DNA of 64,000 nt from Cereibacter ovatus. Lineage in GTDB: Bacteria > Pseudomonadota > Alphaproteobacteria > Rhodobacterales > Rhodobacteraceae. Shown here in pieces: positions 1 to 64,000 of this stretch (position 1 is its first letter; each line of letters opens with the position of its first letter). The stretch is from contig NZ_OAOQ01000019.1 in NCBI RefSeq assembly GCF_900207575.1, positions 1 to 64,000 of the forward strand, in the 5' to 3' direction. The position numbers and the translations under genes were made by a program. A model generated the notes under the pieces. It was given only the letters and a program-made list of their open reading frames with translations. It was not told where the DNA came from and ran no database searches.

Positions 1-621
1 CTGGCCGTCGATCCAGGACTGGTCCAGCCCGGCGATGCGGGCGATGGAGCGGATCTCGGTGTTGATCGCGGCGCGGGTCTGCGCCTCGGGCGGGGCCGGG
101 GTGATGGTGGTGTCGGTCATATGGGTCTCCATGCGGATATGTGCGCCGGGGTCAGCCGGGGTGGGGACAAGGGAAATCTCGTGGGGTGTCCAGCGCACGG
201 CGGTCAGCACCCGCGCGCCGTTGTCGGTGGTCTCGGCCCACTCCTCGACCGAATAGCCGACTGAGACATGGCGCAGGATCCCGGACAGGACGTCCTGCCA
301 AAGCGGTTCCACCTCTGGGCGGGCTGAAAAGCGGATCAGCGCCGTGCCACGCTGGCCATCGACGGCGGCGGATTGCACGCTGCCGAGCACATCGCGGACG
401 GCAAATTGGCGATGGGCATCGAGCACGCTGGCCCCTTGCAACCGCGACAGGTCCACTGCCTGCGGATTGAGGCTGAGGCGTTCAACATACGGGCCAGCCA
501 TGTCACGGCGGCGCACCGGTGCGCCAGTCGACCAGATCACCTCGACGGAGCGATCATCGCGGTTGGCGCTGGCCGGGGCCAGGTCGGCACGGCGCGTCAG
601 AAGCGTGACGGTGTCATTCAT
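1..621 (-). CDS. Phage prohead protease (N-terminal part; runs off the window)
   Basis: The minus-strand frame opens with ATG at 621 (MNDTVTLLTRRADL...) and stays open for 207 codons to the window edge, so the C-terminus is missing. The sequence resembles HK97-type (S78/U35) prohead proteases: VEVIWSTGAPVRRRDM near the start, SVLDAHRQ around residue 65, and LRHVSVGYSVEEW around residue 115, which holds the His and Ser expected of the family. It should process capsid and scaffold protein during head assembly. In related phages this gene is often fused to the major capsid protein, but that part would lie outside. Its ATG overlaps the portal stop by 8 bases, so the two are translationally coupled, and the order terminase, portal, protease is the normal lambda-type head order. 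Family assignment is by motif recognition only. Confidence 0.75.
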   Translation of the reverse strand, partial: MNDTVTLLTRRADLAPASANRDDRSVEVIWSTGAPVRRRDMAGPYVERLSLNPQAVDLSRLQGASVLDAHRQFAVRDVLGSVQSAAVDGQRGTALIRFSARPEVEPLWQDVLSGILRHVSVGYSVEEWAETTDNGARVLTAVRWTPHEISLVPTPADPGAHIRMETHMTDTTITPAPPEAQTRAAINTEIRSIARIAGLDQSWIDGQ

Positions 622-2044
622 CGGGAATGTCCTCGTTCTGGACAGGCGGCGCACCGAAGCTCAGGCCCAGCGCATCGGTGCGCGCCTTGTCGGCGGCAAT
701 CTCGGCATCGACCTGTTCGGCGTCGTAGCCCCGTTCGGAAATCGCCTGGCGACGGCTTTTGAGACCGGCATTGATCGCGAGGATCTCGGCCTCGACGTCC
801 TTCTTGGGATCGACGTAGTCGAACTTGGGAGGTAGCCATTCGCAGCCCAGATAGGCGGCTGGGTCACGGTCGAAGTCTCGCGCAGGCAGATCGCCCGACA
901 GCACCGCCAGCCGCACGAAGCGGTCCCAGACCGGGCGGCAGAACAGATGCACGACCACGTTGTGCTGCAACTGCTCGACGCGGCGGCGAAACTCGATCAG
1001 CCCGGCGCGGATCGAGGAATAGGTCACGCCCTCAAGGTCGCCGGAAACCAGTTCATAGGGCAGGCCCATCCCGGCCGCCACGGCGCGGAGGTGGTTCTTG
1101 ACAAAGGGGCCATAGGATTCGCTCTCGGTCGGGTTGGAAAACCGGATGTCGGTGCCTGGCGGCAGAGGGATCAGGCTGCCGGGTTCCATGCCAACCGTCA
1201 ACGCGCCGCCCGAGTTGCTGCCGGTCAAACCGCCCGCCGTTCCATCCGGATCAGTGATGAAGCCGGTGAACAGCGCCGCGACCTTAGCTTTTACCAGCGC
1301 CGCATCCTCGAACTGGTCCAACTCGTGCAGCCGCAGCAGCACTGGGGCGAGCCAGGTGATCCCGCGCAGCTGGCCAGCCGCCAGCGGCTTGAACAGGTGC
1401 AGACAATCGGTAGCGGGCAAGCGCAGCGGTTCCAGCCGCAGGGAGGTCAGCGGATCGCCGGGCCGGTCGCGCATCACCCAGAACGCTGTGCGCTGCCCAG
1501 CGCCGTTGAATTCAATGCCCGCCCGGATGCGCGCGCCGCCGCCGATGTCGCGATGCAGGTCCAGCGGCACCTGGTCGCGGTCCATCAGGTCGATGTGCAG
1601 GGGGACAGCCGCGGCATCAGGAACGACACGCAGCCGGGCGAAACTCTCGCCACCCTCGATCATCGCCCGCACGGCCATGGCCTGCAGCCCATAGAAATCG
1701 GCAAGCCCACCAGGATCGGCATGATCGGTCCAGCGCAGCCACAGCAGTTGAAGCCGTTCGCGCACCGCTCGGTCGGGATGAGTGGACTGCGGCTTTATGC
1801 CTGCGCCGACGACATTGCCTACGAGGCTATCCACCGCCGCCGCGACCCACGGGTTGTTCCGCGCATACCAGCCTGCCCGCCGCGCCGCAGTGGTCGCGCC
1901 CGCAAGGATCGCCGTGTTCAGCCCGTCGACCGTCCGCGCCCCCTCCCAACGCCGACCGCGCCCCGCAGCGTCAAAGCCGCGCGTGCGCGTGAAGTCGAGA
2001 AGGCGATGAAGGAGCGTCCGCATGGCGCGCAGTGTCTCATGCAC
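614..2044 (-). CDS. Phage portal protein, lambda (gpB) family
   Basis: A 476-codon protein with the lambda-family portal pattern: N-terminal ARNNPWVAAAVDSLVGNVVGAG, then a central DLMDRDQVP segment, and GLPYELVSGDLEGVTYSS near residue 340, followed by a C-terminal FDYVDPKKDVEAE segment. It forms the dodecameric ring through which DNA enters and leaves the head. Length fits the family (about 480-530). The start may be ATG 2044 or the ATG at 2023 (MRTLLHRLLDF), the latter being more typical. It is intact, unlike the terminase fragment upstream; the small head-tail connector gene usually found between terminase and portal is absent, and a restriction-modification pair sits there instead. Confidence 0.9.
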   Translation of the reverse strand: MHETLRAMRTLLHRLLDFTRTRGFDAAGRGRRWEGARTVDGLNTAILAGATTAARRAGWYARNNPWVAAAVDSLVGNVVGAGIKPQSTHPDRAVRERLQLLWLRWTDHADPGGLADFYGLQAMAVRAMIEGGESFARLRVVPDAAAVPLHIDLMDRDQVPLDLHRDIGGGARIRAGIEFNGAGQRTAFWVMRDRPGDPLTSLRLEPLRLPATDCLHLFKPLAAGQLRGITWLAPVLLRLHELDQFEDAALVKAKVAALFTGFITDPDGTAGGLTGSNSGGALTVGMEPGSLIPLPPGTDIRFSNPTESESYGPFVKNHLRAVAAGMGLPYELVSGDLEGVTYSSIRAGLIEFRRRVEQLQHNVVVHLFCRPVWDRFVRLAVLSGDLPARDFDRDPAAYLGCEWLPPKFDYVDPKKDVEAEILAINAGLKSRRQAISERGYDAEQVDAEIAADKARTDALGLSFGAPPVQNEDIPDE

Positions 2045-2301
2045 GGCATCGTCGGGGTATCAGAGCGGTTGGAAACGGCCGTGAATGTCTGGAAGACACG
2101 GATCAGTTCACCGCTGAACGGGTCACCAAGTACTCGAATGCTGGTGCGCATGAGCGGGCGTGATTGTGTTCAATCACTTCGCCTGATACTTCTAACAAAA
2201 TCAAGGTGTCCGACCGAACCACCAAGAAGCCTCAGCGATAGGAACCCGACACTATCCGCACTGGATCTGGGCCCTAATTGAAGAAACGGTGACAAGAAAA
2301 A

Positions 2302-3078
2302 ATGGCAGTGAAGTTTGAATATGTAACAAATCCCACTTCTTCGGTTGTCGGCCCAAGAGGTTATGCTTTGCAGCCCTATGAAATTGAGAAGGCTGTTCAT
2401 CGGACCCGCTCTATTGTCGACAAACTGGCGAGTTTTGAGGTCAACGTCTTTGAAATACTGGGCATGAGAAACCTCAGCGCCTTTGTGGGAGAAGTCTTTG
2501 CGGCTTCAATGATCTTGGAGCACCCGGACCTGCTTCGCAAGAATCCACACCAAGATGGGTATCCCGATTTGCTCTTGATGGACGATGATGGCAATGCGGC
2601 ATGGGACGCGCTTTCCAAGAGGCTGCGAGAGAAAGGTCCCTTCAGTCCTTTTCCTACCGGTGGTTTTGAGGTTAAGGCAACTTGCGGCAGCGTTCCCACG
2701 CCGGCCGCGTGTTTAAAACGCGGTTTCGACAAGCCAGACATCGGCGATCAGAGAATTCACGTTGCAACAGGATATGATTGGAAGGCACATCATCGCGAGA
2801 CGAATCATCTCTTTGGGATCTACTGGGATTTCATAGAGCGTTGCCCGACCATCGTTGCCGTGTTCTACAGGGCTGATCTTGTTGAGAATGATTGGGGAAA
2901 GATTGTTCAGCCCAAGGAAGGCGGAGGCCGGACTACTTCCGTTTCGATCATGACGCGGGACGGCGTCAAGAAAATGTACGAAGGGTGGGTGACAGTGATT
3001 AAGTCGTCAACATACGCGTCGTTCTTTGACAAGCATAACAAAGCCAAGCTGATGACAGCTGCAATCAAGCAGCTCTAG
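2302..3078 (+). CDS. Putative type II restriction endonuclease, PD-(D/E)XK fold
   Basis: A 258-residue protein whose partner is the converging cytosine-5 methyltransferase (stop codons overlap tail to tail by 14 bases), which is the strongest evidence for its role. A PD-(D/E)XK catalytic core can be read as GYPDLLL (Asp89) followed after about 33 residues by GFEVKAT (Glu123, Lys125). The C-terminal half has a conserved-looking HRETNHLFGIYWDF segment. I could not assign it to a named endonuclease family and the recognition site is unknown. Base composition (about 50% GC) and codon use are clearly unlike the flanking prophage genes, a sign of horizontal acquisition. No ribosome-binding site is strong; the ATG follows an A-rich stretch. 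Confidence 0.7.
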   Translation: MAVKFEYVTNPTSSVVGPRGYALQPYEIEKAVHRTRSIVDKLASFEVNVFEILGMRNLSAFVGEVFAASMILEHPDLLRKNPHQDGYPDLLLMDDDGNAAWDALSKRLREKGPFSPFPTGGFEVKATCGSVPTPAACLKRGFDKPDIGDQRIHVATGYDWKAHHRETNHLFGIYWDFIERCPTIVAVFYRADLVENDWGKIVQPKEGGGRTTSVSIMTRDGVKKMYEGWVTVIKSSTYASFFDKHNKAKLMTAAIKQL

Positions 3079-4402
3079 CGGCGGTTCGATGCTCAAGGAG
3101 AGTTGCAACTAGGTGCTTAAAGATCGCCTCCAAGCCTTTCGGGGGTATACTTTCTCCGATGATTTCGCGTATAGTCTTGTCGGATAGCGTCTTGTTGTCG
3201 TCACGTCTCCAGTCAAAATTATAAACGTCAACGGTGTGAAGAATGAAGGCTTCATGGAGCGACAGGACCCGATGTTCCCTCGGGTGCAATTTCTGATCAG
3301 AGCAAGCATAGGAGAGGTTCCTAGTCAGAGCACTGGCTGGCAGATCACCACGCATGCGTTTGTATGCACTTGTGAAACCAGACATTAGGCGGAACTCAGT
3401 CCCTTCTTGCACCCAAGGCCTTGGTAGAAGTTCGCCACACTTCAAGCAATTCAGTGGCGTGTCGCGATTGGCTTGATTAATGCCCTCTGAGTTGTGTTTC
3501 GATCCATGCGTTGGATTCTTGTCGAACCCGCAGGCCGGATTGACGCACTGGTTGTCAAAGGCCCCCTTTCCTGGGGGGGTATTTGAGACCCAGAAATACT
3601 TCGAATCGTCGAGAATCGGGACGCGGTGGAAAGAGATGTCTTTGTGAGACGCCATTTTCCTGTTGGCGGCATCAAGCGGCGGCACACCTGAAAGCGCTTC
3701 GTCCACCGTAACCCACGGTCGAGTAAAAATGCTTGGATTTTGAGAATGCGTTGCCGTTGGCAAAACTGCCCACTTCTTGAGATTAGTGGGCAGTGACGAT
3801 TTTAGCATGAAGACTGTTATCAGTCGCTGACGTCGCTGGGGCACCCCGTAGTCAGCAAACTCTACAACGTCCCATTTTCCCTCATAGTCTGGCGCCAAGA
3901 GTTCGGAGATGAGCTCGAGAAGGTCGCGCACCTGACCTTCATGCTCGATAACGGCATTCTGCATCTCCGGAACATTCTCGAAGACCACCAGTTTAGGCCG
4001 CAGCGCTAGTGCGACTTCCACTGCATCAAGCGCAAGTCTATTGCGCTCATCAAGTTTTGGCTTCACTCCGCTTCGAACACCGTGAAGCAGCTTTCCGCGG
4101 CCATTCTTCGACATGCCTTGGCACGGTGGGGTGGCAAAAAGAATATCAAGAGGTCTCCCTTTAAGCCTGTTCTTGGCCTCCCGGATGACTTCTGCCTTTG
4201 TCTTGCGAATATCGCCCTCGACCATTGTTGTGTTTGGGTAATTGGATCGAAAAACGGAAGCACGGTCGGGCAGCAGTTCGGATGCTACAAGGACATCAAC
4301 CCCAACGGCACGAAGGGCAAGGTCGCCGATCCCTCCACCCGAAAACAGGCTAACGCCCTTAAACGCGTCTCTCTTTTCGCTAGTATCATAGTGTGCTGTC
4401 AT
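3065..4402 (-). CDS. DNA (cytosine-5-)-methyltransferase of a type II R-M system
   Basis: All core C5-methyltransferase motifs are visible in 445 residues: motif I SLFSGGGIGDLAL (18-30), motif IV ATPPCQGMS with catalytic Cys94, motif VI VFENVP (140-145), motif VIII GVPQRRQR (186-193), motif IX RVLSLHEA and motif X IGESIPP near the C-terminus. It methylates cytosine at C5 to protect host DNA from the converging endonuclease. Unusually, the stretch between motif VIII and the target-recognition region carries two Cys pairs (Cys286/Cys291 and Cys319/Cys322), which looks like an inserted zinc-ribbon. GC content is low relative to the flanks, matching the endonuclease. No controller (C) protein gene is present, so the pair must be regulated otherwise. 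Confidence 0.93.
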   Translation of the reverse strand: MTAHYDTSEKRDAFKGVSLFSGGGIGDLALRAVGVDVLVASELLPDRASVFRSNYPNTTMVEGDIRKTKAEVIREAKNRLKGRPLDILFATPPCQGMSKNGRGKLLHGVRSGVKPKLDERNRLALDAVEVALALRPKLVVFENVPEMQNAVIEHEGQVRDLLELISELLAPDYEGKWDVVEFADYGVPQRRQRLITVFMLKSSLPTNLKKWAVLPTATHSQNPSIFTRPWVTVDEALSGVPPLDAANRKMASHKDISFHRVPILDDSKYFWVSNTPPGKGAFDNQCVNPACGFDKNPTHGSKHNSEGINQANRDTPLNCLKCGELLPRPWVQEGTEFRLMSGFTSAYKRMRGDLPASALTRNLSYACSDQKLHPREHRVLSLHEAFILHTVDVYNFDWRRDDNKTLSDKTIREIIGESIPPKGLEAIFKHLVATLLEHRTAARAA

Positions 4403-4576
4403 CGGCCCAGCATGCTCCCATTTTCGACAGTGACTCCACCCTTCTGCCGCACGCTATGGTGTAGGTGACCGCATCGTCATCGAAATGTTGCGTAGCACGA
4501 AAACGGGTCTCCAATCCAGTCGATAGTCCTGGCTTGGTTGGAGATCACTCGTAGAACGGAGAGAGCGGTATGTCCT

Positions 4577-5284
4577 CTAACCCATCCAAGCCGACCTTAT
4601 AGCCCGTGTTGGTGGTGCGCCGTGCGTCACAGGTGGCGAGACTGGCCCTGCCGCCTCCGTGTTCAACCGCATCCCCATGCTGATCAGCCCGTGCAAGGCG
4701 GCGTGGGCGTAGACGAAGGTGTCCAGCGCTTCGTTGCGTTCGCCGTCGCGCTTTGGTTGCCAGGAACGGATTGGGCGGCCGCGTTCGAAGCGGGTGACGA
4801 CGCGTTCGGCGGTCAGCTGGCGGAAGTAGTCGGCATCGAGGCGGCGGGGGAAGTGGATGGCGCCGGGGCCGGGTTCGGTCAGTTTCAGGCGGGCGTAGAC
4901 GGCGTCCTTCACGGCATCGACGCCGACGATGAAGAGCGGGATCTTTGCCTTGTTGCTGCGGGTGGGGCGACGGGGCCAGACCGGGATGCCGGGGCCACCG
5001 CGGCCCTTGATCGCCCAGACGCGGCGGGCAAGGCGGGTGCGGCAGAACTCGTAGGCCATCTTGGTGTGGTGGCCGCCGGTATCGACGGCGACTGCACGCA
5101 CGGGCAGGTCGCCCCAAGTCCCGTTCAGCACGACGTCCAGGTCAGACCAGAGGCGCGGGCCGGATGGATCGCCCCATAGCACGCGGTAGTCGATGACCCA
5201 TGCCTCCTCGTCGCGGCCCCAGCCGACGATCTGCACCTCGATCCGGTCGCCCTGCACATCGACGCCCGCCGTCAAAGGCGTGGC
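4577..5284 (-). pseudogene. Phage terminase large subunit (GpA), C-terminal fragment
   Basis: About 235 codons match the C-terminal nuclease half of lambda-type terminase large subunits: PLTAGVDVQGDRIEVQIVGW at the start, then WSDLD, AVDTGGHHTKMAYEFCR, VWAIKG, and a FERGRP...NEALDTFVYAHAA tail. The N-terminal ATPase half (about 300 residues) is missing. Homology begins abruptly at about 5281, immediately beyond the stop codon and hairpin of the cysteine desulfurase gene, so the prophage ends here at a deletion or recombination junction. The gene cannot package DNA. It is encoded on the same strand and in the same order as the portal and protease. Confidence 0.85.
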
Positions 5285-5309
5285 GGCCCGCCGGATCGAA
5301 CGGGCCGCC
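5282..5309. terminator. Hairpin after the cysteine desulfurase gene
   Basis: A perfect 9-bp inverted repeat, GGCGGCCCG / CGGGCCGCC, with a 10-base loop, starts 5 bases past the desulfurase stop. It has no downstream T-run, so terminator function is an inference. It also marks the boundary with the prophage fragment. Confidence 0.5.
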
Positions 5310-5313
5310 GCCG

Positions 5314-7140
5314 TCAGGCCCGCGCCAGACGCCTGACAACCGAGATGAAGCGATCCACCTCGTCGCAGGTATTGTAGAAGGCCAGCGACGGCCGCACCGT
5401 CGCCTCCAGCCCGAAGCGGCGCAGGATCGGCTGGGCGCAATGATGCCCCGACCTGACGGCGATGCCTTCGGAGTTCAGCGCGCGGCCGACGTCCTCGGGC
5501 TTCATTCCTTCCAGCACAAAGGACAGCACCGACGCCTTGTCGCGCGCGGTTCCGATCAGCCGCACGCCCTTGATCGGCGCCAGTTGGTGGGTGGCGTAGG
5601 CCAGCAGGTCGTGTTCGTAGCGTGCGATGGTCTCGATCCCGATCCGGTCGACATAGTCCAGCGCGGCACCAAGGCCCACCGCGTCCGCAATGTTGCCGGT
5701 GCCGGCCTCGAACCTATGCGGTGGCGGTTGGAATACCGTCCGCTCGAAGGTCACGTCGGCGATCATGTTGCCTCCGCCCTGCCAGGGAGGCATGTCGTCA
5801 AGCAGCGCCTTTCGGCCAAAGACGGCGCCGATGCCCGTGGGGCCGAACACCTTGTGGCCCGAGAAGACGAAGAAATCCGCCCCGATCGCCTGCACGTCCA
5901 CCCGCATGTGGCTGACCGATTGCGCGCCATCGACCAGCGCCACGGCACCTGCGCGATGGGCAAGCTCCACGATCTCCGCCACCGGCACCACGGTGCCAAG
6001 CGCGTTTGACACCTGCGTGACGGCCACGATCTTTGTCCGGGCCGAGATCAGCCGCCGCGCTTCCTCAAGGATCACCTGGCCGCTGTCATCGACCGGGATC
6101 ACCTTCAGCCGCGCGCCTTTTTCCTGCGCCAGTTGTTGCCAGGGCACGATGTTGGCGTGGTGTTCAAGCTGCGAGACGAGGATCTCGTCGCCGTCGCCGA
6201 TGTTCTTCGTCCCCCAGGTTCTGGCGATCAGGTTGATCCCTTCCGTCGCGCCACGGACGAAGATGATCTCGTCCGCGGATGAGGCGCCAAGGAAGGCCCG
6301 GACCGTCTCGCGCGCCTTTTCATAGGCGTCGGTCGCGCGGGCGGCCAGGTCGTGCGCCGCGCGGTGAATGTTCGAGTTCTCGTGCCGGTAGAAATGGTCC
6401 AGCCGATTCAGCACCGCCAGCGGCTTCTGCGTGGTGGCGGCGTTGTCGAACCAGACCAGCGGCCGGCCGTTCACGCGCTCTTGCAGGATCGGAAAGTCGC
6501 GCCGCACCGCATGAACGTCGAAGGCCGGATGACCGGAGGCGGGCACTTGCGGAACCGCGGGCCGCGCCGGAACGAAGTAGAACTCGGGTTCGGTCGGTGC
6601 GGGTGCCGTCGGCAGGGCAGGGGGAGCAGTGCCGCCTGCCAGCAACGCACGCAGATCGTCCTCGCCCGGAAGGCCGTGGCTGCGTGCGCTGACCCGATCC
6701 TCGCGCGGCGGGCGTTCCGTGGGAATCGGCGGCCGCGCCGCCTGCGGCATGGCCAGCGAATGGCCCCCGAAACGGCCATTCACGGCAGGCGGCACGATGG
6801 CCGCATGATCCGGCAGCCCGTTCGCCGCCGCCGCATGGGGCAGCAGGGCGGGGGCCGAGGCGATGCCGGCCAGCGCCTGTTCCGGCGTGGAGGGCACGAC
6901 ATTGGCGCCGGGGGCAAGCGTCCCCGGCAACATGGGCCCGTTCGCCAGCGGCCCGGGCGCAAGGCCCGGGGGCAGGGGGGCGTTCGGCACCGGATGGGCG
7001 AACGGCCCGCCGGCCGAAAGCGGTGCCGTGGTTCCCGGCAGGGCTGCGAAGAACTGGTTGGCCAAGGCCGTCAGCAGCCCCACGTCCGGCAAGCCCGCCG
7101 CTGCGGGCGCGAGGTCACTTGTAGCTGTCGGGATAGTCAT
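5314..7140 (-). CDS. Cysteine desulfurase, encapsulin cargo (SufS-like with long disordered N-terminus)
   Basis: A 608-residue protein in two parts. Residues 1-205 are low-complexity, rich in Pro, Gly and Ala; a short amphipathic segment near the start (VGLLTALANQFFAALPG) looks like a shell-docking motif. From about residue 207 (FDVHAVRRDFPIL) it is a class V PLP enzyme: Schiff-base Lys at SGHKVFGPTG (about 430) and catalytic Cys in SGHHCAQPIL (about 568). It takes sulfur from cysteine, giving alanine and an enzyme persulfide. Family 2A encapsulins are known to package exactly this kind of N-terminally extended desulfurase. The start at 7140 overlaps the encapsulin stop by 26 bases, so the two are coupled. 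An upstream in-frame ATG at 7182 is less likely because it lies deep inside the shell gene. Confidence 0.92.
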   Translation of the reverse strand: MTIPTATSDLAPAAAGLPDVGLLTALANQFFAALPGTTAPLSAGGPFAHPVPNAPLPPGLAPGPLANGPMLPGTLAPGANVVPSTPEQALAGIASAPALLPHAAAANGLPDHAAIVPPAVNGRFGGHSLAMPQAARPPIPTERPPREDRVSARSHGLPGEDDLRALLAGGTAPPALPTAPAPTEPEFYFVPARPAVPQVPASGHPAFDVHAVRRDFPILQERVNGRPLVWFDNAATTQKPLAVLNRLDHFYRHENSNIHRAAHDLAARATDAYEKARETVRAFLGASSADEIIFVRGATEGINLIARTWGTKNIGDGDEILVSQLEHHANIVPWQQLAQEKGARLKVIPVDDSGQVILEEARRLISARTKIVAVTQVSNALGTVVPVAEIVELAHRAGAVALVDGAQSVSHMRVDVQAIGADFFVFSGHKVFGPTGIGAVFGRKALLDDMPPWQGGGNMIADVTFERTVFQPPPHRFEAGTGNIADAVGLGAALDYVDRIGIETIARYEHDLLAYATHQLAPIKGVRLIGTARDKASVLSFVLEGMKPEDVGRALNSEGIAVRSGHHCAQPILRRFGLEATVRPSLAFYNTCDEVDRFISVVRRLARA

Positions 7141-8041
7141 GGAACTTGCCGATCTCCACATCCTCGAGCACCGCCAGCGCATCGGGCGACTGCACCACCA
7201 GCGAGCAGTAGAGGCTGATCAGGTAAGAGGCGATGGCCGAGCGGTTGATGCCCATGAAGCGCACCGACAGACCCGGGCTTTGCTCACCCGCCAGCCCCGG
7301 CTGGTAAAGCCCCACCACGCCCTGCCGCTTGTCGCCCACCCGCAGAAGCAGGATCTTTGTGCGGCCGTCCACCACCGGAACCTTGTCCGAGGGGATGATC
7401 GGCAGGCCGCGCCAGGTCAGGAACTGCGCGCCGAACAGGCTGACGGTGGCCGGCGGCACGCCGCGCCTTGTGCATTCCCGCCCGAAGGCCGCAATCGCGT
7501 CGGGATGGGTCAGGAAGAAGGCGGGCTCTTTCCAGACCTTCGCGATCAGAAGATCCAGATCGTCCGGCGTCGGCGCGCCGGTCAGCGGAAAAAGCACCTG
7601 CCCCTTGGCCACATTCGCCAGAAGCCCGTAGTCGGGGTTGTTGATCAGCTGGCTTTCCTGCGTCTCCTTGATCGTCTCGATGGCAAGGCGCAACTGTTCC
7701 TTCACCTGATCGAAGGGGCTGGAATAAAGGTCGCTGACGCGGGTGTGGACATCCAGCACCGTCGAGACGCCGTTCAGGAAATACTCGCGCGGGGTTTCGT
7801 CATAGTTGACGAAGGTCTGCGGCAGCTCTGCCTCGTCGCGCTCGGTGCAGGCCACCAGAACGTCCTCGGGGTTCTTCACCCGGTTCAGGCGGTAGATGCC
7901 GGCCTCGACGGGCAGCCATTGCAGCAGATGGACCAGCCAGCGCGGGCTGATGGTGGGCAGGATCGGCGCGGTCTTGGTCGCATTGGCAAGCTGGCGCGCG
8001 GCACTGTCGCTGAGGGCTGCCTGGGGCAGAAGGTCTGCCAT
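7115..8041 (-). CDS. Family 2A encapsulin shell protein (SrpI-like)
   Basis: A 308-residue HK97-fold shell protein of the SrpI type. Recognisable parts are LSDSAARQLANATKTAP near the N-terminus, SPRWLVHLLQWLPVEAGIYRLN (E-loop region), TFVNYDETPREYFL, NPDYGLL, GAPTPDDLDLLIAKVW, and the C-terminal GINRSAIASYLISLYCSLVV. It lacks a cyclic-nucleotide-binding insertion, which separates family 2A from 2B. The subunits should assemble into an icosahedral compartment that encloses the desulfurase encoded immediately downstream. It has a good ribosome-binding site (GGAG, 9 bases before ATG). Upstream lies a serine acetyltransferase remnant, the other gene typical of these operons. Confidence 0.93.
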   Translation of the reverse strand: MADLLPQAALSDSAARQLANATKTAPILPTISPRWLVHLLQWLPVEAGIYRLNRVKNPEDVLVACTERDEAELPQTFVNYDETPREYFLNGVSTVLDVHTRVSDLYSSPFDQVKEQLRLAIETIKETQESQLINNPDYGLLANVAKGQVLFPLTGAPTPDDLDLLIAKVWKEPAFFLTHPDAIAAFGRECTRRGVPPATVSLFGAQFLTWRGLPIIPSDKVPVVDGRTKILLLRVGDKRQGVVGLYQPGLAGEQSPGLSVRFMGINRSAIASYLISLYCSLVVQSPDALAVLEDVEIGKFHDYPDSYK

Positions 8042-8096
8042 TGTCTGTTACTCCGGGAACTGGTTGAAAGTGTTGGTATCGGGCTCGGGAGAGGGA

Positions 8097-8395
8097 TCAG
8101 GCGGTTTGCCTCTCCGGCGGCCGGTCCGTGGAATGCGGGTGGGCCTGCGAGACGATGGCGTGGGGCGGCACGTTCTCGGTCACCCAGACGCTGCCGCCAA
8201 GGATGGCGCCGCGCCCGATGGTGACACGGCCGAGAACCGTGGCGCCGGAATAGATGATGACGTCGTCCTCGACGATCGGATGGCGGGGCATGCCTTTGAT
8301 GGCGCGCCCCTCGGCGTCGGTCGGAAAGCTTTTTGCGCCAAGCGTCACGCCCTGGAACAGCTGCACCCGATGGCCTTTGACGAGGCGATCGCGCT
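8097..8395 (-). pseudogene. Serine O-acetyltransferase (EpsC/CysE type), C-terminal fragment
   Basis: The last ~95 codons match the left-handed beta-helix of EpsC-type serine acetyltransferases: HRVQLFQGVTLGAKSFP, GMPRHPIVEDDVIIYSGATV, LGRVTIGRGAILGGSVW and VPPHAIVSQAHP. The intact enzyme (about 300 residues) makes O-acetylserine from serine and acetyl-CoA and commonly belongs to family 2A encapsulin operons. Homology stops at about 8385-8395, exactly where the soeA fragment begins in the opposite direction, so the first two-thirds, including the catalytic His-Asp pair, is lost. No start codon is available. If the fragment is transcribed at all it must be from a new promoter, which also raises the question of what now drives the encapsulin genes. 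Confidence 0.85.
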
Positions 8396-8396
8396 C

Positions 8397-10091
8397 GATC
8401 AGCCCTGGACCGATTTCCGCGGGGGCCGGCATGCCCGCATGATTGGCCGCCCGGTCGGATTTCACGCCATGCGGGGGATCGCCGCGCATACGAACGGCTT
8501 TCAGACTGCACGGGCGTTTCACCTGCTTCAGATGCTTCTTGGCTGCATCGAGGTGCCGGGCGGCATGCGCTTCCGGCCGCCTTACCCAAGGCCGATGTCC
8601 GCCCATCCCGTGCCGCATTTCCGCGCCCGGCCCGGACAGCCGCTGGACGGACCGCATCTGGGCTTTCCCCGTGGCCCGGCGGATCTTGCACTGACCGAGG
8701 ACGGCCACCCGGCGAGGATCGACGAGGCCTTCAGCTGGGATGCCCCCTTCGCCGCGCATGGACTCATGCAGCGGGTGATCGCCAATGCCCATGCCGGGAG
8801 GCCCTACCGGATCGATACGCTGTTTCTGTACATGGCGAACATGGCGTGGAACTCGTCCATGAACCCGGCCGAGGTCGCGCGGATGCTGACTGACACCGAT
8901 CCCGACGGCAGCTACCGCATTCCCCACATCATCCTGTCGGATGCCTATGCGTCGGAAACCGTGGCCTATGCCGATCTGGTCCTGCCCGACACCACCTATC
9001 TGGAGCGTCATGACGCAATCTCGCTGCTGGACCGTCCGGCCAGTCGCGCCGACCAGGCGGTGGACGCCATCCGCTGGCCGATCACTGCCCCCGACCGGGA
9101 TGTGCGGCCGTTCCAGTCGGTGCTGATCGACCTTGGCCACCGGCTGGGCCTGCCGGGGTTTGCCGAAGCGGATGGCTCGGCCACCTATGCCGATTATGCC
9201 GACTATCTGGTGAGGCACCAGCGCCGGCCCGGCATCGGGCCGCTGGCCGGCTGGCGCGGCGATGGATCGGCGCAGGGACGCGGCGCCCCCAACCCCGACC
9301 AGCTGGCCCGTTACATCGAGGCGGGCGGGGTCTTTTCCGCGGAAGTGCCGCCCGAGGCCGCCTTCTTCAAGCCCTGGAACCGGGCATGGCAGGACTGGGC
9401 GGTGGGCATGGGATTTCAGGACCGGCCGCAGCCTTATCTCTTCACGATCTGGAGCGAGCCTTTGCGGCGCTTCCAGCTTGCCGCGCTGGGGCACGGCCCG
9501 TACCAGCCGCCGGATGAGATGCGGCCCCGGCTGCTGGCCGCGATGGATCCCTTGCCCGAATGGACGCCGCCGGACAGCGATGCGCAGGCGGCCGAGTTCC
9601 CGCTTCACGCGCTGACGCAAAGGCCCGCGGCGATGTATCATTCGTGGGGGTCGATGAACGGCTGGCTGCGGCAGATCCTGGGGCGGAACGTGCTGTTCGT
9701 GCCCACGGTCGAGTGGGAGCGGCTGGGGTTTCAGGACGGCGACTGGGCGCGCCTGACCTCTACGGCCGGCTGGATCGAGAGTCCCGTCGCGCGGATGTCG
9801 GCGCTCAATCCCGGTACGGTCTGGACATGGAACGCCATCGGCAAGCGCAAGGGGGCCTGGGCGCTGGACGATGATGCACCCGAGGCGCGCGTGGGCTTCC
9901 TGCTGAACCATCTGATGCACGATCTTCTGCCCGACAGCCATGAGGGGGGCGGGCGCCGGGCCAATGCCGATCCGGTGACGGGTCAGGCCGCGTGGTTCGA
10001 CCTGAGGGTGCGGCTCGATCGGATCGGCCCACGATTGCAGGTCCGACCCGCCTTCGCGCCGATCCGGTTGACCGTCCGGGGGCGGCGATGA
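8397..10091 (+). pseudogene. soeA: SoeA-type molybdopterin sulfite dehydrogenase subunit, 5'-truncated
   Basis: About 565 codons of the C-terminal half of a DMSO-reductase-family catalytic subunit: PWTDFRGGRHARMIGRPVGF, RGIAAHTNGFQTARAFHLLQ, VPGGMRFRPPYPRP, LVLPDTTYLERHDAI, then MYHSWGSMNGWLRQI and the C-terminal molybdopterin-dinucleotide-binding region. The N-terminal [4Fe-4S] and first cofactor-binding domains (about 400 residues) are missing. SoeABC oxidises sulfite to sulfate at the cytoplasmic face of the membrane. The stop overlaps the soeB ATG (ATGA). The frame is open but there is no credible start, so the complex cannot be complete from this copy. The break coincides with the break in the opposing cysE fragment. 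Assignment to SoeA rather than another related oxidoreductase is by remembered motif and by the soeB-soeC context. Confidence 0.8.
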
Positions 10092-10801
10092 CAGGCGGCC
10101 GGAAGCTTGCACTCGTCATCGACCTCGACGCCTGCGTGGGCTGTCACGCCTGCACCGTCGCCTGCAAGGGCTGGCACGCGCTGAGCCCCGCGACGACGCT
10201 GGGTGACCGCGACAGCCACGGCGCCGCGCCCGAGGGCGCCTTTCTCACCCGCGTCCATTGCTATGAGATCGAAAACGAAACCGGGCCGGCGCAGATCCTT
10301 TCCTTTCCAAGGGTTTGCCAGCACTGCGAGGATCCGCCCTGTGTTCCTGTCTGCCCGACCGGCGCCAGCCACCTGCGCCTTGACGGGGTGGTTGCGATCG
10401 ACGATGCGCGCTGCCTTGGCTGCGGGCTTTGCGCCTGGGCCTGCCCCTACGGCGCGCGGGAACTCGATCCGGTGGCGGGCGTGATGCGGAAATGCACGCT
10501 CTGCCTCGACCTGCCACAGGATCCTTCGCGCCCCGAGGATGACAGTGCGCCCGCCTGCGTGCGGGCCTGCCCGACCGGCGCCCGCCATGTGGGCGACCTT
10601 GGCGATCCGCATAGCCCGCTCAGCCGCCTGGTCGCCGAGCGTGGCGGCTTCGCCCTGCTGCCCGAACTGGGCACCCGGCCAGCGGGCAGGTATCTGCCGC
10701 CCCGCCCGAAGGACGCGGCGCCCGCGGTGCCGCCGCTGTCGCCGATTGCGCCGGGGCAGGGGGTGCGGGCCTGGATCGACCGTTTGGCGGGGCGGCGCTG
10801 A
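10088..10801 (+). CDS. soeB: SoeB-type iron-sulfur electron-transfer subunit
   Basis: A 237-residue DmsB-like protein with four cysteine groups for four [4Fe-4S] clusters: CVGCHACTVAC near residue 17, CQHCEDPPCVPVC, CLGCGLCAWACPYG, and CTLC together with CVRACPTGAR. It passes electrons from the molybdenum subunit to the membrane anchor. ATG at 10088 overlaps the soeA stop and its own stop overlaps the soeC ATG, so the three are tightly coupled. The C-terminal ~50 residues are Pro-rich. The gene is intact although its catalytic partner upstream is truncated. Confidence 0.88.
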   Translation: MTGGRKLALVIDLDACVGCHACTVACKGWHALSPATTLGDRDSHGAAPEGAFLTRVHCYEIENETGPAQILSFPRVCQHCEDPPCVPVCPTGASHLRLDGVVAIDDARCLGCGLCAWACPYGARELDPVAGVMRKCTLCLDLPQDPSRPEDDSAPACVRACPTGARHVGDLGDPHSPLSRLVAERGGFALLPELGTRPAGRYLPPRPKDAAPAVPPLSPIAPGQGVRAWIDRLAGRR

Positions 10802-11694
10802 TGCGGCCCGCCCCGTCACTTCTTCTGTTCACCGTCCTGTCGGGGATAGGCTTCGGAACGCTGGCCCTTGCGGCGCTGGCGAGGGCGAGCCCGAGCGTCT
10901 GGGCCGCGGGCTATGCGCTTGCACTTGCAGGCCTTGTGGCCTCGACCTTCCATCTTGCACATCCGCTGCGGGCCCGGTTCGCCTTCCGCCGGCTGCGGAC
11001 AAGCTGGCTTTCGCGCGAGGCATGGGGCGCTGTCGCTGCCCTTGCGCTGCTCATGCCGGTGGCGCTGGCCGATCTGGCCGGAGGTCCGCGGCCAATCTTT
11101 TGGGGGATGGCTGGGGGACTTGCCTGCCTTGGCACGGTGATCTCGACCGCGATGATCTACGGCCAGTTGCGCGCTGTTCCGCGCTGGCATCACTGGTCCA
11201 CGCCAGCCCTGTTTCCGGGGTTTGCCGCGGCGGGGGGCGCCCTGATCGCGATGCCGGGGCCGTGGGCGGCAGCCCTCTGCGTGGCCCTCTCGGCGGGCCT
11301 TGCTGCAAGCTTCGTCTCGGGCGACCGGCATGTGGCGCGATGTGCCTTGACCACGGGTCGCGTGACAGGTCTGGCCCGCTTCGGTCGGGTGCGCAGCTTC
11401 GAGCCGCCTTCAACCGGCCCGACATGGCTGACGCGCGAAATCGTCACGGGTCGGCCCCGTTCACGGGTGCTGCGCGGACTGGCGGTCCTTCTTGCGGGTG
11501 TGGCCCCGGCTGCGGTCCTGATCCTTGCGCCCGGGGCTGTGCCGCTGGCCGGCGCCTTGCATCTGGCGGGGGCGTTCGTCGCCCGCTGGCTGTTCTTTGC
11601 CGAGGCGCGCCATGTTGCGGGCCTGTTCCACGGGGTGCCACTGGCACCTGCGCCGAAGGCAGCGTTGAAGCCCGCCCCCGCGGCCAGAGGCTGA
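10801..11694 (+). CDS. soeC: SoeC-type membrane anchor (DmsC family)
   Basis: A 297-residue polytopic protein of the DmsC/NrfD-like anchor family. Around eight hydrophobic segments can be read, for example SLLLFTVLSGIGFGTLALAAL, AAGYALALAGLVASTFHLAHP and WGAVAALALLMPVALADLA. Short motifs such as STFHLAHP and HHWSTPALFPGFA agree with DmsC-type quinone-reactive anchors. It ties SoeAB to the membrane and hands electrons to quinone. Its start overlaps the soeB stop by one base. It is followed by a bidirectional hairpin and converges on the monooxygenase gene. Confidence 0.85.
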   Translation: MRPAPSLLLFTVLSGIGFGTLALAALARASPSVWAAGYALALAGLVASTFHLAHPLRARFAFRRLRTSWLSREAWGAVAALALLMPVALADLAGGPRPIFWGMAGGLACLGTVISTAMIYGQLRAVPRWHHWSTPALFPGFAAAGGALIAMPGPWAAALCVALSAGLAASFVSGDRHVARCALTTGRVTGLARFGRVRSFEPPSTGPTWLTREIVTGRPRSRVLRGLAVLLAGVAPAAVLILAPGAVPLAGALHLAGAFVARWLFFAEARHVAGLFHGVPLAPAPKAALKPAPAARG

Positions 11695-11717
11695 TCCCCC
11701 GCTGATCGACGAAGGAT

Positions 11718-11754
11718 CCCCCACCCGGAGCACGGCCATCGCGCCGGGTGGGGG
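11718..11754. terminator. Bidirectional terminator between soeC and the monooxygenase gene
   Basis: A perfect 11-bp stem (CCCCCACCCGG / CCGGGTGGGGG) with a 15-base loop lies in the 67-base gap between two converging genes. Confidence 0.7.
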
Positions 11755-11761
11755 CAGGGCG

Positions 11762-13114
11762 CTATTCGGCCGCGCGGGATGCTGCCCGCGCCGCAGAATA
11801 GCGGTTTTCGGGGTAGGGAAGCCCAAGGTTTTCGCGCAGGGTCCGGCCCTCATAGGCGGTGCGGAACAGGCCGCGGCGCTGAAGTTCGGGGATCACCAGA
11901 TCCACGAAATCGTCCAGTGCGGTGGGCAGCCACGGCGGCAGGATGTTGAACCCGTCCGCGGCTCCGGTTTCGAACCACTCCTGAAGCGTGTCCGCAATCT
12001 GCGTGGCCGATCCGATGACCGTGAAATGCCCGCGGGCCGAGGCGACCCAGCGGTAAAGCTGGCGGATGGTGAAGCCGTTCTCGTCGGCGATCCGGCGGAT
12101 CAGCTCCTGCCGGCTTTTCATGCCCTCGGTCGGCGGGGCGGGCGGCAATGGACCGTCAAGGTCATGGCCCTTCAGATCCAGCGTTCCGCCGGTCAGGCCG
12201 TTCAGCAGCCCGATCCCGTCCTCTTCAAGGATCAACCCGGTCAGCCGGTCGTATTTCTCGCGCGCCTCGTCCTCGGTGCGGCCGACGAAGGGCGAGACGC
12301 CGGGCATGATCAGCACATGGTCGGGATTGCGGCCATGGGCGCGGGCGCGGGCCTTCACATCCGCGTAGAACTCGCGCGCGGTCTCGACATTCTGGTGGGC
12401 GGTGAAGATCACCTCGGCATGGGCGCCGGCGAAATCGCGACCGTCCTCGGACTGGCCCGCCTGCACGATGACCGGATGCCCCTGCGCCGAGCGCGGCACG
12501 TTGAGCGGCCCCTTCACGCTGAAATGCGCGCCCTTGTGGTCCGCGTCATGCAGCTTTTCGGGATCGAAGAACACCCCGGTCTCCTTGTCGCGCAGGAAGG
12601 CGTCATCTTCGAAGCTGTCCCACAGTTTCCTGACCACATCGACATGTTCGTGTGCGCGCCGGTAGCGGTCGGCGTGGGGAAGCTGGGTGTCGCGGTTGAA
12701 GTTCTGCGCCGTGGCGTCGCCGGTGGTCGTGACCACGTTCCACCCCGCGCGCCCGCCCGAGATCAGGTCGAGCGAGGCGAACTTGCGGGCCGTGGTGTAG
12801 GGTTCCTCGTAGGTGGTCGAGGATGTGGCGATGAAGCCCAGGTGCTGGGTCAGCGGCGCCAGCGCCGAGAACAGGGTGACCGGCTCGAACCCCGCGACGC
12901 GGGCATTGCCACCTTCGCGCGCACCGCCAAAGCCCACGGCCAGGCCGTCTGCAAGGAAATAGGCGTCGAACAGCCCGCGTTCGGCGGTCTCGGCAAGGCG
13001 GCGGTGGAAGGCAAAGCTGGTCGCGCCATCGGCGGGTTGGTCCGGGTGGCGCCACGAGGCGATGTGCTGGCCGCCGCCGGGCAGGAAGGCGCCCAATCGG
13101 ATCTTGCGGGTCAT
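11762..13114 (-). CDS. Flavin-dependent monooxygenase, NtaA/SnaA/DszA (luciferase-like) family
   Basis: A 450-residue bacterial-luciferase-like enzyme that needs reduced FMN from a partner reductase. Typical family stretches are LGAFLPGGGQHIASWRHP at the N-terminus, ERGLFDAYFLADG, STTYEEPYTTARKFASLD, GRAGWNVVTT, HADRYRRAHEHV, GHPVIVQAGQSEDGR and HFTVIGSATQIADTL. Relatives oxidise organosulfur compounds (dibenzothiophene sulfone, dimethyl sulfone, alkanesulfonates) or aminopolycarboxylates. The neighbouring FMN reductase and the sulfur genes on both sides favour an organosulfur substrate, but the exact one cannot be read from sequence. Start at 13114 is supported by AAAGGAG upstream. Confidence 0.85.
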   Translation of the reverse strand: MTRKIRLGAFLPGGGQHIASWRHPDQPADGATSFAFHRRLAETAERGLFDAYFLADGLAVGFGGAREGGNARVAGFEPVTLFSALAPLTQHLGFIATSSTTYEEPYTTARKFASLDLISGGRAGWNVVTTTGDATAQNFNRDTQLPHADRYRRAHEHVDVVRKLWDSFEDDAFLRDKETGVFFDPEKLHDADHKGAHFSVKGPLNVPRSAQGHPVIVQAGQSEDGRDFAGAHAEVIFTAHQNVETAREFYADVKARARAHGRNPDHVLIMPGVSPFVGRTEDEAREKYDRLTGLILEEDGIGLLNGLTGGTLDLKGHDLDGPLPPAPPTEGMKSRQELIRRIADENGFTIRQLYRWVASARGHFTVIGSATQIADTLQEWFETGAADGFNILPPWLPTALDDFVDLVIPELQRRGLFRTAYEGRTLRENLGLPYPENRYSAARAASRAAE

Positions 13115-13151
13115 GGAGTGCTCCTTTGCTGAGGACGGAAGGGAAATCGGA

Positions 13152-13718
13152 TCAGGCGGGCAGAAGCGCGGGCCCTGTCGTCCGGACAGGGCCGAGCCAG
13201 GACGAAAACTGCCCCACCGCGCGCTGGATGCGGTCCAGCAGGACCGGCGAGGATGGCTCGCCGTCGGTGAAATCGGCATTCGCGGCATAGATGCCGGTGG
13301 GAAGGGTCTGCGCCTCGAAGAAGCCGAACAACGGCCGCAGCTGGTGCTCGATCACCAGCGCGTGCCGGCTGCCGCCGCCGGTGGCGAGAAGAAGGACCGG
13401 CTTGCCGATCAGGGCTTCGGGCTCGATCAGGTCGAAGAGATGCTTGAAAAGGCCGGTATAGCTGCCCTTGTAGACCGGGCTGCCAACGATCAGCGCATCG
13501 GCGGCAAGCAGATCCTGCACGATGCGGGCGGCACGCGGGTGCAGCTCGTCCAGCCGTGCGGCCTGACCCAGCGAGGGTTGCAGATCGGACAGATCGTGCA
13601 GGCCGGCGGTTCCGCCGAAGGCCGTGGTCGTCGCGGTCACGGCATGTGCGACCAGCGCCCGGGTTTTCGAGGGGCGGCCGAGGCCACCTGCAAATCCGAC
13701 GATCCTGTGGGTCATCAT
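13152..13718 (-). CDS. NAD(P)H-dependent FMN reductase (MsuE/SsuE type)
   Basis: A 188-residue flavodoxin-fold reductase: GFAGGLGRPSKTRALVAH (phosphate-binding loop), ADALIVGSPVYKGSYTGLFKHLFDL, and GKPVLLLATGGGSRHALVIEHQLRPLFGFF, all characteristic of MsuE/SsuE. It supplies free FMNH2 to the monooxygenase encoded 37 bases downstream. Two adjacent ATGs are possible (13718 and 13715); the second has better spacing from the CAGGAG site. It follows the nitrogenase-like genes after a 194-base gap that contains a hairpin, so it may have its own promoter. Confidence 0.88.
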   Translation of the reverse strand: MMTHRIVGFAGGLGRPSKTRALVAHAVTATTTAFGGTAGLHDLSDLQPSLGQAARLDELHPRAARIVQDLLAADALIVGSPVYKGSYTGLFKHLFDLIEPEALIGKPVLLLATGGGSRHALVIEHQLRPLFGFFEAQTLPTGIYAANADFTDGEPSSPVLLDRIQRAVGQFSSWLGPVRTTGPALLPA

Positions 13719-13873
13719 GGGCTCCTGTACGCGACCTGGTTGGTCGCATTTGACGTCCGGGGGCGAGGGTGCTTGCCAAGGATGGCCGGTTGAAGAGAGG
13801 GGCGTTCTCTCGGTGCCCCTGCCGGAAGGGGTTTGGCTTCCGGGAACCCGAAGAGCGACTTGCGGGCAACGGC

Positions 13874-13900
13874 GGGGCCGCGCCAGCGCGGCGCGACCCC
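13874..13900 (-). terminator. Hairpin after the nitrogenase-like operon
   Basis: GGGGCCGCGCC / GGCGCGACCCC forms an 11-bp stem with a 5-base loop; the single mismatch becomes a G-U pair in the minus-strand transcript. It lies 12 bases beyond the NifK-like stop, with no T-run. Confidence 0.5.
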
Positions 13901-13912
13901 GAGGGCTGACCT

Positions 13913-15268
13913 TCAGGCAAGGATCTGAACCTGTCGGTCGACCGCCAGCGCAAGAAGGCCCAGGGACAAGGCCTTTTCTTCCTCCGCAGGATATGGCCGC
14001 AGTGCGGGGGCATCCGCGGCCTCGAGGCCGGTCACAAGAGCGGAAAGCAGTCGTGCCGCGCCGGCACGCCCGGCATGGCCCGCGGTCAGCGCCCCCAGAC
14101 CGGAGGCGCTGCCGGCATCGACGAAGGCTATCCCCCGACGCCCAGCCAGAGCGCGGTCGTCCGCGCCGCCGATCACAAGGCTGGCGCCGCTCGTCAGGAT
14201 GGCTTCGGTCCGGCTCGCGGCGTCGGGTGCGAAGATCGCCCCTTCGGCGGTCAGCGCGGGTCGCAGGGCCGCGGGCGGCTCGTCCGTCACGACAAGGGCT
14301 GCGATTTTCCAGCCCAGCACCGTGGTCAGGAACCGCGCAAGGCCCGGCGCGGCAAGGCTTCCGCCGATCACCGCGACCCGCTGCCGCCCGGCGCTGACCA
14401 GCCGGCCAAGGATCTGGTTCAGCAGGTAGTCCTCGTGCCGGCGCTCGGACGCAAGGAAAGCCTCGGCCGCGCCATCCAGCGGTCGGCCAAGCGCCTCGGA
14501 CAGGCGGCGGAGCAGCGCCTCGGCCGCCGCGATCCCGACCGGAAGACCCTCGGCCACGACGGTCGGAATTCCGAACCGTTGCCGCAGCGCCTCGGCCGGG
14601 CCAAGCCCCCAAGGCGACAGCACCAGGCTCGCCTCGGCCCGTCCCAGCGCGTGCAGCGCGTCCAGCCCGCCCGCCGGGCCGAAGATCGGATTGGCGCGCA
14701 GGCCGATGCCGGCCAGAAGGCGCGAGAGTTCCTCGATCTCGGACAGCCAGTGCGGATCGATCCCGGGCACGATGCCGAGGATGTTGATCCGCGGCACATC
14801 GGCCGGCTCGGCGCGCGGCTCCAGCCGGCTGGCGAATGCGGACAGCAGAAGGTCGTAGCCCGCGCGCGCCGGGCCGCGGAAGCCGGCGGTCTGGATGTCG
14901 ATCACCGCCTCGCCCTGCGATGTCACCTCCTTGACCATTGCGGCCACATCGTCGCCGATCATCTCGGTCGGGCAACCGGTCAGGACGGTCACAAGCCCGC
15001 CCCGGACCACGGCGAGCGTGTTCTTGATCTCTTCGCGCAGACGCGAGGTGCCGCCGAAGACGACATGCTTTTCGGCAAGATTGGTCGAAGCCACAAGCGG
15101 CAGTCCGGGCGGGGCACCGGACAGCTCGCCCGTCACGCCCGCGCCGGCGCGAAGGGCGCAGCCGGGCGTGGAATGCACCAGCGGGATCACGCCCGGGATG
15201 GCAGCAGCCGTCAGGATAGCGCCGTGCAGGGCGCAGGATGCCTGCGGGCCGACAAGCGGGCGGGCCAT
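13913..15268 (-). CDS. Nitrogenase component 1-like protein, NifK/MarK type
   Basis: A 451-residue NifK-like subunit. The three Cys expected to hold a P-cluster-like centre are Cys12 (SCALHGA), Cys37 (STPGCALR) and Cys99 (TGCPTEMIGDD), and the NifK-like NLAEKHVVFGGTSRLREEI follows. It closely fits the beta-type subunit of group IV nitrogenase-like enzymes such as methylthio-alkane reductase (MarBHDK), which releases thiol from volatile thioethers for methionine synthesis. Context (O-acetylhomoserine sulfhydrylase across the divergent promoter) supports that. Its ATG overlaps the preceding stop by one base and has a strong AGGAGG site. The D-type partner subunit is missing from the locus, so an active heterotetramer is not expected. 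The BchB/ChlB alternative is unlikely for lack of bch genes. Confidence 0.8.
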   Translation of the reverse strand: MARPLVGPQASCALHGAILTAAAIPGVIPLVHSTPGCALRAGAGVTGELSGAPPGLPLVASTNLAEKHVVFGGTSRLREEIKNTLAVVRGGLVTVLTGCPTEMIGDDVAAMVKEVTSQGEAVIDIQTAGFRGPARAGYDLLLSAFASRLEPRAEPADVPRINILGIVPGIDPHWLSEIEELSRLLAGIGLRANPIFGPAGGLDALHALGRAEASLVLSPWGLGPAEALRQRFGIPTVVAEGLPVGIAAAEALLRRLSEALGRPLDGAAEAFLASERRHEDYLLNQILGRLVSAGRQRVAVIGGSLAAPGLARFLTTVLGWKIAALVVTDEPPAALRPALTAEGAIFAPDAASRTEAILTSGASLVIGGADDRALAGRRGIAFVDAGSASGLGALTAGHAGRAGAARLLSALVTGLEAADAPALRPYPAEEEKALSLGLLALAVDRQVQILA

Positions 15269-15855
15269 CAGCGCACCTCCTGCTTGATGTGCCAGTCGGG
15301 GCTTCGGTTCAGCCGCGCCCCGCCCGAGGGCGCATATTTGTCGATCGCCTTGAACAGGTTGTTGGCGGCAAAGATCGCCATGAAATCCGACGAGGTGACG
15401 ACGAAGGCGCGATCTGCGATGCCGTCGCGGATCGGCACGGCAAAGCCGCCGCAGACCACGTCGCCCAGCACGTCGTAAAGCACGTAGTCGGGCTGGAAGG
15501 TCTCGAACACGCGCAAGTCTTCCAGCAGATCGACGGCGGCCGAGATCCCGCGGCCCGCGCAGCCGACGCCGGGAACCGGGCCACCGGCCTCGATGCAGAG
15601 GACGCCGCCGAAGCCGGTGGCCGAGATCTCTTCGAGTTTCGGCTTGCGCGAACGGTCGCGCAGGCTGTCGAGCACGGTGGGAAGCTCGGCGCCCCCGCGA
15701 AGAATGGTGGTGGAGTCGCTCTTCGGGTCGCAGCCGATCTGGATGACGCGGTGACCCGCTTCGGCCAGCGCGGCGGCAATGTTCGAGGTGGTGGTGGATT
15801 TGCCGATGCCACCCTTGCCGTAGATGGCGATATGGCGGGGTTCTGTGCTGCTCAC
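15268..15855 (-). pseudogene. NifH/MarH-like reductase fused in frame to a short C-terminal tail; truncated
   Basis: 195 codons. Residues 1-181 are a good NifH-like iron protein: P-loop GKGGIGKST (13-21), CDPKSDST (42-49), Cys99 in GVGCAGRGI, with Arg at the position ADP-ribosylated in NifH, and Cys135 in GDVVCGGF, the two Cys that bind the shared [4Fe-4S] cluster. After YAPSGGARL the normal continuation (about 90-100 residues) is replaced by NRSPDWHIKQEVR and a stop. That tail carries the Shine-Dalgarno sequence for the downstream K gene, as the natural 3' end of the missing D gene would. The simplest reading is an in-frame deletion joining H to the last codons of D. The GTG start at 15855 has no clear ribosome-binding site. 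Confidence 0.75.
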
Positions 15856-15907
15856 GGGAGGAACCTGTCGATGAGGAGAAGGGGCGGCGCGGACGCCGCC
15901 CGCGATG

Positions 15908-17122
15908 TCACTCGGCGGCGACGGCGTCGCGCTGGAAGATCGGCAGAGTCTCGGCCTCGATGCGCCAGATGTCGTGCTGAAGCGTATCGACCGAGGCGTT
16001 CGAGTCGTAGAGGTTGGCCCAGGTGAACCCGGCCTTCTTCCAGATCGCCGCGATCCTGTGCCCCAGATCGAGATACCATTGCGGCTCGGGCGCTCGGTGG
16101 CCTTCGAGGTCCGACCCCGGGTTCGGGCACCAGATCGACGCGGTGCCGACCGCGCCCTTGTCGGCCAGATGCTGGATGCCGGCCAGAAGGCTTTTCTTCG
16201 GCTCGGTCCCGGCCACGAAGTTCGACCGCACATTGCCGTGGCCGAAGACGCCGACCGAATATTCGATGGCGCGCAGCCAGTGGTCCCAGCCGCCGGAATC
16301 CCGCGCCTTGCCGGGGCAGATGGCGTTGTAGATGCCCTTGTCCCAGAACTCGAGGTTGAGGCCCACCGTGCGATAGCCCGCCTCGCGGAACCGGTCGAGG
16401 TTGCGCAGGTCGATCGGGGCCGCGACCACGGCCGTGCCGTTGAAATCCTCGACGCCCGAATGCTTGCGGATCGCGTCGGCCACGTCGAGGTAGTATTCCA
16501 GTTCACGCCGTTCCGGGATCACGCCGCCGGTGATGTTGACGTGATCGACAAGACCCTGGCGATGAACCTCGGCATAGGTCTCGCCGATCTGCTTCGCGGT
16601 TTTCCAGAAGATTCCCGACTTTTCGCCGTAGGTGTCCTTGGTGAAGTTGATGTTGCAGAACAGGCAGTCCTCGCCCTTGTCCTTATACGAACATTCGTTC
16701 GAATAGGCGACGAAGAACTGCCGGTCCGACCCGAGCGAGCCGATGGTGGCCATCGCCGCCCCGTCCGAGGTCTTCTGCCCGTAATAGGCGGGCCTTGCGG
16801 GAAAATGTGCCTCGGCCAGCTGTTCGTCGTCCTTCACGACGATGGTGCGGTTGCCGTCGAGCACGATCCGGTGGCGCGCATCGGGATTCCAACGGAACGG
16901 CACGACGAGCCCGTGGTCGAGGCGGAAATAGGCAGGAAGTTCGTCGTCGTGGATCTCGAAATCCATCTCGAACAGCGTATGCACCTGTTCCTGTGTCTTC
17001 ACGCCCGGCGCGATGAAGGCCAGCGCCTCGCGGCTGATGGCTGCGCCGTCGGTGTTCAGTTCCGCCTTCAGCGCCAGTTCCTTCCAGAGGCGGTCCTTCA
17101 GTCCGATCTGTTGTGCGGTCAT
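15908..17122 (-). CDS. Radical SAM protein of nitrogenase-like (mar-type) loci
   Basis: A 404-residue radical SAM enzyme with an unusual cluster motif, Cys144-X8-Cys153-X2-Cys156 (CSYKDKGEDCLFC), in place of CX3CX2C. Other features are HVNITGGVIPERRELEYYLDV (SAM-binding GGE-like stretch), GLNLEFWDK and NVRSNFVAGTEPKKSLLAGI. Proteins like this sit at the head of nitrogenase-like gene clusters, including the position of marB in the methylthio-alkane reductase operon; whether it makes a cofactor or modifies a subunit is not known to me. It is first in a minus-strand operon (52 bases to the NifH-like gene), transcribed from the divergent promoter shared with the O-acetylhomoserine sulfhydrylase. 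The gene appears intact. Confidence 0.8.
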   Translation of the reverse strand: MTAQQIGLKDRLWKELALKAELNTDGAAISREALAFIAPGVKTQEQVHTLFEMDFEIHDDELPAYFRLDHGLVVPFRWNPDARHRIVLDGNRTIVVKDDEQLAEAHFPARPAYYGQKTSDGAAMATIGSLGSDRQFFVAYSNECSYKDKGEDCLFCNINFTKDTYGEKSGIFWKTAKQIGETYAEVHRQGLVDHVNITGGVIPERRELEYYLDVADAIRKHSGVEDFNGTAVVAAPIDLRNLDRFREAGYRTVGLNLEFWDKGIYNAICPGKARDSGGWDHWLRAIEYSVGVFGHGNVRSNFVAGTEPKKSLLAGIQHLADKGAVGTASIWCPNPGSDLEGHRAPEPQWYLDLGHRIAAIWKKAGFTWANLYDSNASVDTLQHDIWRIEAETLPIFQRDAVAAE

Positions 17123-17135
17123 GGATGGGCCTCGT

Positions 17136-17192
17136 TCATGCGCGGGCGGCGGGCGCGTCTTGCAGCGCCGTGGCCGAAGCAATGCGGATCAT
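17136..17192 (-). CDS. Possible 18-residue leader peptide upstream of the radical SAM gene
   Basis: ATG at 17192 is preceded by a strong AGAGGAG site and encodes MIRIASATALQDAPAARA before TGA, ending 13 bases ahead of the radical SAM start. Its own site is better than that of the downstream gene. It has no run of a single regulatory amino acid. It may be a coupling or leader peptide, or chance. Confidence 0.35.
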   Translation of the reverse strand: MIRIASATALQDAPAARA

Positions 17193-17545
17193 GGAAAGCT
17201 CCTCTGCGAAGTCCCGAAGGGACAATACTCGTCAAAACGTGTCGTGATTTAAGGATACAGAAGGGACGATCCCGGTCCATTCCAAGTTGGGCTGCCTGAG
17301 GGGAACGGATTGCCCGCGGGCGGTAGGCTTCGGGGAAGGGATTTCCGGCACGACGCCCGGCGATGGCCCGGCGCGCCGCAACGGAAGCGGCGGGTGTGGC
17401 GGCTGTAGAGAATAATCTTCCCGATCCGGCCAGAGTCGCAGCAGGCCGCCATCGTCCCGGCACCGGTCTTTGGAATTCACGCCGGAGGGAAATCGGCTTT
17501 AATCACGACAGAACAAATCGCCTTATGCCGACCTGTGGAGACACC
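17193..17545. promoter_or_regulatory. Divergent promoter region with a duplicated two-part motif
   Basis: The 353 bases between the nitrogenase-like operon (minus) and the O-acetylhomoserine sulfhydrylase (plus) carry the same pair of elements facing each way. Plus strand: TTGGAAT at 17470-17476 and AATCACGACA at 17501-17510. Minus strand: TTGGAAT at 17285-17279 and AATCACGACA at 17249-17240. In both the second element follows T or A residues (TTTAATCACGACA, TTAAATCACGACA). The spacing between elements differs by 5 bases. A common sulfur-responsive regulator is inferred. I looked for a SAM-II riboswitch core here and did not find one. Confidence 0.55.
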
Positions 17546-18853
17546 ATGACCAGCCAACGCAACGAAACGCTTGCCCTTCACGCGGGCTACCGCGCCGATC
17601 CGACAACCGGGGCGGTTGCCGTGCCGATCTATCAGACGACATCCTACCAGTTCCGCGATGCCGACCACGCCTCGGCGCTGTTCGCGCTGCAAGAGCTGGG
17701 CAACATCTACACCCGCCTTGGCAATCCCACGACCGACGTCCTTGAACAGCGTATCGCCGCGCTGGAAGGCGGCGCGGCGGCGCTGGCCGTGGCCTCGGGG
17801 CAGGCGGCCTCGGCCTATGCGATCCAGAACATCGCCCGGGCGGGCGACAACATCGTGTCGTCGACCGCCCTCTACGGCGGCACCTGGAACCTGTTCGCCA
17901 ACACGCTGAAGGATCAGGGAATCGAGGTCCGCTTCGTGGACCCCGCCGATCCGCAGGCCTTCCTGCGCGCCTCGGATGACCGCACCCGCGCCTGGTATGC
18001 CGAAACCCTGCCCAACCCCAAGCTCGAGGTGTTCCCCATTGCCGAAGTGGCGGCGCTCGGCCGGCCGCTGGGCATTCCGCTGATCGTGGACAACACGGCC
18101 GCACCCCTGCTGGTGCGCCCGCTGGACCACGGGGCGGCGATCGTGGTCTATTCCTCGACCAAGTATCTGGGCGGGCACGGAACCTCTATCGGCGGGCTGA
18201 TCGTCGATGGCGGCAATTTCGACTGGGCGGGCCATCCCGTCCGCCAGCCGGCGCTGAACACCCCCGACCCCAGCTATCACGGCGCGGTCTGGGTTCAGGC
18301 GACGGCGGCGCTGGGACCGGTGGCCTATATCGTCAAGGCGCGCACGACGCTGCTGCGTGACCTTGGCGCGGCGCTCTCGCCCTTCAACGCCTTCCTGACC
18401 CTGCAAGGGATCGAGACCCTGCCGCTGCGGATCGAGCGTCATTCGCAGAACGCCGCGCGGGTGGCCGAATTCCTCTCTGCCCGGCCCGAGGTGTCGCGCG
18501 TGATTCATCCGGGCTTCCAGAACGGCATCGCCGCCGAACGGGCCGCGAAATACCTGCCGCGCGGGCAGGGGGGCCTTGTCGGCTTCGAACTGGCCGCCGG
18601 ACGCGAGGCCGGGCGCCGCTTCATCGACGCGTTGCGGCTGTTCTATCATGTCGCCAACATCGGTGACGCGCGCAGCCTTGCGATCCATCCGGCCTCGACC
18701 ACCCATTCGCAGCTGACCGCCGAGGATCAACTGCGGACCGGCGTCACGCCCGGCTATGTGCGCCTGTCGATCGGCATCGAGCATATCGACGACATCCTGG
18801 ACGACCTTGAACAGGCGCTGGAGGCGGCCGGCCGCCAGACTGCGGCCGCCTGA
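17546..18853 (+). CDS. O-acetylhomoserine sulfhydrylase (MetY type)
   Basis: A 435-residue PLP enzyme of the Cys/Met metabolism family. MetY-type signatures: NETLALHAGYRADPTTGAVA, VPIYQTTSYQFRD, ARLGNPTTDVLEQRIAALEGG-like start of the PLP domain, YSSTKYLGGHGTSIGG with the Schiff-base Lys, and a C-terminal HPASTTHSQL. It joins O-acetylhomoserine with sulfide or methanethiol to give homocysteine or methionine. Across the divergent promoter lies the methylthio-alkane-reductase-like locus, whose expected product (methanethiol) is a substrate for this enzyme. Start at ATG 17546 is set by GGAG 6 bases upstream; an earlier in-frame ATG (17525) lacks one. Length is normal. Confidence 0.92.
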   Translation: MTSQRNETLALHAGYRADPTTGAVAVPIYQTTSYQFRDADHASALFALQELGNIYTRLGNPTTDVLEQRIAALEGGAAALAVASGQAASAYAIQNIARAGDNIVSSTALYGGTWNLFANTLKDQGIEVRFVDPADPQAFLRASDDRTRAWYAETLPNPKLEVFPIAEVAALGRPLGIPLIVDNTAAPLLVRPLDHGAAIVVYSSTKYLGGHGTSIGGLIVDGGNFDWAGHPVRQPALNTPDPSYHGAVWVQATAALGPVAYIVKARTTLLRDLGAALSPFNAFLTLQGIETLPLRIERHSQNAARVAEFLSARPEVSRVIHPGFQNGIAAERAAKYLPRGQGGLVGFELAAGREAGRRFIDALRLFYHVANIGDARSLAIHPASTTHSQLTAEDQLRTGVTPGYVRLSIGIEHIDDILDDLEQALEAAGRQTAAA

Positions 18854-18948
18854 GCCACGACCGCTGCGAGTCCCCGCGGCGGTCCCCTTCATCCCGTTCG
18901 CCAACCCCCGCGCCCCGCAACGGCAGGCGCGATAAAAGGAGGCTTGCC

Positions 18949-19917
18949 ATGACCCTGACCCGTCGCCTATTCCTCGCCGCCACCGCAGCCCTTGCGCTGG
19001 CCACCAGTCCGGCCCTCGCCGAACCCCTGCGCGAGATCCGCATCGACTGGGCCACCTACAATCCCCTGTCCCTGCTGATCCGAGAGAAGGGCCTGCTGGA
19101 GCGCGAGTTCGAGAAGGACGGCATCGCCATCACCTGGGTCCAGTCCGCCGGCTCGAACAAGGCGCTGGAGTTCCTGAACGCCGGTTCGCTCGACGTCGGA
19201 TCGAGTGCCGGTTCGGCGGCGCTGCTCGCGCGGATCAACGGCAACCCGATCCGGTCGGTCTACAGCTACTCGCGTCCGGAATGGACGGCGCTGGTCACGC
19301 GGGCCGACAGCGGCATCACCTCGGTCGCGGACCTCAAGGGCCGGACCGTCGCCGTCACCCGCGGCACCGATCCGCATGTCTTTCTGGTGCGGGCGCTGGC
19401 CGAGGCGGGGCTGAGCCAGGATGACGTCCGGGTGGTGTTGCTGCAACATGCCGATGGCCGCACCGCGCTGATCCGCGGCGACGTCGACGCCTGGGCCGGT
19501 CTCGACCCGCTGATGGCCTCGGCCGAGATCGAGGACGGGGCGCTGCTGTTCCACCGCGATCCGGCGGCCAATACTTGGGGCATCCTGAACGTGCGCGAGG
19601 CGTTCCTTGAGGAAAACCCCGCCATCGTCGAACGTGTGCTGAAGGTTTACGAGGCGGCGCGGCACGAGGCGGAGGCCGACCCGGCCGGGCTGAAGCGCAT
19701 TGTCGCCGGGGTCACGGGCCTGCCGGCTGCGGTGGTCGACCGGCAACTGGACGAACGAACCGACCTGTCGCAGCCCCGCATCGGCACCGCGCAGCGCGAG
19801 TCGATCCTGCGGGCCGGCGTCGCCCTGCAGGCAGCGGGCGTGATCGAGGCGGCGGTCGATGTCCCGGCGATGGTGGATGCGCTGCTCGACGACCGCCTGC
19901 CCGCGGCGACCAACTGA
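18949..19917 (+). CDS. Aliphatic-sulfonate/taurine-type ABC transporter substrate-binding protein
   Basis: 322 residues with a clear signal peptide ([20 protein letters not shown]) and the SsuA/TauA/NitT fold: [52 protein letters not shown], and [23 protein letters not shown]. It binds ligand in the periplasm and delivers it to the permease encoded 12 bases downstream. Substrate cannot be fixed from sequence; sulfonate or a related organosulfur compound is likely from the context. An AAAAGGAGG site precedes the ATG. Confidence 0.85.
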
Positions 19918-19929
19918 GAGCGCGGGGCG

Positions 19930-20742
19930 ATGGTCGACACCTCGCTTGCCGCGCCGCGATCCGTGGTGCGGCGTCTTGGCGGAACCGGCTGGGCGCTGGG
20001 TCTGATCTTGCCGCTCGGTCTGGGTATTCTTTGGGAAGCGGCGGTGGCTGTGGGGCTGAACAGCGGCCGCCTGCTTCCGCCGCCGTCTGCGGTCGCGGGC
20101 ACGCTCTGGTCGCTCTGGCAGGGCGGCGTGCTGGCCGATCATGCGCTGGCGACGCTTGGCCGCGTCGGCGCGGGCTTCGGCCTCGGCGTCGCGGCGGGAA
20201 CGCTGGCGGGTGCGCTGACCGGCTATTCGCGGCTGGCAAGCCGCCTGCTGGACCCGAGCCTTCAGGCGCTGCGCGCCATCCCTTCCATCGCCTGGGTGCC
20301 GCTGTTCATCCTGTGGTTCGGCATCTTCGAGACCTCGAAGATCGTGCTGATCGCGGTGGGCGTGTTCTTTCCGGTCTATCTGGGCCTGATGGCGGCCATC
20401 CGATCCGTCGACCGCAGGATCGTCGAGGTCGGCCGCATCTATCGGCTGTCCGGGCCGGCGATGGTCGGGCGCATCCTGTTGCCCGCGGTGCTGCCCGCCT
20501 ATGTCACCGCGCTGCGATCGGGCCTTGGCCTTGGCTGGATGTTCGTGGTCGCGGCCGAGTTCATGGGCGCATCAGAGGGCCTGGGCTATCTGCTGATCGA
20601 TGGGCAGCAGCTGGGCAAGCCGGGCCAGATCGTGGCCGCCATCATCGCCTTCGCCCTGCTGGGCAAGGCCACCGACAGTCTTCTGGGCTGGATCTCGGCG
20701 CCGTTCCTGCGCTGGGAAGACGGCTTCGCCCGCCACCATTAG
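19930..20742 (+). CDS. Sulfonate-type ABC transporter permease (SsuC/TauC family)
   Basis: A 270-residue inner-membrane protein with about six hydrophobic segments and the conserved coupling (EAA) loop around [49 protein letters not shown] is characteristic of SsuC/TauC. It forms the channel with the binding protein upstream and the ATPase 8 bases downstream. The gene appears intact. Confidence 0.88.
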
Positions 20743-20750
20743 GAGAGCCC

Positions 20751-21501
20751 ATGCTGGCGCTGAACGATATCGGAAAGACCTATCCCAACGGCGTGCAGGC
20801 GCTGGAGGGCATCGGGCTGCGGGTGGAGGCGGGCGAGATCCTTGCCATCCTCGGGGGCTCGGGTTGCGGCAAGTCCACGCTGCTGCGGCTGATCGCGGGG
20901 CTGGACCGGCCCGCCCCGGGGCGGGTTGTGCTGGACGGCGCAGAGGTGAGTGGCCCGCATGAGAAGATCGGCGTGGTGTTCCAGGAGCCGCGGCTCTTTC
21001 CCTGGTTGACGGTGGCGGGGAACGTGGGCTTCGGGCTGGGCCGCAGGCCCGCCCATGAACGCCGGGCGCTGGTCGAAGAGGCGCTGCGCCGCGTGGGGCT
21101 GGTGGACAAGGCGGGCGTCTGGCCGCGTGAGCTGTCGGGCGGGCAGGCCCAGCGGGTGGCGATCGCCCGCGCGCTGGTGACCCGCCCCGAGGTGCTGCTG
21201 CTGGACGAGCCGTTCTCGGCGCTCGATGCCCTTCACCCGGATCGACCTTCAGGACCATCTGCTGCATGTGTGGGAACGGACCGAGCCGCGACCGACGCTG
21301 ATCGTGGTGACCCATGACGTCGACGAAGCGATAGTGCTGGCCGACCGCATCGTGATCCTGCGGCCGCATCCGGGGCGGGTTCAGGCCGAGATCCGGGTCA
21401 GCCTCGACCGTCCCCGCGACCGCAGCGCCCATGGGTTCGAGGATCTGCGGCGGCAGGTCATGGCCGTGCTTGACCAGTCGTTGATCCACCGGCTGGATTG
21501 A
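20751..21501 (+). pseudogene. Sulfonate-type ABC transporter ATPase (SsuB), single-base frameshift
   Basis: Frame 1 from ATG 20751 reads a normal ATPase: Walker [11 protein letters not shown]-loop [10 protein letters not shown], signature LSGGQAQR and Walker [13 protein letters not shown]. At the C-run 21229-21231 the frame breaks; the rest of the protein ([15 protein letters not shown], then [17 protein letters not shown] with the H-loop His) continues in another frame to the stop at 21501. Removing one C of GATGCCCTTCACC restores a full ~250-residue SsuB. As written, the product lacks the H-loop and the transporter would be dead. A homopolymer sequencing error is equally possible. Confidence 0.85.
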
Positions 21502-21537
21502 ACGGGCCGGACCCTCTCTCGCGGGTCCGGCCCGTTC
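21500..21537. terminator. Strong bidirectional terminator
   Basis: A perfect 15-bp stem (GAACGGGCCGGACCC / GGGTCCGGCCCGTTC) with an 8-base loop overlaps both stop codons of the converging ssuB and PLP-enzyme genes. Confidence 0.85.
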
Positions 21538-22675
21538 AGTCCAGCGCGGCTGAGAGATCCGCCCAAAGGTCTTCGGTCGACTCAAGCCCGACCGACAGGC
21601 GCAGCAGGTCGTCGGGCACCGGCGAGGTCGGCCCCTCGATGCTGGCGCGGTGCTCGATCAGGCTTTCCACCCCGCCAAGCGATGTCGCCCGCGTCCAGAT
21701 CCGCACCCGCGCCGCGGTGGCGATGGCGGCCTCGCGCCCGCCCGCGACCCGGATCGACAGCATCCCGCCAAAGCCGCCCTGCATCTGCCGCCGCGCCACA
21801 TCGTGGCCGGGGTGGCCGGGCAGGCCGGGATAGAGCACCGCCGCCACCCGCGGATGGGCGGCCAGCCGGTCCGCCAGCAGCGAAGCCGAATGGCATTGCC
21901 AGCGCAGGCGGGGAAACAGCGTGCGCAGGCCACGTTGCAGCAGCCAGGCCTCGAACGGGCCGAGGATCGCGCCGTTCTGGCGCTGGATCGTCTCGATCCG
22001 CGACCAGACCTCGTCGCGCCGCGCGGTGGTCAGCGTGCCGGCAACCACGTCGCTGTGGCCGTTGAGGTATTTCGTGGCCGAATGCATGACGATATCGGCG
22101 CCCAGCTCCAGCGGCCGGGTCAGGACCGGCGTGGCCACGGTGGAATCCACCGCCAGCCGCGCCCCCGCCGCATGCGCGATCCCGGCCACGGCGGCGATGT
22201 CGGCCACTTCCCATGTCGGGTTGGCGGGCGTTTCCAGCCAGATCAGCCGGGTCTGGCCGGGCCGCACGGCCGCCGCCACCGCGTCAAGATCCGATGTGTC
22301 CACCAGATCGACCCGCAGCCCCCAGCGGCTGGCGAAATCCAGAAGCCAGCCGCGCAGCGCCCAATACATCACCCGCGGCGCCACCACATGATCGCCGGGG
22401 TTCAGCGCCAGAAACACCGCCGTCGCCGCCGCCATGCCCGAGGAGAACAGCAGCGTCGCCTCGCCCCCTTCCAGCTGGGTCAGCGTCTCGGCGGCGGCGT
22501 CGAAGGTCGGGTTGTCGGCGCGGGCATAGACGCGGCCGCGGGAATAGCCGGTGTCGGCGTCACGCTCAAAGGTGGTCGAGGGGTGGATCGGCGGGATCAG
22601 CGCCCCGGTCGGGCCGTCGACATGACCCAGCGCCTGCGCGGCCAGCGTCTCGGGGGTAAGCGCGCGGTCAGTCAT
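21536..22675 (-). CDS. Trans-sulfuration PLP enzyme (cystathionine gamma-synthase/lyase family)
   Basis: 379 residues of the Cys/Met metabolism PLP family, distinct from the MetY copy at 17.5 kb: IHPSTTFERD, GRVYARADNPTFDAAAETLTQLEGGEA, ETPANPTWEVADI, and the Schiff-base Lys in MHSATKYLNGHSDVVAG. C-terminal SLGGVESLIEHRAS is as in cystathionine lyases and synthases. Candidate reactions are cystathionine beta- or gamma-lyase, gamma-synthase, or methionine gamma-lyase; sequence alone does not decide. It is the last gene of the minus-strand metNIQ-acs-osmC-PLP run. ATG 22675 overlaps the OsmC stop by 8 bases. Confidence 0.85.
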   Translation of the reverse strand: MTDRALTPETLAAQALGHVDGPTGALIPPIHPSTTFERDADTGYSRGRVYARADNPTFDAAAETLTQLEGGEATLLFSSGMAAATAVFLALNPGDHVVAPRVMYWALRGWLLDFASRWGLRVDLVDTSDLDAVAAAVRPGQTRLIWLETPANPTWEVADIAAVAGIAHAAGARLAVDSTVATPVLTRPLELGADIVMHSATKYLNGHSDVVAGTLTTARRDEVWSRIETIQRQNGAILGPFEAWLLQRGLRTLFPRLRWQCHSASLLADRLAAHPRVAAVLYPGLPGHPGHDVARRQMQGGFGGMLSIRVAGGREAAIATAARVRIWTRATSLGGVESLIEHRASIEGPTSPVPDDLLRLSVGLESTEDLWADLSAALD

Positions 22676-23177
22676 GGGCGGCGACCTGCAACGCGATGGC
22701 CGGCGGCACGGTCAACGTCTGAAGCACGACGCAGTAACGTTCGGCCAGTTTCGTCAGCGTGTCGATGCGGTCCTGCGGCTCGGGGGTGTCGAGATCGAAG
22801 CGCAGCCGGATCGCCGAGAACCCCACCGGCGCCTCGCGGTCCACCCCCAGCGTTCCGCGGAAATCCAGATCGCCCTCGGCGGTGACGGTGCCGCCGCGCA
22901 GCTCGAACCCGATGGCCGTGGCCACGGCGTTCAGCGTGACGCCCGCGCAGGCGACCAGCGCCTGAAGCAGCATGTCGCCCGAGCAGGCCTGCGCGCCGCT
23001 GCCGCCGGTGGCCGGATGCAGCCCGGCCTCGATCAGCGCCCGGCCGGTTTCCAGCCGGCAGGACAGGCCCTCGCCCAGCGTGCCACTGGCCCGCAGCGTG
23101 ACCCGCGCCGCCGCGGGATCGGCCTTGTAGCTTTCCTTCAGCGGCGCCTGTAGGGCGCGCAGATCCTCGGCGTTCAT
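22668..23177 (-). CDS. OsmC/Ohr family protein
   Basis: A 169-residue OsmC-like protein. The two family cysteines can be seen in ACSGDMLLQALVACAGVTLNA and AERYCVVLQTL. OsmC-type proteins reduce peroxides through a Cys pair, and a related subgroup is found with sulfur-metabolism genes. It lies between the acetyl-CoA synthetase (4-base overlap) and the PLP enzyme (8-base overlap), so all three are co-translated. ATG at 23177 follows AAGGAG. Confidence 0.82.
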   Translation of the reverse strand: MNAEDLRALQAPLKESYKADPAAARVTLRASGTLGEGLSCRLETGRALIEAGLHPATGGSGAQACSGDMLLQALVACAGVTLNAVATAIGFELRGGTVTAEGDLDFRGTLGVDREAPVGFSAIRLRFDLDTPEPQDRIDTLTKLAERYCVVLQTLTVPPAIALQVAAHD

Positions 23178-25123
23178 GTCGGCTCCTTCTGGCTGGCCCG
23201 GTGGCGGCGGATGATCTCGTCCACCGCTTCGGGATCGGCGAGTGTCGTCGTGTCGCCCAGATCGTGGTAGTCCCCGGCGGCGATCCTCGCAAGCACGCGG
23301 CGCAGGATCTTGCCGGCGCGGTTCTTCGGCAGCGCGGGTGCCCAGAGCAGCGCCTCGGGCGTGGCAATCGGGCCGATCCGTTCGCGCACCAGCGCCACGA
23401 TCGCAGCCTTCAGCGCCTCGGTCTCCGGCTGGTCGGCCTTCAGCGTGACGAAGGCAAAGATCGCCTGTCCCTTGACCGGATGGGGGATGCCCACCACCGC
23501 CGCTTCGGCCACGGCGGGGTGGCTGGCGATGGCGCTTTCCAGCTCGACCGTGTCCAGCCGGTGGCCCGAGACGTTCAGCACATCGTCGATCCGCCCGGTA
23601 ATGCGGTAATAGCCAAGGCCATCGCGCTCGACTCCGTCCCCGGTGAAGAAATGGCCGGGGAAGGGCGAAAAATAGGTGCGCAGGAAGCGGTCGTGGTCGT
23701 GCAGGATCGTGCGCGCCTGCGCGGGCCAAGAGCCGGCGAAGCACAGGCTGCCGCGCCCCGCCCCCGCGACAGGGCGGCCGGCGGGGTCCATCACCACGGG
23801 GCGGACGCCGAAATAGGGCTTGCCGGCGGCGCCGGGCTTGTTCGCCACCGCCCCCGGGATCGGCACCAGCAGCACCGAGCCGGTCTCGGTCTGCCAGTAG
23901 GTGTCCACGATCGGGCAGCGCCCGCCCCCCACGATGCGATGCAACCAATGCCAGGCGTCGGGATTGATCGGCTCGCCGACCGAGCCCAGCACGCGCAGCG
24001 AGGACAGGTCGTGGCGGCGCACGGGCGCTTCGCCCTCGCGCATCAGCGACCGGATCGCGGTGGGGGCGGTGTAGAAGATCGCGACACGGTGCTTCTCGAT
24101 GATCGACCACCAGCGCGAGGAATCGGGAAAGGTTGGCACCCCTTCGAACAGGACCGAGGTGGCGCCGTTCAGCAGCGGCCCGTAGATCTTGTAGCTGTGC
24201 GCGGTCACCCAGCCGATATCGGCGGTAGACCAGAAGACATTGCCCTCGTGCCAGTCGAAGATGGTGCGCCAGCTGGTGCCGACCTGCACCAGATAGCCGC
24301 CCGTGGTGTGGACCAGACCCTTCGGCCGCCCGGTCGGCCCCGAAGTGTAGAGCACGAACAACGGATCCTCGGCCCCGACCTCGACGGGCGGGCACCAGGG
24401 ATCGGCGGCAGTCAGCGCCGGACCCCAGCGGATGTCGCGACCGGGGGTCATCGGCACCGCGGCGCCGGTGCGCGCGGCCACGATCAGATGCGCGACGCCT
24501 CCGGCCGCGGCCGCCGCGCGGTCAGCATTGCGCTTGAGCGGCACCACGCGGCCGCCGCGCAACCCCTCGTCCGCCGTGATGACCACGCGCGCGCCCGCAT
24601 CGCGGATCCGGTCGGCCAGCGCCTCGGCCGAAAAGCCGCTGAACACCACCGAATGCACCGCACCGATGCGGACGCAGGCCATCATCGCCACGATCGCCTC
24701 GGGGAGGACCGGCATGTAGATCGTGACCACATCGCCCTTGGCCACCCCCAGCCCCCGCAGCACGTTTGCGAGGCGGTTGACCTGATCGGCCAGTTCGGCC
24801 CAGGTGACGGTGCGGCTTTCCCCCGGCCGGTCGCCCTCCCACAACAGGGCGGGCTGATCGGCCTTGGCCGGCAGGTGCCGGTCGATGCAGTTGACCGAGG
24901 CGTTCAGCGTGCCATCGGCGAACCAGCGGATTCGCAGGTCGGCCGGGTCGAAGTTCGTGTCTGACACCTCGCGGAACGGGCGGATCCAGTCGAGAGACGC
25001 GGCCTCGGCGGCCCAGAAGTCATCGGGCGCACGCAGCGATGCGGCATAGCGGCGGCGGTAGGTCGGCAGATCGACATGGGCACGCGCCGCAAGATCCTGC
25101 GGGACAGGGACAAGTTCAGTCAT
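23174..25123 (-). CDS. acsA: Acetyl-CoA synthetase (AMP-forming)
   Basis: A 649-residue acyl-adenylating enzyme collinear with Acs: FDPADLRIRWFADGTLNASVNCIDRHL, LGVAKGDVVTIYMPVLPEAIVAMMAC, P-loop YTSGPTGRPKGLVH (Pro where Ser is usual), WQTETGSV, GYYRITGRIDDVLNVSGHRL, and the C-terminal catalytic Lys in NRAGKILRR. It converts acetate plus CoA to acetyl-CoA, possibly other short acids. Acetyl-CoA is needed for O-acetylserine and O-acetylhomoserine, which may explain its place behind metNIQ. ATG 25123 follows AGGAAA; the 5' end lies beyond a hairpin that separates it from metQ. Confidence 0.9.
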   Translation of the reverse strand: MTELVPVPQDLAARAHVDLPTYRRRYAASLRAPDDFWAAEAASLDWIRPFREVSDTNFDPADLRIRWFADGTLNASVNCIDRHLPAKADQPALLWEGDRPGESRTVTWAELADQVNRLANVLRGLGVAKGDVVTIYMPVLPEAIVAMMACVRIGAVHSVVFSGFSAEALADRIRDAGARVVITADEGLRGGRVVPLKRNADRAAAAAGGVAHLIVAARTGAAVPMTPGRDIRWGPALTAADPWCPPVEVGAEDPLFVLYTSGPTGRPKGLVHTTGGYLVQVGTSWRTIFDWHEGNVFWSTADIGWVTAHSYKIYGPLLNGATSVLFEGVPTFPDSSRWWSIIEKHRVAIFYTAPTAIRSLMREGEAPVRRHDLSSLRVLGSVGEPINPDAWHWLHRIVGGGRCPIVDTYWQTETGSVLLVPIPGAVANKPGAAGKPYFGVRPVVMDPAGRPVAGAGRGSLCFAGSWPAQARTILHDHDRFLRTYFSPFPGHFFTGDGVERDGLGYYRITGRIDDVLNVSGHRLDTVELESAIASHPAVAEAAVVGIPHPVKGQAIFAFVTLKADQPETEALKAAIVALVRERIGPIATPEALLWAPALPKNRAGKILRRVLARIAAGDYHDLGDTTTLADPEAVDEIIRRHRASQKEPT

Positions 25124-25144
25124 CGGATTTCCTGCGAAAAGAGT

Positions 25145-25173
25145 GGGGGTCGCCGGGGAGGTCGACGACCCCC
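25145..25173 (-). terminator. Hairpin with T-rich tail between metQ and acsA
   Basis: GGGGGTCG / CGACCCCC (8 bp, 13-base loop); in the minus-strand transcript the stem is followed by ACTCTTTTCG. It could reduce read-through from metNIQ into acsA. Confidence 0.55.
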
Positions 25174-25187
25174 GGTCCGTCCCGGCC

Positions 25188-25979
25188 TTACCAGGCCGGC
25201 AGGACGGAACCTTCGAATTCGGCTTCGACGAAGGCGCGCACCTCGGGCGAGTGATAGGCGTTGACCAGATCCTTGACCCATGCGGCATCGGCATCGGCCT
25301 TGCGCACCGCGATCAGGTTGACATAGGGGCCCTTGGGGTCTTCGCGCAGGATCGCGTCTGACGGCTTCAGCCCGGCCTCGGTGGCGTAGTTGGTGTTGAC
25401 CGCCGCCGCATCCACATCGGGCAGCGAACGGGCCGTCTGCGCCGCGTCGATCTCGAGGATCTTCAGCTTCTTCGGGTTCTCGACGATATCGGCCACGGTG
25501 GGGGTGAAGCCCACGCCCTCGCGCAGGGTGATCGCGCCGTGGTCGCGCAGCAGCAAAAGCGAGCGGCCGCCGTTGGTCGGATCGTTCTGGATCGCGATGG
25601 TGGCGCCTTCAGGAAGGCTGGCCCAGTCGGCATGTTTCGCGGAATAGATCCCCAGCGGGAAGTTCACCGTCTGCGCCACCGCCACGATGTCATAGCCGCG
25701 GTCGCGGATCTGGTTGTCAAGATAGGGCTGGTTCTGGAAGCTGTTGGCCTCGATCTCGCCGGCGTTCAGCGCCTCGTTCGGCACCACATAGTCCGAGAAT
25801 TCGATGATCTCGATCTTGTGGCCCTTCTGCGCTGCAATCGGGCGGACCGCCTCGAGGATCTGGGCGTGGGGGCCGGGCGTCACGCCGATCCGCAGGGTTT
25901 CGGCCAGTGCGGGAAGGGCAAGCAAGGCGGCTCCGGTCGCGCCCAGCAGAAGGGCGCGGGACAGCAGGTTTCGGGACAT
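25188..25979 (-). CDS. metQ: Methionine ABC transporter substrate-binding protein (MetQ, NlpA family)
   Basis: 263 residues with a signal peptide ending LLALPALA and the NlpA-family body: LRIGVTPGPHAQILEAVRP, IEIIEFSDYVVPNEALNAGEIEANSFQNQPYLD, IAIQNDPTNGGRSLLLL and DVDAAAVNTNYA. It binds methionine, or a related thioether, in the periplasm. There is no lipobox Cys at the cleavage site, so it is probably soluble. It follows metI by 33 bases in a metN-metI-metQ order. AAGGAG precedes the ATG. Confidence 0.9.
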   Translation of the reverse strand: MSRNLLSRALLLGATGAALLALPALAETLRIGVTPGPHAQILEAVRPIAAQKGHKIEIIEFSDYVVPNEALNAGEIEANSFQNQPYLDNQIRDRGYDIVAVAQTVNFPLGIYSAKHADWASLPEGATIAIQNDPTNGGRSLLLLRDHGAITLREGVGFTPTVADIVENPKKLKILEIDAAQTARSLPDVDAAAVNTNYATEAGLKPSDAILREDPKGPYVNLIAVRKADADAAWVKDLVNAYHSPEVRAFVEAEFEGSVLPAW

Positions 25980-26012
25980 GTCGATCTCCTTGGGATGGGG
26001 AAGGGCCGCCGG

Positions 26013-26678
26013 TCAGGGCCGGCGGATGCGCTTGTTAAGGTGGATGGCCAGCCGCTCGCCGGCGGTCTGGGTGGCCTGCACCAGCAGGACGAGGACGAGG
26101 ACGACGACGGCCATCACCTCGGGCATGAACCGCTGATAGCCGTAGCGGATGCCAAGATCGCCCAGACCGCCGCCGCCGACCGCGCCGACCATCGCCGAGT
26201 AGCCCAGCAGGCTGACAACGGCGAGCGTCAGGCCCAGCACGATGCCGGGCAGCGCCTCGGGCAGCAGGACGCGGGTCACGATCTGGAGGGGCGTTGCACC
26301 CATCGCGCGGGCGGCCTCGATCAGGCCGTGATCGACCTCGCGCACCGCGCCCTCGACGATGCGGGCGATGAAAGGCGCGGCGGCGATGGACAGCGGGATG
26401 ATCGCGGCGGTGGTGCCGATCGAGGTGCCGGCGATGGCCCGCGTCAGCGGCACGATCGCCACCACCAGAATGATGAACGGGGTTGAGCGGGTGGCGTTCA
26501 CAATCATGCCGAGCACCGCGTTCAGTGCGGGGGCGGCGAACAACTCTCCCCGCTTGCTGTTGGCGAGAAAGAGCCCCAGCGGCAGCCCCGCCGCCGCCCC
26601 GATCAATCCCGAGATGGCAACCATGTAGAGTGTGTCGCAGGTCGCCTCGGCGATCAGGCGGATCAGTTCAGGCGACAT
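26013..26678 (-). CDS. metI: Methionine ABC transporter permease (MetI)
   Basis: A 221-residue permease with five or so hydrophobic segments. MetI hallmarks are TCDTLYMVAISGLIGAAAGLPLG, NATRSTPFIILVVAIVPLTR, and the EAA loop LIEAARAMGATPLQIVTRVLLPEA. It pairs with MetN, whose stop it overlaps by 11 bases. The gene appears intact. Confidence 0.92.
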   Translation of the reverse strand: MSPELIRLIAEATCDTLYMVAISGLIGAAAGLPLGLFLANSKRGELFAAPALNAVLGMIVNATRSTPFIILVVAIVPLTRAIAGTSIGTTAAIIPLSIAAAPFIARIVEGAVREVDHGLIEAARAMGATPLQIVTRVLLPEALPGIVLGLTLAVVSLLGYSAMVGAVGGGGLGDLGIRYGYQRFMPEVMAVVVLVLVLLVQATQTAGERLAIHLNKRIRRP

Positions 26679-27768
26679 GGGCGATCTCCTCGATCAAGGG
26701 GCGGGGATCGGGCAGGGCCGCCCGCAGCCGGGCCAGCGGCACGGTTTTCGGATCGAGCAGCGCCAGCACCACCCCGAAGGGCCGCCCGCCGATGGCGTCG
26801 ATCCGGGCCGAGACAATCTCGACGCCGGGGCCAAGGGCGCCGAGGCGGGCCAGCGCGGCGCCGGCCTGCCCGGCCAGCGTGATGCGGACAAGGCTGCGCC
26901 CGCCCGCCTGCCCGGGGGCGACCTTGCGCGCCTCCCATTCGGGAGGCAGGTCCACGCCGGTCGCGGCGACCGCAAAGCGCGCGGCGATGGGGGTGGCGGG
27001 GCGGGTGAAGACGTCGAACACCGGGCCGCTTTCGACGATCCGCCCGGCTTCAAGCACGGCCACCCGGTCGCAGATCTCTTTGATGACCGGGATTTCGTGG
27101 GTGATCAGCAGGATGGTCACACCCAGATCCCGGTTCACCTGCCGCAGCAGCCGCAGGATGGACAGTGTGGTTTCAGGGTCGAGTGCCGAAGTCGCCTCGT
27201 CGCACAGCAGGATGCGCGGATCGTTGGCCAGTGCCCGGGCGATACCGACGCGCTGCTTCTGCCCGCCCGACAGTTCGGCAGGGTAGCGGTCGCGCTTGTC
27301 GGCGATGCCCACCAGATCCAGCAGCCGCTCGACCCGGGGCCGGATCTGCGCTGACGGAACGCCGGCAATCACCAGCGGCAGGGCCACGTTCTGGAACACC
27401 GTGCGCGCGGACAGCAGGTTGAAATGCTGGAAGATCATGCCGATCGAGCGCCGCTCGCGCCGCCATTCGGCTTCGGTCAGGGCGCCGACCTCGCGGCCGA
27501 ACACGCACACCCGGCCCGAGGTGGCATGTTCCAGCCCGTTGACCAGCCGGATCAGCGTCGACTTTCCGGCGCTCGAGGGCCCGATGACGCCGGTGATCGA
27601 TCCCGGATCGAGGCTCAGGCTGACATCGTGCAGCGCCGGCACGGGGGGCTGCCCCCGGCGCGCAGAATAGTTTTTCGACACCTGCTCGAACGCTACGGCG
27701 GGGGTCGTCCCCGCGGCGGCTTCGGCCAGCGTGGAAGGCAGGGCAGGCAGGGGGCGCAGCAGGCTCAT
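26668..27768 (-). CDS. metN: Methionine ABC transporter ATPase (MetN)
   Basis: 366 residues: Walker A GPSSAGKST, Q-loop FQHFNLL, signature LSGGQKQR, Walker B ILLCDEATSALDPET, H-loop LITHE. After about residue 275 comes the NIL/ACT-like methionine-sensing domain (RSLVRITLAGQAGAALARL...GGRPFGVVLALL), which gives trans-inhibition by internal methionine. The N-terminus has an extra ~28 residues before the ATPase core. ATG at 27768 has a GGGAGGA site. First gene of the minus-strand operon, transcribed from the 428-base region shared with the second metQ. Confidence 0.92.
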   Translation of the reverse strand: MSLLRPLPALPSTLAEAAAGTTPAVAFEQVSKNYSARRGQPPVPALHDVSLSLDPGSITGVIGPSSAGKSTLIRLVNGLEHATSGRVCVFGREVGALTEAEWRRERRSIGMIFQHFNLLSARTVFQNVALPLVIAGVPSAQIRPRVERLLDLVGIADKRDRYPAELSGGQKQRVGIARALANDPRILLCDEATSALDPETTLSILRLLRQVNRDLGVTILLITHEIPVIKEICDRVAVLEAGRIVESGPVFDVFTRPATPIAARFAVAATGVDLPPEWEARKVAPGQAGGRSLVRITLAGQAGAALARLGALGPGVEIVSARIDAIGGRPFGVVLALLDPKTVPLARLRAALPDPRPLIEEIAHVA

Positions 27769-28196
27769 GTCTGTCCTCCCGCGCTGGGTCTGGATGTCGG
27801 CACTTGGCAGGGCATGGCGGCAACCTTTTGTTTTGAAGCAACCTTTTCTTGGGGAATTGATAAGGGCCGGGTGCTGCGTGGGCCAATCCAAAGACTGGCG
27901 GAATACGATGCGTCCCGTCTCTGCGCGGGCCGTTCGGGAGAAGACCATTCCCCGTCCGCGGCGGGCAGGCCGACAGCATCCGGCGCCCTTGCACCCAACG
28001 ATGCAGAGACAGGCGGGCCGCACGGGAACAACTCTCTCCGGCTGCGTGGGGTGGTAGGATAAATCTCTACTGGTTGAGTCGTCTTTGGAATTCGGCGCGG
28101 AACCGTCCGCGCCTACAGTCGGTGCCGGTCGACATCCGACACCGGCCGCGGGCGATTCCCGCCGCCTGCCAGACAAGAAACACGAGAGGACGACAG
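27769..28196. promoter_or_regulatory. Divergent regulatory region between metN and the second metQ
   Basis: No gene is credible in these 428 bases. On the metN side lies a direct repeat AAAAGGTTGC twice on the minus strand (27847-27838 and 27829-27820), 18 bases apart, about 50-80 bases before the metN start: a candidate operator or an RNA element. On the metQ side is GTCTTTGGAATTC at 28081-28093, identical to a 13-mer upstream of the O-acetylhomoserine sulfhydrylase (17466-17478). A related GTCTTTGGATTG lies on the minus strand near 27890-27901. A shared regulator is inferred. Confidence 0.45.
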
Positions 28197-28991
28197 ATGA
28201 AGACGACTCGCCGCCACCTGATCGCGGCCCTTGGCCTTGGCGCCACGCTGGGCCTTGCGCTGCCCGCCTTGGCCGCCGACCCGCTGAAGATCGGCGTCTC
28301 TGCCGGCCCCTATGGCGACATCCTGCGCCACACGGCCGAACTGGCGGCCGCGCAAGGTATCGAAGCCGAGATCATAGAGTTCACCGACTGGCCGCTGATC
28401 AACGAGGCGCTGGCGCATGGCGACCTTGACGCCAACAACTTCCAGCACATCCCCTATCTTCAGAACCAGATCACCGCGCGCGGTTTCGATCTGGTGCCGG
28501 GGCCGGCCTCGATCGTGGTGCCGACCGGGGTCTATTCGGCGCGGCTTGCCTCGCTTGCCGATCTGCCCGAAGGCGGCACCATCGCCATTCCGAATGATCC
28601 GAGCAACGCGGCCCGCGCGCTGTTCTTGCTGGAGAAGGCCGGCGTGATCCGGTTGAAGGAGGGTGCGGGGATCACGGCGACCGTGCTTGATCTGGCCGGG
28701 AACCCGCGCAACCTGCGCTTTGTGGAACTGGACGCGGCGCAGCTTCCGACCTCGCTGCCCGATGTCGATGCCGCCGTCATCACGCTGAACTATGCCGTGC
28801 TGGCGGGGCTTGATCCGAAGACGGCGCTGATTTTGGAAGACGAGCACAGCCGCTGGCATCTGGTCTGGGCCACCCGGCGCGACAATGCCGAGGATGCGCG
28901 GCTGAAAACCTTCATCAACCTCTACCGTTCGCCCGAGGTGAAGGAGTTCATCCTGTCGCGCTTTGACGGCACCATCCTGCCCACTTGGTGA
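28197..28991 (+). CDS. Second MetQ-like substrate-binding protein
   Basis: 264 residues, paralogous to the MetQ at 25.2 kb: signal peptide ending LALPALAA, then LKIGVSAGPYGDILRH, IIEFTDWPLINEALAHGDLDANNFQHIPYLQNQ, IAIPNDPSNAARALFLL and a C-terminal LPTW. Differences in the pocket region (FTDWPL against FSDYVV) suggest a different thioether or D/L-methionine specificity. It has no permease of its own and may feed MetNI across the shared promoter. It is followed after 14 bases by a DmdB-like ligase, which suggests its ligand could be metabolised by that enzyme. Start at 28197 with GAGAGGA upstream. Confidence 0.85.
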   Translation: MKTTRRHLIAALGLGATLGLALPALAADPLKIGVSAGPYGDILRHTAELAAAQGIEAEIIEFTDWPLINEALAHGDLDANNFQHIPYLQNQITARGFDLVPGPASIVVPTGVYSARLASLADLPEGGTIAIPNDPSNAARALFLLEKAGVIRLKEGAGITATVLDLAGNPRNLRFVELDAAQLPTSLPDVDAAVITLNYAVLAGLDPKTALILEDEHSRWHLVWATRRDNAEDARLKTFINLYRSPEVKEFILSRFDGTILPTW

Positions 28992-29005
28992 AAAGGAATT
29001 TCACG

Positions 29006-30655
29006 ATGCCTTTTCCGCAGGACCGATGGGCCGGTCTGACGCCCTCGCCGGCAACGGATGTGCCGCTGTCGCCCCTCACCTTCCTGCGCCGGGCAGCGCG
29101 GGTCTGGCCGGGGCAGGTCGCCGTAATCGACGGCGACCGACGCTTCACCTGGGCCGATTACGCCGAGCGTTGCCGCAGGCTTGCCGGGGCGCTGGCCGCG
29201 CTTTCGGTCGAACCGGGCGACGTGGTGGCGGTGCTGGCGCCGAACGTGCCGCTGATCCTCGAGGCGCATTTCGGGGTGCCACTGGCCGGGGCGGTGCTGA
29301 ACCCGCTGAACACCCGGCTGGACGGGGCGGGGCTGGCCTTCATCCTTGCCCACAGCGAGGCGAAGGTGCTGCTGGTTGACGCGAGCCTTGCCGCGCTTGC
29401 GGCCGAGGCCCTGGCGGGCCTTGACCATCCGCCTGCGGTGCTGGTGGCGGGCGAGGGCCCGCTGCCCGCCGGGCTATCGGGCGCCGCGGATTATGAGGCT
29501 GCGCTGGCCGCGGCGGTGCCTGCGCCTTGGCGGCTGCCCCAATCCGAATGGGATCCGATCGCTGTCAACTACACCAGCGGCACCACGGGCAACCCGAAGG
29601 GCGTGGTGCTGCACCACCGCGGCGCCCATCTGGCGGCGCTGGCCAACATGGCGGTGCTGGGCCTGCGCAGCGACAGCCGCTATCTCTGGACGTTGCCCGC
29701 GTTTCATTGCAACGGTTGGAGCGGCATCTGGGCCGCCGCCGCGGCGGGAACCACGCAGGTCTGCCTGCCACGGGTCGATCCGGTCGCGATCCTGAACCGG
29801 ATCGACGAGGCGGCGATCACCCATCTCTGCGCGGCCCCCGTGGTGCTGACGATGATCCTGAACGTCCGCGACGGCGTGCCCGAGCGCGGCCCCGGCAGCC
29901 GCCCGGTCATCATCGGCACCGGCGGAGCGGCGCCGACCTCGGCCGTGCTGGCCGCCGCGGCGGCGCGGGGTTTCGATGTGATCCATATGTATGGCATGAC
30001 CGAAAGCTATGGCCCGACCACGGTCTGCGCGCCGCAGGCGGCATGGGCCGACCTCGCCCCGGCCGAGCTGGCCGCGGTCCGCGCGCGGCAGGGGGTGCCG
30101 CTGGTGGCGGTCGAGGATGTGACCGTGCTGGACCCGGAGGGCCGACCGGTTCCGGCCGATGGCCGGACGCTGGGCGAGATCGCCTTTCGCGGCAACACGG
30201 TGATGCTCGGCTATCTGAAGAACCCCGCCGCCACCGCCGAGACGCTGGCGGGGGGCTGGCTGCGCACCGGCGATCTGGGCGTCTTGCACCCTGACGGCTA
30301 TCTTGAGGTCAAGGACCGCGCCAAGGACATCATCATTTCGGGCGGCGAGAACATCAGCTCGCTCGAGGTCGAGGAAGTCCTGTCGCGCCATACCGCCGTG
30401 CTCGAGGCGGCCGTGGTGGCCGAGCCGCACCCGTTCTGGGGCGAGTCACCGGCCGCCTTCGTCACCCTGCGCGCCGATGGTCCGGTGCCATCCGCGGCCG
30501 ATCTTGTCGCCTGGGTGCGCGATCACCTTGCGCATTTCAAGGCACCGCGGCGGGTGGTGTTCCGCGAACTGCCGAAGACCGCGACCGGCAAGATCCAGAA
30601 GGCGGCCCTTCGCGAAGAGGCCCGCCGGATCGCGGCGGCGCCATCGTCGACCTGA
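29006..30655 (+). CDS. Acyl-CoA synthetase, DmdB-like (methylmercaptopropionate-CoA ligase candidate)
   Basis: 549 residues, AMP-forming ligase: P-loop NYTSGTTGNPKGVVLHHRGAH, TLPAFHCNGW, HMYGMTESYGPTTVCA, GWLRTGDLGVLHPDGYLEVKDR, DIIISGGENISSLEVE, and catalytic Lys in TATGKIQKAALRE. The LSPLTFLRRAARVWP opening and FHCNGW and ESYGP signatures agree with DmdB, which attaches CoA to 3-methylmercaptopropionate in DMSP or methionine breakdown. Close relatives use medium-chain or aromatic acids, so the substrate is an inference supported by the sulfur context and the 14-base spacing to metQ-2. The ATG follows AAAAGGAA. Confidence 0.8.
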   Translation: MPFPQDRWAGLTPSPATDVPLSPLTFLRRAARVWPGQVAVIDGDRRFTWADYAERCRRLAGALAALSVEPGDVVAVLAPNVPLILEAHFGVPLAGAVLNPLNTRLDGAGLAFILAHSEAKVLLVDASLAALAAEALAGLDHPPAVLVAGEGPLPAGLSGAADYEAALAAAVPAPWRLPQSEWDPIAVNYTSGTTGNPKGVVLHHRGAHLAALANMAVLGLRSDSRYLWTLPAFHCNGWSGIWAAAAAGTTQVCLPRVDPVAILNRIDEAAITHLCAAPVVLTMILNVRDGVPERGPGSRPVIIGTGGAAPTSAVLAAAAARGFDVIHMYGMTESYGPTTVCAPQAAWADLAPAELAAVRARQGVPLVAVEDVTVLDPEGRPVPADGRTLGEIAFRGNTVMLGYLKNPAATAETLAGGWLRTGDLGVLHPDGYLEVKDRAKDIIISGGENISSLEVEEVLSRHTAVLEAAVVAEPHPFWGESPAAFVTLRADGPVPSAADLVAWVRDHLAHFKAPRRVVFRELPKTATGKIQKAALREEARRIAAAPSST

Positions 30656-30665
30656 ACCGACGGCA

Positions 30666-30687
30666 GGCGCCCGTTCCAGCGGGCGCC
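30666..30687. terminator. Hairpin after the DmdB-like gene
   Basis: GGCGCCCG / CGGGCGCC with a 6-base loop, extended by flanking CCGAC / GTCGG pairing, 11 bases after the stop. No T-run. Confidence 0.5.
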
Positions 30688-31305
30688 GGTCGGCTGATGT
30701 TCTGTGGAGGAAGGGCCTGTCAGGCTTGCCGATCGTCGGGGGCCGCGACAGTCGGGTTGGCTTGCGCTTCGCCAGACGACCGCAGGGTGACGGCTGCGCA
30801 AGACCGCGCGAACAGACGGAACAGGGAAAGCGGGCGGGCCTTGGGGTTCGGCTGCGGCTGGGGGATCAGCAGACGGGCGAGTTCCGGGTCCGGACCGTGG
30901 AACATCATGTCACCGGATGTCGGAGGCACCTGCGCCGGGCGAACTGAGGCTTCCCGACGGCGCCACGATGATCCCTACCACCGCAGCATAGGCCAGAAGG
31001 AACACCGCAAGGGCGAACGGGCAGGGCCGCGTCGCCGACAGGATGCGGACCTGCGCCTTGCCGATCATCGTGGCACGGGCGGGGCCTTCGGACACTGACG
31101 TGATGCCGGCGTTGGCGAAGGATGTCTGCGCTGAATGCATCGGTCGGTGACTCCATTTCATCCGCGAATATACTAGCATGATTGTCGTGTTTTGATCTGC
31201 CTCTTTTCCAGTCTGCGGCGATGACTTCCGTCTGTCGGCGGCGCATTCTGTAGGAAACCATTCCGAAGCACCGCCTGCATCGGGCCGACAGTCGATGCGC
31301 CGCTG
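30688..31305. other. Intergenic region with a possible small membrane ORF
   Basis: 618 bases without a confident gene. On the minus strand 30910-31068 could encode 52 residues, MIGKAQVRILSATRP then one hydrophobic helix (FALAVFLLAYAAVVGIIVAP), but there is no ribosome-binding site. An A/T-rich patch at about 31155-31200 (GAATATACTAGCATGATTG) could hold a promoter for it. Confidence 0.3.
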
Positions 31306-31818
31306 TCAGGGATCTGTCGTGTTGACGGGATAGACGGTGGTGTCCTTCATGCGCTCCATGGCGAACTTCGACGTGACGTTCTTGGGCGCGGTGGCCTCGG
31401 TCAGGCGCTGGTAGAAGCGGTCGAAGGCGTGCATGTCCGGCATGACGACCTTCAGCATGTAGTCGACATCGCCCGCCATCCGCCAGAGGCCCACCACTTC
31501 GGGCAGGGCGGTCACCGTCTCGGCAAAGCGTGCGCGCCAGGCGGGGCTGTGGTCGGGGGCCTCGATTTCGACGAAGACCGTCAGGCCCAGCCCGATCCGC
31601 ACGGGATCGACAAGGGCCACCCTTCCGGTGACCACGCCCGATTGTTCCAGCCGCTGGATGCGCTTCCAGCACGGGGTCTGCGACAGGCCCACGCGGTCGG
31701 CCAGCTGTGCGATCGAGATCGAGCAGTCACGCTGCAACTCGTGGATGATCTTGCGGTCGATCCGGTCCATGGCCGGGGCGCGGGTCAGGCTTTCCGGGGT
31801 GGTGTCAAGCAGTGTCAT
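31306..31818 (-). CDS. Lrp/AsnC family transcriptional regulator
   Basis: 170 residues: N-terminal winged helix-turn-helix (IDRKIIHELQRDCSISIAQLADRVGLSQTPCWKRIQRLEQSGVV) followed by the RAM ligand-binding domain (GLTVFVEIEAP...DYMLKVVMPDMHAFDRFYQRL). Such proteins respond to amino acids. The ATG at 31818 overlaps the stop of the preceding gene (ATGA), so it is the last gene of the sulfate-transport operon and is likely to regulate it or other sulfur amino-acid genes here. An internal ATG at 31770 would remove a 16-residue extension. Confidence 0.88.
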   Translation of the reverse strand: MTLLDTTPESLTRAPAMDRIDRKIIHELQRDCSISIAQLADRVGLSQTPCWKRIQRLEQSGVVTGRVALVDPVRIGLGLTVFVEIEAPDHSPAWRARFAETVTALPEVVGLWRMAGDVDYMLKVVMPDMHAFDRFYQRLTEATAPKNVTSKFAMERMKDTTVYPVNTTDP

Positions 31819-32270
31819 CTATCCGTCCTCAGGGGGTGGCGTGCGCGCAGGTCGTGCGCGGCGGAAGTGGGTCCGAGAGGCCGGCCGGGGCCAAGCCATT
31901 CGGGTGCAAGCGCGGCCCGCAGCCGGTCGGCCGCCTGGCCAAGAAGGGCCGGATCGGCCGGGGCAAGCGCCGGCAGAAGCGGTTGCAGCCGGTGGCGCAG
32001 CAGTGCGTTCCATTCCGGCAGCGACAGACGGGCGCGCCCATCCGGCACGATCACGACCCGCAGCCGGTGCTGAAGCGCAGGTTCCGCCTGCCAGACCGCA
32101 TGGTTGCGGGGCCCCGCGCGCCGCAGTCGCCAGCCTTTCACCGCCAGAACCCGGATTGCGTCCAACAGATCAGGAGGTAAGAGGGGGTCCGGGTGGAACG
32201 GACTGGTGGTCACCCACAGCACAAGCCGTGCGATCCGGGCGTTGGTCGGACTTCGGTCCTGCGCCATCAT
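31815..32270 (-). CDS. Uncharacterised protein in the sulfate-transport operon
   Basis: 151 residues, not recognised. It starts directly after the cysA stop (adjacent codons) and ends overlapping the lrp start, so it is clearly part of the operon. The sequence is Pro, Leu and Arg rich, with a conserved-looking middle (PPDLLDAIRVLAVKGWRLRRAGPRNHAVWQ, then HRLRVVIVPDGRARLSLPEWNALL). No signal peptide or membrane segment is evident. A regulatory or adaptor role with the Lrp protein is possible but unsupported. Two tandem ATGs (32270 and 32267) could serve. Confidence 0.55.
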   Translation of the reverse strand: MMAQDRSPTNARIARLVLWVTTSPFHPDPLLPPDLLDAIRVLAVKGWRLRRAGPRNHAVWQAEPALQHRLRVVIVPDGRARLSLPEWNALLRHRLQPLLPALAPADPALLGQAADRLRAALAPEWLGPGRPLGPTSAAHDLRARHPLRTDR

Positions 32271-32990
32271 TCACGCTGATATGAACTGTCTGACGAAGTC
32301 TGTTTTTGGTTTTGCACGGATTTCTGCGGGTTTTCCGATCTGTTCGATTTGTCCCATGGACATCACAACCACCAGATCTGCGAGTTCCATGGCTTCGTCC
32401 TGATCGTGGGTGACGAAGACGGTGGTCAGGCCGGTGGCGTCGTGGATCTCGCGCAGGCCCTGGCGCAGTTCCTTGCGCACGCGGGCATCGAGCGCGCCGA
32501 AGGGCTCATCAAGCAGCAGCATCCGGGGCTCTATCGCCAAGGCGCGGGCGAGGGCCACCCGCTGGCGCTGGCCGCCTGACAGTTGTGCGGGATAGCGTGC
32601 GCCGATGTCTGGCAGCTGGATCAGATCGAGCAGCTTGTGCACGCGGCGGTCGATCTCGGGCCCGGTGGGGCGGGTTCGGCGGGGCCGGGCGCGCAGGCCG
32701 TAGGCGATGTTTTCAAACACCGTCATGTGCCGGAACAGCGCATAGCTTTGGAAGACAAAGCCCGCGCGGCGTTCCTGCACCGTCAGGCCGGTCGCGTCCT
32801 GGCCGTCGAACAACACCCGCCCCGAGGTCGGGAATTCCAGCCCGCCCAGAATGCGCAAGAGCGTGGTCTTGCCCGATCCTGACGGCCCCAGAAGCGCGAT
32901 CAGCGCGCCTGACGGGATCGACAGGCTGACGGGGTGCAGCGCGGCGGTCGGGCCGAAGTGTTTGGCGATTTCGTCGATCTGGATATGCAT
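32271..32990 (-). CDS. cysA: Sulfate/thiosulfate ABC transporter ATPase (CysA), short form
   Basis: 239 residues with a complete nucleotide-binding domain: Walker [12 protein letters not shown]-loop [13 protein letters not shown], signature LSGGQRQR, Walker [15 protein letters not shown]-loop [14 protein letters not shown]. It ends shortly after ([11 protein letters not shown]), so the C-terminal TOBE-type regulatory domain of usual CysA proteins (about 340-360 residues) is absent. Both the context (cysP-cysT-cysW order) and the [16 protein letters not shown] stretch favour CysA over other importers. ATG at 32990; an upstream in-frame ATG would overlap cysW. Confidence 0.85.
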
Positions 32991-33000
32991 GGGGTGTGTC

Positions 33001-33876
33001 CTAATGCCGGTGGGTGGCGGCCAGCTGGTCGGCATAGCGCCATTCCAGCGCGGATTTCAGCGTCAGGGTGACAAGGGCCAGCGCCGCCAGCAGCGCCGCC
33101 ATCGAAAACGCCGCGACCGAGAGATATTCGTTGTAAAGCATCTCGATCATGATCGGCATGGTGGTGGTCTTGCCGCGGATCTTGCCCGAGACCACCGCCA
33201 CGGCGCCGAATTCGCCCATGGCGCGGGCGTTGCACAAGAGCACGCCGTAAAGCAGCGCCCAGCGGATGTTGGGCAGCGTCACGGTCAGAAACATCCGCCA
33301 GCCCGAGGCGCCAAGGGTCAGTGCGGCCTCTTCCTCGGCGCGGCCCTGTTCGGTCATCACGGGGATCAGTTCGCGCGCGACGAAGGGGAAGGTGATGAAC
33401 ATCGTGGCCAGCACGATGCCCGGAAGGGCAAAGACGATCGGGTAGCCATGGGCGACCAGCCACCCGCCGATCAGCGAGTTCGCCCCGAACAGCAGCACGA
33501 AGCACAGCCCCGCCACCACCGGCGAGACCGAGAACGGCAGGTCGATCAGCGTGATCAGCAAGGCCTTGCCGCGCCAGTCGAATTTGGTGATCGCCCAGGC
33601 GGCGGCGATGCCGGCGGCTGCGTTCATGGGCACCGAGACCGCGGCCACGATCAGCGTCAGCCGGATCGCCGCCAGCGCGTCGCGGTTCCCCAGCGAGGCC
33701 ACCGCCAGCGCGATGCCATTGCGCAGCGACTCGGCAAAGACGGCGGCCAGCGGGGCCAGCACCAGCAGGCCCAGCAGCCCCAGCGTGGTCAGGATCAGCA
33801 GCCGGCGGACCCAGGCGGGCTCGGCGGTGGCGGCAAGGGCGGTGGGCAGGCGAGAGGCGAAAGCCGTATCACTCAT
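33001..33876 (-). CDS. cysW: Sulfate ABC transporter permease CysW
   Basis: 291 residues, six membrane segments. CysW-type sequence: [43 protein letters not shown], the loop [31 protein letters not shown], and [15 protein letters not shown]. It forms the inner-membrane channel with CysT. Its ATG overlaps the stop of the small gene upstream. The gene appears intact. Confidence 0.92.
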
Positions 33877-34099
33877 GGCAGACCTCGGGATGGGGAACGG
33901 GGCGGGGAACGGGGGCCGCCAGCGCCAGTATCGCCAGCGCCAGCAGGAAGCCCGCCAAAGCGCAGGCCGCGTAAAGGCCGACCGCCACCCCCGGCCCCTG
34001 GCCGGTCAGCAGCGCGGTCGCGCCGCCCGCCAGCCCTGCCGCGATCGCGATCAGCAGCGGGCCGAGGCAGCCGGGACGGGTATCGGGATCATGGTTCAT
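33869..34099 (-). CDS. Small membrane protein between cysT and cysW
   Basis: 76 residues with two hydrophobic helices (CLGPLLIAIAAGLAGGATALL and VGLYAACALAGFLLALAILAL) and a short polar C-terminus. It sits between the two permease genes, overlapping the cysW ATG by 8 bases and starting 11 bases after cysT, with GAGGA before the ATG. I do not recognise it. Position and size suggest an accessory subunit or an assembly factor of the transporter. Confidence 0.65.
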   Translation of the reverse strand: MNHDPDTRPGCLGPLLIAIAAGLAGGATALLTGQGPGVAVGLYAACALAGFLLALAILALAAPVPRPVPHPEVCHE

Positions 34100-34110
34100 G
34101 GTGGTCCTCG

Positions 34111-34944
34111 TCAAACTGCGCCCATGCGGCGGCGGCTCCAGATCTGGACAAGGTTGATGGCCAACAGCAGCGCGAAGGAAATTCCCAGCATTGCCAGCGC
34201 GATGGCCACGGCGCCGTCATAGTCGAATTCTTCCAGCCGGATCACGATCAGCAGGGGCGCGATCTCGGTTGCCATCGGCAGGTTGCCGGCGATGAAGATG
34301 ACCGATCCGTATTCGCCCACGCTGCGCGCCAGCGCCAGCGCAAAGCCGGTCAGCAGCGCGGGCACCAGCATCGGCAGGATGACGCGCAGGAAGGTCCGCG
34401 CCCGCGAGGCGCCCAGCGTGGCCGAGGCTTCTTCCACCTCGCGGTCGATTTCCTCGATCACCGGCTGAACCGAGCGGACGACGAAGGGCAGGCCCACGAA
34501 GATCAGCGCGATCCAGATGCCGGCCTCGGAATAGGCGACCTTGATCCCCAGCGGCTCAAGCAGCCGGCCAAAGGCGCCGTTCGGGGCGTAAAGCGCGGTC
34601 AGCGCGATGCCGGCCACGGCCGTCGGCAGCGCGAAGGGCAGGTCGACCGCCGCATCGACAAGGCGGCGGCCGGGAAAGCGATAGCGCGCCAGCACCCAGG
34701 CCAGCGCCAGCCCGAAGACCAGGTTGAACGCCGCCGCCACCAGTGCGGCCCGAAACGACAGGATCAGCGCCGCCTGCACCCGGTCGCGTCCCAGCAGGGC
34801 CAGGATCTCGGCCGGGCCGATCGCCGCGCCGCGCAGAAGCAGCGCGCCGATCGGCAGCAGCACCACCAGCGACAGGGTCGTGACGGTGATGCCCATGGCA
34901 AGGCCAAGGCCCGGCAGCGGCGAGGGAAGGGCCAGCGGGCGCAT
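34111..34944 (-). CDS. cysT: Sulfate ABC transporter permease CysT (CysU)
   Basis: 277 residues, six membrane segments: LPGLGLAMGITVTTLSLVVLLPIGALLLRGA at the N-terminus, VDAAVDLPFALPTAVAGIALTALYAPNG, FVVRSVQPVIEEIDREVEEASATLGASRARTFLRVILP (EAA loop), and ALARSVGEYGSVIFIAGNLP. The one-base gap after the sulfate-binding protein stop shows tight coupling. Intact and of usual length. Confidence 0.92.
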   Translation of the reverse strand: MRPLALPSPLPGLGLAMGITVTTLSLVVLLPIGALLLRGAAIGPAEILALLGRDRVQAALILSFRAALVAAAFNLVFGLALAWVLARYRFPGRRLVDAAVDLPFALPTAVAGIALTALYAPNGAFGRLLEPLGIKVAYSEAGIWIALIFVGLPFVVRSVQPVIEEIDREVEEASATLGASRARTFLRVILPMLVPALLTGFALALARSVGEYGSVIFIAGNLPMATEIAPLLIVIRLEEFDYDGAVAIALAMLGISFALLLAINLVQIWSRRRMGAV

Positions 34945-34945
34945 G

Positions 34946-35953
34946 TCACTTCGCCTCGTAGATCTGGTCGAAGATGCCGCCGTCCCCGAAATGTTCGGGC
35001 TGCGCCTTGGCCCAGCCGCCGAAATGGCCGATGTCGACCAGATCCAGCGCCGGGAAGCGGGTCACATCGGCGGGGTCGGCGGCCGAAGCGTCCCAGCCGC
35101 GGTAGTAATGCTTGAAGGCCAGCGCCTGCCCTTCGGGGGTGTAAAGGAAATCCAGATAGGCGGTGGCCAGCTCGCGCTGCGCGTCCGAGGCGATGTTGCC
35201 CTCGACCAGCGCCACCGGCGGTTCGGCCAGCACCGAGACCGAGGGCACGACGATGTCGAACCGGTCCTCGCCCAGCTCCTTCAGCGCAAGCCAGGCCTCG
35301 TTTTCCCAGGCCAGCAGCACATCGCCCAGCCCCCGTTGCGCGAAGGTCGTGGTGGCGCCGCGGGCGCCGGTATCCAGCACCGGCACATTGGCAAACAGCC
35401 GGGCCAGAAAGGCCTTCGGGTCCTGGTCGTTCTTCTCGGCCCAGGCCCAGGCCGCCAGATAGTTCCAGCGCGCCCCGCCGCTGGTCTTGGGGTTGGGCGT
35501 GATGACCTGCACCCCGTCCTTCACCAGATCGCCCCAGTCGGCGATGCCCTTGGGATTGCCCTCGCGCACCAGAAACACGATGGTCGAGGTGTAGGGCGAG
35601 GAATTGTGCGGCAGCTTCGACTGCCAGTCGGCGGGCAGCTTGCCCGACTTCGCCGCGATCGCGTCGATGTCGGACGCCAGCGCCAGCGTCACCACCTGTG
35701 CGTTCAGCCCGTCGATCACCGACCGCGCCTGCGCGCCGGACCCGCCGTGGCTGACCTCAAGCGTCGGCGCCTCGTGGCCCTGCGATTGCCAGTGTTTCGC
35801 GAAAGCCTCGTTCACCTCGCGATACAGTTCGCGCGTGGGGTCGTAGCTGACGTTCAGCAGCGTCTCGGCCGAGGCCGGCGCCCCGAAAGCTGCGGCCAGC
35901 GCAAGGCCCGCCACGGCCAGCGCGCGCGGGAAACTCTGGAAGGTCTGCATCAT
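34946..35953 (-). CDS. Sulfate/thiosulfate-binding protein (Sbp/CysP)
   Basis: 335 residues with a signal peptide ([19 protein letters not shown]). Sbp/CysP sequence: [77 protein letters not shown], and [30 protein letters not shown]. It captures sulfate or thiosulfate in the periplasm for CysTWA. Two tandem ATGs (35953, 35950) follow AGGAAAGTGAGAG. Second gene of the operon, 101 bases after a small gene. Confidence 0.92.
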
Positions 35954-36054
35954 TTGTCTCTCACTTTCCTGTCGGTCGTCGCCTTGGTGGCGGCTGTCGC
36001 CGTGGTGTCGGTTGGGGGCCGGACCGCGCGGGCGGTCCGGGACTGTCATGCCGG

Positions 36055-36318
36055 TCAGATCCGGGCGCGCGGGTCCGCGACCCGGCGGACCTCGGCCCGC
36101 CACAGCCGCGGGTCGCGGTCCTCGAGCAGGCTGGCCAGCCCCTCGGTCGCGTCGCGGGTGTAGATCACCAGCGGCATCCCGTTCACCCGCAGCACGGCGC
36201 CGGTCTCGCGATGCACCAGATGCAGGCTCCAGACCGGGCCGGCGCGCTCCGCGTCGCGGTCGCGGCACATGCGCCGGAAGCCCTGCGGCTGACGGCTGTC
36301 GAACGCTCTCGCTTCCAT
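36055..36318 (-). CDS. Uncharacterised 87-residue protein, first gene of the sulfate operon
   Basis: 87 residues, not recognised. Readable features are [41 protein letters not shown], which looks like a compact alpha/beta domain, and no signal peptide. ATG 36318 follows GGGAGA and the gene lies between the operon promoter region and cysP, so it is probably co-expressed with sulfate uptake. Confidence 0.55.
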
Positions 36319-36718
36319 GGTCGTCTCCCTGCCTTCCGACGGCCCCGTGCCGTCCCGATAAATACGACAGATGAAATCGTGATTGGCAAGGAAAGAGATC
36401 GGGCGATCTTTGGCGGTGTGGGAGAAGGATTTTCTCCGACCCCGCCGGCCGTGGAAGAAGATCGGGCGGAAACCCCGCCGGAGCCGCGTCTTGTCGCTGC
36501 GGCCGAGGCGTGTGGCGAACGGGCATCCGCGGCGGAGGGGATCTTTTCCCATCCGCCGCTCTGCCTGATTTTCGGGCAGAACGGGCCGCCGCGGGGAGAA
36601 CGGGGCGCCCGCGGGCCGGGGCCTGCCGCGAATCAGGGCGGCCGGTGGCCCGGTTCCTGCCCCGCGCGGTGCCGGGAAGACACGACCGATTCTGCCGATT
36701 TGGCTTGTCGCGCCGAAG
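36319..36718. promoter_or_regulatory. Promoter region of the sulfate operon
   Basis: 400 bases with no credible gene. An A/T-rich patch at 36358-36400 contains, on the minus strand, AATCACGA (36384-36377) within CAATCACGATTTCATCTGTCG. The same 8-mer core occurs twice in the mar-type divergent promoter (17.2-17.5 kb). The part beyond 36450 looks like decayed coding sequence leading into the phytochrome remnant. Confidence 0.4.
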
Positions 36719-36997
36719 GTGGGGTCATACCTGCGCCAGCGGGTGGGCTCGATCGCGGATTGGCGCTACCAGCCGGTGCCGCTGCTGGCTCATCCCGGGC
36801 TGGACGATCTCGTGCCGCTCGACCTGACGCACAGCTCGCTTCGCAGTGTCTCGCCGATCCACCGCGAATACATGCAGAACACGCATGTGGCCGCCAGCCT
36901 GACCATCGGGCTGGCCGATGGCGAGAGGCTGTGGGGCATGCTGGTCTGCCACAACATGACCCCCCGGATCGCCGGCTCCGAGCGGCGGCCGCCGTAG
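36719..36997 (+). pseudogene. Bacteriophytochrome fragment (GAF chromophore domain)
   Basis: About 92 codons match the GAF domain of bacteriophytochromes: YLRQRVGSIADWRYQPVPLL, LDLTHSSLRSVSPIHREYMQN, ASLTIGLADGERLWGMLVCHN. The SPIHREYMQN and LWGMLVCHN stretches are diagnostic for the biliverdin pocket. The full protein (over 700 residues) would include an N-terminal PAS domain with the chromophore Cys, a PHY domain and a histidine kinase; none is present. The fragment begins without an ATG and stops just after the domain core, so it is a relic of a light sensor. Confidence 0.8.
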
Positions 36998-37047
36998 CCG
37001 GCAAGAGCTGTCCGCAACCACAGACCTCCGGCCGCTGCAACCGACCC

Positions 37048-38102
37048 TCAGCGGATACCGAATATCCTGGAGAACCGGCGCCACAGGCCATCCGCCGCAG
37101 ATTTCTTTCGCCGCGGCGATTTCAAAGTCTGCCGCAGCAGGGCAAGGCGCTTCTCGTCGATTTCGAAAGCGTCGGAAATCAGCCGAACCTCTCGGTCGAG
37201 CGTCGGCAGGCGTCCGATCCGGCGATAGTCGATCCCGTCGAAGACAATCCCGTGATGGTCCCTTAGCCACAGAAGGTCGGTCGATCCCTCATCCATATAT
37301 CGGCCCGAAGCTTTGGCGGGGCCTGCGGCGTAACCTGACGATCCGCCTCGCGGAGCCGCTCGCGGAAACGGCGCTTTTCGGACGTGGGGATGTCGTCCTT
37401 GTCCGGCTGATGCCGGATCTGGAAATCCTGCATCAGCAGGGCTGCCTCGGCCGACATCGTCTCGTTGACCTGAACCGCGGGGGCGAGTGGGATATCCTCT
37501 CGTCCGAGCGCGTGAAACAGGAAATCTTCGGCAATGTCGCCGGATCGGAGTCCATTCCGCTCGTATTTCCGAACCGCCACGCAGCCGGGGAACCGGCTTT
37601 CCCACAGCTCGATGTCCTTGCGCCACGAAATCGGACGCGGCTGGGTCAACAGACCAGAGTATTTCACCGTCTGTTGCAGCATCGAGGTCAGCCACGTCGA
37701 CGGCTGTCGAAGATAAAGCGTGACGTGGATGTTGCCAAAAGTTTCGCGCAGCCTTTCGCAGAGCATGTCGCCCCCAGGAAGACCGATGCGGCTGGAAACA
37801 TACTCGGTTGACAGGATGACGCCTGCGGGCCGGCACGCCTCGATCTCGGCCAACATCCGTGTCCACATGCGATCGAACACCGCGGGGCCATTGTCGCGGC
37901 CGTAGCGGCTGACCATCAGCCGCGGCCCCCGGTTCGCGAAGTCGAGAGACAGCGCCAGAAAATGATGGGCGTTGGCCGTTTCGGTCTGGGGATACAGCCA
38001 CCCCGCACCCAGCAGCGCCGCGCGCGAGGCGGCAAGGCGGCTTTGAAGCGCGGTCGTGCCGGTCTTCGGCAAGCCGGCATGCAGGGCTAGATCTGGTTTC
38101 AC
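37048..38102 (-). pseudogene. Sulfotransferase-like protein, frameshifted at an AT repeat
   Basis: The first frame from ATG 38102 gives 279 codons with the PAPS-binding loop HAGLPKTGTTALQSRLA near the start and a VTLYLRQPSTWLTSMLQQ stretch, as in bacterial glycan sulfotransferases. It stops at 37263. A second frame carries a plausible continuation (DEGSTDLLWLRDHHGIVFDGI, ending SRIFGIR at 37048). The two join at ATATAT (37295-37300): removing one AT restores ...LRADMDEGSTDLLW.... It overlaps the preceding two-domain gene by 4 bases, so it belongs to a glycan-modification operon. The damage may be real, a phase-variable slip, or a sequencing error. Confidence 0.7.
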
Positions 38103-40012
38103 GACCCTCTCTCGGTATGTTTGCTACGGAATGATTGCGACGGGCTGCCGACATCGGCGCTGTGGTCCATCGCCTGTCGATACCAACCGGCACGACGACG
38201 CAGAACCTCGTCGTCCAGTTTGCGCAGCGTCAGCAGGATCGAGCGGCTGCGTGTCAGGGCGCGATGCCTGCTTGCTTCGGACCCGCTCGCCTCGAGAAAA
38301 GCCTTGCCCGACGAGAGCCGCGCCACCCAGCCGGCGCTTCCCACAAACCGCGAGTCAGCGCAGGGCTGCGAAAGGGGCAGATCCCACGGGTCGGACGTCC
38401 AATGCTGCCACGGGCCGGGCACCCCCAGACGCATCAGAAGATCGACCTTGGGCCGGCGACCATAGGGATGCGCCTCATCGAAGGTTTCGACCGTGTCAGC
38501 GCGAAACAGGATCTGGGGCTCTTCGTTCGCGAGGATCGAGCCCGTATCGCCGTGCAGGATCTGATTGTCGGTCATCCAAGCCATTGGCACGGCGAAATAC
38601 TTGAGATGTCCCTGCGCATCGACCGCCTGACGGATGTCATCCCAACTGCATCGGGGCAGGAAGCAGTTTCCGTCCCAGGGCAGAACCCATTTTGCTTCCG
38701 ACCGGCCGGTTGCCAGGGCGATGTTGCGGGCGCCGTTGTTGTGCATCACATAATTGTTGCGCAGCCGATAGGTCTGGACCGTGGCGCGAAGCTGGGTCTC
38801 GGGGTCCAGACGCCGGAAATCCGCGCTTTGGAAGAAGTCTGCGCCCCCGGGGAACAGGCTGAAGTCGAGCGGGATCTTTGCATATTCGTCGAAGTCGAAG
38901 GGAATGCGAATGTAATCCTGCCGGTGATCCTCAAGCAACCGCAGAAGCTTCTGTTCCTGTTCGGGATCGTAGATCCGGTTCAGCACCCATTTCTTGCGGC
39001 AATCCGTCAGTTCGCCTTCGTGCTCAAGGATGAACCCGAGGTTCGTGATCGACTGCCCCGCCGCATGGCGCGGTTCCAGGTCGTTGCCGATGATCCGATA
39101 AAGAACAAACTCGTCCTTCATTCGGTTCTGCCCGATGTCAGGGACCGAAGGGTTCGCCAACGGGGCGGCATCGTGTTGCCATGACCTGTCCGGAACCACG
39201 CTTGGCGTGGCCTTCGCGGGAACCGGGGCGCTGTTCGCAACCTTGCTCCTGCATTTCCGTCGGGACCACCTGAGAAGACGAACCCCCAGCGCCGCCGGCA
39301 GCAGCACCGGTGACAGCGCCAGAAGATAGGGGGCCAAAAGCAGCAGCCGCTGTCGCTTGAGGCGCTTTATTCTGGCCTGCATGGGCGCGTTCACGTCAAA
39401 AGGCTCTGACGCGGGCCCCGCCGGCGGGGCCGCATAGCTGACCTGGAAAAAGGCGGGGATCACGTCTTGAAACGCGTTGGAATCAACGCTGAGTGGGGTG
39501 ACATGAAACTCGGCCATCCGGCCCACCATCCGCACCGGTTTGAAGAACCGTTCAACGAGGCGATAATTGGGACGGTCCTTGTAGTCGTCGAACAGGATAC
39601 GGGTGGGCTTCTTGCAGTTGATGCAAACAGACAGGAAGCAGGCCGCGCGGAACCGCCCGTCAATCAGGACGACATCCGGCGAGGGAAAGCCGGGAACCGA
39701 CCAGGGCGCCAGCGGATATCGATGGAAGTCCGTCCAGTGCTCGGAATTGACAGGTTTGCCCCATTTGCCGACCGGCCCGATATCGACATGATGGATGACG
39801 GGCATCGAGAGCGGTGACTCTGCCGCAAGCCGGGCGGCAATGTCATGCGCCCAGGCACGATCGCTTTCCACACTCAGGATGGTCTTGTCTGGCATCTGCG
39901 CGGCGATCCATGTGGACCCGCCCGATCCAAACTCCAGAATGACACTCGCCTCCGCATAGGCTTCGCGCACAAGCGCGGCCTCAGCCGGTGGCATCAGGGG
40001 AGCAGTGGACAA
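38099..40012 (-). CDS. Two-domain protein: methyltransferase-like N-terminus plus uncharacterised C-terminal domain
   Basis: 637 residues. Residues 1-195 look like a Rossmann SAM-dependent enzyme (ASVILEFGSGGSTWIAAQMPDKTILSVESD, then DVVLIDGRFRAACFL). A basic hydrophobic stretch (LLLLAPYLLALSPVLLPAALGVRLL, about 225-250) follows. From about residue 297 a second domain begins with FVLYRIIGNDLEPRHAAGQS, NLGFILEHE, and KKWVLNRIYDPEQE, a pattern I associate with uncharacterised glycan-related proteins; it also has KWVLPWDGNCFL, glycosyltransferase-like. Start is TTG 40012 (AAAGGAAAG upstream) or ATG 39994. It lies between a family 2 glycosyltransferase and a sulfotransferase, so a role in a cell-surface glycan is likely. 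Confidence 0.65.
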   Translation of the reverse strand: MSTAPLMPPAEAALVREAYAEASVILEFGSGGSTWIAAQMPDKTILSVESDRAWAHDIAARLAAESPLSMPVIHHVDIGPVGKWGKPVNSEHWTDFHRYPLAPWSVPGFPSPDVVLIDGRFRAACFLSVCINCKKPTRILFDDYKDRPNYRLVERFFKPVRMVGRMAEFHVTPLSVDSNAFQDVIPAFFQVSYAAPPAGPASEPFDVNAPMQARIKRLKRQRLLLLAPYLLALSPVLLPAALGVRLLRWSRRKCRSKVANSAPVPAKATPSVVPDRSWQHDAAPLANPSVPDIGQNRMKDEFVLYRIIGNDLEPRHAAGQSITNLGFILEHEGELTDCRKKWVLNRIYDPEQEQKLLRLLEDHRQDYIRIPFDFDEYAKIPLDFSLFPGGADFFQSADFRRLDPETQLRATVQTYRLRNNYVMHNNGARNIALATGRSEAKWVLPWDGNCFLPRCSWDDIRQAVDAQGHLKYFAVPMAWMTDNQILHGDTGSILANEEPQILFRADTVETFDEAHPYGRRPKVDLLMRLGVPGPWQHWTSDPWDLPLSQPCADSRFVGSAGWVARLSSGKAFLEASGSEASRHRALTRSRSILLTLRKLDDEVLRRRAGWYRQAMDHSADVGSPSQSFRSKHTERGS

Positions 40013-40063
40013 CGTTCAACTTTCCTTTGTGGCTTCGGCCGCACGGGGCGCCGTGGCTGGATC

Positions 40064-41062
40064 TCAATTCCCCGTTACTTGAGAATAAAGAGCCGACCGC
40101 CGGCCCGCCAGTGCCGACAGTCGCCCCACGATCCAGCCCGCGCTGCGCGCGACATCGACATAGGTCCGCCCCCGGGTCAGCGGCAGCGCAAGGATCAGGG
40201 CCATGACCAGCACTGCCCGCAGTGGCACGCTGACCAGCACGCCAAAGCGCGAAGCCGGCCTTTTCGCGATCCGGCGCAGGAAATGGGTGTTCGACTGGTC
40301 GCGACCGCGGCGGAACTGGTAAAGGAACGACAGGCGCTCGGGCGGGACAGTCTCATGGACGAAGGCATCCGTCACCCAGCCCACCCTTAGTCCGGCCGCG
40401 CGGGCATCGGCGCAGAATTTTGCATCCGAGCCGCCGGTAAAGCGCATGGTCTCGTCGAACCACAGGCCATGTTCGGTGAACAGCCCCGTCTCGGCCAGCC
40501 AGTTGTTGGTGACAACCGTCACCCCCGGGCAGCCCGGCAGATCGGCGCGGCGTGCCGCGCGGGCCTCTTTGCGCAGGTAGCGCGCCGAAAGGCTTCGGTG
40601 CATCAGCCGTTCCGACCAGCGCGCCGCCGGATCGGTCAGCGGGCCGATGCGCAAGGGCGCCCCGATCAGCACCGCATCCGATCTCCGATAGCCCGCCACC
40701 AGACGGTCCAGCCAGTCGGGGGCCACTTCCTCGTCGTCGTCCACGAAGGCCAGAAGGTCGGCGCCCCCCGCGATCGCCTCGCGTGCGGCGCGGTTGCGCG
40801 CGAAGGGAATGCCGAGTTCGGGTTCCAGAACATAGGCCAGGGCCGCGCCGTTGGGCATCCGGCAGGTCTCGACCATCTGGCGGGAATTCTCGGCGCTGTC
40901 GTTCTCGACCACAAGGCAGCGCAGGGTGCAGTCCGGCGGCAGGACCATCCGCCCCCATGACAGCAAAAGCGCCTGCAACATCGTCGGCCGTTGCCGGGTC
41001 AGGGTCGCCACGACGATGGTCAGGTGTCGGTTTCTGGCTGGATTACTGGTCATATACGTCAT
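40064..41062 (-). CDS. Family 2 glycosyltransferase
   Basis: 332 residues: GT-A fold with TIVVATLTRQRPTMLQALLLSW at the N-terminus, NSRQMVETCRMP, AFVDDDEEVAPDWLDRL (DXD-like metal site), GCPGVTVVTNNWLAETGLF and GGSDAKFCADARAAGLRVGW. A C-terminal hydrophobic segment (PLRAVLVMALILALPLTRG) could tether it to the membrane. It transfers a sugar from a nucleotide donor to a growing glycan. First gene of the minus-strand glycan operon; divergent from the ABC exporter. ATG 41062 is chosen because of GGACGAG upstream; 41053 is the alternative. Confidence 0.88.
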   Translation of the reverse strand: MTYMTSNPARNRHLTIVVATLTRQRPTMLQALLLSWGRMVLPPDCTLRCLVVENDSAENSRQMVETCRMPNGAALAYVLEPELGIPFARNRAAREAIAGGADLLAFVDDDEEVAPDWLDRLVAGYRRSDAVLIGAPLRIGPLTDPAARWSERLMHRSLSARYLRKEARAARRADLPGCPGVTVVTNNWLAETGLFTEHGLWFDETMRFTGGSDAKFCADARAAGLRVGWVTDAFVHETVPPERLSFLYQFRRGRDQSNTHFLRRIAKRPASRFGVLVSVPLRAVLVMALILALPLTRGRTYVDVARSAGWIVGRLSALAGRRSALYSQVTGN

Positions 41063-41286
41063 CTCGTCCGATTGCCGGGCAGGTGCCCGGTCCCCCCACC
41101 GGGGGAGAGCCGTCAAAAGCCCATGTCCTCATAACTTGCCCGTGAGGGTTGTGAAACCCGTCGCGTTGACGAAAGCGGCAACAGCAGCATCTGGCCGCCC
41201 GCAGGCTGGCAGGCGGGTAGAGCAGTCGACGCCTTGCGGACAAGCTGCTAGGAGGTCCGCCGACGACACAAGCCGGCCAGAGGGAC

Positions 41287-43077
41287 ATGCGGATGACCAG
41301 ACGGGGACGACAGGCCCTTCAGAACGGGCCCCATGGTCGGGCACCGCGAAGCCTGCTGTGGCGGCTGCTGCGCGAAAGCGTTCCGCAGCATCGGGGCAAG
41401 TATCTGGCGGCCATCGTTGCCATGGTGCTGGTGGCGGTCTCGACGGCGATGACGGCCTGGGTCATGGGCGCGATCGTGGATTCGATGAACGACAGCGAGA
41501 ACCGCGGCCGCATCTTCCTTGTCGCGGCGGCGGTGGCGGTGGTCTTTTTCATGAAGGGCGCCGCCTCGTTCGCGCAGATGGTGCTGATGACCAAGGCCGG
41601 CAGCAGCATCGTGGCGGAAAAGCAGATCCAGCTTTACAACCGGCTGCTGGAACAGGGTCTGAACTATTTCAGCACCACCGACTCATCGAATGTGCTGGTG
41701 CGGGTGACGCAAAGCGCGCAGCGGGCGCGCAAGGTGATCGACACCATCGTGACCGGCTTCGTGCGCGATGCCCTGACGCTGCTGGGGCTGGTGGGGGTGA
41801 TGGTCTATCAGCAGCCTGTGCTGTCGCTGGTCTGTCTGGTGGTCGGGCCGGTCGCGCTGTTCTTCATCCAGAAGATCCTGGCCCGGGTCCGCGCGCTGAC
41901 CGCACAGGAACTGTCGGGCCAGGCCGAGATCATCAAGGTGGTGCAGGAAACCGCCACCGGGGTGCGGGTCATCAAGGCCTTCGCGCTGGAACGGCGGATG
42001 GCCCTGCGTATGGAAAACGCCGTGCGCCGGGTGGAAAAGCGCATCAACAAGATGGCCCGACTGGAGGCCGCGACCACGCCGCTGATGGACACGCTGACCG
42101 GGCTTGCGATCGCGGGGGTGGTGATGCTGAGCGCGGTCAGCGTTTTCGGCCAGTCGGTGGGCACGCCGGGGCAGTTGATGTCCTTCGTCACCGCGTTCCT
42201 CATGGCCTATGAACCGGCCAAGCGGCTGTCAAAGATGCGGGTTTCGATCGAACGTGGCATGAAGGGGGTGCAGATGATGTATGACCTTCTCGACCAGCCG
42301 CGCATGATGATCGATCCGCCCGATGCGGTGGACCTGCCCGACGGGCCGGGGGCGCTGAAACTGGAGGGCGTGCGCTTCGGCTATCCCCGCGGCAAGGCGG
42401 TGATCGACGGGATCACGCTTGATTTTCCGACCGGGCGGACGACGGCGCTGGTCGGCCCCTCGGGCGGGGGCAAGTCCACGCTGCTGAACCTGATCCTGCG
42501 GCTTTACGACCCCGACGAGGGCCGCATCACCCTGGATGGCTGCGACCTGCGGCAGGCCACCGCCGCCTCGCTGCGGCGCAAGATCGCCTATGTCGGGCAG
42601 GATACGTTCCTGTTCTCGGCCACGGTGATGGAGAACCTGCGTCTCGTGCGGCCCAATGCCACCGACGACGAGGTGCACAAGGCCGCCCGCATCGCCCATG
42701 CCGACGAATTCATCCAGACCCTGCCGCAAGGGTATGACACGCCGATCGGCGAGAACGGCGCCTTCCTGTCGGGCGGCCAGCGCCAGCGTCTGGCCATCGC
42801 GCGGGCGGTGCTGCGGCAGGCGCCGATCCTGCTGCTGGACGAAGCCACCAGCGCGCTCGACAGTCATTCCGAGGCAATGGTGCGCGACGCGCTGGACCGC
42901 ATTACCGTGGGCGTCACCACCATCGTGGTGGCGCACCGGCTGTCGACCGTGCTGAAGGCAGACCTGATCTGCTATCTGGAAGGTGGCCGCATCGTCGAGA
43001 CCGGCAGCCTCGATCAGCTTCTGACCCGGAACGGCAGATTCCGCGCGCTTTACGAACAGCAGTTCGCACCCGCCTGA
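41287..43077 (+). CDS. ABC exporter, fused permease-ATPase (MsbA-like)
   Basis: 596 residues: six-helix transmembrane domain (about 30-330), then ATPase with Walker A GPSGGGKST, Q-loop YVGQDTFLFSATV, signature LSGGQRQR, Walker B ILLLDEATSALDSHSE and H-loop VVAHRLSTV. Such half-transporters export lipids, glycolipids or peptides as homodimers. Divergently placed from the glycosyltransferase operon with a 224-base gap, so export of a glycolipid or glycan intermediate is plausible. The RiPP-like cluster 5 kb away has no exporter of its own, so a peptide substrate cannot be excluded. Confidence 0.9.
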   Translation: MRMTRRGRQALQNGPHGRAPRSLLWRLLRESVPQHRGKYLAAIVAMVLVAVSTAMTAWVMGAIVDSMNDSENRGRIFLVAAAVAVVFFMKGAASFAQMVLMTKAGSSIVAEKQIQLYNRLLEQGLNYFSTTDSSNVLVRVTQSAQRARKVIDTIVTGFVRDALTLLGLVGVMVYQQPVLSLVCLVVGPVALFFIQKILARVRALTAQELSGQAEIIKVVQETATGVRVIKAFALERRMALRMENAVRRVEKRINKMARLEAATTPLMDTLTGLAIAGVVMLSAVSVFGQSVGTPGQLMSFVTAFLMAYEPAKRLSKMRVSIERGMKGVQMMYDLLDQPRMMIDPPDAVDLPDGPGALKLEGVRFGYPRGKAVIDGITLDFPTGRTTALVGPSGGGKSTLLNLILRLYDPDEGRITLDGCDLRQATAASLRRKIAYVGQDTFLFSATVMENLRLVRPNATDDEVHKAARIAHADEFIQTLPQGYDTPIGENGAFLSGGQRQRLAIARAVLRQAPILLLDEATSALDSHSEAMVRDALDRITVGVTTIVVAHRLSTVLKADLICYLEGGRIVETGSLDQLLTRNGRFRALYEQQFAPA

Positions 43078-43264
43078 GGGCGACCGCGCAAAAGCCGCGC
43101 CCCAGGGGGAACCCTGTCGCGAGTAGCGCGACACCGCCGCTTGCTGCCCTTTGCGTCCCGTGAACCGCGGCGCCGGGACGTGAATTGATGGGCGGATTAC
43201 GGCCCCGCGTCGCGCAAATGATGCGTCCGCTTCCGCCCTCGGCCCGGTTAGCGGCAGGCGTGCG

Positions 43265-43792
43265 TCAGGGTGCGTCGGCGTCGCGGTCCGCCGGCGTTTC
43301 GTCGCCGGGAGCCGGGGAGGGAATGCCCGCGACCTCGGCGATGCGGCGGGCATATTCAGGCGAGCTGACCCATTCGAGGATCCGGGCGAGGCTTGCGTTC
43401 AGCTGCGCCACCTCATCGGTCGGCAGCGGGGCCAGCAGAAGCGCCTCAAGCCGGTCGGACAGGACTTCCGACCGCGAGCGGGCCATCTGCCCCAGCTCTG
43501 TCGTGAACAGCCGGAACTTCCGTGCGTCGTTGCGCGCGTTCTCGCGGCGGATCAGCTCCATCGACAAAAGCCGTTGCAGCATCCGCGAGATCTTGGTCCG
43601 CTCGACCGCGATTCGCTGGCTGATCTCGACGAAGCTGGTGCCGGGGTCGTCGTCGATCATCCGCAGCAGGCGCACCTCAAGGATCGTAAGTCCCGTCTCT
43701 CGCACGAACAGGTCGTCGTTCGACGCGATGGCGCGGTGGGCGATGGCGTCGAGCCGGTAGGTGAAGCGTTCCGTTGCGTGCATCGAGGGCAT
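43265..43792 (-). CDS. MarR family transcriptional regulator
   Basis: 175 residues with the MarR winged helix: LTILEVRLLRMIDDDPGTSFVEISQRIAVERTKISRMLQRLLSMELIRRE, followed by the RKFRLFTTELGQ wing. It is divergent from the MFS transporter and probably represses it by binding the palindrome at 44005-44021. ATG 43792 has AGGA upstream; an ATG 9 bases later is also possible. Confidence 0.87.
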   Translation of the reverse strand: MPSMHATERFTYRLDAIAHRAIASNDDLFVRETGLTILEVRLLRMIDDDPGTSFVEISQRIAVERTKISRMLQRLLSMELIRRENARNDARKFRLFTTELGQMARSRSEVLSDRLEALLLAPLPTDEVAQLNASLARILEWVSSPEYARRIAEVAGIPSPAPGDETPADRDADAP

Positions 43793-44004
43793 GGCAGATC
43801 CTGAAGCGGGACAGTCAACTGCCAGAACTAACCGAATGATATCAAGATGCAACAGTGGAACCGCGCAAATTCTTCCGGCCGCGGGTCCGAAAGCATGCAC
43901 ACCTTGCGGCGCCGCCCGCGGCGTTCTTGGGAATTGGCGCCGTTTTCCTGGGATGCGCCTGTCCGCCCTTCGATGCTCGACACTTTAGTGGCAAACAGCA
44001 ATAG

Positions 44005-44021
44005 TTGCATTGTGAACGCAA
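44005..44021. promoter_or_regulatory. Imperfect palindrome, candidate MarR operator
   Basis: TTGCATT-GTG-AACGCAA is a 17-bp palindrome with one mismatched pair, in the 375-base gap between the MarR gene and the MFS gene. Nothing else in that gap looks coding. Confidence 0.5.
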
Positions 44022-44022
44022 T

Positions 44023-44036
44023 TTGATCTCAATCAA
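44023..44036. promoter_or_regulatory. Perfect FNR/FnrL-type box
   Basis: TTGAT-CTCA-ATCAA matches the FNR consensus TTGAT-N4-ATCAA exactly. It lies 1 base from the candidate MarR operator and about 138 bases before the MFS start, suggesting oxygen control together with the MarR protein. Confidence 0.6.
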
Positions 44037-44167
44037 TGACAGGATGCCGCGGCAAGGGCAGGCTGGGATCACAACACGAAGCGTCCGCAGGTTCATCCTG
44101 TCCTCTGTCCTTCCGGCACCATGTCCCCCCGGAAACTTCGTGGATGGCATTTCAGCATTGGGGAAGC

Positions 44168-45637
44168 ATGATGAGTAACTCATCCATACCGGCCTACAGG
44201 GGCACCGACCGCCTGCTGTACGGCATCATCCTGGGGGTTCTGGCCTTCTGGCTGTTCGCCCAGACCACGCTCAACATCGCGCCGAAGATGGCCGAGGATC
44301 TGGGCATCGAGCAAAGCCTGATGAACATCGCCGTCTCGATCACGGCGCTGTTTTCAGGGATCTTCATCGTCGTCGTCGGCGGGCTGGCCGACCGGGTCGG
44401 CCGCGTCCGGGTCGTTCTTTGGGGGTTCATCCTGTCGATCATCGGATCGCTGCTTGTGGGTCTCGCGCCCACCGGCGCCATGGGCTCGACCTTCCTGATG
44501 GCGGGCCGGATCTTTCAGGGCCTCTCGGCCGCCTGCATCATGCCGGCCAGCCTTGCGCTGGTGAAGACCTACTGGGACGGCGCCGAGCGGCAGCGTGCCA
44601 TCAGCCTGTGGTCGATGGGGTCGTGGGGCGGATCGGGCTTTGCCGCGCTTTTCGGCGGGCTCATGGCCTCGAACGTCGGCTGGCGCTACATCTTCATCAT
44701 CTCGGCGGTCGTGGCGCTGATCGGCTTTTTCATGGTGCGCGGCACCCCCGAAAGCAAGGCCGAGACCAAGGGCGACTACAAGCTTGACGTGGTGGGTATC
44801 GGCTCGTTCCTCTTGGCGATGGTGGCGCTTCAGATCGTGGCGACCCAGGCCAGCAAGATGGGCTGGACCAGCCCGGCCACCTTGGGCCTGACGGCGGTCG
44901 CGGTGATCTTCGGCATCATCTTCTTCCGCACCGAAAGCGGCAATCCGCAGGCCTTCGTCAACTTCCGCCTGTTCGACAACCGGATCTACACCGGGGCCAC
45001 GATCTCGAACTTCATGCTGAATGGCATCGCGGGGGCGATCATCGTCTCGATGCTGCTGTTGCAGATGGGTGGCGCGATGACCGCGCAGGCGGCGGGTCTT
45101 CTGACGCTTGGCTATGCGATCACCATCGTGGCTTTCATCCGGGTCGGCGAAAAGCTGTTGCAACGGTTCGGGGCGCGCAAGCCGATGATCTGGGGTTGCC
45201 TGATCTCGGGTCTGTCGATCCTGCTGCTGATGCCGACGAACCTGATGCTTGGCGATTACAAGATCCTCGTGGTGATCTCGTACATCCTGCTGGGTCTTGG
45301 CCTTGCCTTCTACGCCACGCCCTCGACTGACGCCGCGCTGTCCAACCTTCCGGCCGAGCAGGCGGGTGCGGGCGCGGGCATCTACAAGATGGCCTCGTCG
45401 CTGGGTGGCTCGTTCGGGGTGGCGCTGTCGGCCGCGATCTTCACCGCGCTGAAGGCCGATACCGACGGCATCAGCTGGCTTGAAGGCGTGATCACCTTCG
45501 TCGGCCGGCAGGACAACCTTGCCACCCGTGAAGCGGCGATGATCGCGCTTGGCTTCAACCTGCTGATGGTGGCCGTCGCGATCCTGACGATCCTGCTGAC
45601 CGTCCCCGCCGCGCGCAAGGCGCCGGCCCAGGCCTGA
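44168..45637 (+). CDS. MFS transporter, DHA2-like drug/metabolite exporter family
   Basis: 489 residues, 12-14 hydrophobic segments. MFS motif A-like GGLADRVGRVRVVLWG after helix 2, QGLSAACIMPASLALVKTYW (motif C region), and SLWSMGSWGGSGFAALFGGLM. Followed 46 bases later by an M20 amidohydrolase, so it may import an amide or dipeptide-like substrate or export a product. Starts at tandem ATGs (44168, 44171) after GGGGAAG. Confidence 0.87.
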   Translation: MMSNSSIPAYRGTDRLLYGIILGVLAFWLFAQTTLNIAPKMAEDLGIEQSLMNIAVSITALFSGIFIVVVGGLADRVGRVRVVLWGFILSIIGSLLVGLAPTGAMGSTFLMAGRIFQGLSAACIMPASLALVKTYWDGAERQRAISLWSMGSWGGSGFAALFGGLMASNVGWRYIFIISAVVALIGFFMVRGTPESKAETKGDYKLDVVGIGSFLLAMVALQIVATQASKMGWTSPATLGLTAVAVIFGIIFFRTESGNPQAFVNFRLFDNRIYTGATISNFMLNGIAGAIIVSMLLLQMGGAMTAQAAGLLTLGYAITIVAFIRVGEKLLQRFGARKPMIWGCLISGLSILLLMPTNLMLGDYKILVVISYILLGLGLAFYATPSTDAALSNLPAEQAGAGAGIYKMASSLGGSFGVALSAAIFTALKADTDGISWLEGVITFVGRQDNLATREAAMIALGFNLLMVAVAILTILLTVPAARKAPAQA

Positions 45638-45683
45638 CCCCTTCGGGCTGCACGCAGCCCCCTTCCAGACAAGGAAATTCGCC

Positions 45684-46841
45684 ATGATTGCGATCCGGAA
45701 AGAACTTGAAGCCGCCCAGGGCGAGATGTCCGAGTGGTTCGAACACATGCACCGCCACCCCGAGCTTTCGATGCACGAGGACAAAACCGCCGCCTTCATC
45801 GCTGACAAGCTGCGCGGCTGGGGCTATGAGGTCGAGACCGGCGTGGGCCGGCACGGCATCGTCGCCTCGATGACCGTGGGCAGCAGCGGCAAGGCGATCG
45901 GCCTGCGCGCCGATTTCGACGCGCTGCCGATCCAGGAGGTCAACAGCCTTACCTACCAGAGCACCGTGCCCGGCGTCGCCCATCTTTGCGGCCACGACGG
46001 CCACACCGCGATGCTTCTGGGCGCGGCGCAGCACCTTGCCCGCACCCGCGCCTTCAACGGCACGGTGCGGCTGATCTTCCAGCCGGCCGAAGAAACCATG
46101 CAGGGCGCGCCCGCCATGATCCGCGACGGGCTGTTCACCCGCTTTCCCATGGATGCGGTCTTCGGGATGCACAACATGCCCGGCCTGAAACCCGGCGAGT
46201 TCTATTTCGCCGATGGCGACATGATGGCCGCGGTGGACAACTGGGAGATCGAGTTGACCGGCAAGGGCGGCCATGGCTCGATGCCGGAACTGTCAATCGA
46301 TCCGGTGGTGGCGGGCGCCTCGCTGGTGATGGCGCTACAGACCATCGTGGCGCGGAACGTGGCGCCGCAGCATCGCGCCGTGGTGACGGTGGGGGCTTTC
46401 CTGTCGGGCAACGCCGGCAACGTGATCGCGCAGACCGCGACGCTGCGCCTGTCGATCCGCACCACCACGCCCGAGGATCGCGACCTGGTTCTGGGCAAGG
46501 TCCGTTCGATCACCCGCACGCAGGCCGAATGCTATGATTGCAGCTACGAGATCCGCGAGGGCCAGCCGGGGGCGGTTCTCGTCAACGACCCGGCCGAGAC
46601 CGCCCGCGCCGCGGCCATCGCCCGCGCGGCCTTCGGCGAAGAGGTGGTGCATCACCCCGGCCCGACCTATCTCGGCTCCGAGGATTTCGCCTTCATGCTA
46701 CAGCAGAAAAAGGGCACCTACTGCCTGATCGGCAACGGCGACACGAAGATGGTCCACCACCCGGAATATATGTTCGACAAGACGAACCTGCCGATCGGCG
46801 CGGCCTACTGGGTGGCGCTTGTGCAAGGGTATCTGGCCTGA
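45684..46841 (+). CDS. M20 family amidohydrolase (hippurate hydrolase/aminoacylase type)
   Basis: 385 residues: HMHRHPELSMHEDKTAAFIADKL, LRADFDALPIQEV, zinc-binding HLCGHDGHTAML, IFQPAEET, FGMHNMPGLKPGEF, lid-domain GGHGSMPELSIDPV and the C-terminal metal ligand region GSEDFAFMLQ. It cleaves N-acyl amino acids (hippurate, N-acetyl derivatives) in the cytoplasm. Co-transcribed with the MFS transporter and under the MarR/FNR control region. A strong hairpin follows. Confidence 0.92.
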   Translation: MIAIRKELEAAQGEMSEWFEHMHRHPELSMHEDKTAAFIADKLRGWGYEVETGVGRHGIVASMTVGSSGKAIGLRADFDALPIQEVNSLTYQSTVPGVAHLCGHDGHTAMLLGAAQHLARTRAFNGTVRLIFQPAEETMQGAPAMIRDGLFTRFPMDAVFGMHNMPGLKPGEFYFADGDMMAAVDNWEIELTGKGGHGSMPELSIDPVVAGASLVMALQTIVARNVAPQHRAVVTVGAFLSGNAGNVIAQTATLRLSIRTTTPEDRDLVLGKVRSITRTQAECYDCSYEIREGQPGAVLVNDPAETARAAAIARAAFGEEVVHHPGPTYLGSEDFAFMLQQKKGTYCLIGNGDTKMVHHPEYMFDKTNLPIGAAYWVALVQGYLA

Positions 46842-46857
46842 CATCCTTTGATACGGC

Positions 46858-46885
46858 AAAGGCCCGGCGTCACCGCCGGGCCTTT
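46858..46885. terminator. Bidirectional terminator
   Basis: AAAGGCCCGGCG / CGCCGGGCCTTT, perfect 12-bp stem with a 4-base loop, between the converging M20 and channel genes. On the minus strand the stem ends in a short T-run. Confidence 0.85.
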
Positions 46886-46909
46886 CGCGTTTCATGCCCC
46901 GGGTGGGCG

Positions 46910-47572
46910 CTATTCCACCTCGCCGTGCGCGCCCGGAGTGCGGCCGGGGCGGGCGCGATAGACGGGCAGCGCCCAGTCGAAGCGGATCGCAAGGCTGCGG
47001 ATGACGAAGGCGGCGACCAGTCCCGCCCCCATCGCCCAAAGCCGAGGCAGGTCCGCAGCAAGGGCAAGGATGAACAGCAGCGACCCTGCCGCCGAGGCCG
47101 ACACATAAACCTCGCGCCGCAAGAGGATCGAGGGCTCCTGCCCAAGCGTATCGCGCAGGATGCCACCAACGGCTGCGGTGATGACCCCCATCACCATGGC
47201 GACAAGCGGACTTGCCCCGGCGTCCAGGCCCTTGGCCGTGCCCGCGATCGTGACCAGCGCCATCCCGAAGGCGTCGAGATAAAGCAGCAGCCGGTAGCGC
47301 GAATGAACGAGATGGGCCGAGAAATGCACCAGCCCCGCCGCCCCAAGGCAGAGCGCCACCGGCAAGGGGTTCACGACCCAGAACACCGGCACGCCCAGCA
47401 GCAGGTCGCGCAGCGTGCCGCCGCCGACGCCGGTCACCATCCCGAGCCAGAGAAAGCCCACGATGTCCATCTGCTTGCGCGAGGCGACCAGCGCGCCGGT
47501 GATGGCAAAGACCACCGCCGAGGCCAGGTCGAGCACGACCAGTACGGGAAGAACGGGCTCCAACTCGGTCAC
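46910..47572 (-). CDS. TRIC-type cation channel (UPF0126 family)
   Basis: 220 residues, seven hydrophobic helices in two tandem repeats. Each repeat has the glycine-rich GMVTGVGGGTLRDLLLG / GVITAAVGGILRDTLGQEP motif with VPVFWVVNP following the first, characteristic of the YadS/TRIC family. Forms trimeric potassium-permeable channels. It stands alone, with a 407-base upstream region. Confidence 0.88.
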   Translation of the reverse strand: MTELEPVLPVLVVLDLASAVVFAITGALVASRKQMDIVGFLWLGMVTGVGGGTLRDLLLGVPVFWVVNPLPVALCLGAAGLVHFSAHLVHSRYRLLLYLDAFGMALVTIAGTAKGLDAGASPLVAMVMGVITAAVGGILRDTLGQEPSILLRREVYVSASAAGSLLFILALAADLPRLWAMGAGLVAAFVIRSLAIRFDWALPVYRARPGRTPGAHGEVE

Positions 47573-47979
47573 GACAATCCTCCGGGATCGGGAAAAGGGA
47601 ACTTCTGTCGGCTCGCATCAGAAGGGCCGAAATGCGAGCGTTGTGCAACGATCTAACCATCCGCCGCGGATCGAGCAACCTGATCTTATCTACAAAAACG
47701 CGGTATTGTCGTCCATAATCGAAATCCGAAGTTCCGATACGATTGCGCCGTGCATGTAAATGCACCGGACGAACCCGTGCAGCGAACACTGTGCCGCGCG
47801 GGTGGCTTTCGAACCCATCCGCACCTTCCCGCCGGCCGCATCGCCAACGAGCGCGGGGATGATCGCCTGACGCGCGGCTTCCGGTTGCGGCCCATGGCCC
47901 GAGAGATCCCCAAGTCCGGCGTCACGCCGCTTCGATCCTTTGTCGTCACCTGCGCAGGCCGCCCGCCTTGTAGACCAGT
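47573..47979. other. Intergenic region between the channel gene and the RiPP-like cluster
   Basis: 407 bases, no credible gene on either strand. It serves as promoter region for the channel gene. A perfect palindrome GTGCAT-GTAA-ATGCAC at 47750-47765 is a candidate operator. I saw no strong hairpin ending the cluster transcript. Confidence 0.4.
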
Positions 47980-49041
47980 TCATGGGGCTGGCGCCGATCG
48001 ACGATACGCCCGTGATCCGGTTCGGGGTAGAAAAGCGGTCAACGGATTCACCTTCAACCGCCAGCTGCGCATGACATTGGCGCCGCTCGCTATCTTTTCC
48101 TTGACGAAGCCGGTGCCGATCATCAGGTCGAAAAGATGAACGCCATCAGCCCTGAGGCATTCGGAAAGAGCCAGAAGCTCGTGCCATCCCGGAGAGCCGG
48201 CGGCGAAACAGGGATCGTAGGCGATCTTCGAGTAGAATGCCGTATCCCCGCGCCGGAATGTCAGGCTGGCGGCTGCGGTCTGATCGCCCACACGCAGGCG
48301 ATGGCCAAGCGCACGACCCTGCGCGGCCAGCCGCATCGCAAGATCACGAAAGTAGTGCTCGGTCTGCGGGCGTTGGATCCAGTTGGCGCCATCGTGGTCG
48401 GCCAGCTTGCTGCGCTTGAACCGGAAAATCCAGGCCACCAGTTCCGCCAGGTCTTCGGGGGTTCTGTGTTGCTCGAAGGTAACCGGCCCCATCGCCTCAA
48501 GTTTGCGGCGGTAGTTGCGCAAATCCTTGCGCCGCCGCGGGGACAAGCGGTCCAGGACCGGCCCCATCGAAAGATCTATATGGGGTGTCGGCACCGGACA
48601 GCCTGGCTCTGCGCCGAGAAAGGCACAGAAACGCGCCAGTGCGCTGTCGTCGGGAACGTAGTCCACCTTCAGCTTGCGAAGGCCGGGCTGCGCCAGAAGC
48701 CCTTTTGCCAGAAGCGGAAAGACGTCTTTCTCGCGGTCGGGCCGGCACAAGAGATCAGAGTAAAGCGGAGTGTCGCTGTCGGCCCAATGGAGAACGCCAA
48801 GGCCAATCCAACCCTGACCCCAGACCATGGGGGCGGCGGCGATCATCGTTTCGCCCTCGAACACGGTCAGCACAAACGGGCTGGCGCGGCACTTGGCCAT
48901 CTGAACCGTCAGGTTTGCCAGTGTGGCCGCCGCGTCATGGAAAATCGCCGTCGCACCGAGCCTGTCCGCAAGTGCGTTCCACTGGTCCGCTTGGCCAGAG
49001 ACCTCGTCCAGCGTGGTCGACAGGCGGAGGATGAGCGTCAT
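47980..49041 (-). CDS. GNAT-fold acyl/aminoacyltransferase (CelD/FemAB-like) of the RiPP-like cluster
   Basis: 353 residues of the acetyltransferase-6 type: AIFHDAAATLANLTV, APMVWGQGWIGLGVLHWA, LSPRRRKDLRNYRRKLEAMGPVTFEQHRTPEDL, HYFRDLAMRLAAQGRALGHRLRVGDQTAAASLTFRRGDTAFYSKIAYDP, and C-terminal GTGFVKEKIASGANVMRSWRLK. The family has two GNAT domains and moves acyl or aminoacyl groups, for example in exopolysaccharide or peptidoglycan peptides. Here it overlaps the ATP-grasp gene (ATGA) as the last gene of the cluster, so it may transfer a group onto the peptide. Substrate unknown. Confidence 0.7.
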   Translation of the reverse strand: MTLILRLSTTLDEVSGQADQWNALADRLGATAIFHDAAATLANLTVQMAKCRASPFVLTVFEGETMIAAAPMVWGQGWIGLGVLHWADSDTPLYSDLLCRPDREKDVFPLLAKGLLAQPGLRKLKVDYVPDDSALARFCAFLGAEPGCPVPTPHIDLSMGPVLDRLSPRRRKDLRNYRRKLEAMGPVTFEQHRTPEDLAELVAWIFRFKRSKLADHDGANWIQRPQTEHYFRDLAMRLAAQGRALGHRLRVGDQTAAASLTFRRGDTAFYSKIAYDPCFAAGSPGWHELLALSECLRADGVHLFDLMIGTGFVKEKIASGANVMRSWRLKVNPLTAFLPRTGSRAYRRSAPAP

Positions 49042-50399
49042 GGCATGAACCTTCTCAGTCGCCTGGCAATGCGTTGGACGGGGGACAGTCTTTCATCTGC
49101 CAGCGCCAGCCCCGCCCGCCGAAGTGTCTTGCGGTGGCGCTGGATCTCGTTCAGATCCCGCCCCATCACCATCAGACGCATATTGGTGGGCCCGTTGGGC
49201 ATGCTGGCCACCTGCGGATCGAAAAGGCCCAGAACGACAAGCCAGCCTTCGTGAATCAGTGGCCAGAGCCGGGCGAGAAGCACGCGGGAAGGCGTGTCGG
49301 ATGTCGCAAAGATCAGGTCGGCCATATCAAATCCGCGTGCTGCCCCAAGGGCACCGAAGGCCATCAGGAATGGCGTGCTGGCATTCGGACGGAAATTGAG
49401 GTCGATCGCGACTGGCGGTCCATCCTCGCGTTCAAGAATATCAAAGCCCGCGATACCGCGGTAGCCAAGCTGCGCCGCTGCGGCAGCGATCGTCAGGGCC
49501 AGTGCGCATGTCTCGGACGACGGCTGCGCCGCCGGGTCAAACCTGTTCCCGAGGTAGATGCCAGAGGCTCTTGTGCGCTGCATGCTTGAACCAAGGAACG
49601 CGACCTCGTTCTTGCCGGCACAGGTGCATTGAACACAGAAATTGGCGGTGTAGGGAACGCGCGCCTCGATCACGATACGATCCGCGCCGGCCAGACCCGT
49701 GCGGGCACGGGTGACATGCCGCTTCCGGCGAAGAACCCAGACCCCGGCTCCGCCAGAGGATGACGGCAACCGGGCGTCCTTCACGACAAGGCCCGGCCGC
49801 AGTGCCGCCAGCGCCTGCGCAACATCTGCCCGCCCCTCGATGACCCGGCGCTTCGTGCGGTTTTCCGGCGGAACCAAGCGGTCGATCGCGCTGCGCAGGT
49901 TCAGATCGGCGATCAGGGACGGCGGCACAACTATCGGTTCGTCGGGAAAGAGACCGAGGGGCACGGGACAGGTGAACCATGCGCGTCCCCCCTGCGCCAT
50001 CCGTTCGCAGACGCGGGCCACATACCCGTCCCGGCTGTCGAAGCGGTCGACAGCCGTCGGCGGCGAAAGACCTGAAGCTGCGATTGCATCCAGCAGCGGT
50101 GCGGTCGAGGCCGCCTCGTGCGCCAGAATGGGCAGACTTCCACAAACCGCCAGAAGTGCGCCGCTCAACGCTTCGGCCTGCTGTCCGACGAAAGGCGATC
50201 CCGGCTGCATCTCTTCCAAAAGCCGCGGCGCGATGAAGGTGTCTTCGGGCACGAGTTCGGCAAGCGTGATCATGCGTTGCACGGTATCGCGAGTCGAATG
50301 GGGCTGTCCATCGACCAAGGAGGCACCGCTCGTCACCCCGGGGCGATGGGCAAATGCGCTGTGACCCGCCGCGAAGGGGATTGTCCACGTCGTCTGCAT
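49038..50399 (-). CDS. ATP-grasp ligase of the RiPP-like cluster
   Basis: About 453 residues with an ATP-grasp core: GLVVKDARLPSSSGGAGVWVLRRKRHV (glycine-rich lid), DRIVIEARVPYTANFCVQCTC, and metal and ATP ligands in GYRGIAGFDILEREDGPPVAIDLNFRPNAST. An N-terminal domain (RPGVTSGASLVDGQPH, LAELVPEDTFIAPRLLEEM) precedes it. ATP-grasp enzymes join carboxylates to amines or other nucleophiles through acyl phosphates, and in RiPP pathways they form omega-ester, amide or peptide bonds. The start is uncertain: ATG 50399 or 50444, or GTG near 50468, none with a good ribosome-binding site. It overlaps the GNAT gene by 4 bases and follows the PP-loop gene. Confidence 0.75.
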   Translation of the reverse strand: MQTTWTIPFAAGHSAFAHRPGVTSGASLVDGQPHSTRDTVQRMITLAELVPEDTFIAPRLLEEMQPGSPFVGQQAEALSGALLAVCGSLPILAHEAASTAPLLDAIAASGLSPPTAVDRFDSRDGYVARVCERMAQGGRAWFTCPVPLGLFPDEPIVVPPSLIADLNLRSAIDRLVPPENRTKRRVIEGRADVAQALAALRPGLVVKDARLPSSSGGAGVWVLRRKRHVTRARTGLAGADRIVIEARVPYTANFCVQCTCAGKNEVAFLGSSMQRTRASGIYLGNRFDPAAQPSSETCALALTIAAAAAQLGYRGIAGFDILEREDGPPVAIDLNFRPNASTPFLMAFGALGAARGFDMADLIFATSDTPSRVLLARLWPLIHEGWLVVLGLFDPQVASMPNGPTNMRLMVMGRDLNEIQRHRKTLRRAGLALADERLSPVQRIARRLRRFMP

Positions 50400-50509
50400 T
50401 TGCGCGCAGGATGGTGGCGTGCACGATCCTGCCGTCGGGGCCATCGGCACCGTGGGAAGCCGCACGATCACACGGCGGGTTCGGGGTTCAGCACCAGCCG
50501 CAAGCGGCC

Positions 50510-51685
50510 CTACCGGCGCAAGTTTTCCGAAGGCGCGGCGGCAGCCCTCAGGTAACGGCGCCGCCGCTTCCATCGCTTGAACTTTCGGTGCAGCGTTTCA
50601 AGTGCCAGCGCCCGCGTCAGCCGGTCGCGACGGTCAAACGCCGCGATGGCGCGGTCGATGGCGTGCGGCAGATCCGTCGGCCTGCGGTTGGCCACGGCCG
50701 CCGCGCGCATATCCAGCAGATCGGTCCGTGTCCCGCGCCCATCGGCAATCACCCGTCCGTCGACAAAGTCCGCCCTGTCATAGGTCGGGGCGCGGTCGAA
50801 CCCGTCAAGAACCGCCAGCGCATTCAGCATGAACACGCAATCCGGGCAGGTTCCGCAATTGGCATCGTCGTAGTCGCAGACCCGCAGCCCCGCCATCAGA
50901 TGCGGCTTGTCAAGGATACGGGCGATCTTGGAAAACCGCGGGGCAAGCGCGTGATGCACGCAGGCCACCGTCTCTGAACCCCAGAGCGGGTCGAGGTCGG
51001 GATGCGTTCCCCATGGGCGGAGATATGTCGCCTCATCCGCCGAAGATGCGATGAGGGCATGGCCGATTTCATCGCCAAGCATATGCGCTACGGCGGCAAG
51101 CACCGCACCATGATATTCCACCCAGCCGATCATACTGTCAAAGACGGCGCGGATATCGGTCGTGATCAGGACGTGCCGCATGCCTTCCGCCTGTGCCACC
51201 GCGCGAGTGGTGGCGGCAAGGCGCGTGACGCGATCGGTTTCGGTCGCGGGAACATCGGCGCCCACAAGGGTTATCAGCGTGTCGATCCGGGCGCGATCAA
51301 GGTCCAGGGAATATGAAGAGTCGACCCCACCGGAAAAGAACAGCGCGGTCCCCCGGCCTTTCGGCGGTGGTGACGGGTTCCCGGTCGCTGACCAGATGAG
51401 GGGCGACAGCCCCGGATACCAGCGCCTCAGAAGGGTGACGATCTCGCCCACGCGATTTGCAAGCGCCGGCCCGGGCGGGGGGCTGATGTGAAGCGGGGCA
51501 TCGACCTCCATCGCCGGGATAAGGCCCAGGCACAAAAGCGCATCACCGGACCGCCGAAGCGGGGGGCCGTCGCTTTCGAACCGGACACGGCAAGGGGGCG
51601 CATTCCCCATGGCCACAAGAATGTCCGCGTGGCGAGGCGACGGCTGATCCGGCGCGAAAGCGAGTGAGAGGGCCGGGCGCCTCAT
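50510..51685 (-). CDS. PP-loop ATPase (asparagine-synthase/adenylase-like) of the RiPP-like cluster
   Basis: 391 residues with the PP-loop ALFFSGGVDSSYSL (SGGVDSS at about 118-124), then TLVGADVP, HVLITTDIRAVF, and a Cys cluster CDYDDANCGTCPDCVFMLNAL around 280-300, which looks like a metal site. No glutaminase domain is present, so it is not a full asparagine synthetase. PP-loop enzymes adenylate carboxylates or carbonyl oxygens; in lasso peptides a related domain activates a side chain for ring closure. Its ATG overlaps the preceding stop (ATGA). Function in this cluster is inferred from position only. Confidence 0.75.
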   Translation of the reverse strand: MRRPALSLAFAPDQPSPRHADILVAMGNAPPCRVRFESDGPPLRRSGDALLCLGLIPAMEVDAPLHISPPPGPALANRVGEIVTLLRRWYPGLSPLIWSATGNPSPPPKGRGTALFFSGGVDSSYSLDLDRARIDTLITLVGADVPATETDRVTRLAATTRAVAQAEGMRHVLITTDIRAVFDSMIGWVEYHGAVLAAVAHMLGDEIGHALIASSADEATYLRPWGTHPDLDPLWGSETVACVHHALAPRFSKIARILDKPHLMAGLRVCDYDDANCGTCPDCVFMLNALAVLDGFDRAPTYDRADFVDGRVIADGRGTRTDLLDMRAAAVANRRPTDLPHAIDRAIAAFDRRDRLTRALALETLHRKFKRWKRRRRYLRAAAAPSENLRR

Positions 51686-51990
51686 GCTTGCGCCGCATGG
51701 GCGATGGTGCTGGCGTGCCGGGCTTGTCCGTGGCGCCGGATCGCTGCGGCGATCCGGCTGCCGCACAGGGCGGCCATTCCCGCGGTCACCATGGCGTGGC
51801 GCGGATCAGGCCCCTTGCCGACGGCACGATGCGCCGGACGCAGCTTGACGGCCTGATCCGCAAACCGTGCGAACGGGCCGGGCACGATAAGGCGGAGCGT
51901 GACGACGGCAAGGAATGCACCCAAGATGACCCATGGATCAGGCCGCGGCGATTTCGGTGCGCCGATGTCACGAAAAAAGGAATCGTGATA
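51682..51990 (-). pseudogene. Short conserved-looking fragment, weakly like the N-terminal half of a lasso B2 protein
   Basis: The frame ending at 51682 contains one hydrophobic helix (WVILGAFLAVVTLRLIVPGP) and MAALCGSRIAAAIRRHGQAR, which resembles the Cys-containing helix of Transglut_core3 (B2 leader peptidase) proteins. The His/Asp half of that family is missing: the protein ends about 30 residues after the Cys. No ATG fits; possible starts are TTG or GTG inside the helix. Either a degraded leader peptidase or a small unrelated protein. It is coupled to the PP-loop gene by ATGA. Confidence 0.3.
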
Positions 51991-52383
51991 GCCAAAGCAC
52001 CTTGGATCACCTGTCCAGACCGCGGCGATCCATGCCTGTGGACCGGGCTTTGGGATGGGAACCGAAACCGACACCGAAACCGACACTTTACATGTGCCCT
52101 TACCTTCAAATGGGGACACGTTCATCTTAGCAGCTGTGGTGACGAGAAAAAGGCGCATGCGATCATGGATCGCATGCTGCCGCCCGAGTGGTGGACAGAT
52201 GTCCCGGTGCTTCGCGCGGCTGCCTGCGTTTGCCGGTCTGCTTCCACCAGATCGAAGCAGACCACGGCGGGCGGGTGTCAGCCATGGGCCGCGTGAGGTC
52301 ATGGATGGTTTTGGAAGATGGTCCAGCCTTTGCTGCCCGCCCTGGCCTGCGACCCGGTTTCCCGGGCGCGCAGATGGACGCCT
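51991..52383. other. Spacer inside the RiPP-like cluster
   Basis: 393 bases between the radical SAM gene and the next fragment. The minus-strand frame is open here but its composition looks non-coding. It contains a short A/T-richer part and a tandem direct repeat of 12 bases, CCGAAACCGACA twice (about 52062-52085). The inverted repeat TCACGA-N9-TCGTGA lies at its edge (51968-51988). An internal promoter for the PP-loop, ATP-grasp and GNAT genes is possible. Confidence 0.35.
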
Positions 52384-53499
52384 TCATACGTCCGGGGCCG
52401 CCACAGGCGATGTCGGGACAGCGCCCCCTTCCGCCTGCCGCGCGGCCAGATCGCGTTTCGCCTGCATCAGATCGCAGAGATAACGGGCCGGCGCCGTCAG
52501 CGAGCCGGTCTCGGTCACCGACCACGCCGGGCAGCGGGGGCAGTGAGCGGCGGCTTCGCAGGACGCACATTCCGGATCGACCGGGGGTGCGGCATCCACA
52601 TGGCTCTGAAGCTGCCGCCACGCCATTGAAAAGCCGGTCTCGCGCGGCTCAAGGGCCGGCCGGTCAAGATTCAGGCAGGGCAGCATCCTGCCGAAAGAGT
52701 TGATCGCAAACGAGGATTTTCCGACCTGACAGGCAAAGCACGCGCTATCCCCGGACAGGTTGCCGGAACCCGTCGCCGACATGGCCGCAAGCGTGCCGGG
52801 GCGTTCGATGGCGGCAAGTGCCGCACAATCCTGCGGCGAAAGCCGGCACTCTTCGGCGCCGCAGGCCGCCCCGTCGCGCCGCTGCATGAGCATCCAGTTC
52901 GCCGCCAGCGACAGTCCCCAGTCGCGCGCCATCTGCCGCATCGGTTCGAGATCGTCCCGGTTCTGCCGCGTGATCGTCGTCTTGAGTTCCAGCGGAACCC
53001 CATGGCGCAGCAGCGCCTCGATGCCCGCGCGGCAGTGGTCGAACGCCTCGGGCACGCCCGTCACCGCGCCGTAGGTTGCCGCACTTGCCCCGTAAAGGGT
53101 GATCTGGGTCATCTGCGGCGGTGCCTCGGCCAGGCGTGCCGCGATCCGGTCGGTGACCCGCGTGCCGTTGGTGAAAAGTGTAAGGATCAGCCCCATCCGC
53201 GTCAAAGGTGCGTAGATGTCGAAGAAGTCGCGCCGCAGGAAGACCTCGCCTCCGGTCAGCAAGAGAAAGATCATGCCAGCATCCGCGGCCTCTTGCGCCA
53301 GGGACACCCAGTCGGCCGCGGGAAGTTCACGGGCGCGGTGGGCCGCATCGTTGGCAGGCTGGCGCACATAGCACATCCCGCAGGCAAGGTTGCAGCGTTC
53401 GGTCAGTTCGAACAGGCCGCTGACCGGCTGACGCAGCCCCGCTGCCCGCCGTTGCAGGGCCTTGACCATCGTGACATGGCCTTCGGGGTGCGGGCTCAT
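52384..53499 (-). CDS. Radical SAM/SPASM peptide maturase of the RiPP-like cluster
   Basis: 371 residues. Radical SAM core with CX3CX2C at Cys36, Cys40 and Cys43 (ERCNLACGMCY), GGE motif in LLTGGEVFLRRDFFDIY, and a C-terminal SPASM region with further Cys clusters: CFACQVGKSSFAINSFGRMLPC, then CASCEAAAHCPRC and a last Cys in ARYLC. Architecture equals PqqE and sactipeptide or ranthipeptide maturases, which form thioether or C-C crosslinks in precursor peptides. It overlaps the PqqD-like gene by 4 bases (ATGA), and the likely substrate is the Cys-containing peptide encoded just upstream of both. Confidence 0.88.
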   Translation of the reverse strand: MSPHPEGHVTMVKALQRRAAGLRQPVSGLFELTERCNLACGMCYVRQPANDAAHRARELPAADWVSLAQEAADAGMIFLLLTGGEVFLRRDFFDIYAPLTRMGLILTLFTNGTRVTDRIAARLAEAPPQMTQITLYGASAATYGAVTGVPEAFDHCRAGIEALLRHGVPLELKTTITRQNRDDLEPMRQMARDWGLSLAANWMLMQRRDGAACGAEECRLSPQDCAALAAIERPGTLAAMSATGSGNLSGDSACFACQVGKSSFAINSFGRMLPCLNLDRPALEPRETGFSMAWRQLQSHVDAAPPVDPECASCEAAAHCPRCPAWSVTETGSLTAPARYLCDLMQAKRDLAARQAEGGAVPTSPVAAPDV

Positions 53500-53894
53500 G
53501 GCCGAAGCAACCCGATCTGCGAGATTTCCTCGACAAAGGCAGCGGCATCCGCACGCGCGCGGTCGGCGTTCACATTGAACCGGGCCGTCAGCGCCGCCGC
53601 CAGATCCTCGACGCAGCATTCCTCGGCCAGAAGATCCCACATGAACCGGGCCGGTTCGTTCAGAACCACAAGGCCCCTGACCTCGCGGGTGCGGGCCCCG
53701 AGAGGAACAAGAAGGTGATCGCTGCCGATGCTGCGCACCCGAAAACCGTCCTGCTGTCTGATGGCCGTTCCTCCGATCGACGATGCGCCCGGACGGCAAC
53801 CGACATTCGCCCCGCTGACGCGGCGTGCAGGGCGAATGTCGCGGCGCGGGCAATCAAGATGCCGGGCGATGTGATGCCGGCGCGGTGCGCCCAA
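53496..53894 (-). CDS. PqqD-like peptide-recognition protein (RRE)
   Basis: The last ~88 residues are a PqqD domain: FRVRSIGSDHLLVPLGARTREVRGLVVLNEPARFMWDLL, then CVEDLAAALTARFNV and ADAAAFVEEISQIGLL. Such domains bind the leader of the precursor and present it to the radical SAM enzyme. The start is odd. The frame is open to TTG 53894, 2 bases after the precursor stop, but that would add ~45 unlikely residues, and the hairpin at 53802-53840 lies within them. A perfect GGAGGAA site stands 5 bases before ATC at 53762, exactly where an 88-residue PqqD should start, but ATC is a very rare initiator. Confidence 0.8.
   Translation of the reverse strand: MGAPRRHHIARHLDCPRRDIRPARRVSGANVGCRPGASSIGGTAIRQQDGFRVRSIGSDHLLVPLGARTREVRGLVVLNEPARFMWDLLAEECCVEDLAAALTARFNVNADRARADAAAFVEEISQIGLLRP
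53802..53840 (-). terminator. Hairpin between the precursor peptide and the PqqD-like gene
   Basis: GACATTCGCCCCGC / GCAGGGCGAATGTC: 14-bp stem with one G-U pair and an 11-base loop, about 60 bases after the precursor stop. No T-run. Such elements often make the precursor mRNA more abundant than the enzyme mRNA, by partial termination or by protecting the 3' end. Confidence 0.6.
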
Positions 53895-53896
53895 CC

Positions 53897-54103
53897 CTAT
53901 TTGCAGTCGCAGGGGCTGTTCGGGCTGGGATAATTGCCGGGGGGTTGTGGCTGGCCGCAGTCGCAGGGCTCGTTGGGACTTGGATAATTGCCGTTCGAGG
54001 CGGACTCGCTTCCAGCCAGGATCTCCGAGACCCGGACAGTCGGAGTGGCGTAGGGCAGTCTGCTTTCAAGCGGTGTTCTGGTGGGCGCACATGCAACGTT
54101 CAT
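53897..54103 (-). CDS. RiPP precursor peptide with duplicated GNYPSPN-x-PCDC core
   Basis: 68 residues, preceded by AGGAGA 8 bases before the ATG. Residues 1-37 look like a leader (MNVACAPTRTPLES, TVRVSEILAGSESAS). The C-terminal 31 residues hold two near-identical units, GNYPSPNEPCDC and GNYPSPNSPCDC, separated by GQPQPP and ending with Lys. Four of the five Cys are in CDC pairs; Tyr, Asn and Pro are repeated in register. Small size, leader-plus-repeated-core layout and position just ahead of PqqD and radical SAM genes mark it as the likely substrate. I do not recognise the family. Confidence 0.75.
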   Translation of the reverse strand: MNVACAPTRTPLESRLPYATPTVRVSEILAGSESASNGNYPSPNEPCDCGQPQPPGNYPSPNSPCDCK

Positions 54104-54586
54104 GGACGTTCTCCTGGAAGCCGGATCATGAACAGATCGCTCGCGGAAGGGTTTGTCCTGACTGTCCCGCCGATCTGCCGGGTGCCGAAGATCCCGCACA
54201 ATGGATGCGAGGGTAGCCAAGTGCTGCATCCGGCCGCACGATCGGTCAATGTCGCGGATCGTCGCACCTGCCGGCCGGGCGCAGGGGCCAGACGTTCCGT
54301 TTTGTCAGACCTCCGGTTCTTGCCGGCGCTGTCATCGCCTCGGCGCAAGGCCGGAAAGGCATGACCGTGCAAACCCGCATTTCGGGAACCCGTCCGCCGG
54401 GCCGATGCATCCGCCGCCGGCCCGGCTGTCCCGAAACCAGAACGTCTTATGACCGCCGACGGGGCAAGATGGCGGGCGATGAGGCCATCCGGATGATACG
54501 GGGCCGGCATCGCCCGACGGGGGGCGCTGTCAACCGCGCAGGCCGTGAAGGGACTGCGGGCGATGCAGCCGCCCGCAGCCCGATTG
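54104..54586. promoter_or_regulatory. Upstream region of the RiPP-like cluster
   Basis: 483 bases between the rsgA stop and the precursor peptide start, both on the minus strand. No credible gene; it should hold the cluster promoter. No operator palindrome or FNR box was recognised. Confidence 0.4.
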
Positions 54587-55627
54587 TCAACTGTCGCCGC
54601 GACGGCGGTTCTTGTCGCGCAGCACCTCGCGGACCATGCGGCCGAAAGCGCGGTCGCGGGCGTGCGCCTCGGCCAGCGTTGCCGAGTTGTGCCGGTCCTC
54701 GCGCCGGAGCTTCTCCCACCGGGCGAGGCGGCCGGGATCAAGCCGTCCGTCGGTCAGGGCTGCCTGCACCGCGCAGCCCGGCTCTTGCAGGTGAAGGCAG
54801 TTGGCAAAGCGGCAGGCCCGCGCCAGAGCGTCGATGTCGTCGAAGACCGTGGCGATGCCGTCTTTCGCGTCGGTCAGGCGCAACTCGCGCATGCCGGGCG
54901 TGTCGATCAGCCAGCCTCCGCCCGTGATGGGGCGCAGGTGGCGGCCCGTCGTGGTGTGGCGCCCCTTGGCGTCGTCGTCGCGGATCGGCGCCGTGGCCTC
55001 GGCCGCGCCGGTCAGCGCATTGGCAAGCGTGGTCTTGCCGACGCCCGAAGATCCCGCCAGCGCGACCGTCTGCCCCTTGCGGCACCAGTCGGCAAGCGAA
55101 ACGGCGACCTCGGGCGCGGTGGCGTCGATCAGTTGCACGGCAACGCGGCGGTCAACCGCCTCGGCCCGCGCGCGCCATGCCTCGGGGTCGGGCGCAAGAT
55201 CCGCCTTGGTCAGCAGGATCACCGCCTCGACCCCGGCCGAGTGGGCAAGCGCAAGGTAGCGTTCCAGCCGCGCCGGATTGAAGTCGGCGTTGCAGGAGGT
55301 GACGACGAACAGCGTGTCGACATTCGCGGCGATCAGTTGCCGCGCCGCCCCGGTGCCCGCCGCGCGGCGCGATAGGCTGCTTCGGCGGTCAAGAAGGCGC
55401 AGCAGCCGCGTGCCGTCGCAGAGCGCCCAGTCGCCCACGGCGATCTCGCCGGTGGAGACGCCGGAAGGCGGTGTCAGCGACAGCGGGCCGGCGGCCGAAA
55501 GCGCCTCGACACGGCTGCGGTGGACGGCCGCGATGCGGCAGGGGGTGGCCGCCAGTTCCTGAAGGTCGAGCTGGCGCAGGAAGTCGGAAGCCCAGCCGAG
55601 ATCGGCGAGCGTGAAGGATGGGGTCAA
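54587..55627 (-). CDS. rsgA: Ribosome small-subunit-dependent GTPase A
   Basis: 346 residues: OB-fold N-terminus, circularly permuted GTPase with G4 LLTKADL, G1 GSSGVGKTTLANAL, G2 region around GRHTTTGRHL, G3 DTPGMREL, and the C-terminal zinc motif beginning CRFANCLHLQEPGCAVQAAL. It assists late maturation of the 30S subunit. The apparent start is TTG 55627 with GAGGG upstream; the N-terminal LADLGWASDFLRQL matches the family start well. A housekeeping gene flanking the RiPP-like cluster. Confidence 0.93.
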   Translation of the reverse strand: MTPSFTLADLGWASDFLRQLDLQELAATPCRIAAVHRSRVEALSAAGPLSLTPPSGVSTGEIAVGDWALCDGTRLLRLLDRRSSLSRRAAGTGAARQLIAANVDTLFVVTSCNADFNPARLERYLALAHSAGVEAVILLTKADLAPDPEAWRARAEAVDRRVAVQLIDATAPEVAVSLADWCRKGQTVALAGSSGVGKTTLANALTGAAEATAPIRDDDAKGRHTTTGRHLRPITGGGWLIDTPGMRELRLTDAKDGIATVFDDIDALARACRFANCLHLQEPGCAVQAALTDGRLDPGRLARWEKLRREDRHNSATLAEAHARDRAFGRMVREVLRDKNRRRGDS

Positions 55628-57573
<1,946 letters not shown>

Positions 57574-57585
57574 ACGATCAGCGAC

Positions 57586-57622
57586 GCCGTGACCTGTGGG
57601 GCCCGCCCCCACAGGTCACGGC
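57586..57622. terminator. Terminator after gdhA
   Basis: GCCGTGACCTGTGGGG / CCCCACAGGTCACGGC: perfect 16-bp stem with a 5-base loop, 12 bases past the stop. Confidence 0.85.
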
Positions 57623-58142
57623 GCAGACGAGCTGCGCCGATCCGGACACCCGACAAGACGCAGGACGCGATGCGCCGCGCGACATGGCCACGGTCTTGCC
57701 GGCCATGTCGCGCGCTCCATCCCGATTGCGGCGCACGGTTTCGCGCGCAAACCGAACGCGCTGGAAAAGACGGGCCGGGTTCGGAAAAAGGACGGATACC
57801 GGATGCTTGACCTGCGGGACGGCGATATGGTCGCCCGGCACGGATTGGCGAAAGCGGACGTTCGCGCAAGCGCGTGGGTCTGCGTTGTCTTCAACAAAAC
57901 CAGCGGGTTCTGTCTCGGCTGCCACCCGGGCAGTATCCGCCAGGCCGGGCCGGTCGTCACCAGTCAGGTGGTGCCATCAAGGCCCGGGCGTGACAGGCCG
58001 CATTCCCCGCCCGATCGGCTTGGTTCCCGCACCGAAAGCGACGGGTGGCCGGATGCCGTTCAGATCACGGCCGCCCCGGGGCGGTGGCCAGAATGGTCTG
58101 GGCGGTGCAGGAACAGGTCGAGACGCTTGGTCGGCTTAAGGT
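57623..58142. other. Apparent non-coding debris
   Basis: 520 bases. Several frames are open but none has a ribosome-binding site, recognisable motif or plausible composition. Confidence 0.35.
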
Positions 58143-58332
58143 TCAGGCGGATGCGGTGGCCTTGGGGATCGCGCTGGCCACGGCCTTTGCCCGTATCCCC
58201 GTTCAGGTCCGACACCACAACCGCCGCCCCCGCCGTCGCGAAAAGCTGCGCGATCGCGGACCCGATCCCCGCTTGGCCGCCGGTGACGATCACCGTCCGG
58301 CCGTCAAGGCGAAACCTGTTCATGTCCAGCAT
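58143..58332 (-). pseudogene. Short-chain dehydrogenase N-terminal remnant
   Basis: ATG 58332 opens a normal SDR start: FRLDGRTVIVTGGQAGIGSAIAQLFATAGAAVVVSDLN, with the TGxxxGIG cofactor loop. After NGDTGK the homologous reading (AVASAIPKATASA) continues only in the next frame and ends at 58143. Catalytic Ser, Tyr and Lys are absent. A dead fragment of about 60 codons. Confidence 0.75.
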
Positions 58333-58686
58333 GGCAAATCCCCCGTTCATCAGGCAGAGGAGAAAAGCGACGCCTTGTCGTGGGAAACGGGGCGCCTGCC
58401 CAAATTGGGCACCTTGTCAGACGGCTCAGAGCATCCGTCCGAGACTGACGACCAGCCGGGCCACGCGGTCGATGGCGCGGGCGTCCACCTCCTGAAGCAC
58501 CCGCCGCGCCGAGCCTGTCTGCCGATTGCAGCGGCGCCCCCGTCGGTTGTCAAGCCGTCGCGCCACCTTCCACCCTGCCTTGCGGTTCGGCGCCAGATCC
58601 TGCGCGTCACGGCGTTCGTCAGCGTGGCGAAGGCCACGCCGGAAAGGGCTCCGGCGTGGGTCTTGCAGCGGCGCCTTGTGCGGCGG
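58333..58686. other. Intergenic region, nothing recognised
   Basis: 354 bases between the SDR remnant and the 3' end of the esterase-like gene. Open frames exist but none looks coding. Confidence 0.35.
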
Positions 58687-60852
58687 TCACTCGATCTTGC
58701 CGACCGACCGGAACAGCGTCTCGCCCGAACTGTCGTCGGTGCCGTCGTTGTCGGTCACGACCCAGCCTTCGCCGGCGGCATCAATGGCAAAGCCCTCGAC
58801 CTTGTCCACCACATAGCCGTTCAGTGCCTGAAGGTCGGGGATCAGGTCGCGCACCACCTCTTTCGTGACAAGGGGAAGATCGCCCCCCAGCGGCGCGGGC
58901 TTCAGGTCGGCCAGCGCGACGCGGGTCAGCATCTTCACCGCCGCCTTGTCAGCGATCTGGTTGTCGCGCTCGATCAGATAGGCCCAGTCGCCCTGAAACG
59001 TGATCTCGGACAGGCCCATCCAGGCGCCTTCGGTCGGCGCATCCAGCGGATAGCGCACCGCGCCCCAGCTTTCGGCCGCGGTGTCATAGGCCAGAAGCTT
59101 CACCTGACCTCTGGGATCGTCCGTCCATTCGCGCTGAACCGCCATCCAGAGCACGTCGCCTGCGCGGGCGATCCCCTCGAAGCCAAAGCGCGTTTCGCCC
59201 GACAGCAGCCCGGCGGGAAGTGCGATCTCTTCCGTGATCTCGCCTTTGCCATCCACATGGTAAATCGCATGCGGAACCAGCTTGTCACTGCGCCCCTCGG
59301 AGGCAAGCCAGAAGCCACCCTGGCCATCCAGCGCGATGCCTTCCAGATCCAGCTTCTGCGCCGGCTGACCCGCGCGCAGGACCGGCAGGCTGTCCACGAT
59401 CCGCGCGGGCTTTTGCGTGGCGTCGATCCGGTAGATTGTCGGGGCCATGCCGAAGACGCTGTCGGACACGGCGAACAGTTCCCCCGCCCTTTCGCCGGCG
59501 GCAAGGCCGGACAGCGCGCCCCAGCCGATCAGCGGATCGGACCCGTCCGAGGTGATCATCGGATAGGCCGGGGCGCCCTCGGCACGATCAAAGATCATCA
59601 CATGCGCCGGGGCAAGGCCATCCTCGCGCAGGTCGGCCTCGTTCGCGGTCACCAGCAGGTTGCGCGATGGAATCGCCACCAGCCCTTCCGGCGAAACCCC
59701 CGAGGGCAGCAGTTGCAGAAGCTTCGGGTTGGACAGGTCGCTCAGGTCATAGACCGCAACGACAGAGGCGCGTTCCGAGGCGACGAAAGCCATGGGCGTG
59801 CCGTCAAACGTCGCGACCTCGACCGACTCGATCTCGACCCCTTTCGATCCTGAACGGTGCTCGGGGTAATGGCCGATCGCGGCGATGGCGCGTTCAAGGC
59901 TTGCGCCCGACTCCCACACAACGGTGCCGTCCTTGCGGAAGATGGTCCAGCCGCGCGCGCCGCCCTTCCAGTCGCCTTCGTTGGCGCTGGCGAAATGGTC
60001 GGTGTCGATCCATTTGATGCCGTCAGGCTCGCGCAGGCGGCCCGGCTGGCTGCCGGTGAAATCCAGGGCGCCGTTCTTCTTCGTGTCGATGCCGACCAGG
60101 TCGACGGCGCCGGCAGGGAAATGGCTGATCGCGCCATCGGCACCGATCACCACGATCTCGTTGTTCTCTTGCAGGGTGACGGCGATCTCGCCCACCGCGT
60201 TGACCGAGACGAACTCGGGTTCGGGATCTTCCGGGGCGATGGCGGCAAGGCCGGTCAGGTCGATCTTTTGCAGGGCGGCGCAATCGGCCGCACCGTCACG
60301 AATCGGCAGCTTCACCACATAGCCCGCCGGCATCTGCGGCAGCGCGCCGTCGTTCACATCCTCGTCGCGCTCGTTCTCGATGGCGATGGCCAGGAACGAC
60401 CCGTCTGGCGCCTTGGCGACCGAATCCGGCTGCCCGCCCAGATCGCAACTGGCCACTTCCCTGCGGCTGGCAATATCCACCGTCACCAGCTTGCCCGAGG
60501 GCGCGGCCAGGCTTTCCGAGGTGTTGACGGCGGCAAAGACCCGGCCGCCAAGGATCACCGCCGTCGTCGGCTCGCCGCCCATGTCGATGGTGCCCAAAGG
60601 CTTCGGCGCCGCCGGATCGGTGATGTCGATCAGCCCGATCGCCCGCAGCGGGCTGTCGGTGTAGACCAGCGTCAGCCCGTCCTCGGAAGCCGAGACGATC
60701 TCGGCCGACGAGGTTCGGCCGTGGTCTTCGCCATCGGCCATGTTCCGGGTCGTGGCAAAGCTTGCAATTCGGTTGAAGCTGATCTCGGCGGCCGCGGGCA
60801 AGGCGACGCCGAGAGCAAGGACAGAGGTCATGGCAGCAAGTTTGTAGGGCAT
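58687..60852 (-). CDS. Secreted phytase-like esterase / choice-of-anchor beta-propeller protein
   Basis: 721 residues with a signal peptide (MTSVLALGVALPAAA). The first half is a beta-propeller of repeated strands (IGLIDITDPAAPKPLGTIDMGG, GKLVTVDIASRREVASCDLGGQPDSVAKAPDGSFLAIAIENERDED). The second half has the esterase-like-of-phytase pattern (LIGWGALSGLAAGERAGELFAVSDS, LDLEGIALDGQGGFWLASEGR, RFGFEGIARAGDVLWMAVQREW, VDKVEGFAIDAAGEGWVVTDNDG). Probably a periplasmic or secreted metal-dependent phosphatase or esterase; substrate not predictable. ATG 60852 follows AGGA. Appears intact. Confidence 0.8.
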   Translation of the reverse strand: MPYKLAAMTSVLALGVALPAAAEISFNRIASFATTRNMADGEDHGRTSSAEIVSASEDGLTLVYTDSPLRAIGLIDITDPAAPKPLGTIDMGGEPTTAVILGGRVFAAVNTSESLAAPSGKLVTVDIASRREVASCDLGGQPDSVAKAPDGSFLAIAIENERDEDVNDGALPQMPAGYVVKLPIRDGAADCAALQKIDLTGLAAIAPEDPEPEFVSVNAVGEIAVTLQENNEIVVIGADGAISHFPAGAVDLVGIDTKKNGALDFTGSQPGRLREPDGIKWIDTDHFASANEGDWKGGARGWTIFRKDGTVVWESGASLERAIAAIGHYPEHRSGSKGVEIESVEVATFDGTPMAFVASERASVVAVYDLSDLSNPKLLQLLPSGVSPEGLVAIPSRNLLVTANEADLREDGLAPAHVMIFDRAEGAPAYPMITSDGSDPLIGWGALSGLAAGERAGELFAVSDSVFGMAPTIYRIDATQKPARIVDSLPVLRAGQPAQKLDLEGIALDGQGGFWLASEGRSDKLVPHAIYHVDGKGEITEEIALPAGLLSGETRFGFEGIARAGDVLWMAVQREWTDDPRGQVKLLAYDTAAESWGAVRYPLDAPTEGAWMGLSEITFQGDWAYLIERDNQIADKAAVKMLTRVALADLKPAPLGGDLPLVTKEVVRDLIPDLQALNGYVVDKVEGFAIDAAGEGWVVTDNDGTDDSSGETLFRSVGKIE

Positions 60853-61204
60853 CGGACGTCCTGTATCACAGAGATGCCCGACCATTCGCCGCTTCTGGTG
60901 ACGTCCGCATGACAAGGCCGCGGGAACGTCAGATCCTGCGCGGCCCGGTGAGCGTGATTGGCCGGCGGGGGGCTTCGCTGCACAGCGCCCCGACCCGCAA
61001 CACGGCCGGCAATTTGCGGAGGGGCTTGAAGACGGACAACGCCGGGTGCTGACCTTGTTGGCGCCGGTCGGGTTTCGAAGACTTCGGCCCGTGCCCGGCG
61101 CATCGACCGGCGGAAGCCGGAATATGGCCACTCCCGTGAAAACACCCGATCATTCGCACGTTCGGGAGTTCGCGGGCAGGAGGGGATCCGCGTGGCGCTC
61201 AGCC

Positions 61205-61277
61205 TCCTCTGTGGATCGTCGCAGACCCACCTTGGCACATTCATGCCGTCGGGGGGGCGGTCACATCATCAATGCCC
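61205..61277. repeat. Direct repeat copy A (IS-derived)
   Basis: Matches copy B (61727-61798) at about 85-90% over ~72 bases in the same orientation; both contain TCGCAGACCCACCTTGG and GGCGGTCACATCATCA. It lies 5' of the transposase OrfA remnant. Confidence 0.7.
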
Positions 61278-61405
61278 TGCAGCACCCTCCAAACACCTTC
61301 GAAAGGTCGCCATCCGAAACGAAAAGACTGGCCGAAACTACCTCTGCATCGATCCAGTGAAAATCGGCGCATGCTACAAGGAATAAGGTAGTGATGAGTG
61401 TGATG

Positions 61406-61648
61406 ATGGACGACCCGCTTAAACGCTGGACGGCGAAGCGCACGACGGCGCGCGTGGTGGAGATCATCCCGTGCAAGACGACGGTGGCGGAGGCCAGCCA
61501 GACCCATGCTCTCCCGCCGTCCGAGATCGAGGGTTGGATCGAGAACACCAAGAGAGGGATGGAGGATGCGCTCCGGGCTAACCCGCTCGATATCGGCGAA
61601 CAGTACGAAAAGCAACTGAAGAACCTTCAGGGAACGGATGGGGCGCCC
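61406..61648 (+). pseudogene. Transposase OrfA remnant (DUF1153-like)
   Basis: About 80 codons (MDDPLKRWTAKRTTARVVEIIPCKTTVAEAS, LPPSEIEGWIENTKRGMEDALRANPLDI, EQYEKQLKNLQ) match the helix-turn-helix protein of an insertion-sequence family common in Rhodobacterales. The reading then diverges into unrelated sequence. OrfB is absent, so the element is dead. Confidence 0.7.
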
Positions 61649-61659
61649 GTCGGAATCGG

Positions 61660-61765
61660 CCACGCATGCAGCTTGGTGTTGATGCCACCCGTCGCCCGAC
61701 CTTGGTAATCCCCGACAGGACCGCTCTCCTCTCTGGTTTGTCGCAGACCCACCTTGGTACCTCGA
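61660..61765 (-). pseudogene. Possible IS5-type transposase fragment
   Basis: A minus-strand frame reads HRGTKVGLRQTREE...GDYQGRATGGINTKLHA, which resembles the GRSRGGLTTKIHA region of IS5-family DDE transposases. Only ~35 codons are left and it overlaps repeat copy B. Confidence 0.4.
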
Positions 61766-61798
61766 TGCCGTCGGGGGGCGGTCACATCATCAGAGCCC
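61727..61798. repeat. Direct repeat copy B (IS-derived)
   Basis: Second copy of the ~72-base repeat, about 520 bases from copy A and in the same orientation, so the two are not the inverted ends of one element; more likely two residues of the same IS type. Confidence 0.7.
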
Positions 61799-61866
61799 AG
61801 GTTGCCTGTAACGCCAAGTGAATTGGCCAAAGTTAAGATCCAAGCTTGATCCATGAATGGAGCTCG

Positions 61867-63474
61867 ATGTTGTCGGTACTGAATCTTCGCCTGTCTCTCA
61901 GACAGAAGATCACATTAACTAATTTGATCCCGATGGTTCTGCTCGCAGTGACGCTGGTTACCGCGCTTAGTATTACGCAAAGAAGCAACCTGATCGAGAA
62001 TGCCCAGGAGATGCAGCGTATTACGCTCCGGGTGCTTGCAACAAATATTGGGGCAAAGTTCCCCGATTTCCATCATGAGATTTCAGTTGATGGCGTGATA
62101 TCGCGGGCGGTCTGGAACAATATTCCCGATTTCGAAAAGCATGATCTGGTTGAATCGGTTGGTGATCAAACCGGGAAAACCGCGACGATCTTTAGGCTCG
62201 ATGTTGCAAAGAATCAGTTTATTCGGATGACGACCAACGTCATGCGCCCTGACGGCACGCGGGCCGTGGGAACGGCTCTTGATCCAACCGGTCTCGCCCA
62301 TGCTGCCATGTTGCGCGGCGAACCCTACGCTGGTCAGGCCAACATCTTGGGAATGGAATACCTGACGGTATATGTGCCCGTTTTTGATGATTCGGGACGA
62401 ATCCACGGCGTTCTTTATGCGGGCGTGCCTATTGACAGAATTAATGAAATTTTGGCAGACGATCAAACTCTGGCAGCCGCGATAACCCTCGGCCTTCTGG
62501 TCGTGGCTTTTATTGTCGTCTGGCTGGGGGCCCGTTCCGTGTCGCGGGCGGTCGAGGTCATGACGCAGGCCATGCAGCGATTGGCCGACGGACGCCTGGA
62601 GACCATCCTCCCCCCGACAAAGCGGGGCGACGAGATTGGTGATCTGATGCGGGCGATGCAGACGATGACGCTGACCCTGCGTCAGACCGTGGGGGATGTA
62701 GTCTCCAGCTCGGGTCAGGTCGCCTCGGGCTCACAGCAGTTGTCGTCGACGGCTGAGCAACTCAGCCAAGGCTCGACCGAGCAGGCGGCCGCCACCGAGG
62801 AGGCCTCTGCCGCGATGGAGCAGATGTTCGCTAACATCCGCCAGAACGCTGAAAACGCCGCCGAGACCGAGAAGATTGCCGGCAAGGCGAGCGCCAACGC
62901 TGAGAAAAGCGGCCAGGCCGTCGCCAATGCGGTTGATGCCATGCGCACAATTGCCGACAAGATCCAGATCGTGCAGGAAATCGCGCGCCAAACCGACCTG
63001 TTGGCGCTGAACGCCGCCATCGAGGCCGCCCGCGCGGGCCAGCATGGCAAGGGCTTTGCCGTGGTAGCCTCAGAGGTGCGCAAGCTGGCCGAACGCTCGC
63101 AGCAGGCCTCGACCGAGATCGGCGCGCTGTCGGGCTCGACGTTGAGCATCTCGGAGGAGGCTGGGCGGATGCTGCAGGATTTGGTGCCGGATATCCAGCG
63201 CACCGCCGACCTGGTGGGTGAAATCTCGACCGCCTGTCGCGAGCAGAACTTGGGATCCGAGCAGATCAACAAGGCGATCCAGCAGCTGGACCAGGTGACC
63301 CAACAGAACGCGGCCGCCGCCAACCAGATGTCGGGAACCGCCGAGGAACTGTCGGCGCAGGCCGTCATGCTGAATGAACGCGCGGGCTTCTTTACGCTGG
63401 AGTGCGCCCCTCTGGCCAAGGATGCGCTGCCCGCTCCGGCCCCGGGCGGTCTTCCGTCACTCAGCTTGGGCTGA
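61867..63474 (+). CDS. Methyl-accepting chemotaxis protein with periplasmic Cache-type sensor
   Basis: 535 residues: TM1 ([22 protein letters not shown]), a ~150-residue single-Cache sensor ([61 protein letters not shown]), TM2 ([19 protein letters not shown]), HAMP, then the signalling coiled coil with the invariant hairpin [40 protein letters not shown]. No C-terminal CheR-binding pentapeptide. Cache sensors of this shape usually bind small carboxylates. The start is ATG 61867; a TTG at 61846 would add 7 residues. GC content in the sensor region is lower than in the signalling domain. Confidence 0.92.
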
Positions 63475-63537
63475 TGCGGCGTCCGGATTGCGTGAGATTG
63501 CCCGCACCACGTCCGCTGCGGGCAGGAGGGCCGGGCA

Positions 63538-64000
63538 ATGATCCATGCGCTGATGCTCTGCGAGGCGCGGCCGATCGGCCCGCTGATCGAGGCAGCCCAC
63601 GACGTGCATCGGGTCCGCGTCCGGCTCGAGATGGCCGACAACAATCGTGACCTTGCGCTCTGCAACATGGCCATCGACGGCAAGCTGAGAGGCTGCGATC
63701 TGGTCCGCCTGAGGGTCAACGACGTCTACGCCGCTGGCTGCGTCAAGGAGCGTGCCTCGGTGACGCAGAGCAAGACGCACAAGCCGGTGCGGTTCGAGAT
63801 CACCGAGACCCCCCGCCTGTCGCTCGATCGGTGGATCAATAACCCCGAGATGATCTCCGCCGGACGAAGGTTGCGCAGATCTACAAGAAGACGGGCAATC
63901 TGTGGGCGGTCCAGCTCCTGCTGGGTCACACGAAGATGGACAGCACGGTGCGCTACCTCGGCGTCGATCCGGACGACGCGCTGTCACTGTCGGAAGGGAT
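63538..64000 (+). pseudogene. Tyrosine recombinase (integrase) with internal deletion and frameshift; runs off the window
   Basis: From ATG 63538 the frame reads RVRLEMADNNRDLALCNMAIDGKLRGCDLVRLRVNDV and ERASVTQSKTHKPVRFEITE, the first catalytic (Arg) half of a phage-type integrase. After LDRWINNPEMI the family's middle, including the HSMRR catalytic box, is missing. The C-terminal part (TKVAQIYKKTGNLWAVQLLLGHTKMDSTVRYLGV, with the second His and the Tyr) follows from about 63862 in another frame. Non-functional. It may mark the edge of a former mobile element. Confidence 0.82.

Follow-up and report, generated by a model that had tools for sequence, protein, structure and literature searches.

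We find that the locus at 47980-54103 of the window, by which we mean the whole 64-kb stretch of Cereibacter ovatus DNA analysed, most likely comprises two modules, A (~52155-54103) and B (47980-51685), rather than one cluster. These adjacent modules are probably separate in function: module A would be a RiPP cassette and module B a surface-polymer-type trio of PP-loop ATPase, ATP-grasp ligase and GNAT. We favor this reading because the trio occurs without peptide genes in four other genomes, has polysaccharide-type neighbors, and is set apart here by a terminator-like site. The combination of SPASM, PP-loop, ATP-grasp and GNAT proteins is therefore probably a juxtaposition.

An ORF check of the region confirmed the seven minus-strand ORFs of the preliminary description, in the same order and at the same coordinates. 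The features of the locus are as follows.

53897..54103, minus strand: precursor peptide, 68 aa, with leader, two tandem cores and C-terminal Lys (ribosome-binding site, ATG, repeat)
53957..53992, minus strand: core 1, GNYPSPNEPCDC, residues 38-49 (translation and repeat comparison)
53903..53938, minus strand: core 2, GNYPSPNSPCDC, residues 56-67 (translation and repeat comparison)
53801..53841, minus strand: hairpin between precursor and PqqD, 12-bp perfect stem without T tail (folding scan)
53496..53738, minus strand: PqqD-type protein, ~80 aa, assumed GTG start (Pfam PqqD 1.9e-12, for a longer ORF)
52384..53499, minus strand: radical SAM/SPASM enzyme, 371 aa (Pfam Radical_SAM 4.8e-16)
52155..52177, minus strand: intrinsic-terminator-like site between the modules (10-bp perfect stem, T-rich tail)
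51682..51924, minus strand: short ORF, start uncertain, stop overlapping the PP-loop start (ATGA) (codon-position GC signal)
50510..51685, minus strand: PP-loop ATPase, 391 aa, QueC-superfamily fold, QatC-like architecture (structure match, motifs)
49038..50273, minus strand: ATP-grasp ligase, LdmS-like, 411 aa, start set by relatives (LdmS model 3.1e-35)
47980..49041, minus strand: GNAT, 353 aa (PF13480 8.9e-26)

Two probable modules in one direction

Overlaps of 4 bases, earlier said to join most of these genes, are found at three junctions (PqqD/radical SAM, short ORF/PP-loop, and ATP-grasp/GNAT), and "mostly" is not borne out. The precursor and PqqD genes are spaced by ~160 nt, while ~700 nt separate the radical SAM stop (52384) from the PP-loop start (51685). 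Codon-position GC shows that ~400 nt of this longer interval have no clear coding signal. The strongest intrinsic-terminator-like site of the 64-kb window lies at 52177-52155. It is the sole perfect stem of at least 8 bp with a T-rich tail on both strands of the window, where 0.15 would be expected, and it is predicted to separate modules A and B.

Both modules run in the same direction, and their GC3 and codon adaptation are both below those of the flanking genes. Given this common composition and direction, and the ~700-nt spacing, the modules may have arrived together. Of the two flanks, the rsgA side alone is common to the congener G298, which thus offers no exact empty site.

The trio recurs in Mesorhizobium (two genomes), in a MAG of Ahrensia and on a Gemmobacter plasmid. 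No match to the precursor, PqqD or radical SAM protein of the window was found near these four trios, for which 17-31 kb of sequence was examined. Their neighborhoods are mostly of polysaccharide type (PF04230, GT25, Mur ligase), and the Gemmobacter trio adjoins a whole exopolysaccharide locus. The second PP-loop copy of the host strain also has GT25 and pyruvyl-transferase-like neighbors. Loci that are homologous to the trio half but have no conserved peptide ORF, a finding that was to count against a single RiPP-like cluster, thus exist in four genomes. Literature searches for the gene combination returned nothing relevant.

The RiPP assignment of the preliminary description accordingly holds, by anatomy, for the precursor/PqqD/SPASM cassette, but not for the action of the PP-loop, ATP-grasp and GNAT proteins on the same peptide. 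A single pathway is unlikely. In it, the peptide would be crosslinked by the radical SAM enzyme, and the other three proteins would use activated amino acids, acyl groups or a deazaguanine-like moiety for its capping or extension. The common composition of these co-directional neighbors would fit such a pathway, as would the Gly at the start of each core, since QueC-family enzymes reportedly modify the N-terminal Gly of partner proteins (shown for Cap9, proposed for QatC; PMC13279940). However, the trio is seen apart from peptide genes in four genomes, the terminator-like site intervenes, and the PP-loop protein has neither the Cap9-type CDG-recognition motif YPDC nor the QatC motifs tested. 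Neighbors in the same direction need not form one pathway.

The radical-SAM cassette

Module A looks like a three-gene radical-SAM RiPP cassette, judging from its gene content and order. The precursor ORF starts with ATG and follows a good ribosome-binding site. Its 12-residue cores follow the consensus GNYPSPN[E/S]PCDC, in which each core starts with Gly and both Cys are invariant. The two cores differ by three synonymous codon differences and one amino-acid change, and by this comparison of synonymous with non-synonymous differences the repeat appears to be kept at the protein level. Among 5,349 short ORFs, a set in which the precursor locus is present in four overlapping records, an internal 12-mer repeat matching at 10/12 or more was otherwise seen in only three unrelated ORFs. 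The precursor matches no family among Pfam and NCBIfam models. Two groups of candidate relatives were rejected: the four tblastn matches on Rhizobiales plasmids that we followed up turned out to be ORFs out of frame and, for the most part, antisense to genes for ABC transporters, and the weak family-level matches that we inspected, including G100, look like chance. The hairpin that follows the precursor is possibly an attenuator or processing hairpin; its whole-stretch z is only -1.0, and similar hairpins are not rare in the 64-kb window.

The PqqD ORF has no ATG start, and its product is likely a leader-binding RRE. The radical SAM enzyme carries the CX3CX2C motif and the SPASM cysteine set. 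It falls below every NCBIfam equivalog cut-off shown, with AhbD the best at 112.9 against 500, and the named maturase equivalogs (PqqE, mycofactocin, StsB, Nif11, ScmE/F, AhbD, NirJ) are all far under cut-off. The collections searched, which cover part of the species only, contained no close relative of the enzyme or the precursor and yielded no second genome with a homologous module A locus. Viral contigs gave no match, and PqqD had no relative on the plasmids searched. Family-level relatives of the radical SAM enzyme, at 34-37%, were set aside as members of PQQ or NirJ-type operons, as was a class-level match (G392) that is without the cassette.

Module A resembles PqqA-PqqD-PqqE-type cassettes in having a small precursor, a separate PqqD-type protein and a SPASM enzyme in the same order. 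In contrast to these, its enzyme lies far below the PqqE cut-off, and its two tandem cores, each containing CDC, are without relatives in the collections searched. A SPASM enzyme and Cys-containing cores are also shared with sactipeptides and ranthipeptides. However, the enzyme scores 70 bits on the StsB sactipeptide model (cut-off 625), and the CX3D/E core motif of PapB-type ranthipeptides (PMC9413430) is not present in the precursor.

We propose that the PqqD-type protein would bind the leader of the precursor, that the SPASM enzyme would introduce radical crosslinks into both cores, and that a protease encoded elsewhere would then release the cores. There is no protease or exporter gene in the module A cassette. 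Our tentative choice for the crosslinks is thioether bonds from the two Cys that are invariant in each core; a weaker possibility is that the invariant Tyr or Asn is crosslinked through a C-C or C-O bond.

It is decidedly unlikely that the 68-aa ORF is instead a small repeat protein, for example one that binds metal via Cys-Asp-Cys, with the true radical SAM substrate elsewhere. The 160-nt gap with a hairpin ahead of PqqD would suit such a protein, as would the failure to find a homologous precursor in the collections searched. Yet the ORF lies directly upstream of the PqqD-SPASM pair, is preceded by its good ribosome-binding site, and combines a leader with two conserved cores whose repeat is conserved at the codon level. 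As a compact two-core, three-gene radical-SAM system, module A should be easily reconstituted.

The PP-loop, ATP-grasp and GNAT trio

Comparison of the modeled structure places the PP-loop protein in the QueC superfamily by fold, with QatC, from the anti-phage system Qat, as the nearest match. Its model matches QatC (9y01_B; Z 14.5, rmsd 4.1, 294 aligned) and QueC (3bl5_E; Z 11.3, rmsd 3.6, 177 aligned). With QatC of qatABCD and the QueC family it shares a three-part architecture and fold, an SGGxDS motif (SGGVDS at 118) and a CxxCxxC-type cysteine site (CX6CX2CX2C at 270, the first spacer being shorter than the canonical x8). Unlike them, it lacks the canonical QueC motifs YxQxHxxE, VPxRN and YPDC (PMC13329287), has 0/4 of the QatC motifs D(x)4R(x)7WxR, DxW/YxxxF, RxRxxxF/Y and P(x)4TK, and has relatives beside polysaccharide-type genes; it does carry an HP pair. 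A PADLOC scan of five locus proteins gave no Qat match, and no defense model matched. The PP-loop protein of the window has no Pfam family match; PF06508 is matched in 3/7 family members (best 0.026), all under cut-off. A search of the PDB with its sequence returned antibody noise only.

The PP-loop protein does not resemble a lasso cyclase. Lasso clusters (B1/B2/C) also pair a PP-loop ATPase with a nearby PqqD-type protein, but the fold here is QueC/QatC-like rather than asparagine-synthetase-like, and the asparagine synthase model matched one other family member, at 0.03 only. Nor was a B2 transglutaminase domain found at the locus: the short ORF has no Pfam match, and a PF13471 search of the strain's own genome gave no match there. 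A resemblance of the short ORF to a lasso B2 N-terminus was dropped, with neither a Pfam or NCBIfam family nor a plausible relative on plasmids in support.

The ATP-grasp protein scores under the Pfam cut-off. It shares an ATP-grasp domain, and homology over nearly its whole length, with the L-aspartate-L-methionine ligase LdmS, whose structure (7r8p) is matched by the family profile at 1.1e-60. Its own score against the LdmS model (3.1e-35) is, however, 121.7 bits against an equivalog cut-off of 475. The GNAT probably has a tandem FemX-like fold, an arrangement that it would share with FemX and aminoacyl-tRNA-dependent ligases. FemX is the top match of its model, but this model is of low confidence (pLDDT 66) and many CoA-dependent GNATs reach the same Z. 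A profile search of the PDB with the GNAT found nothing.

Together, the three proteins of module B may constitute a carboxylate-activating, amide-forming set, which is found with surface-polymer genes in other alphaproteobacteria and here would probably make or attach an amino-acid-like substituent. There is little to recommend the PP-loop protein as a MurL-like ATP-dependent epimerase, acting without amide formation on a peptide or glycopeptide from the ATP-grasp ligase: MurL requires ATP and releases AMP, which suggests an adenylated substrate (PMC5808125), but its model gives a weak match (0.17), far under threshold, in 1/7 family members, and the models for LarE and QueC hit a larger number of members, with better E-values. 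Equally slim is the chance that the QatC-like enzyme activates a carboxylate, be it 7-carboxy-7-deazaguanine or else an amino acid or dipeptide supplied by the ATP-grasp ligase, and couples it to each freed, radical-crosslinked GNYPSPN core at the N-terminal Gly. If it did, the crosslinked peptide, capped at Gly with a nucleobase or amino acid, would be a novel RiPP class and would put QueC-type peptide conjugation to a new use.

QatC-shaped proteins of the QueC superfamily have thus far been discussed mainly for queuosine and anti-phage defense, and the main text of a 2026 survey of the QueC family mentions neither polysaccharide, ATP-grasp nor GNAT (PMC13329287). Our results indicate that such QatC-shaped proteins also recur beside genes for surface polysaccharides, where an amino-acid ligase and a FemX-like GNAT accompany them.

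Two gene sets on the minus strand

The seven ORFs, all on the minus strand, sit at the positions where the preliminary description had placed a single RiPP-like cluster. The mostly 4-base overlaps that it claimed occur at three junctions and not at the remaining ones. We divide the locus as follows.

~52155-54103, minus strand: module A, comprising the precursor, a PqqD-type protein, and a radical SAM/SPASM enzyme (maturase)
52177-52155, minus strand: terminator-like site
47980-51685, minus strand: module B, a trio of PP-loop ATPase, ATP-grasp ligase, and GNAT

Module A is probably a RiPP cassette, new in sequence and ordinary in architecture. Its precursor (68 aa, with a good ribosome-binding site ahead) contains two cores, GNYPSPNEPCDC and GNYPSPNSPCDC, and lacks a CX3D/E motif. 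Between the cores, 8 codons are identical, 3 differ synonymously, and 1 changes a residue. This pattern suggests that the repeat is held at the protein level. The PqqD ORF (Pfam, 1.9e-12) has no ATG start and would encode 80 aa from a GTG. The maturase (Radical_SAM, 4.8e-16; under cut-off for every NCBIfam model shown) has the CX3CX2C motif of radical SAM enzymes, and its SPASM cysteines include CX2CX5CX2C, which differs in its last spacer from the usual CX2CX5CX3C. Hairpins between precursor and next gene are common in RiPP operons; here, a statistically weak 12-bp hairpin without a T tail precedes PqqD. Most likely, PqqD would recognize the leader, and each core would be radical-crosslinked, probably via the invariant Cys pair.

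The radical SAM protein had no close match in the genus (5 genomes), the family (296), the class (385), 157 relatives, or plasmids and viral contigs. The matches examined were PqqE-type operons, NirJ-type operons, or other radical SAM loci. The precursor had no convincing relative among the 296 family genomes, and the weak matches inspected looked like chance. These samples hold ~1 genome per genus and overlap one another, and the 84,980-species collection was queried with the PP-loop protein only. Thus, module A is an orphan in the sense of not found in the samples searched, rather than absent from nature.

The PP-loop, ATP-grasp, and GNAT trio

The trio is a recurrent, mostly polysaccharide-associated set. 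PP-loop relatives (43-54% identity) occur in two Mesorhizobium genomes, an Ahrensia MAG, and a Gemmobacter aquarius plasmid. In all four, ATP-grasp (30-39%) and GNAT (25-33%) genes lie nearby with order and strand kept; in Mesorhizobium, an opposite-strand Mur-ligase gene sits between PP-loop and ATP-grasp. The two Mesorhizobium loci are near-identical, and there are therefore three independent settings, not four. Neighboring genes encode a Mur ligase, GT25, and a pyruvyl-transferase-like protein (PF04230); in Gemmobacter, the neighborhood is a full exopolysaccharide locus. Some, not all, distant PP-loop relatives also adjoin pyruvyl transferases (those in Azospirillum and Gloeothece).

The strain's second PP-loop copy (~39% identical, on another contig, C39) lies in a compact operon of formyltransferase, PP-loop, GT25, and pyruvyl-transferase-like genes (C39:104000-122000, locus L018, 7524-11159), without ATP-grasp and GNAT. 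Genome G089 (locus L019) has the same order, followed by a Mur-ligase-like gene. Genome G635 (locus L084, 6006-9144) carries two tandem distant relatives among acyl-CoA-dehydrogenase-like and P450-like genes, without an obvious polysaccharide neighborhood.

The window PP-loop protein has no Pfam family, and QueC is weak in three of seven family members (best 0.026). Its predicted fold (pLDDT 85.6) aligns with QatC, N-terminal extension included (Z 14.5, rmsd 4.1, 294 residues), and with QueC (Z 11.3). Foldseek alone ranked QueC first, with no match below 0.001. The motifs of canonical QueC given in PMC13329287 are absent from it, as are the four QatC motifs tested. The protein is best called a divergent member of the QueC superfamily whose architecture resembles that of QatC. 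It is the more surprising protein of the locus: a QatC-shaped enzyme outside a recognized defense system. The ATP-grasp domain is sub-threshold in Pfam, and its closest NCBIfam model is LdmS, an L-aspartate-L-methionine ligase (3.1e-35, again under the cut-off); the ATP-grasp family is homologous to LdmS (7r8p, 1.1e-60). The GNAT (Acetyltransf_6, 8.9e-26) is modeled, with low confidence, as a FemX-like tandem GNAT.

QueC and Cap9 use ATP to activate a carboxylate, which they join to an amine (PMC13279940). We infer the chemical steps of both modules from protein families; for module B, most likely, an amino-acid-like group would be activated, then transferred as an amide to a surface polymer or its precursor.

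Relation between the modules

We argue for juxtaposition rather than one pathway, chiefly because the trio occurs independently: the window radical SAM, PqqD, and precursor had no match in the four relatives' trio stretches (17-31 kb). Two CX3CX2C ORFs in Mesorhizobium were set aside: they run antisense to other genes or overlap them, and they do not resemble radical SAM proteins. Two features between the modules point the same way: the coding signal is weak, and the terminator-like site (10-bp perfect stem with a T-rich tail, ~207 bp past the maturase stop) is the window's only perfect stem of at least 8 bp with such a tail (0.15 expected from Markov shuffles). Both modules have lower GC3 and codon adaptation than the genes around them, and in one congener the island is absent beside rsgA, which together suggest recent arrival, perhaps jointly. 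Because one genome alone carries both modules, we leave a functional link a small probability.

Other features of the window

At 37263-43077, ~5-10 kb from the trio, a Glycosyltransferase 2 gene (40064-41116), an ABC exporter (41287-43077), and two genes without a Pfam match could represent a surface-polymer locus of this strain. At 2302-4402, a C5 cytosine methylase (PF00145, 3.9e-35) adjoins an ORF of 258 aa that matches no Pfam family. Both genes have a GC3 (0.54-0.57) much lower than that of the DNA around them, so they are likely a restriction-modification pair gained by horizontal transfer. At 57585-57714, two long inverted repeats with perfect stems of 17 bp and 14 bp fall within 130 bp.
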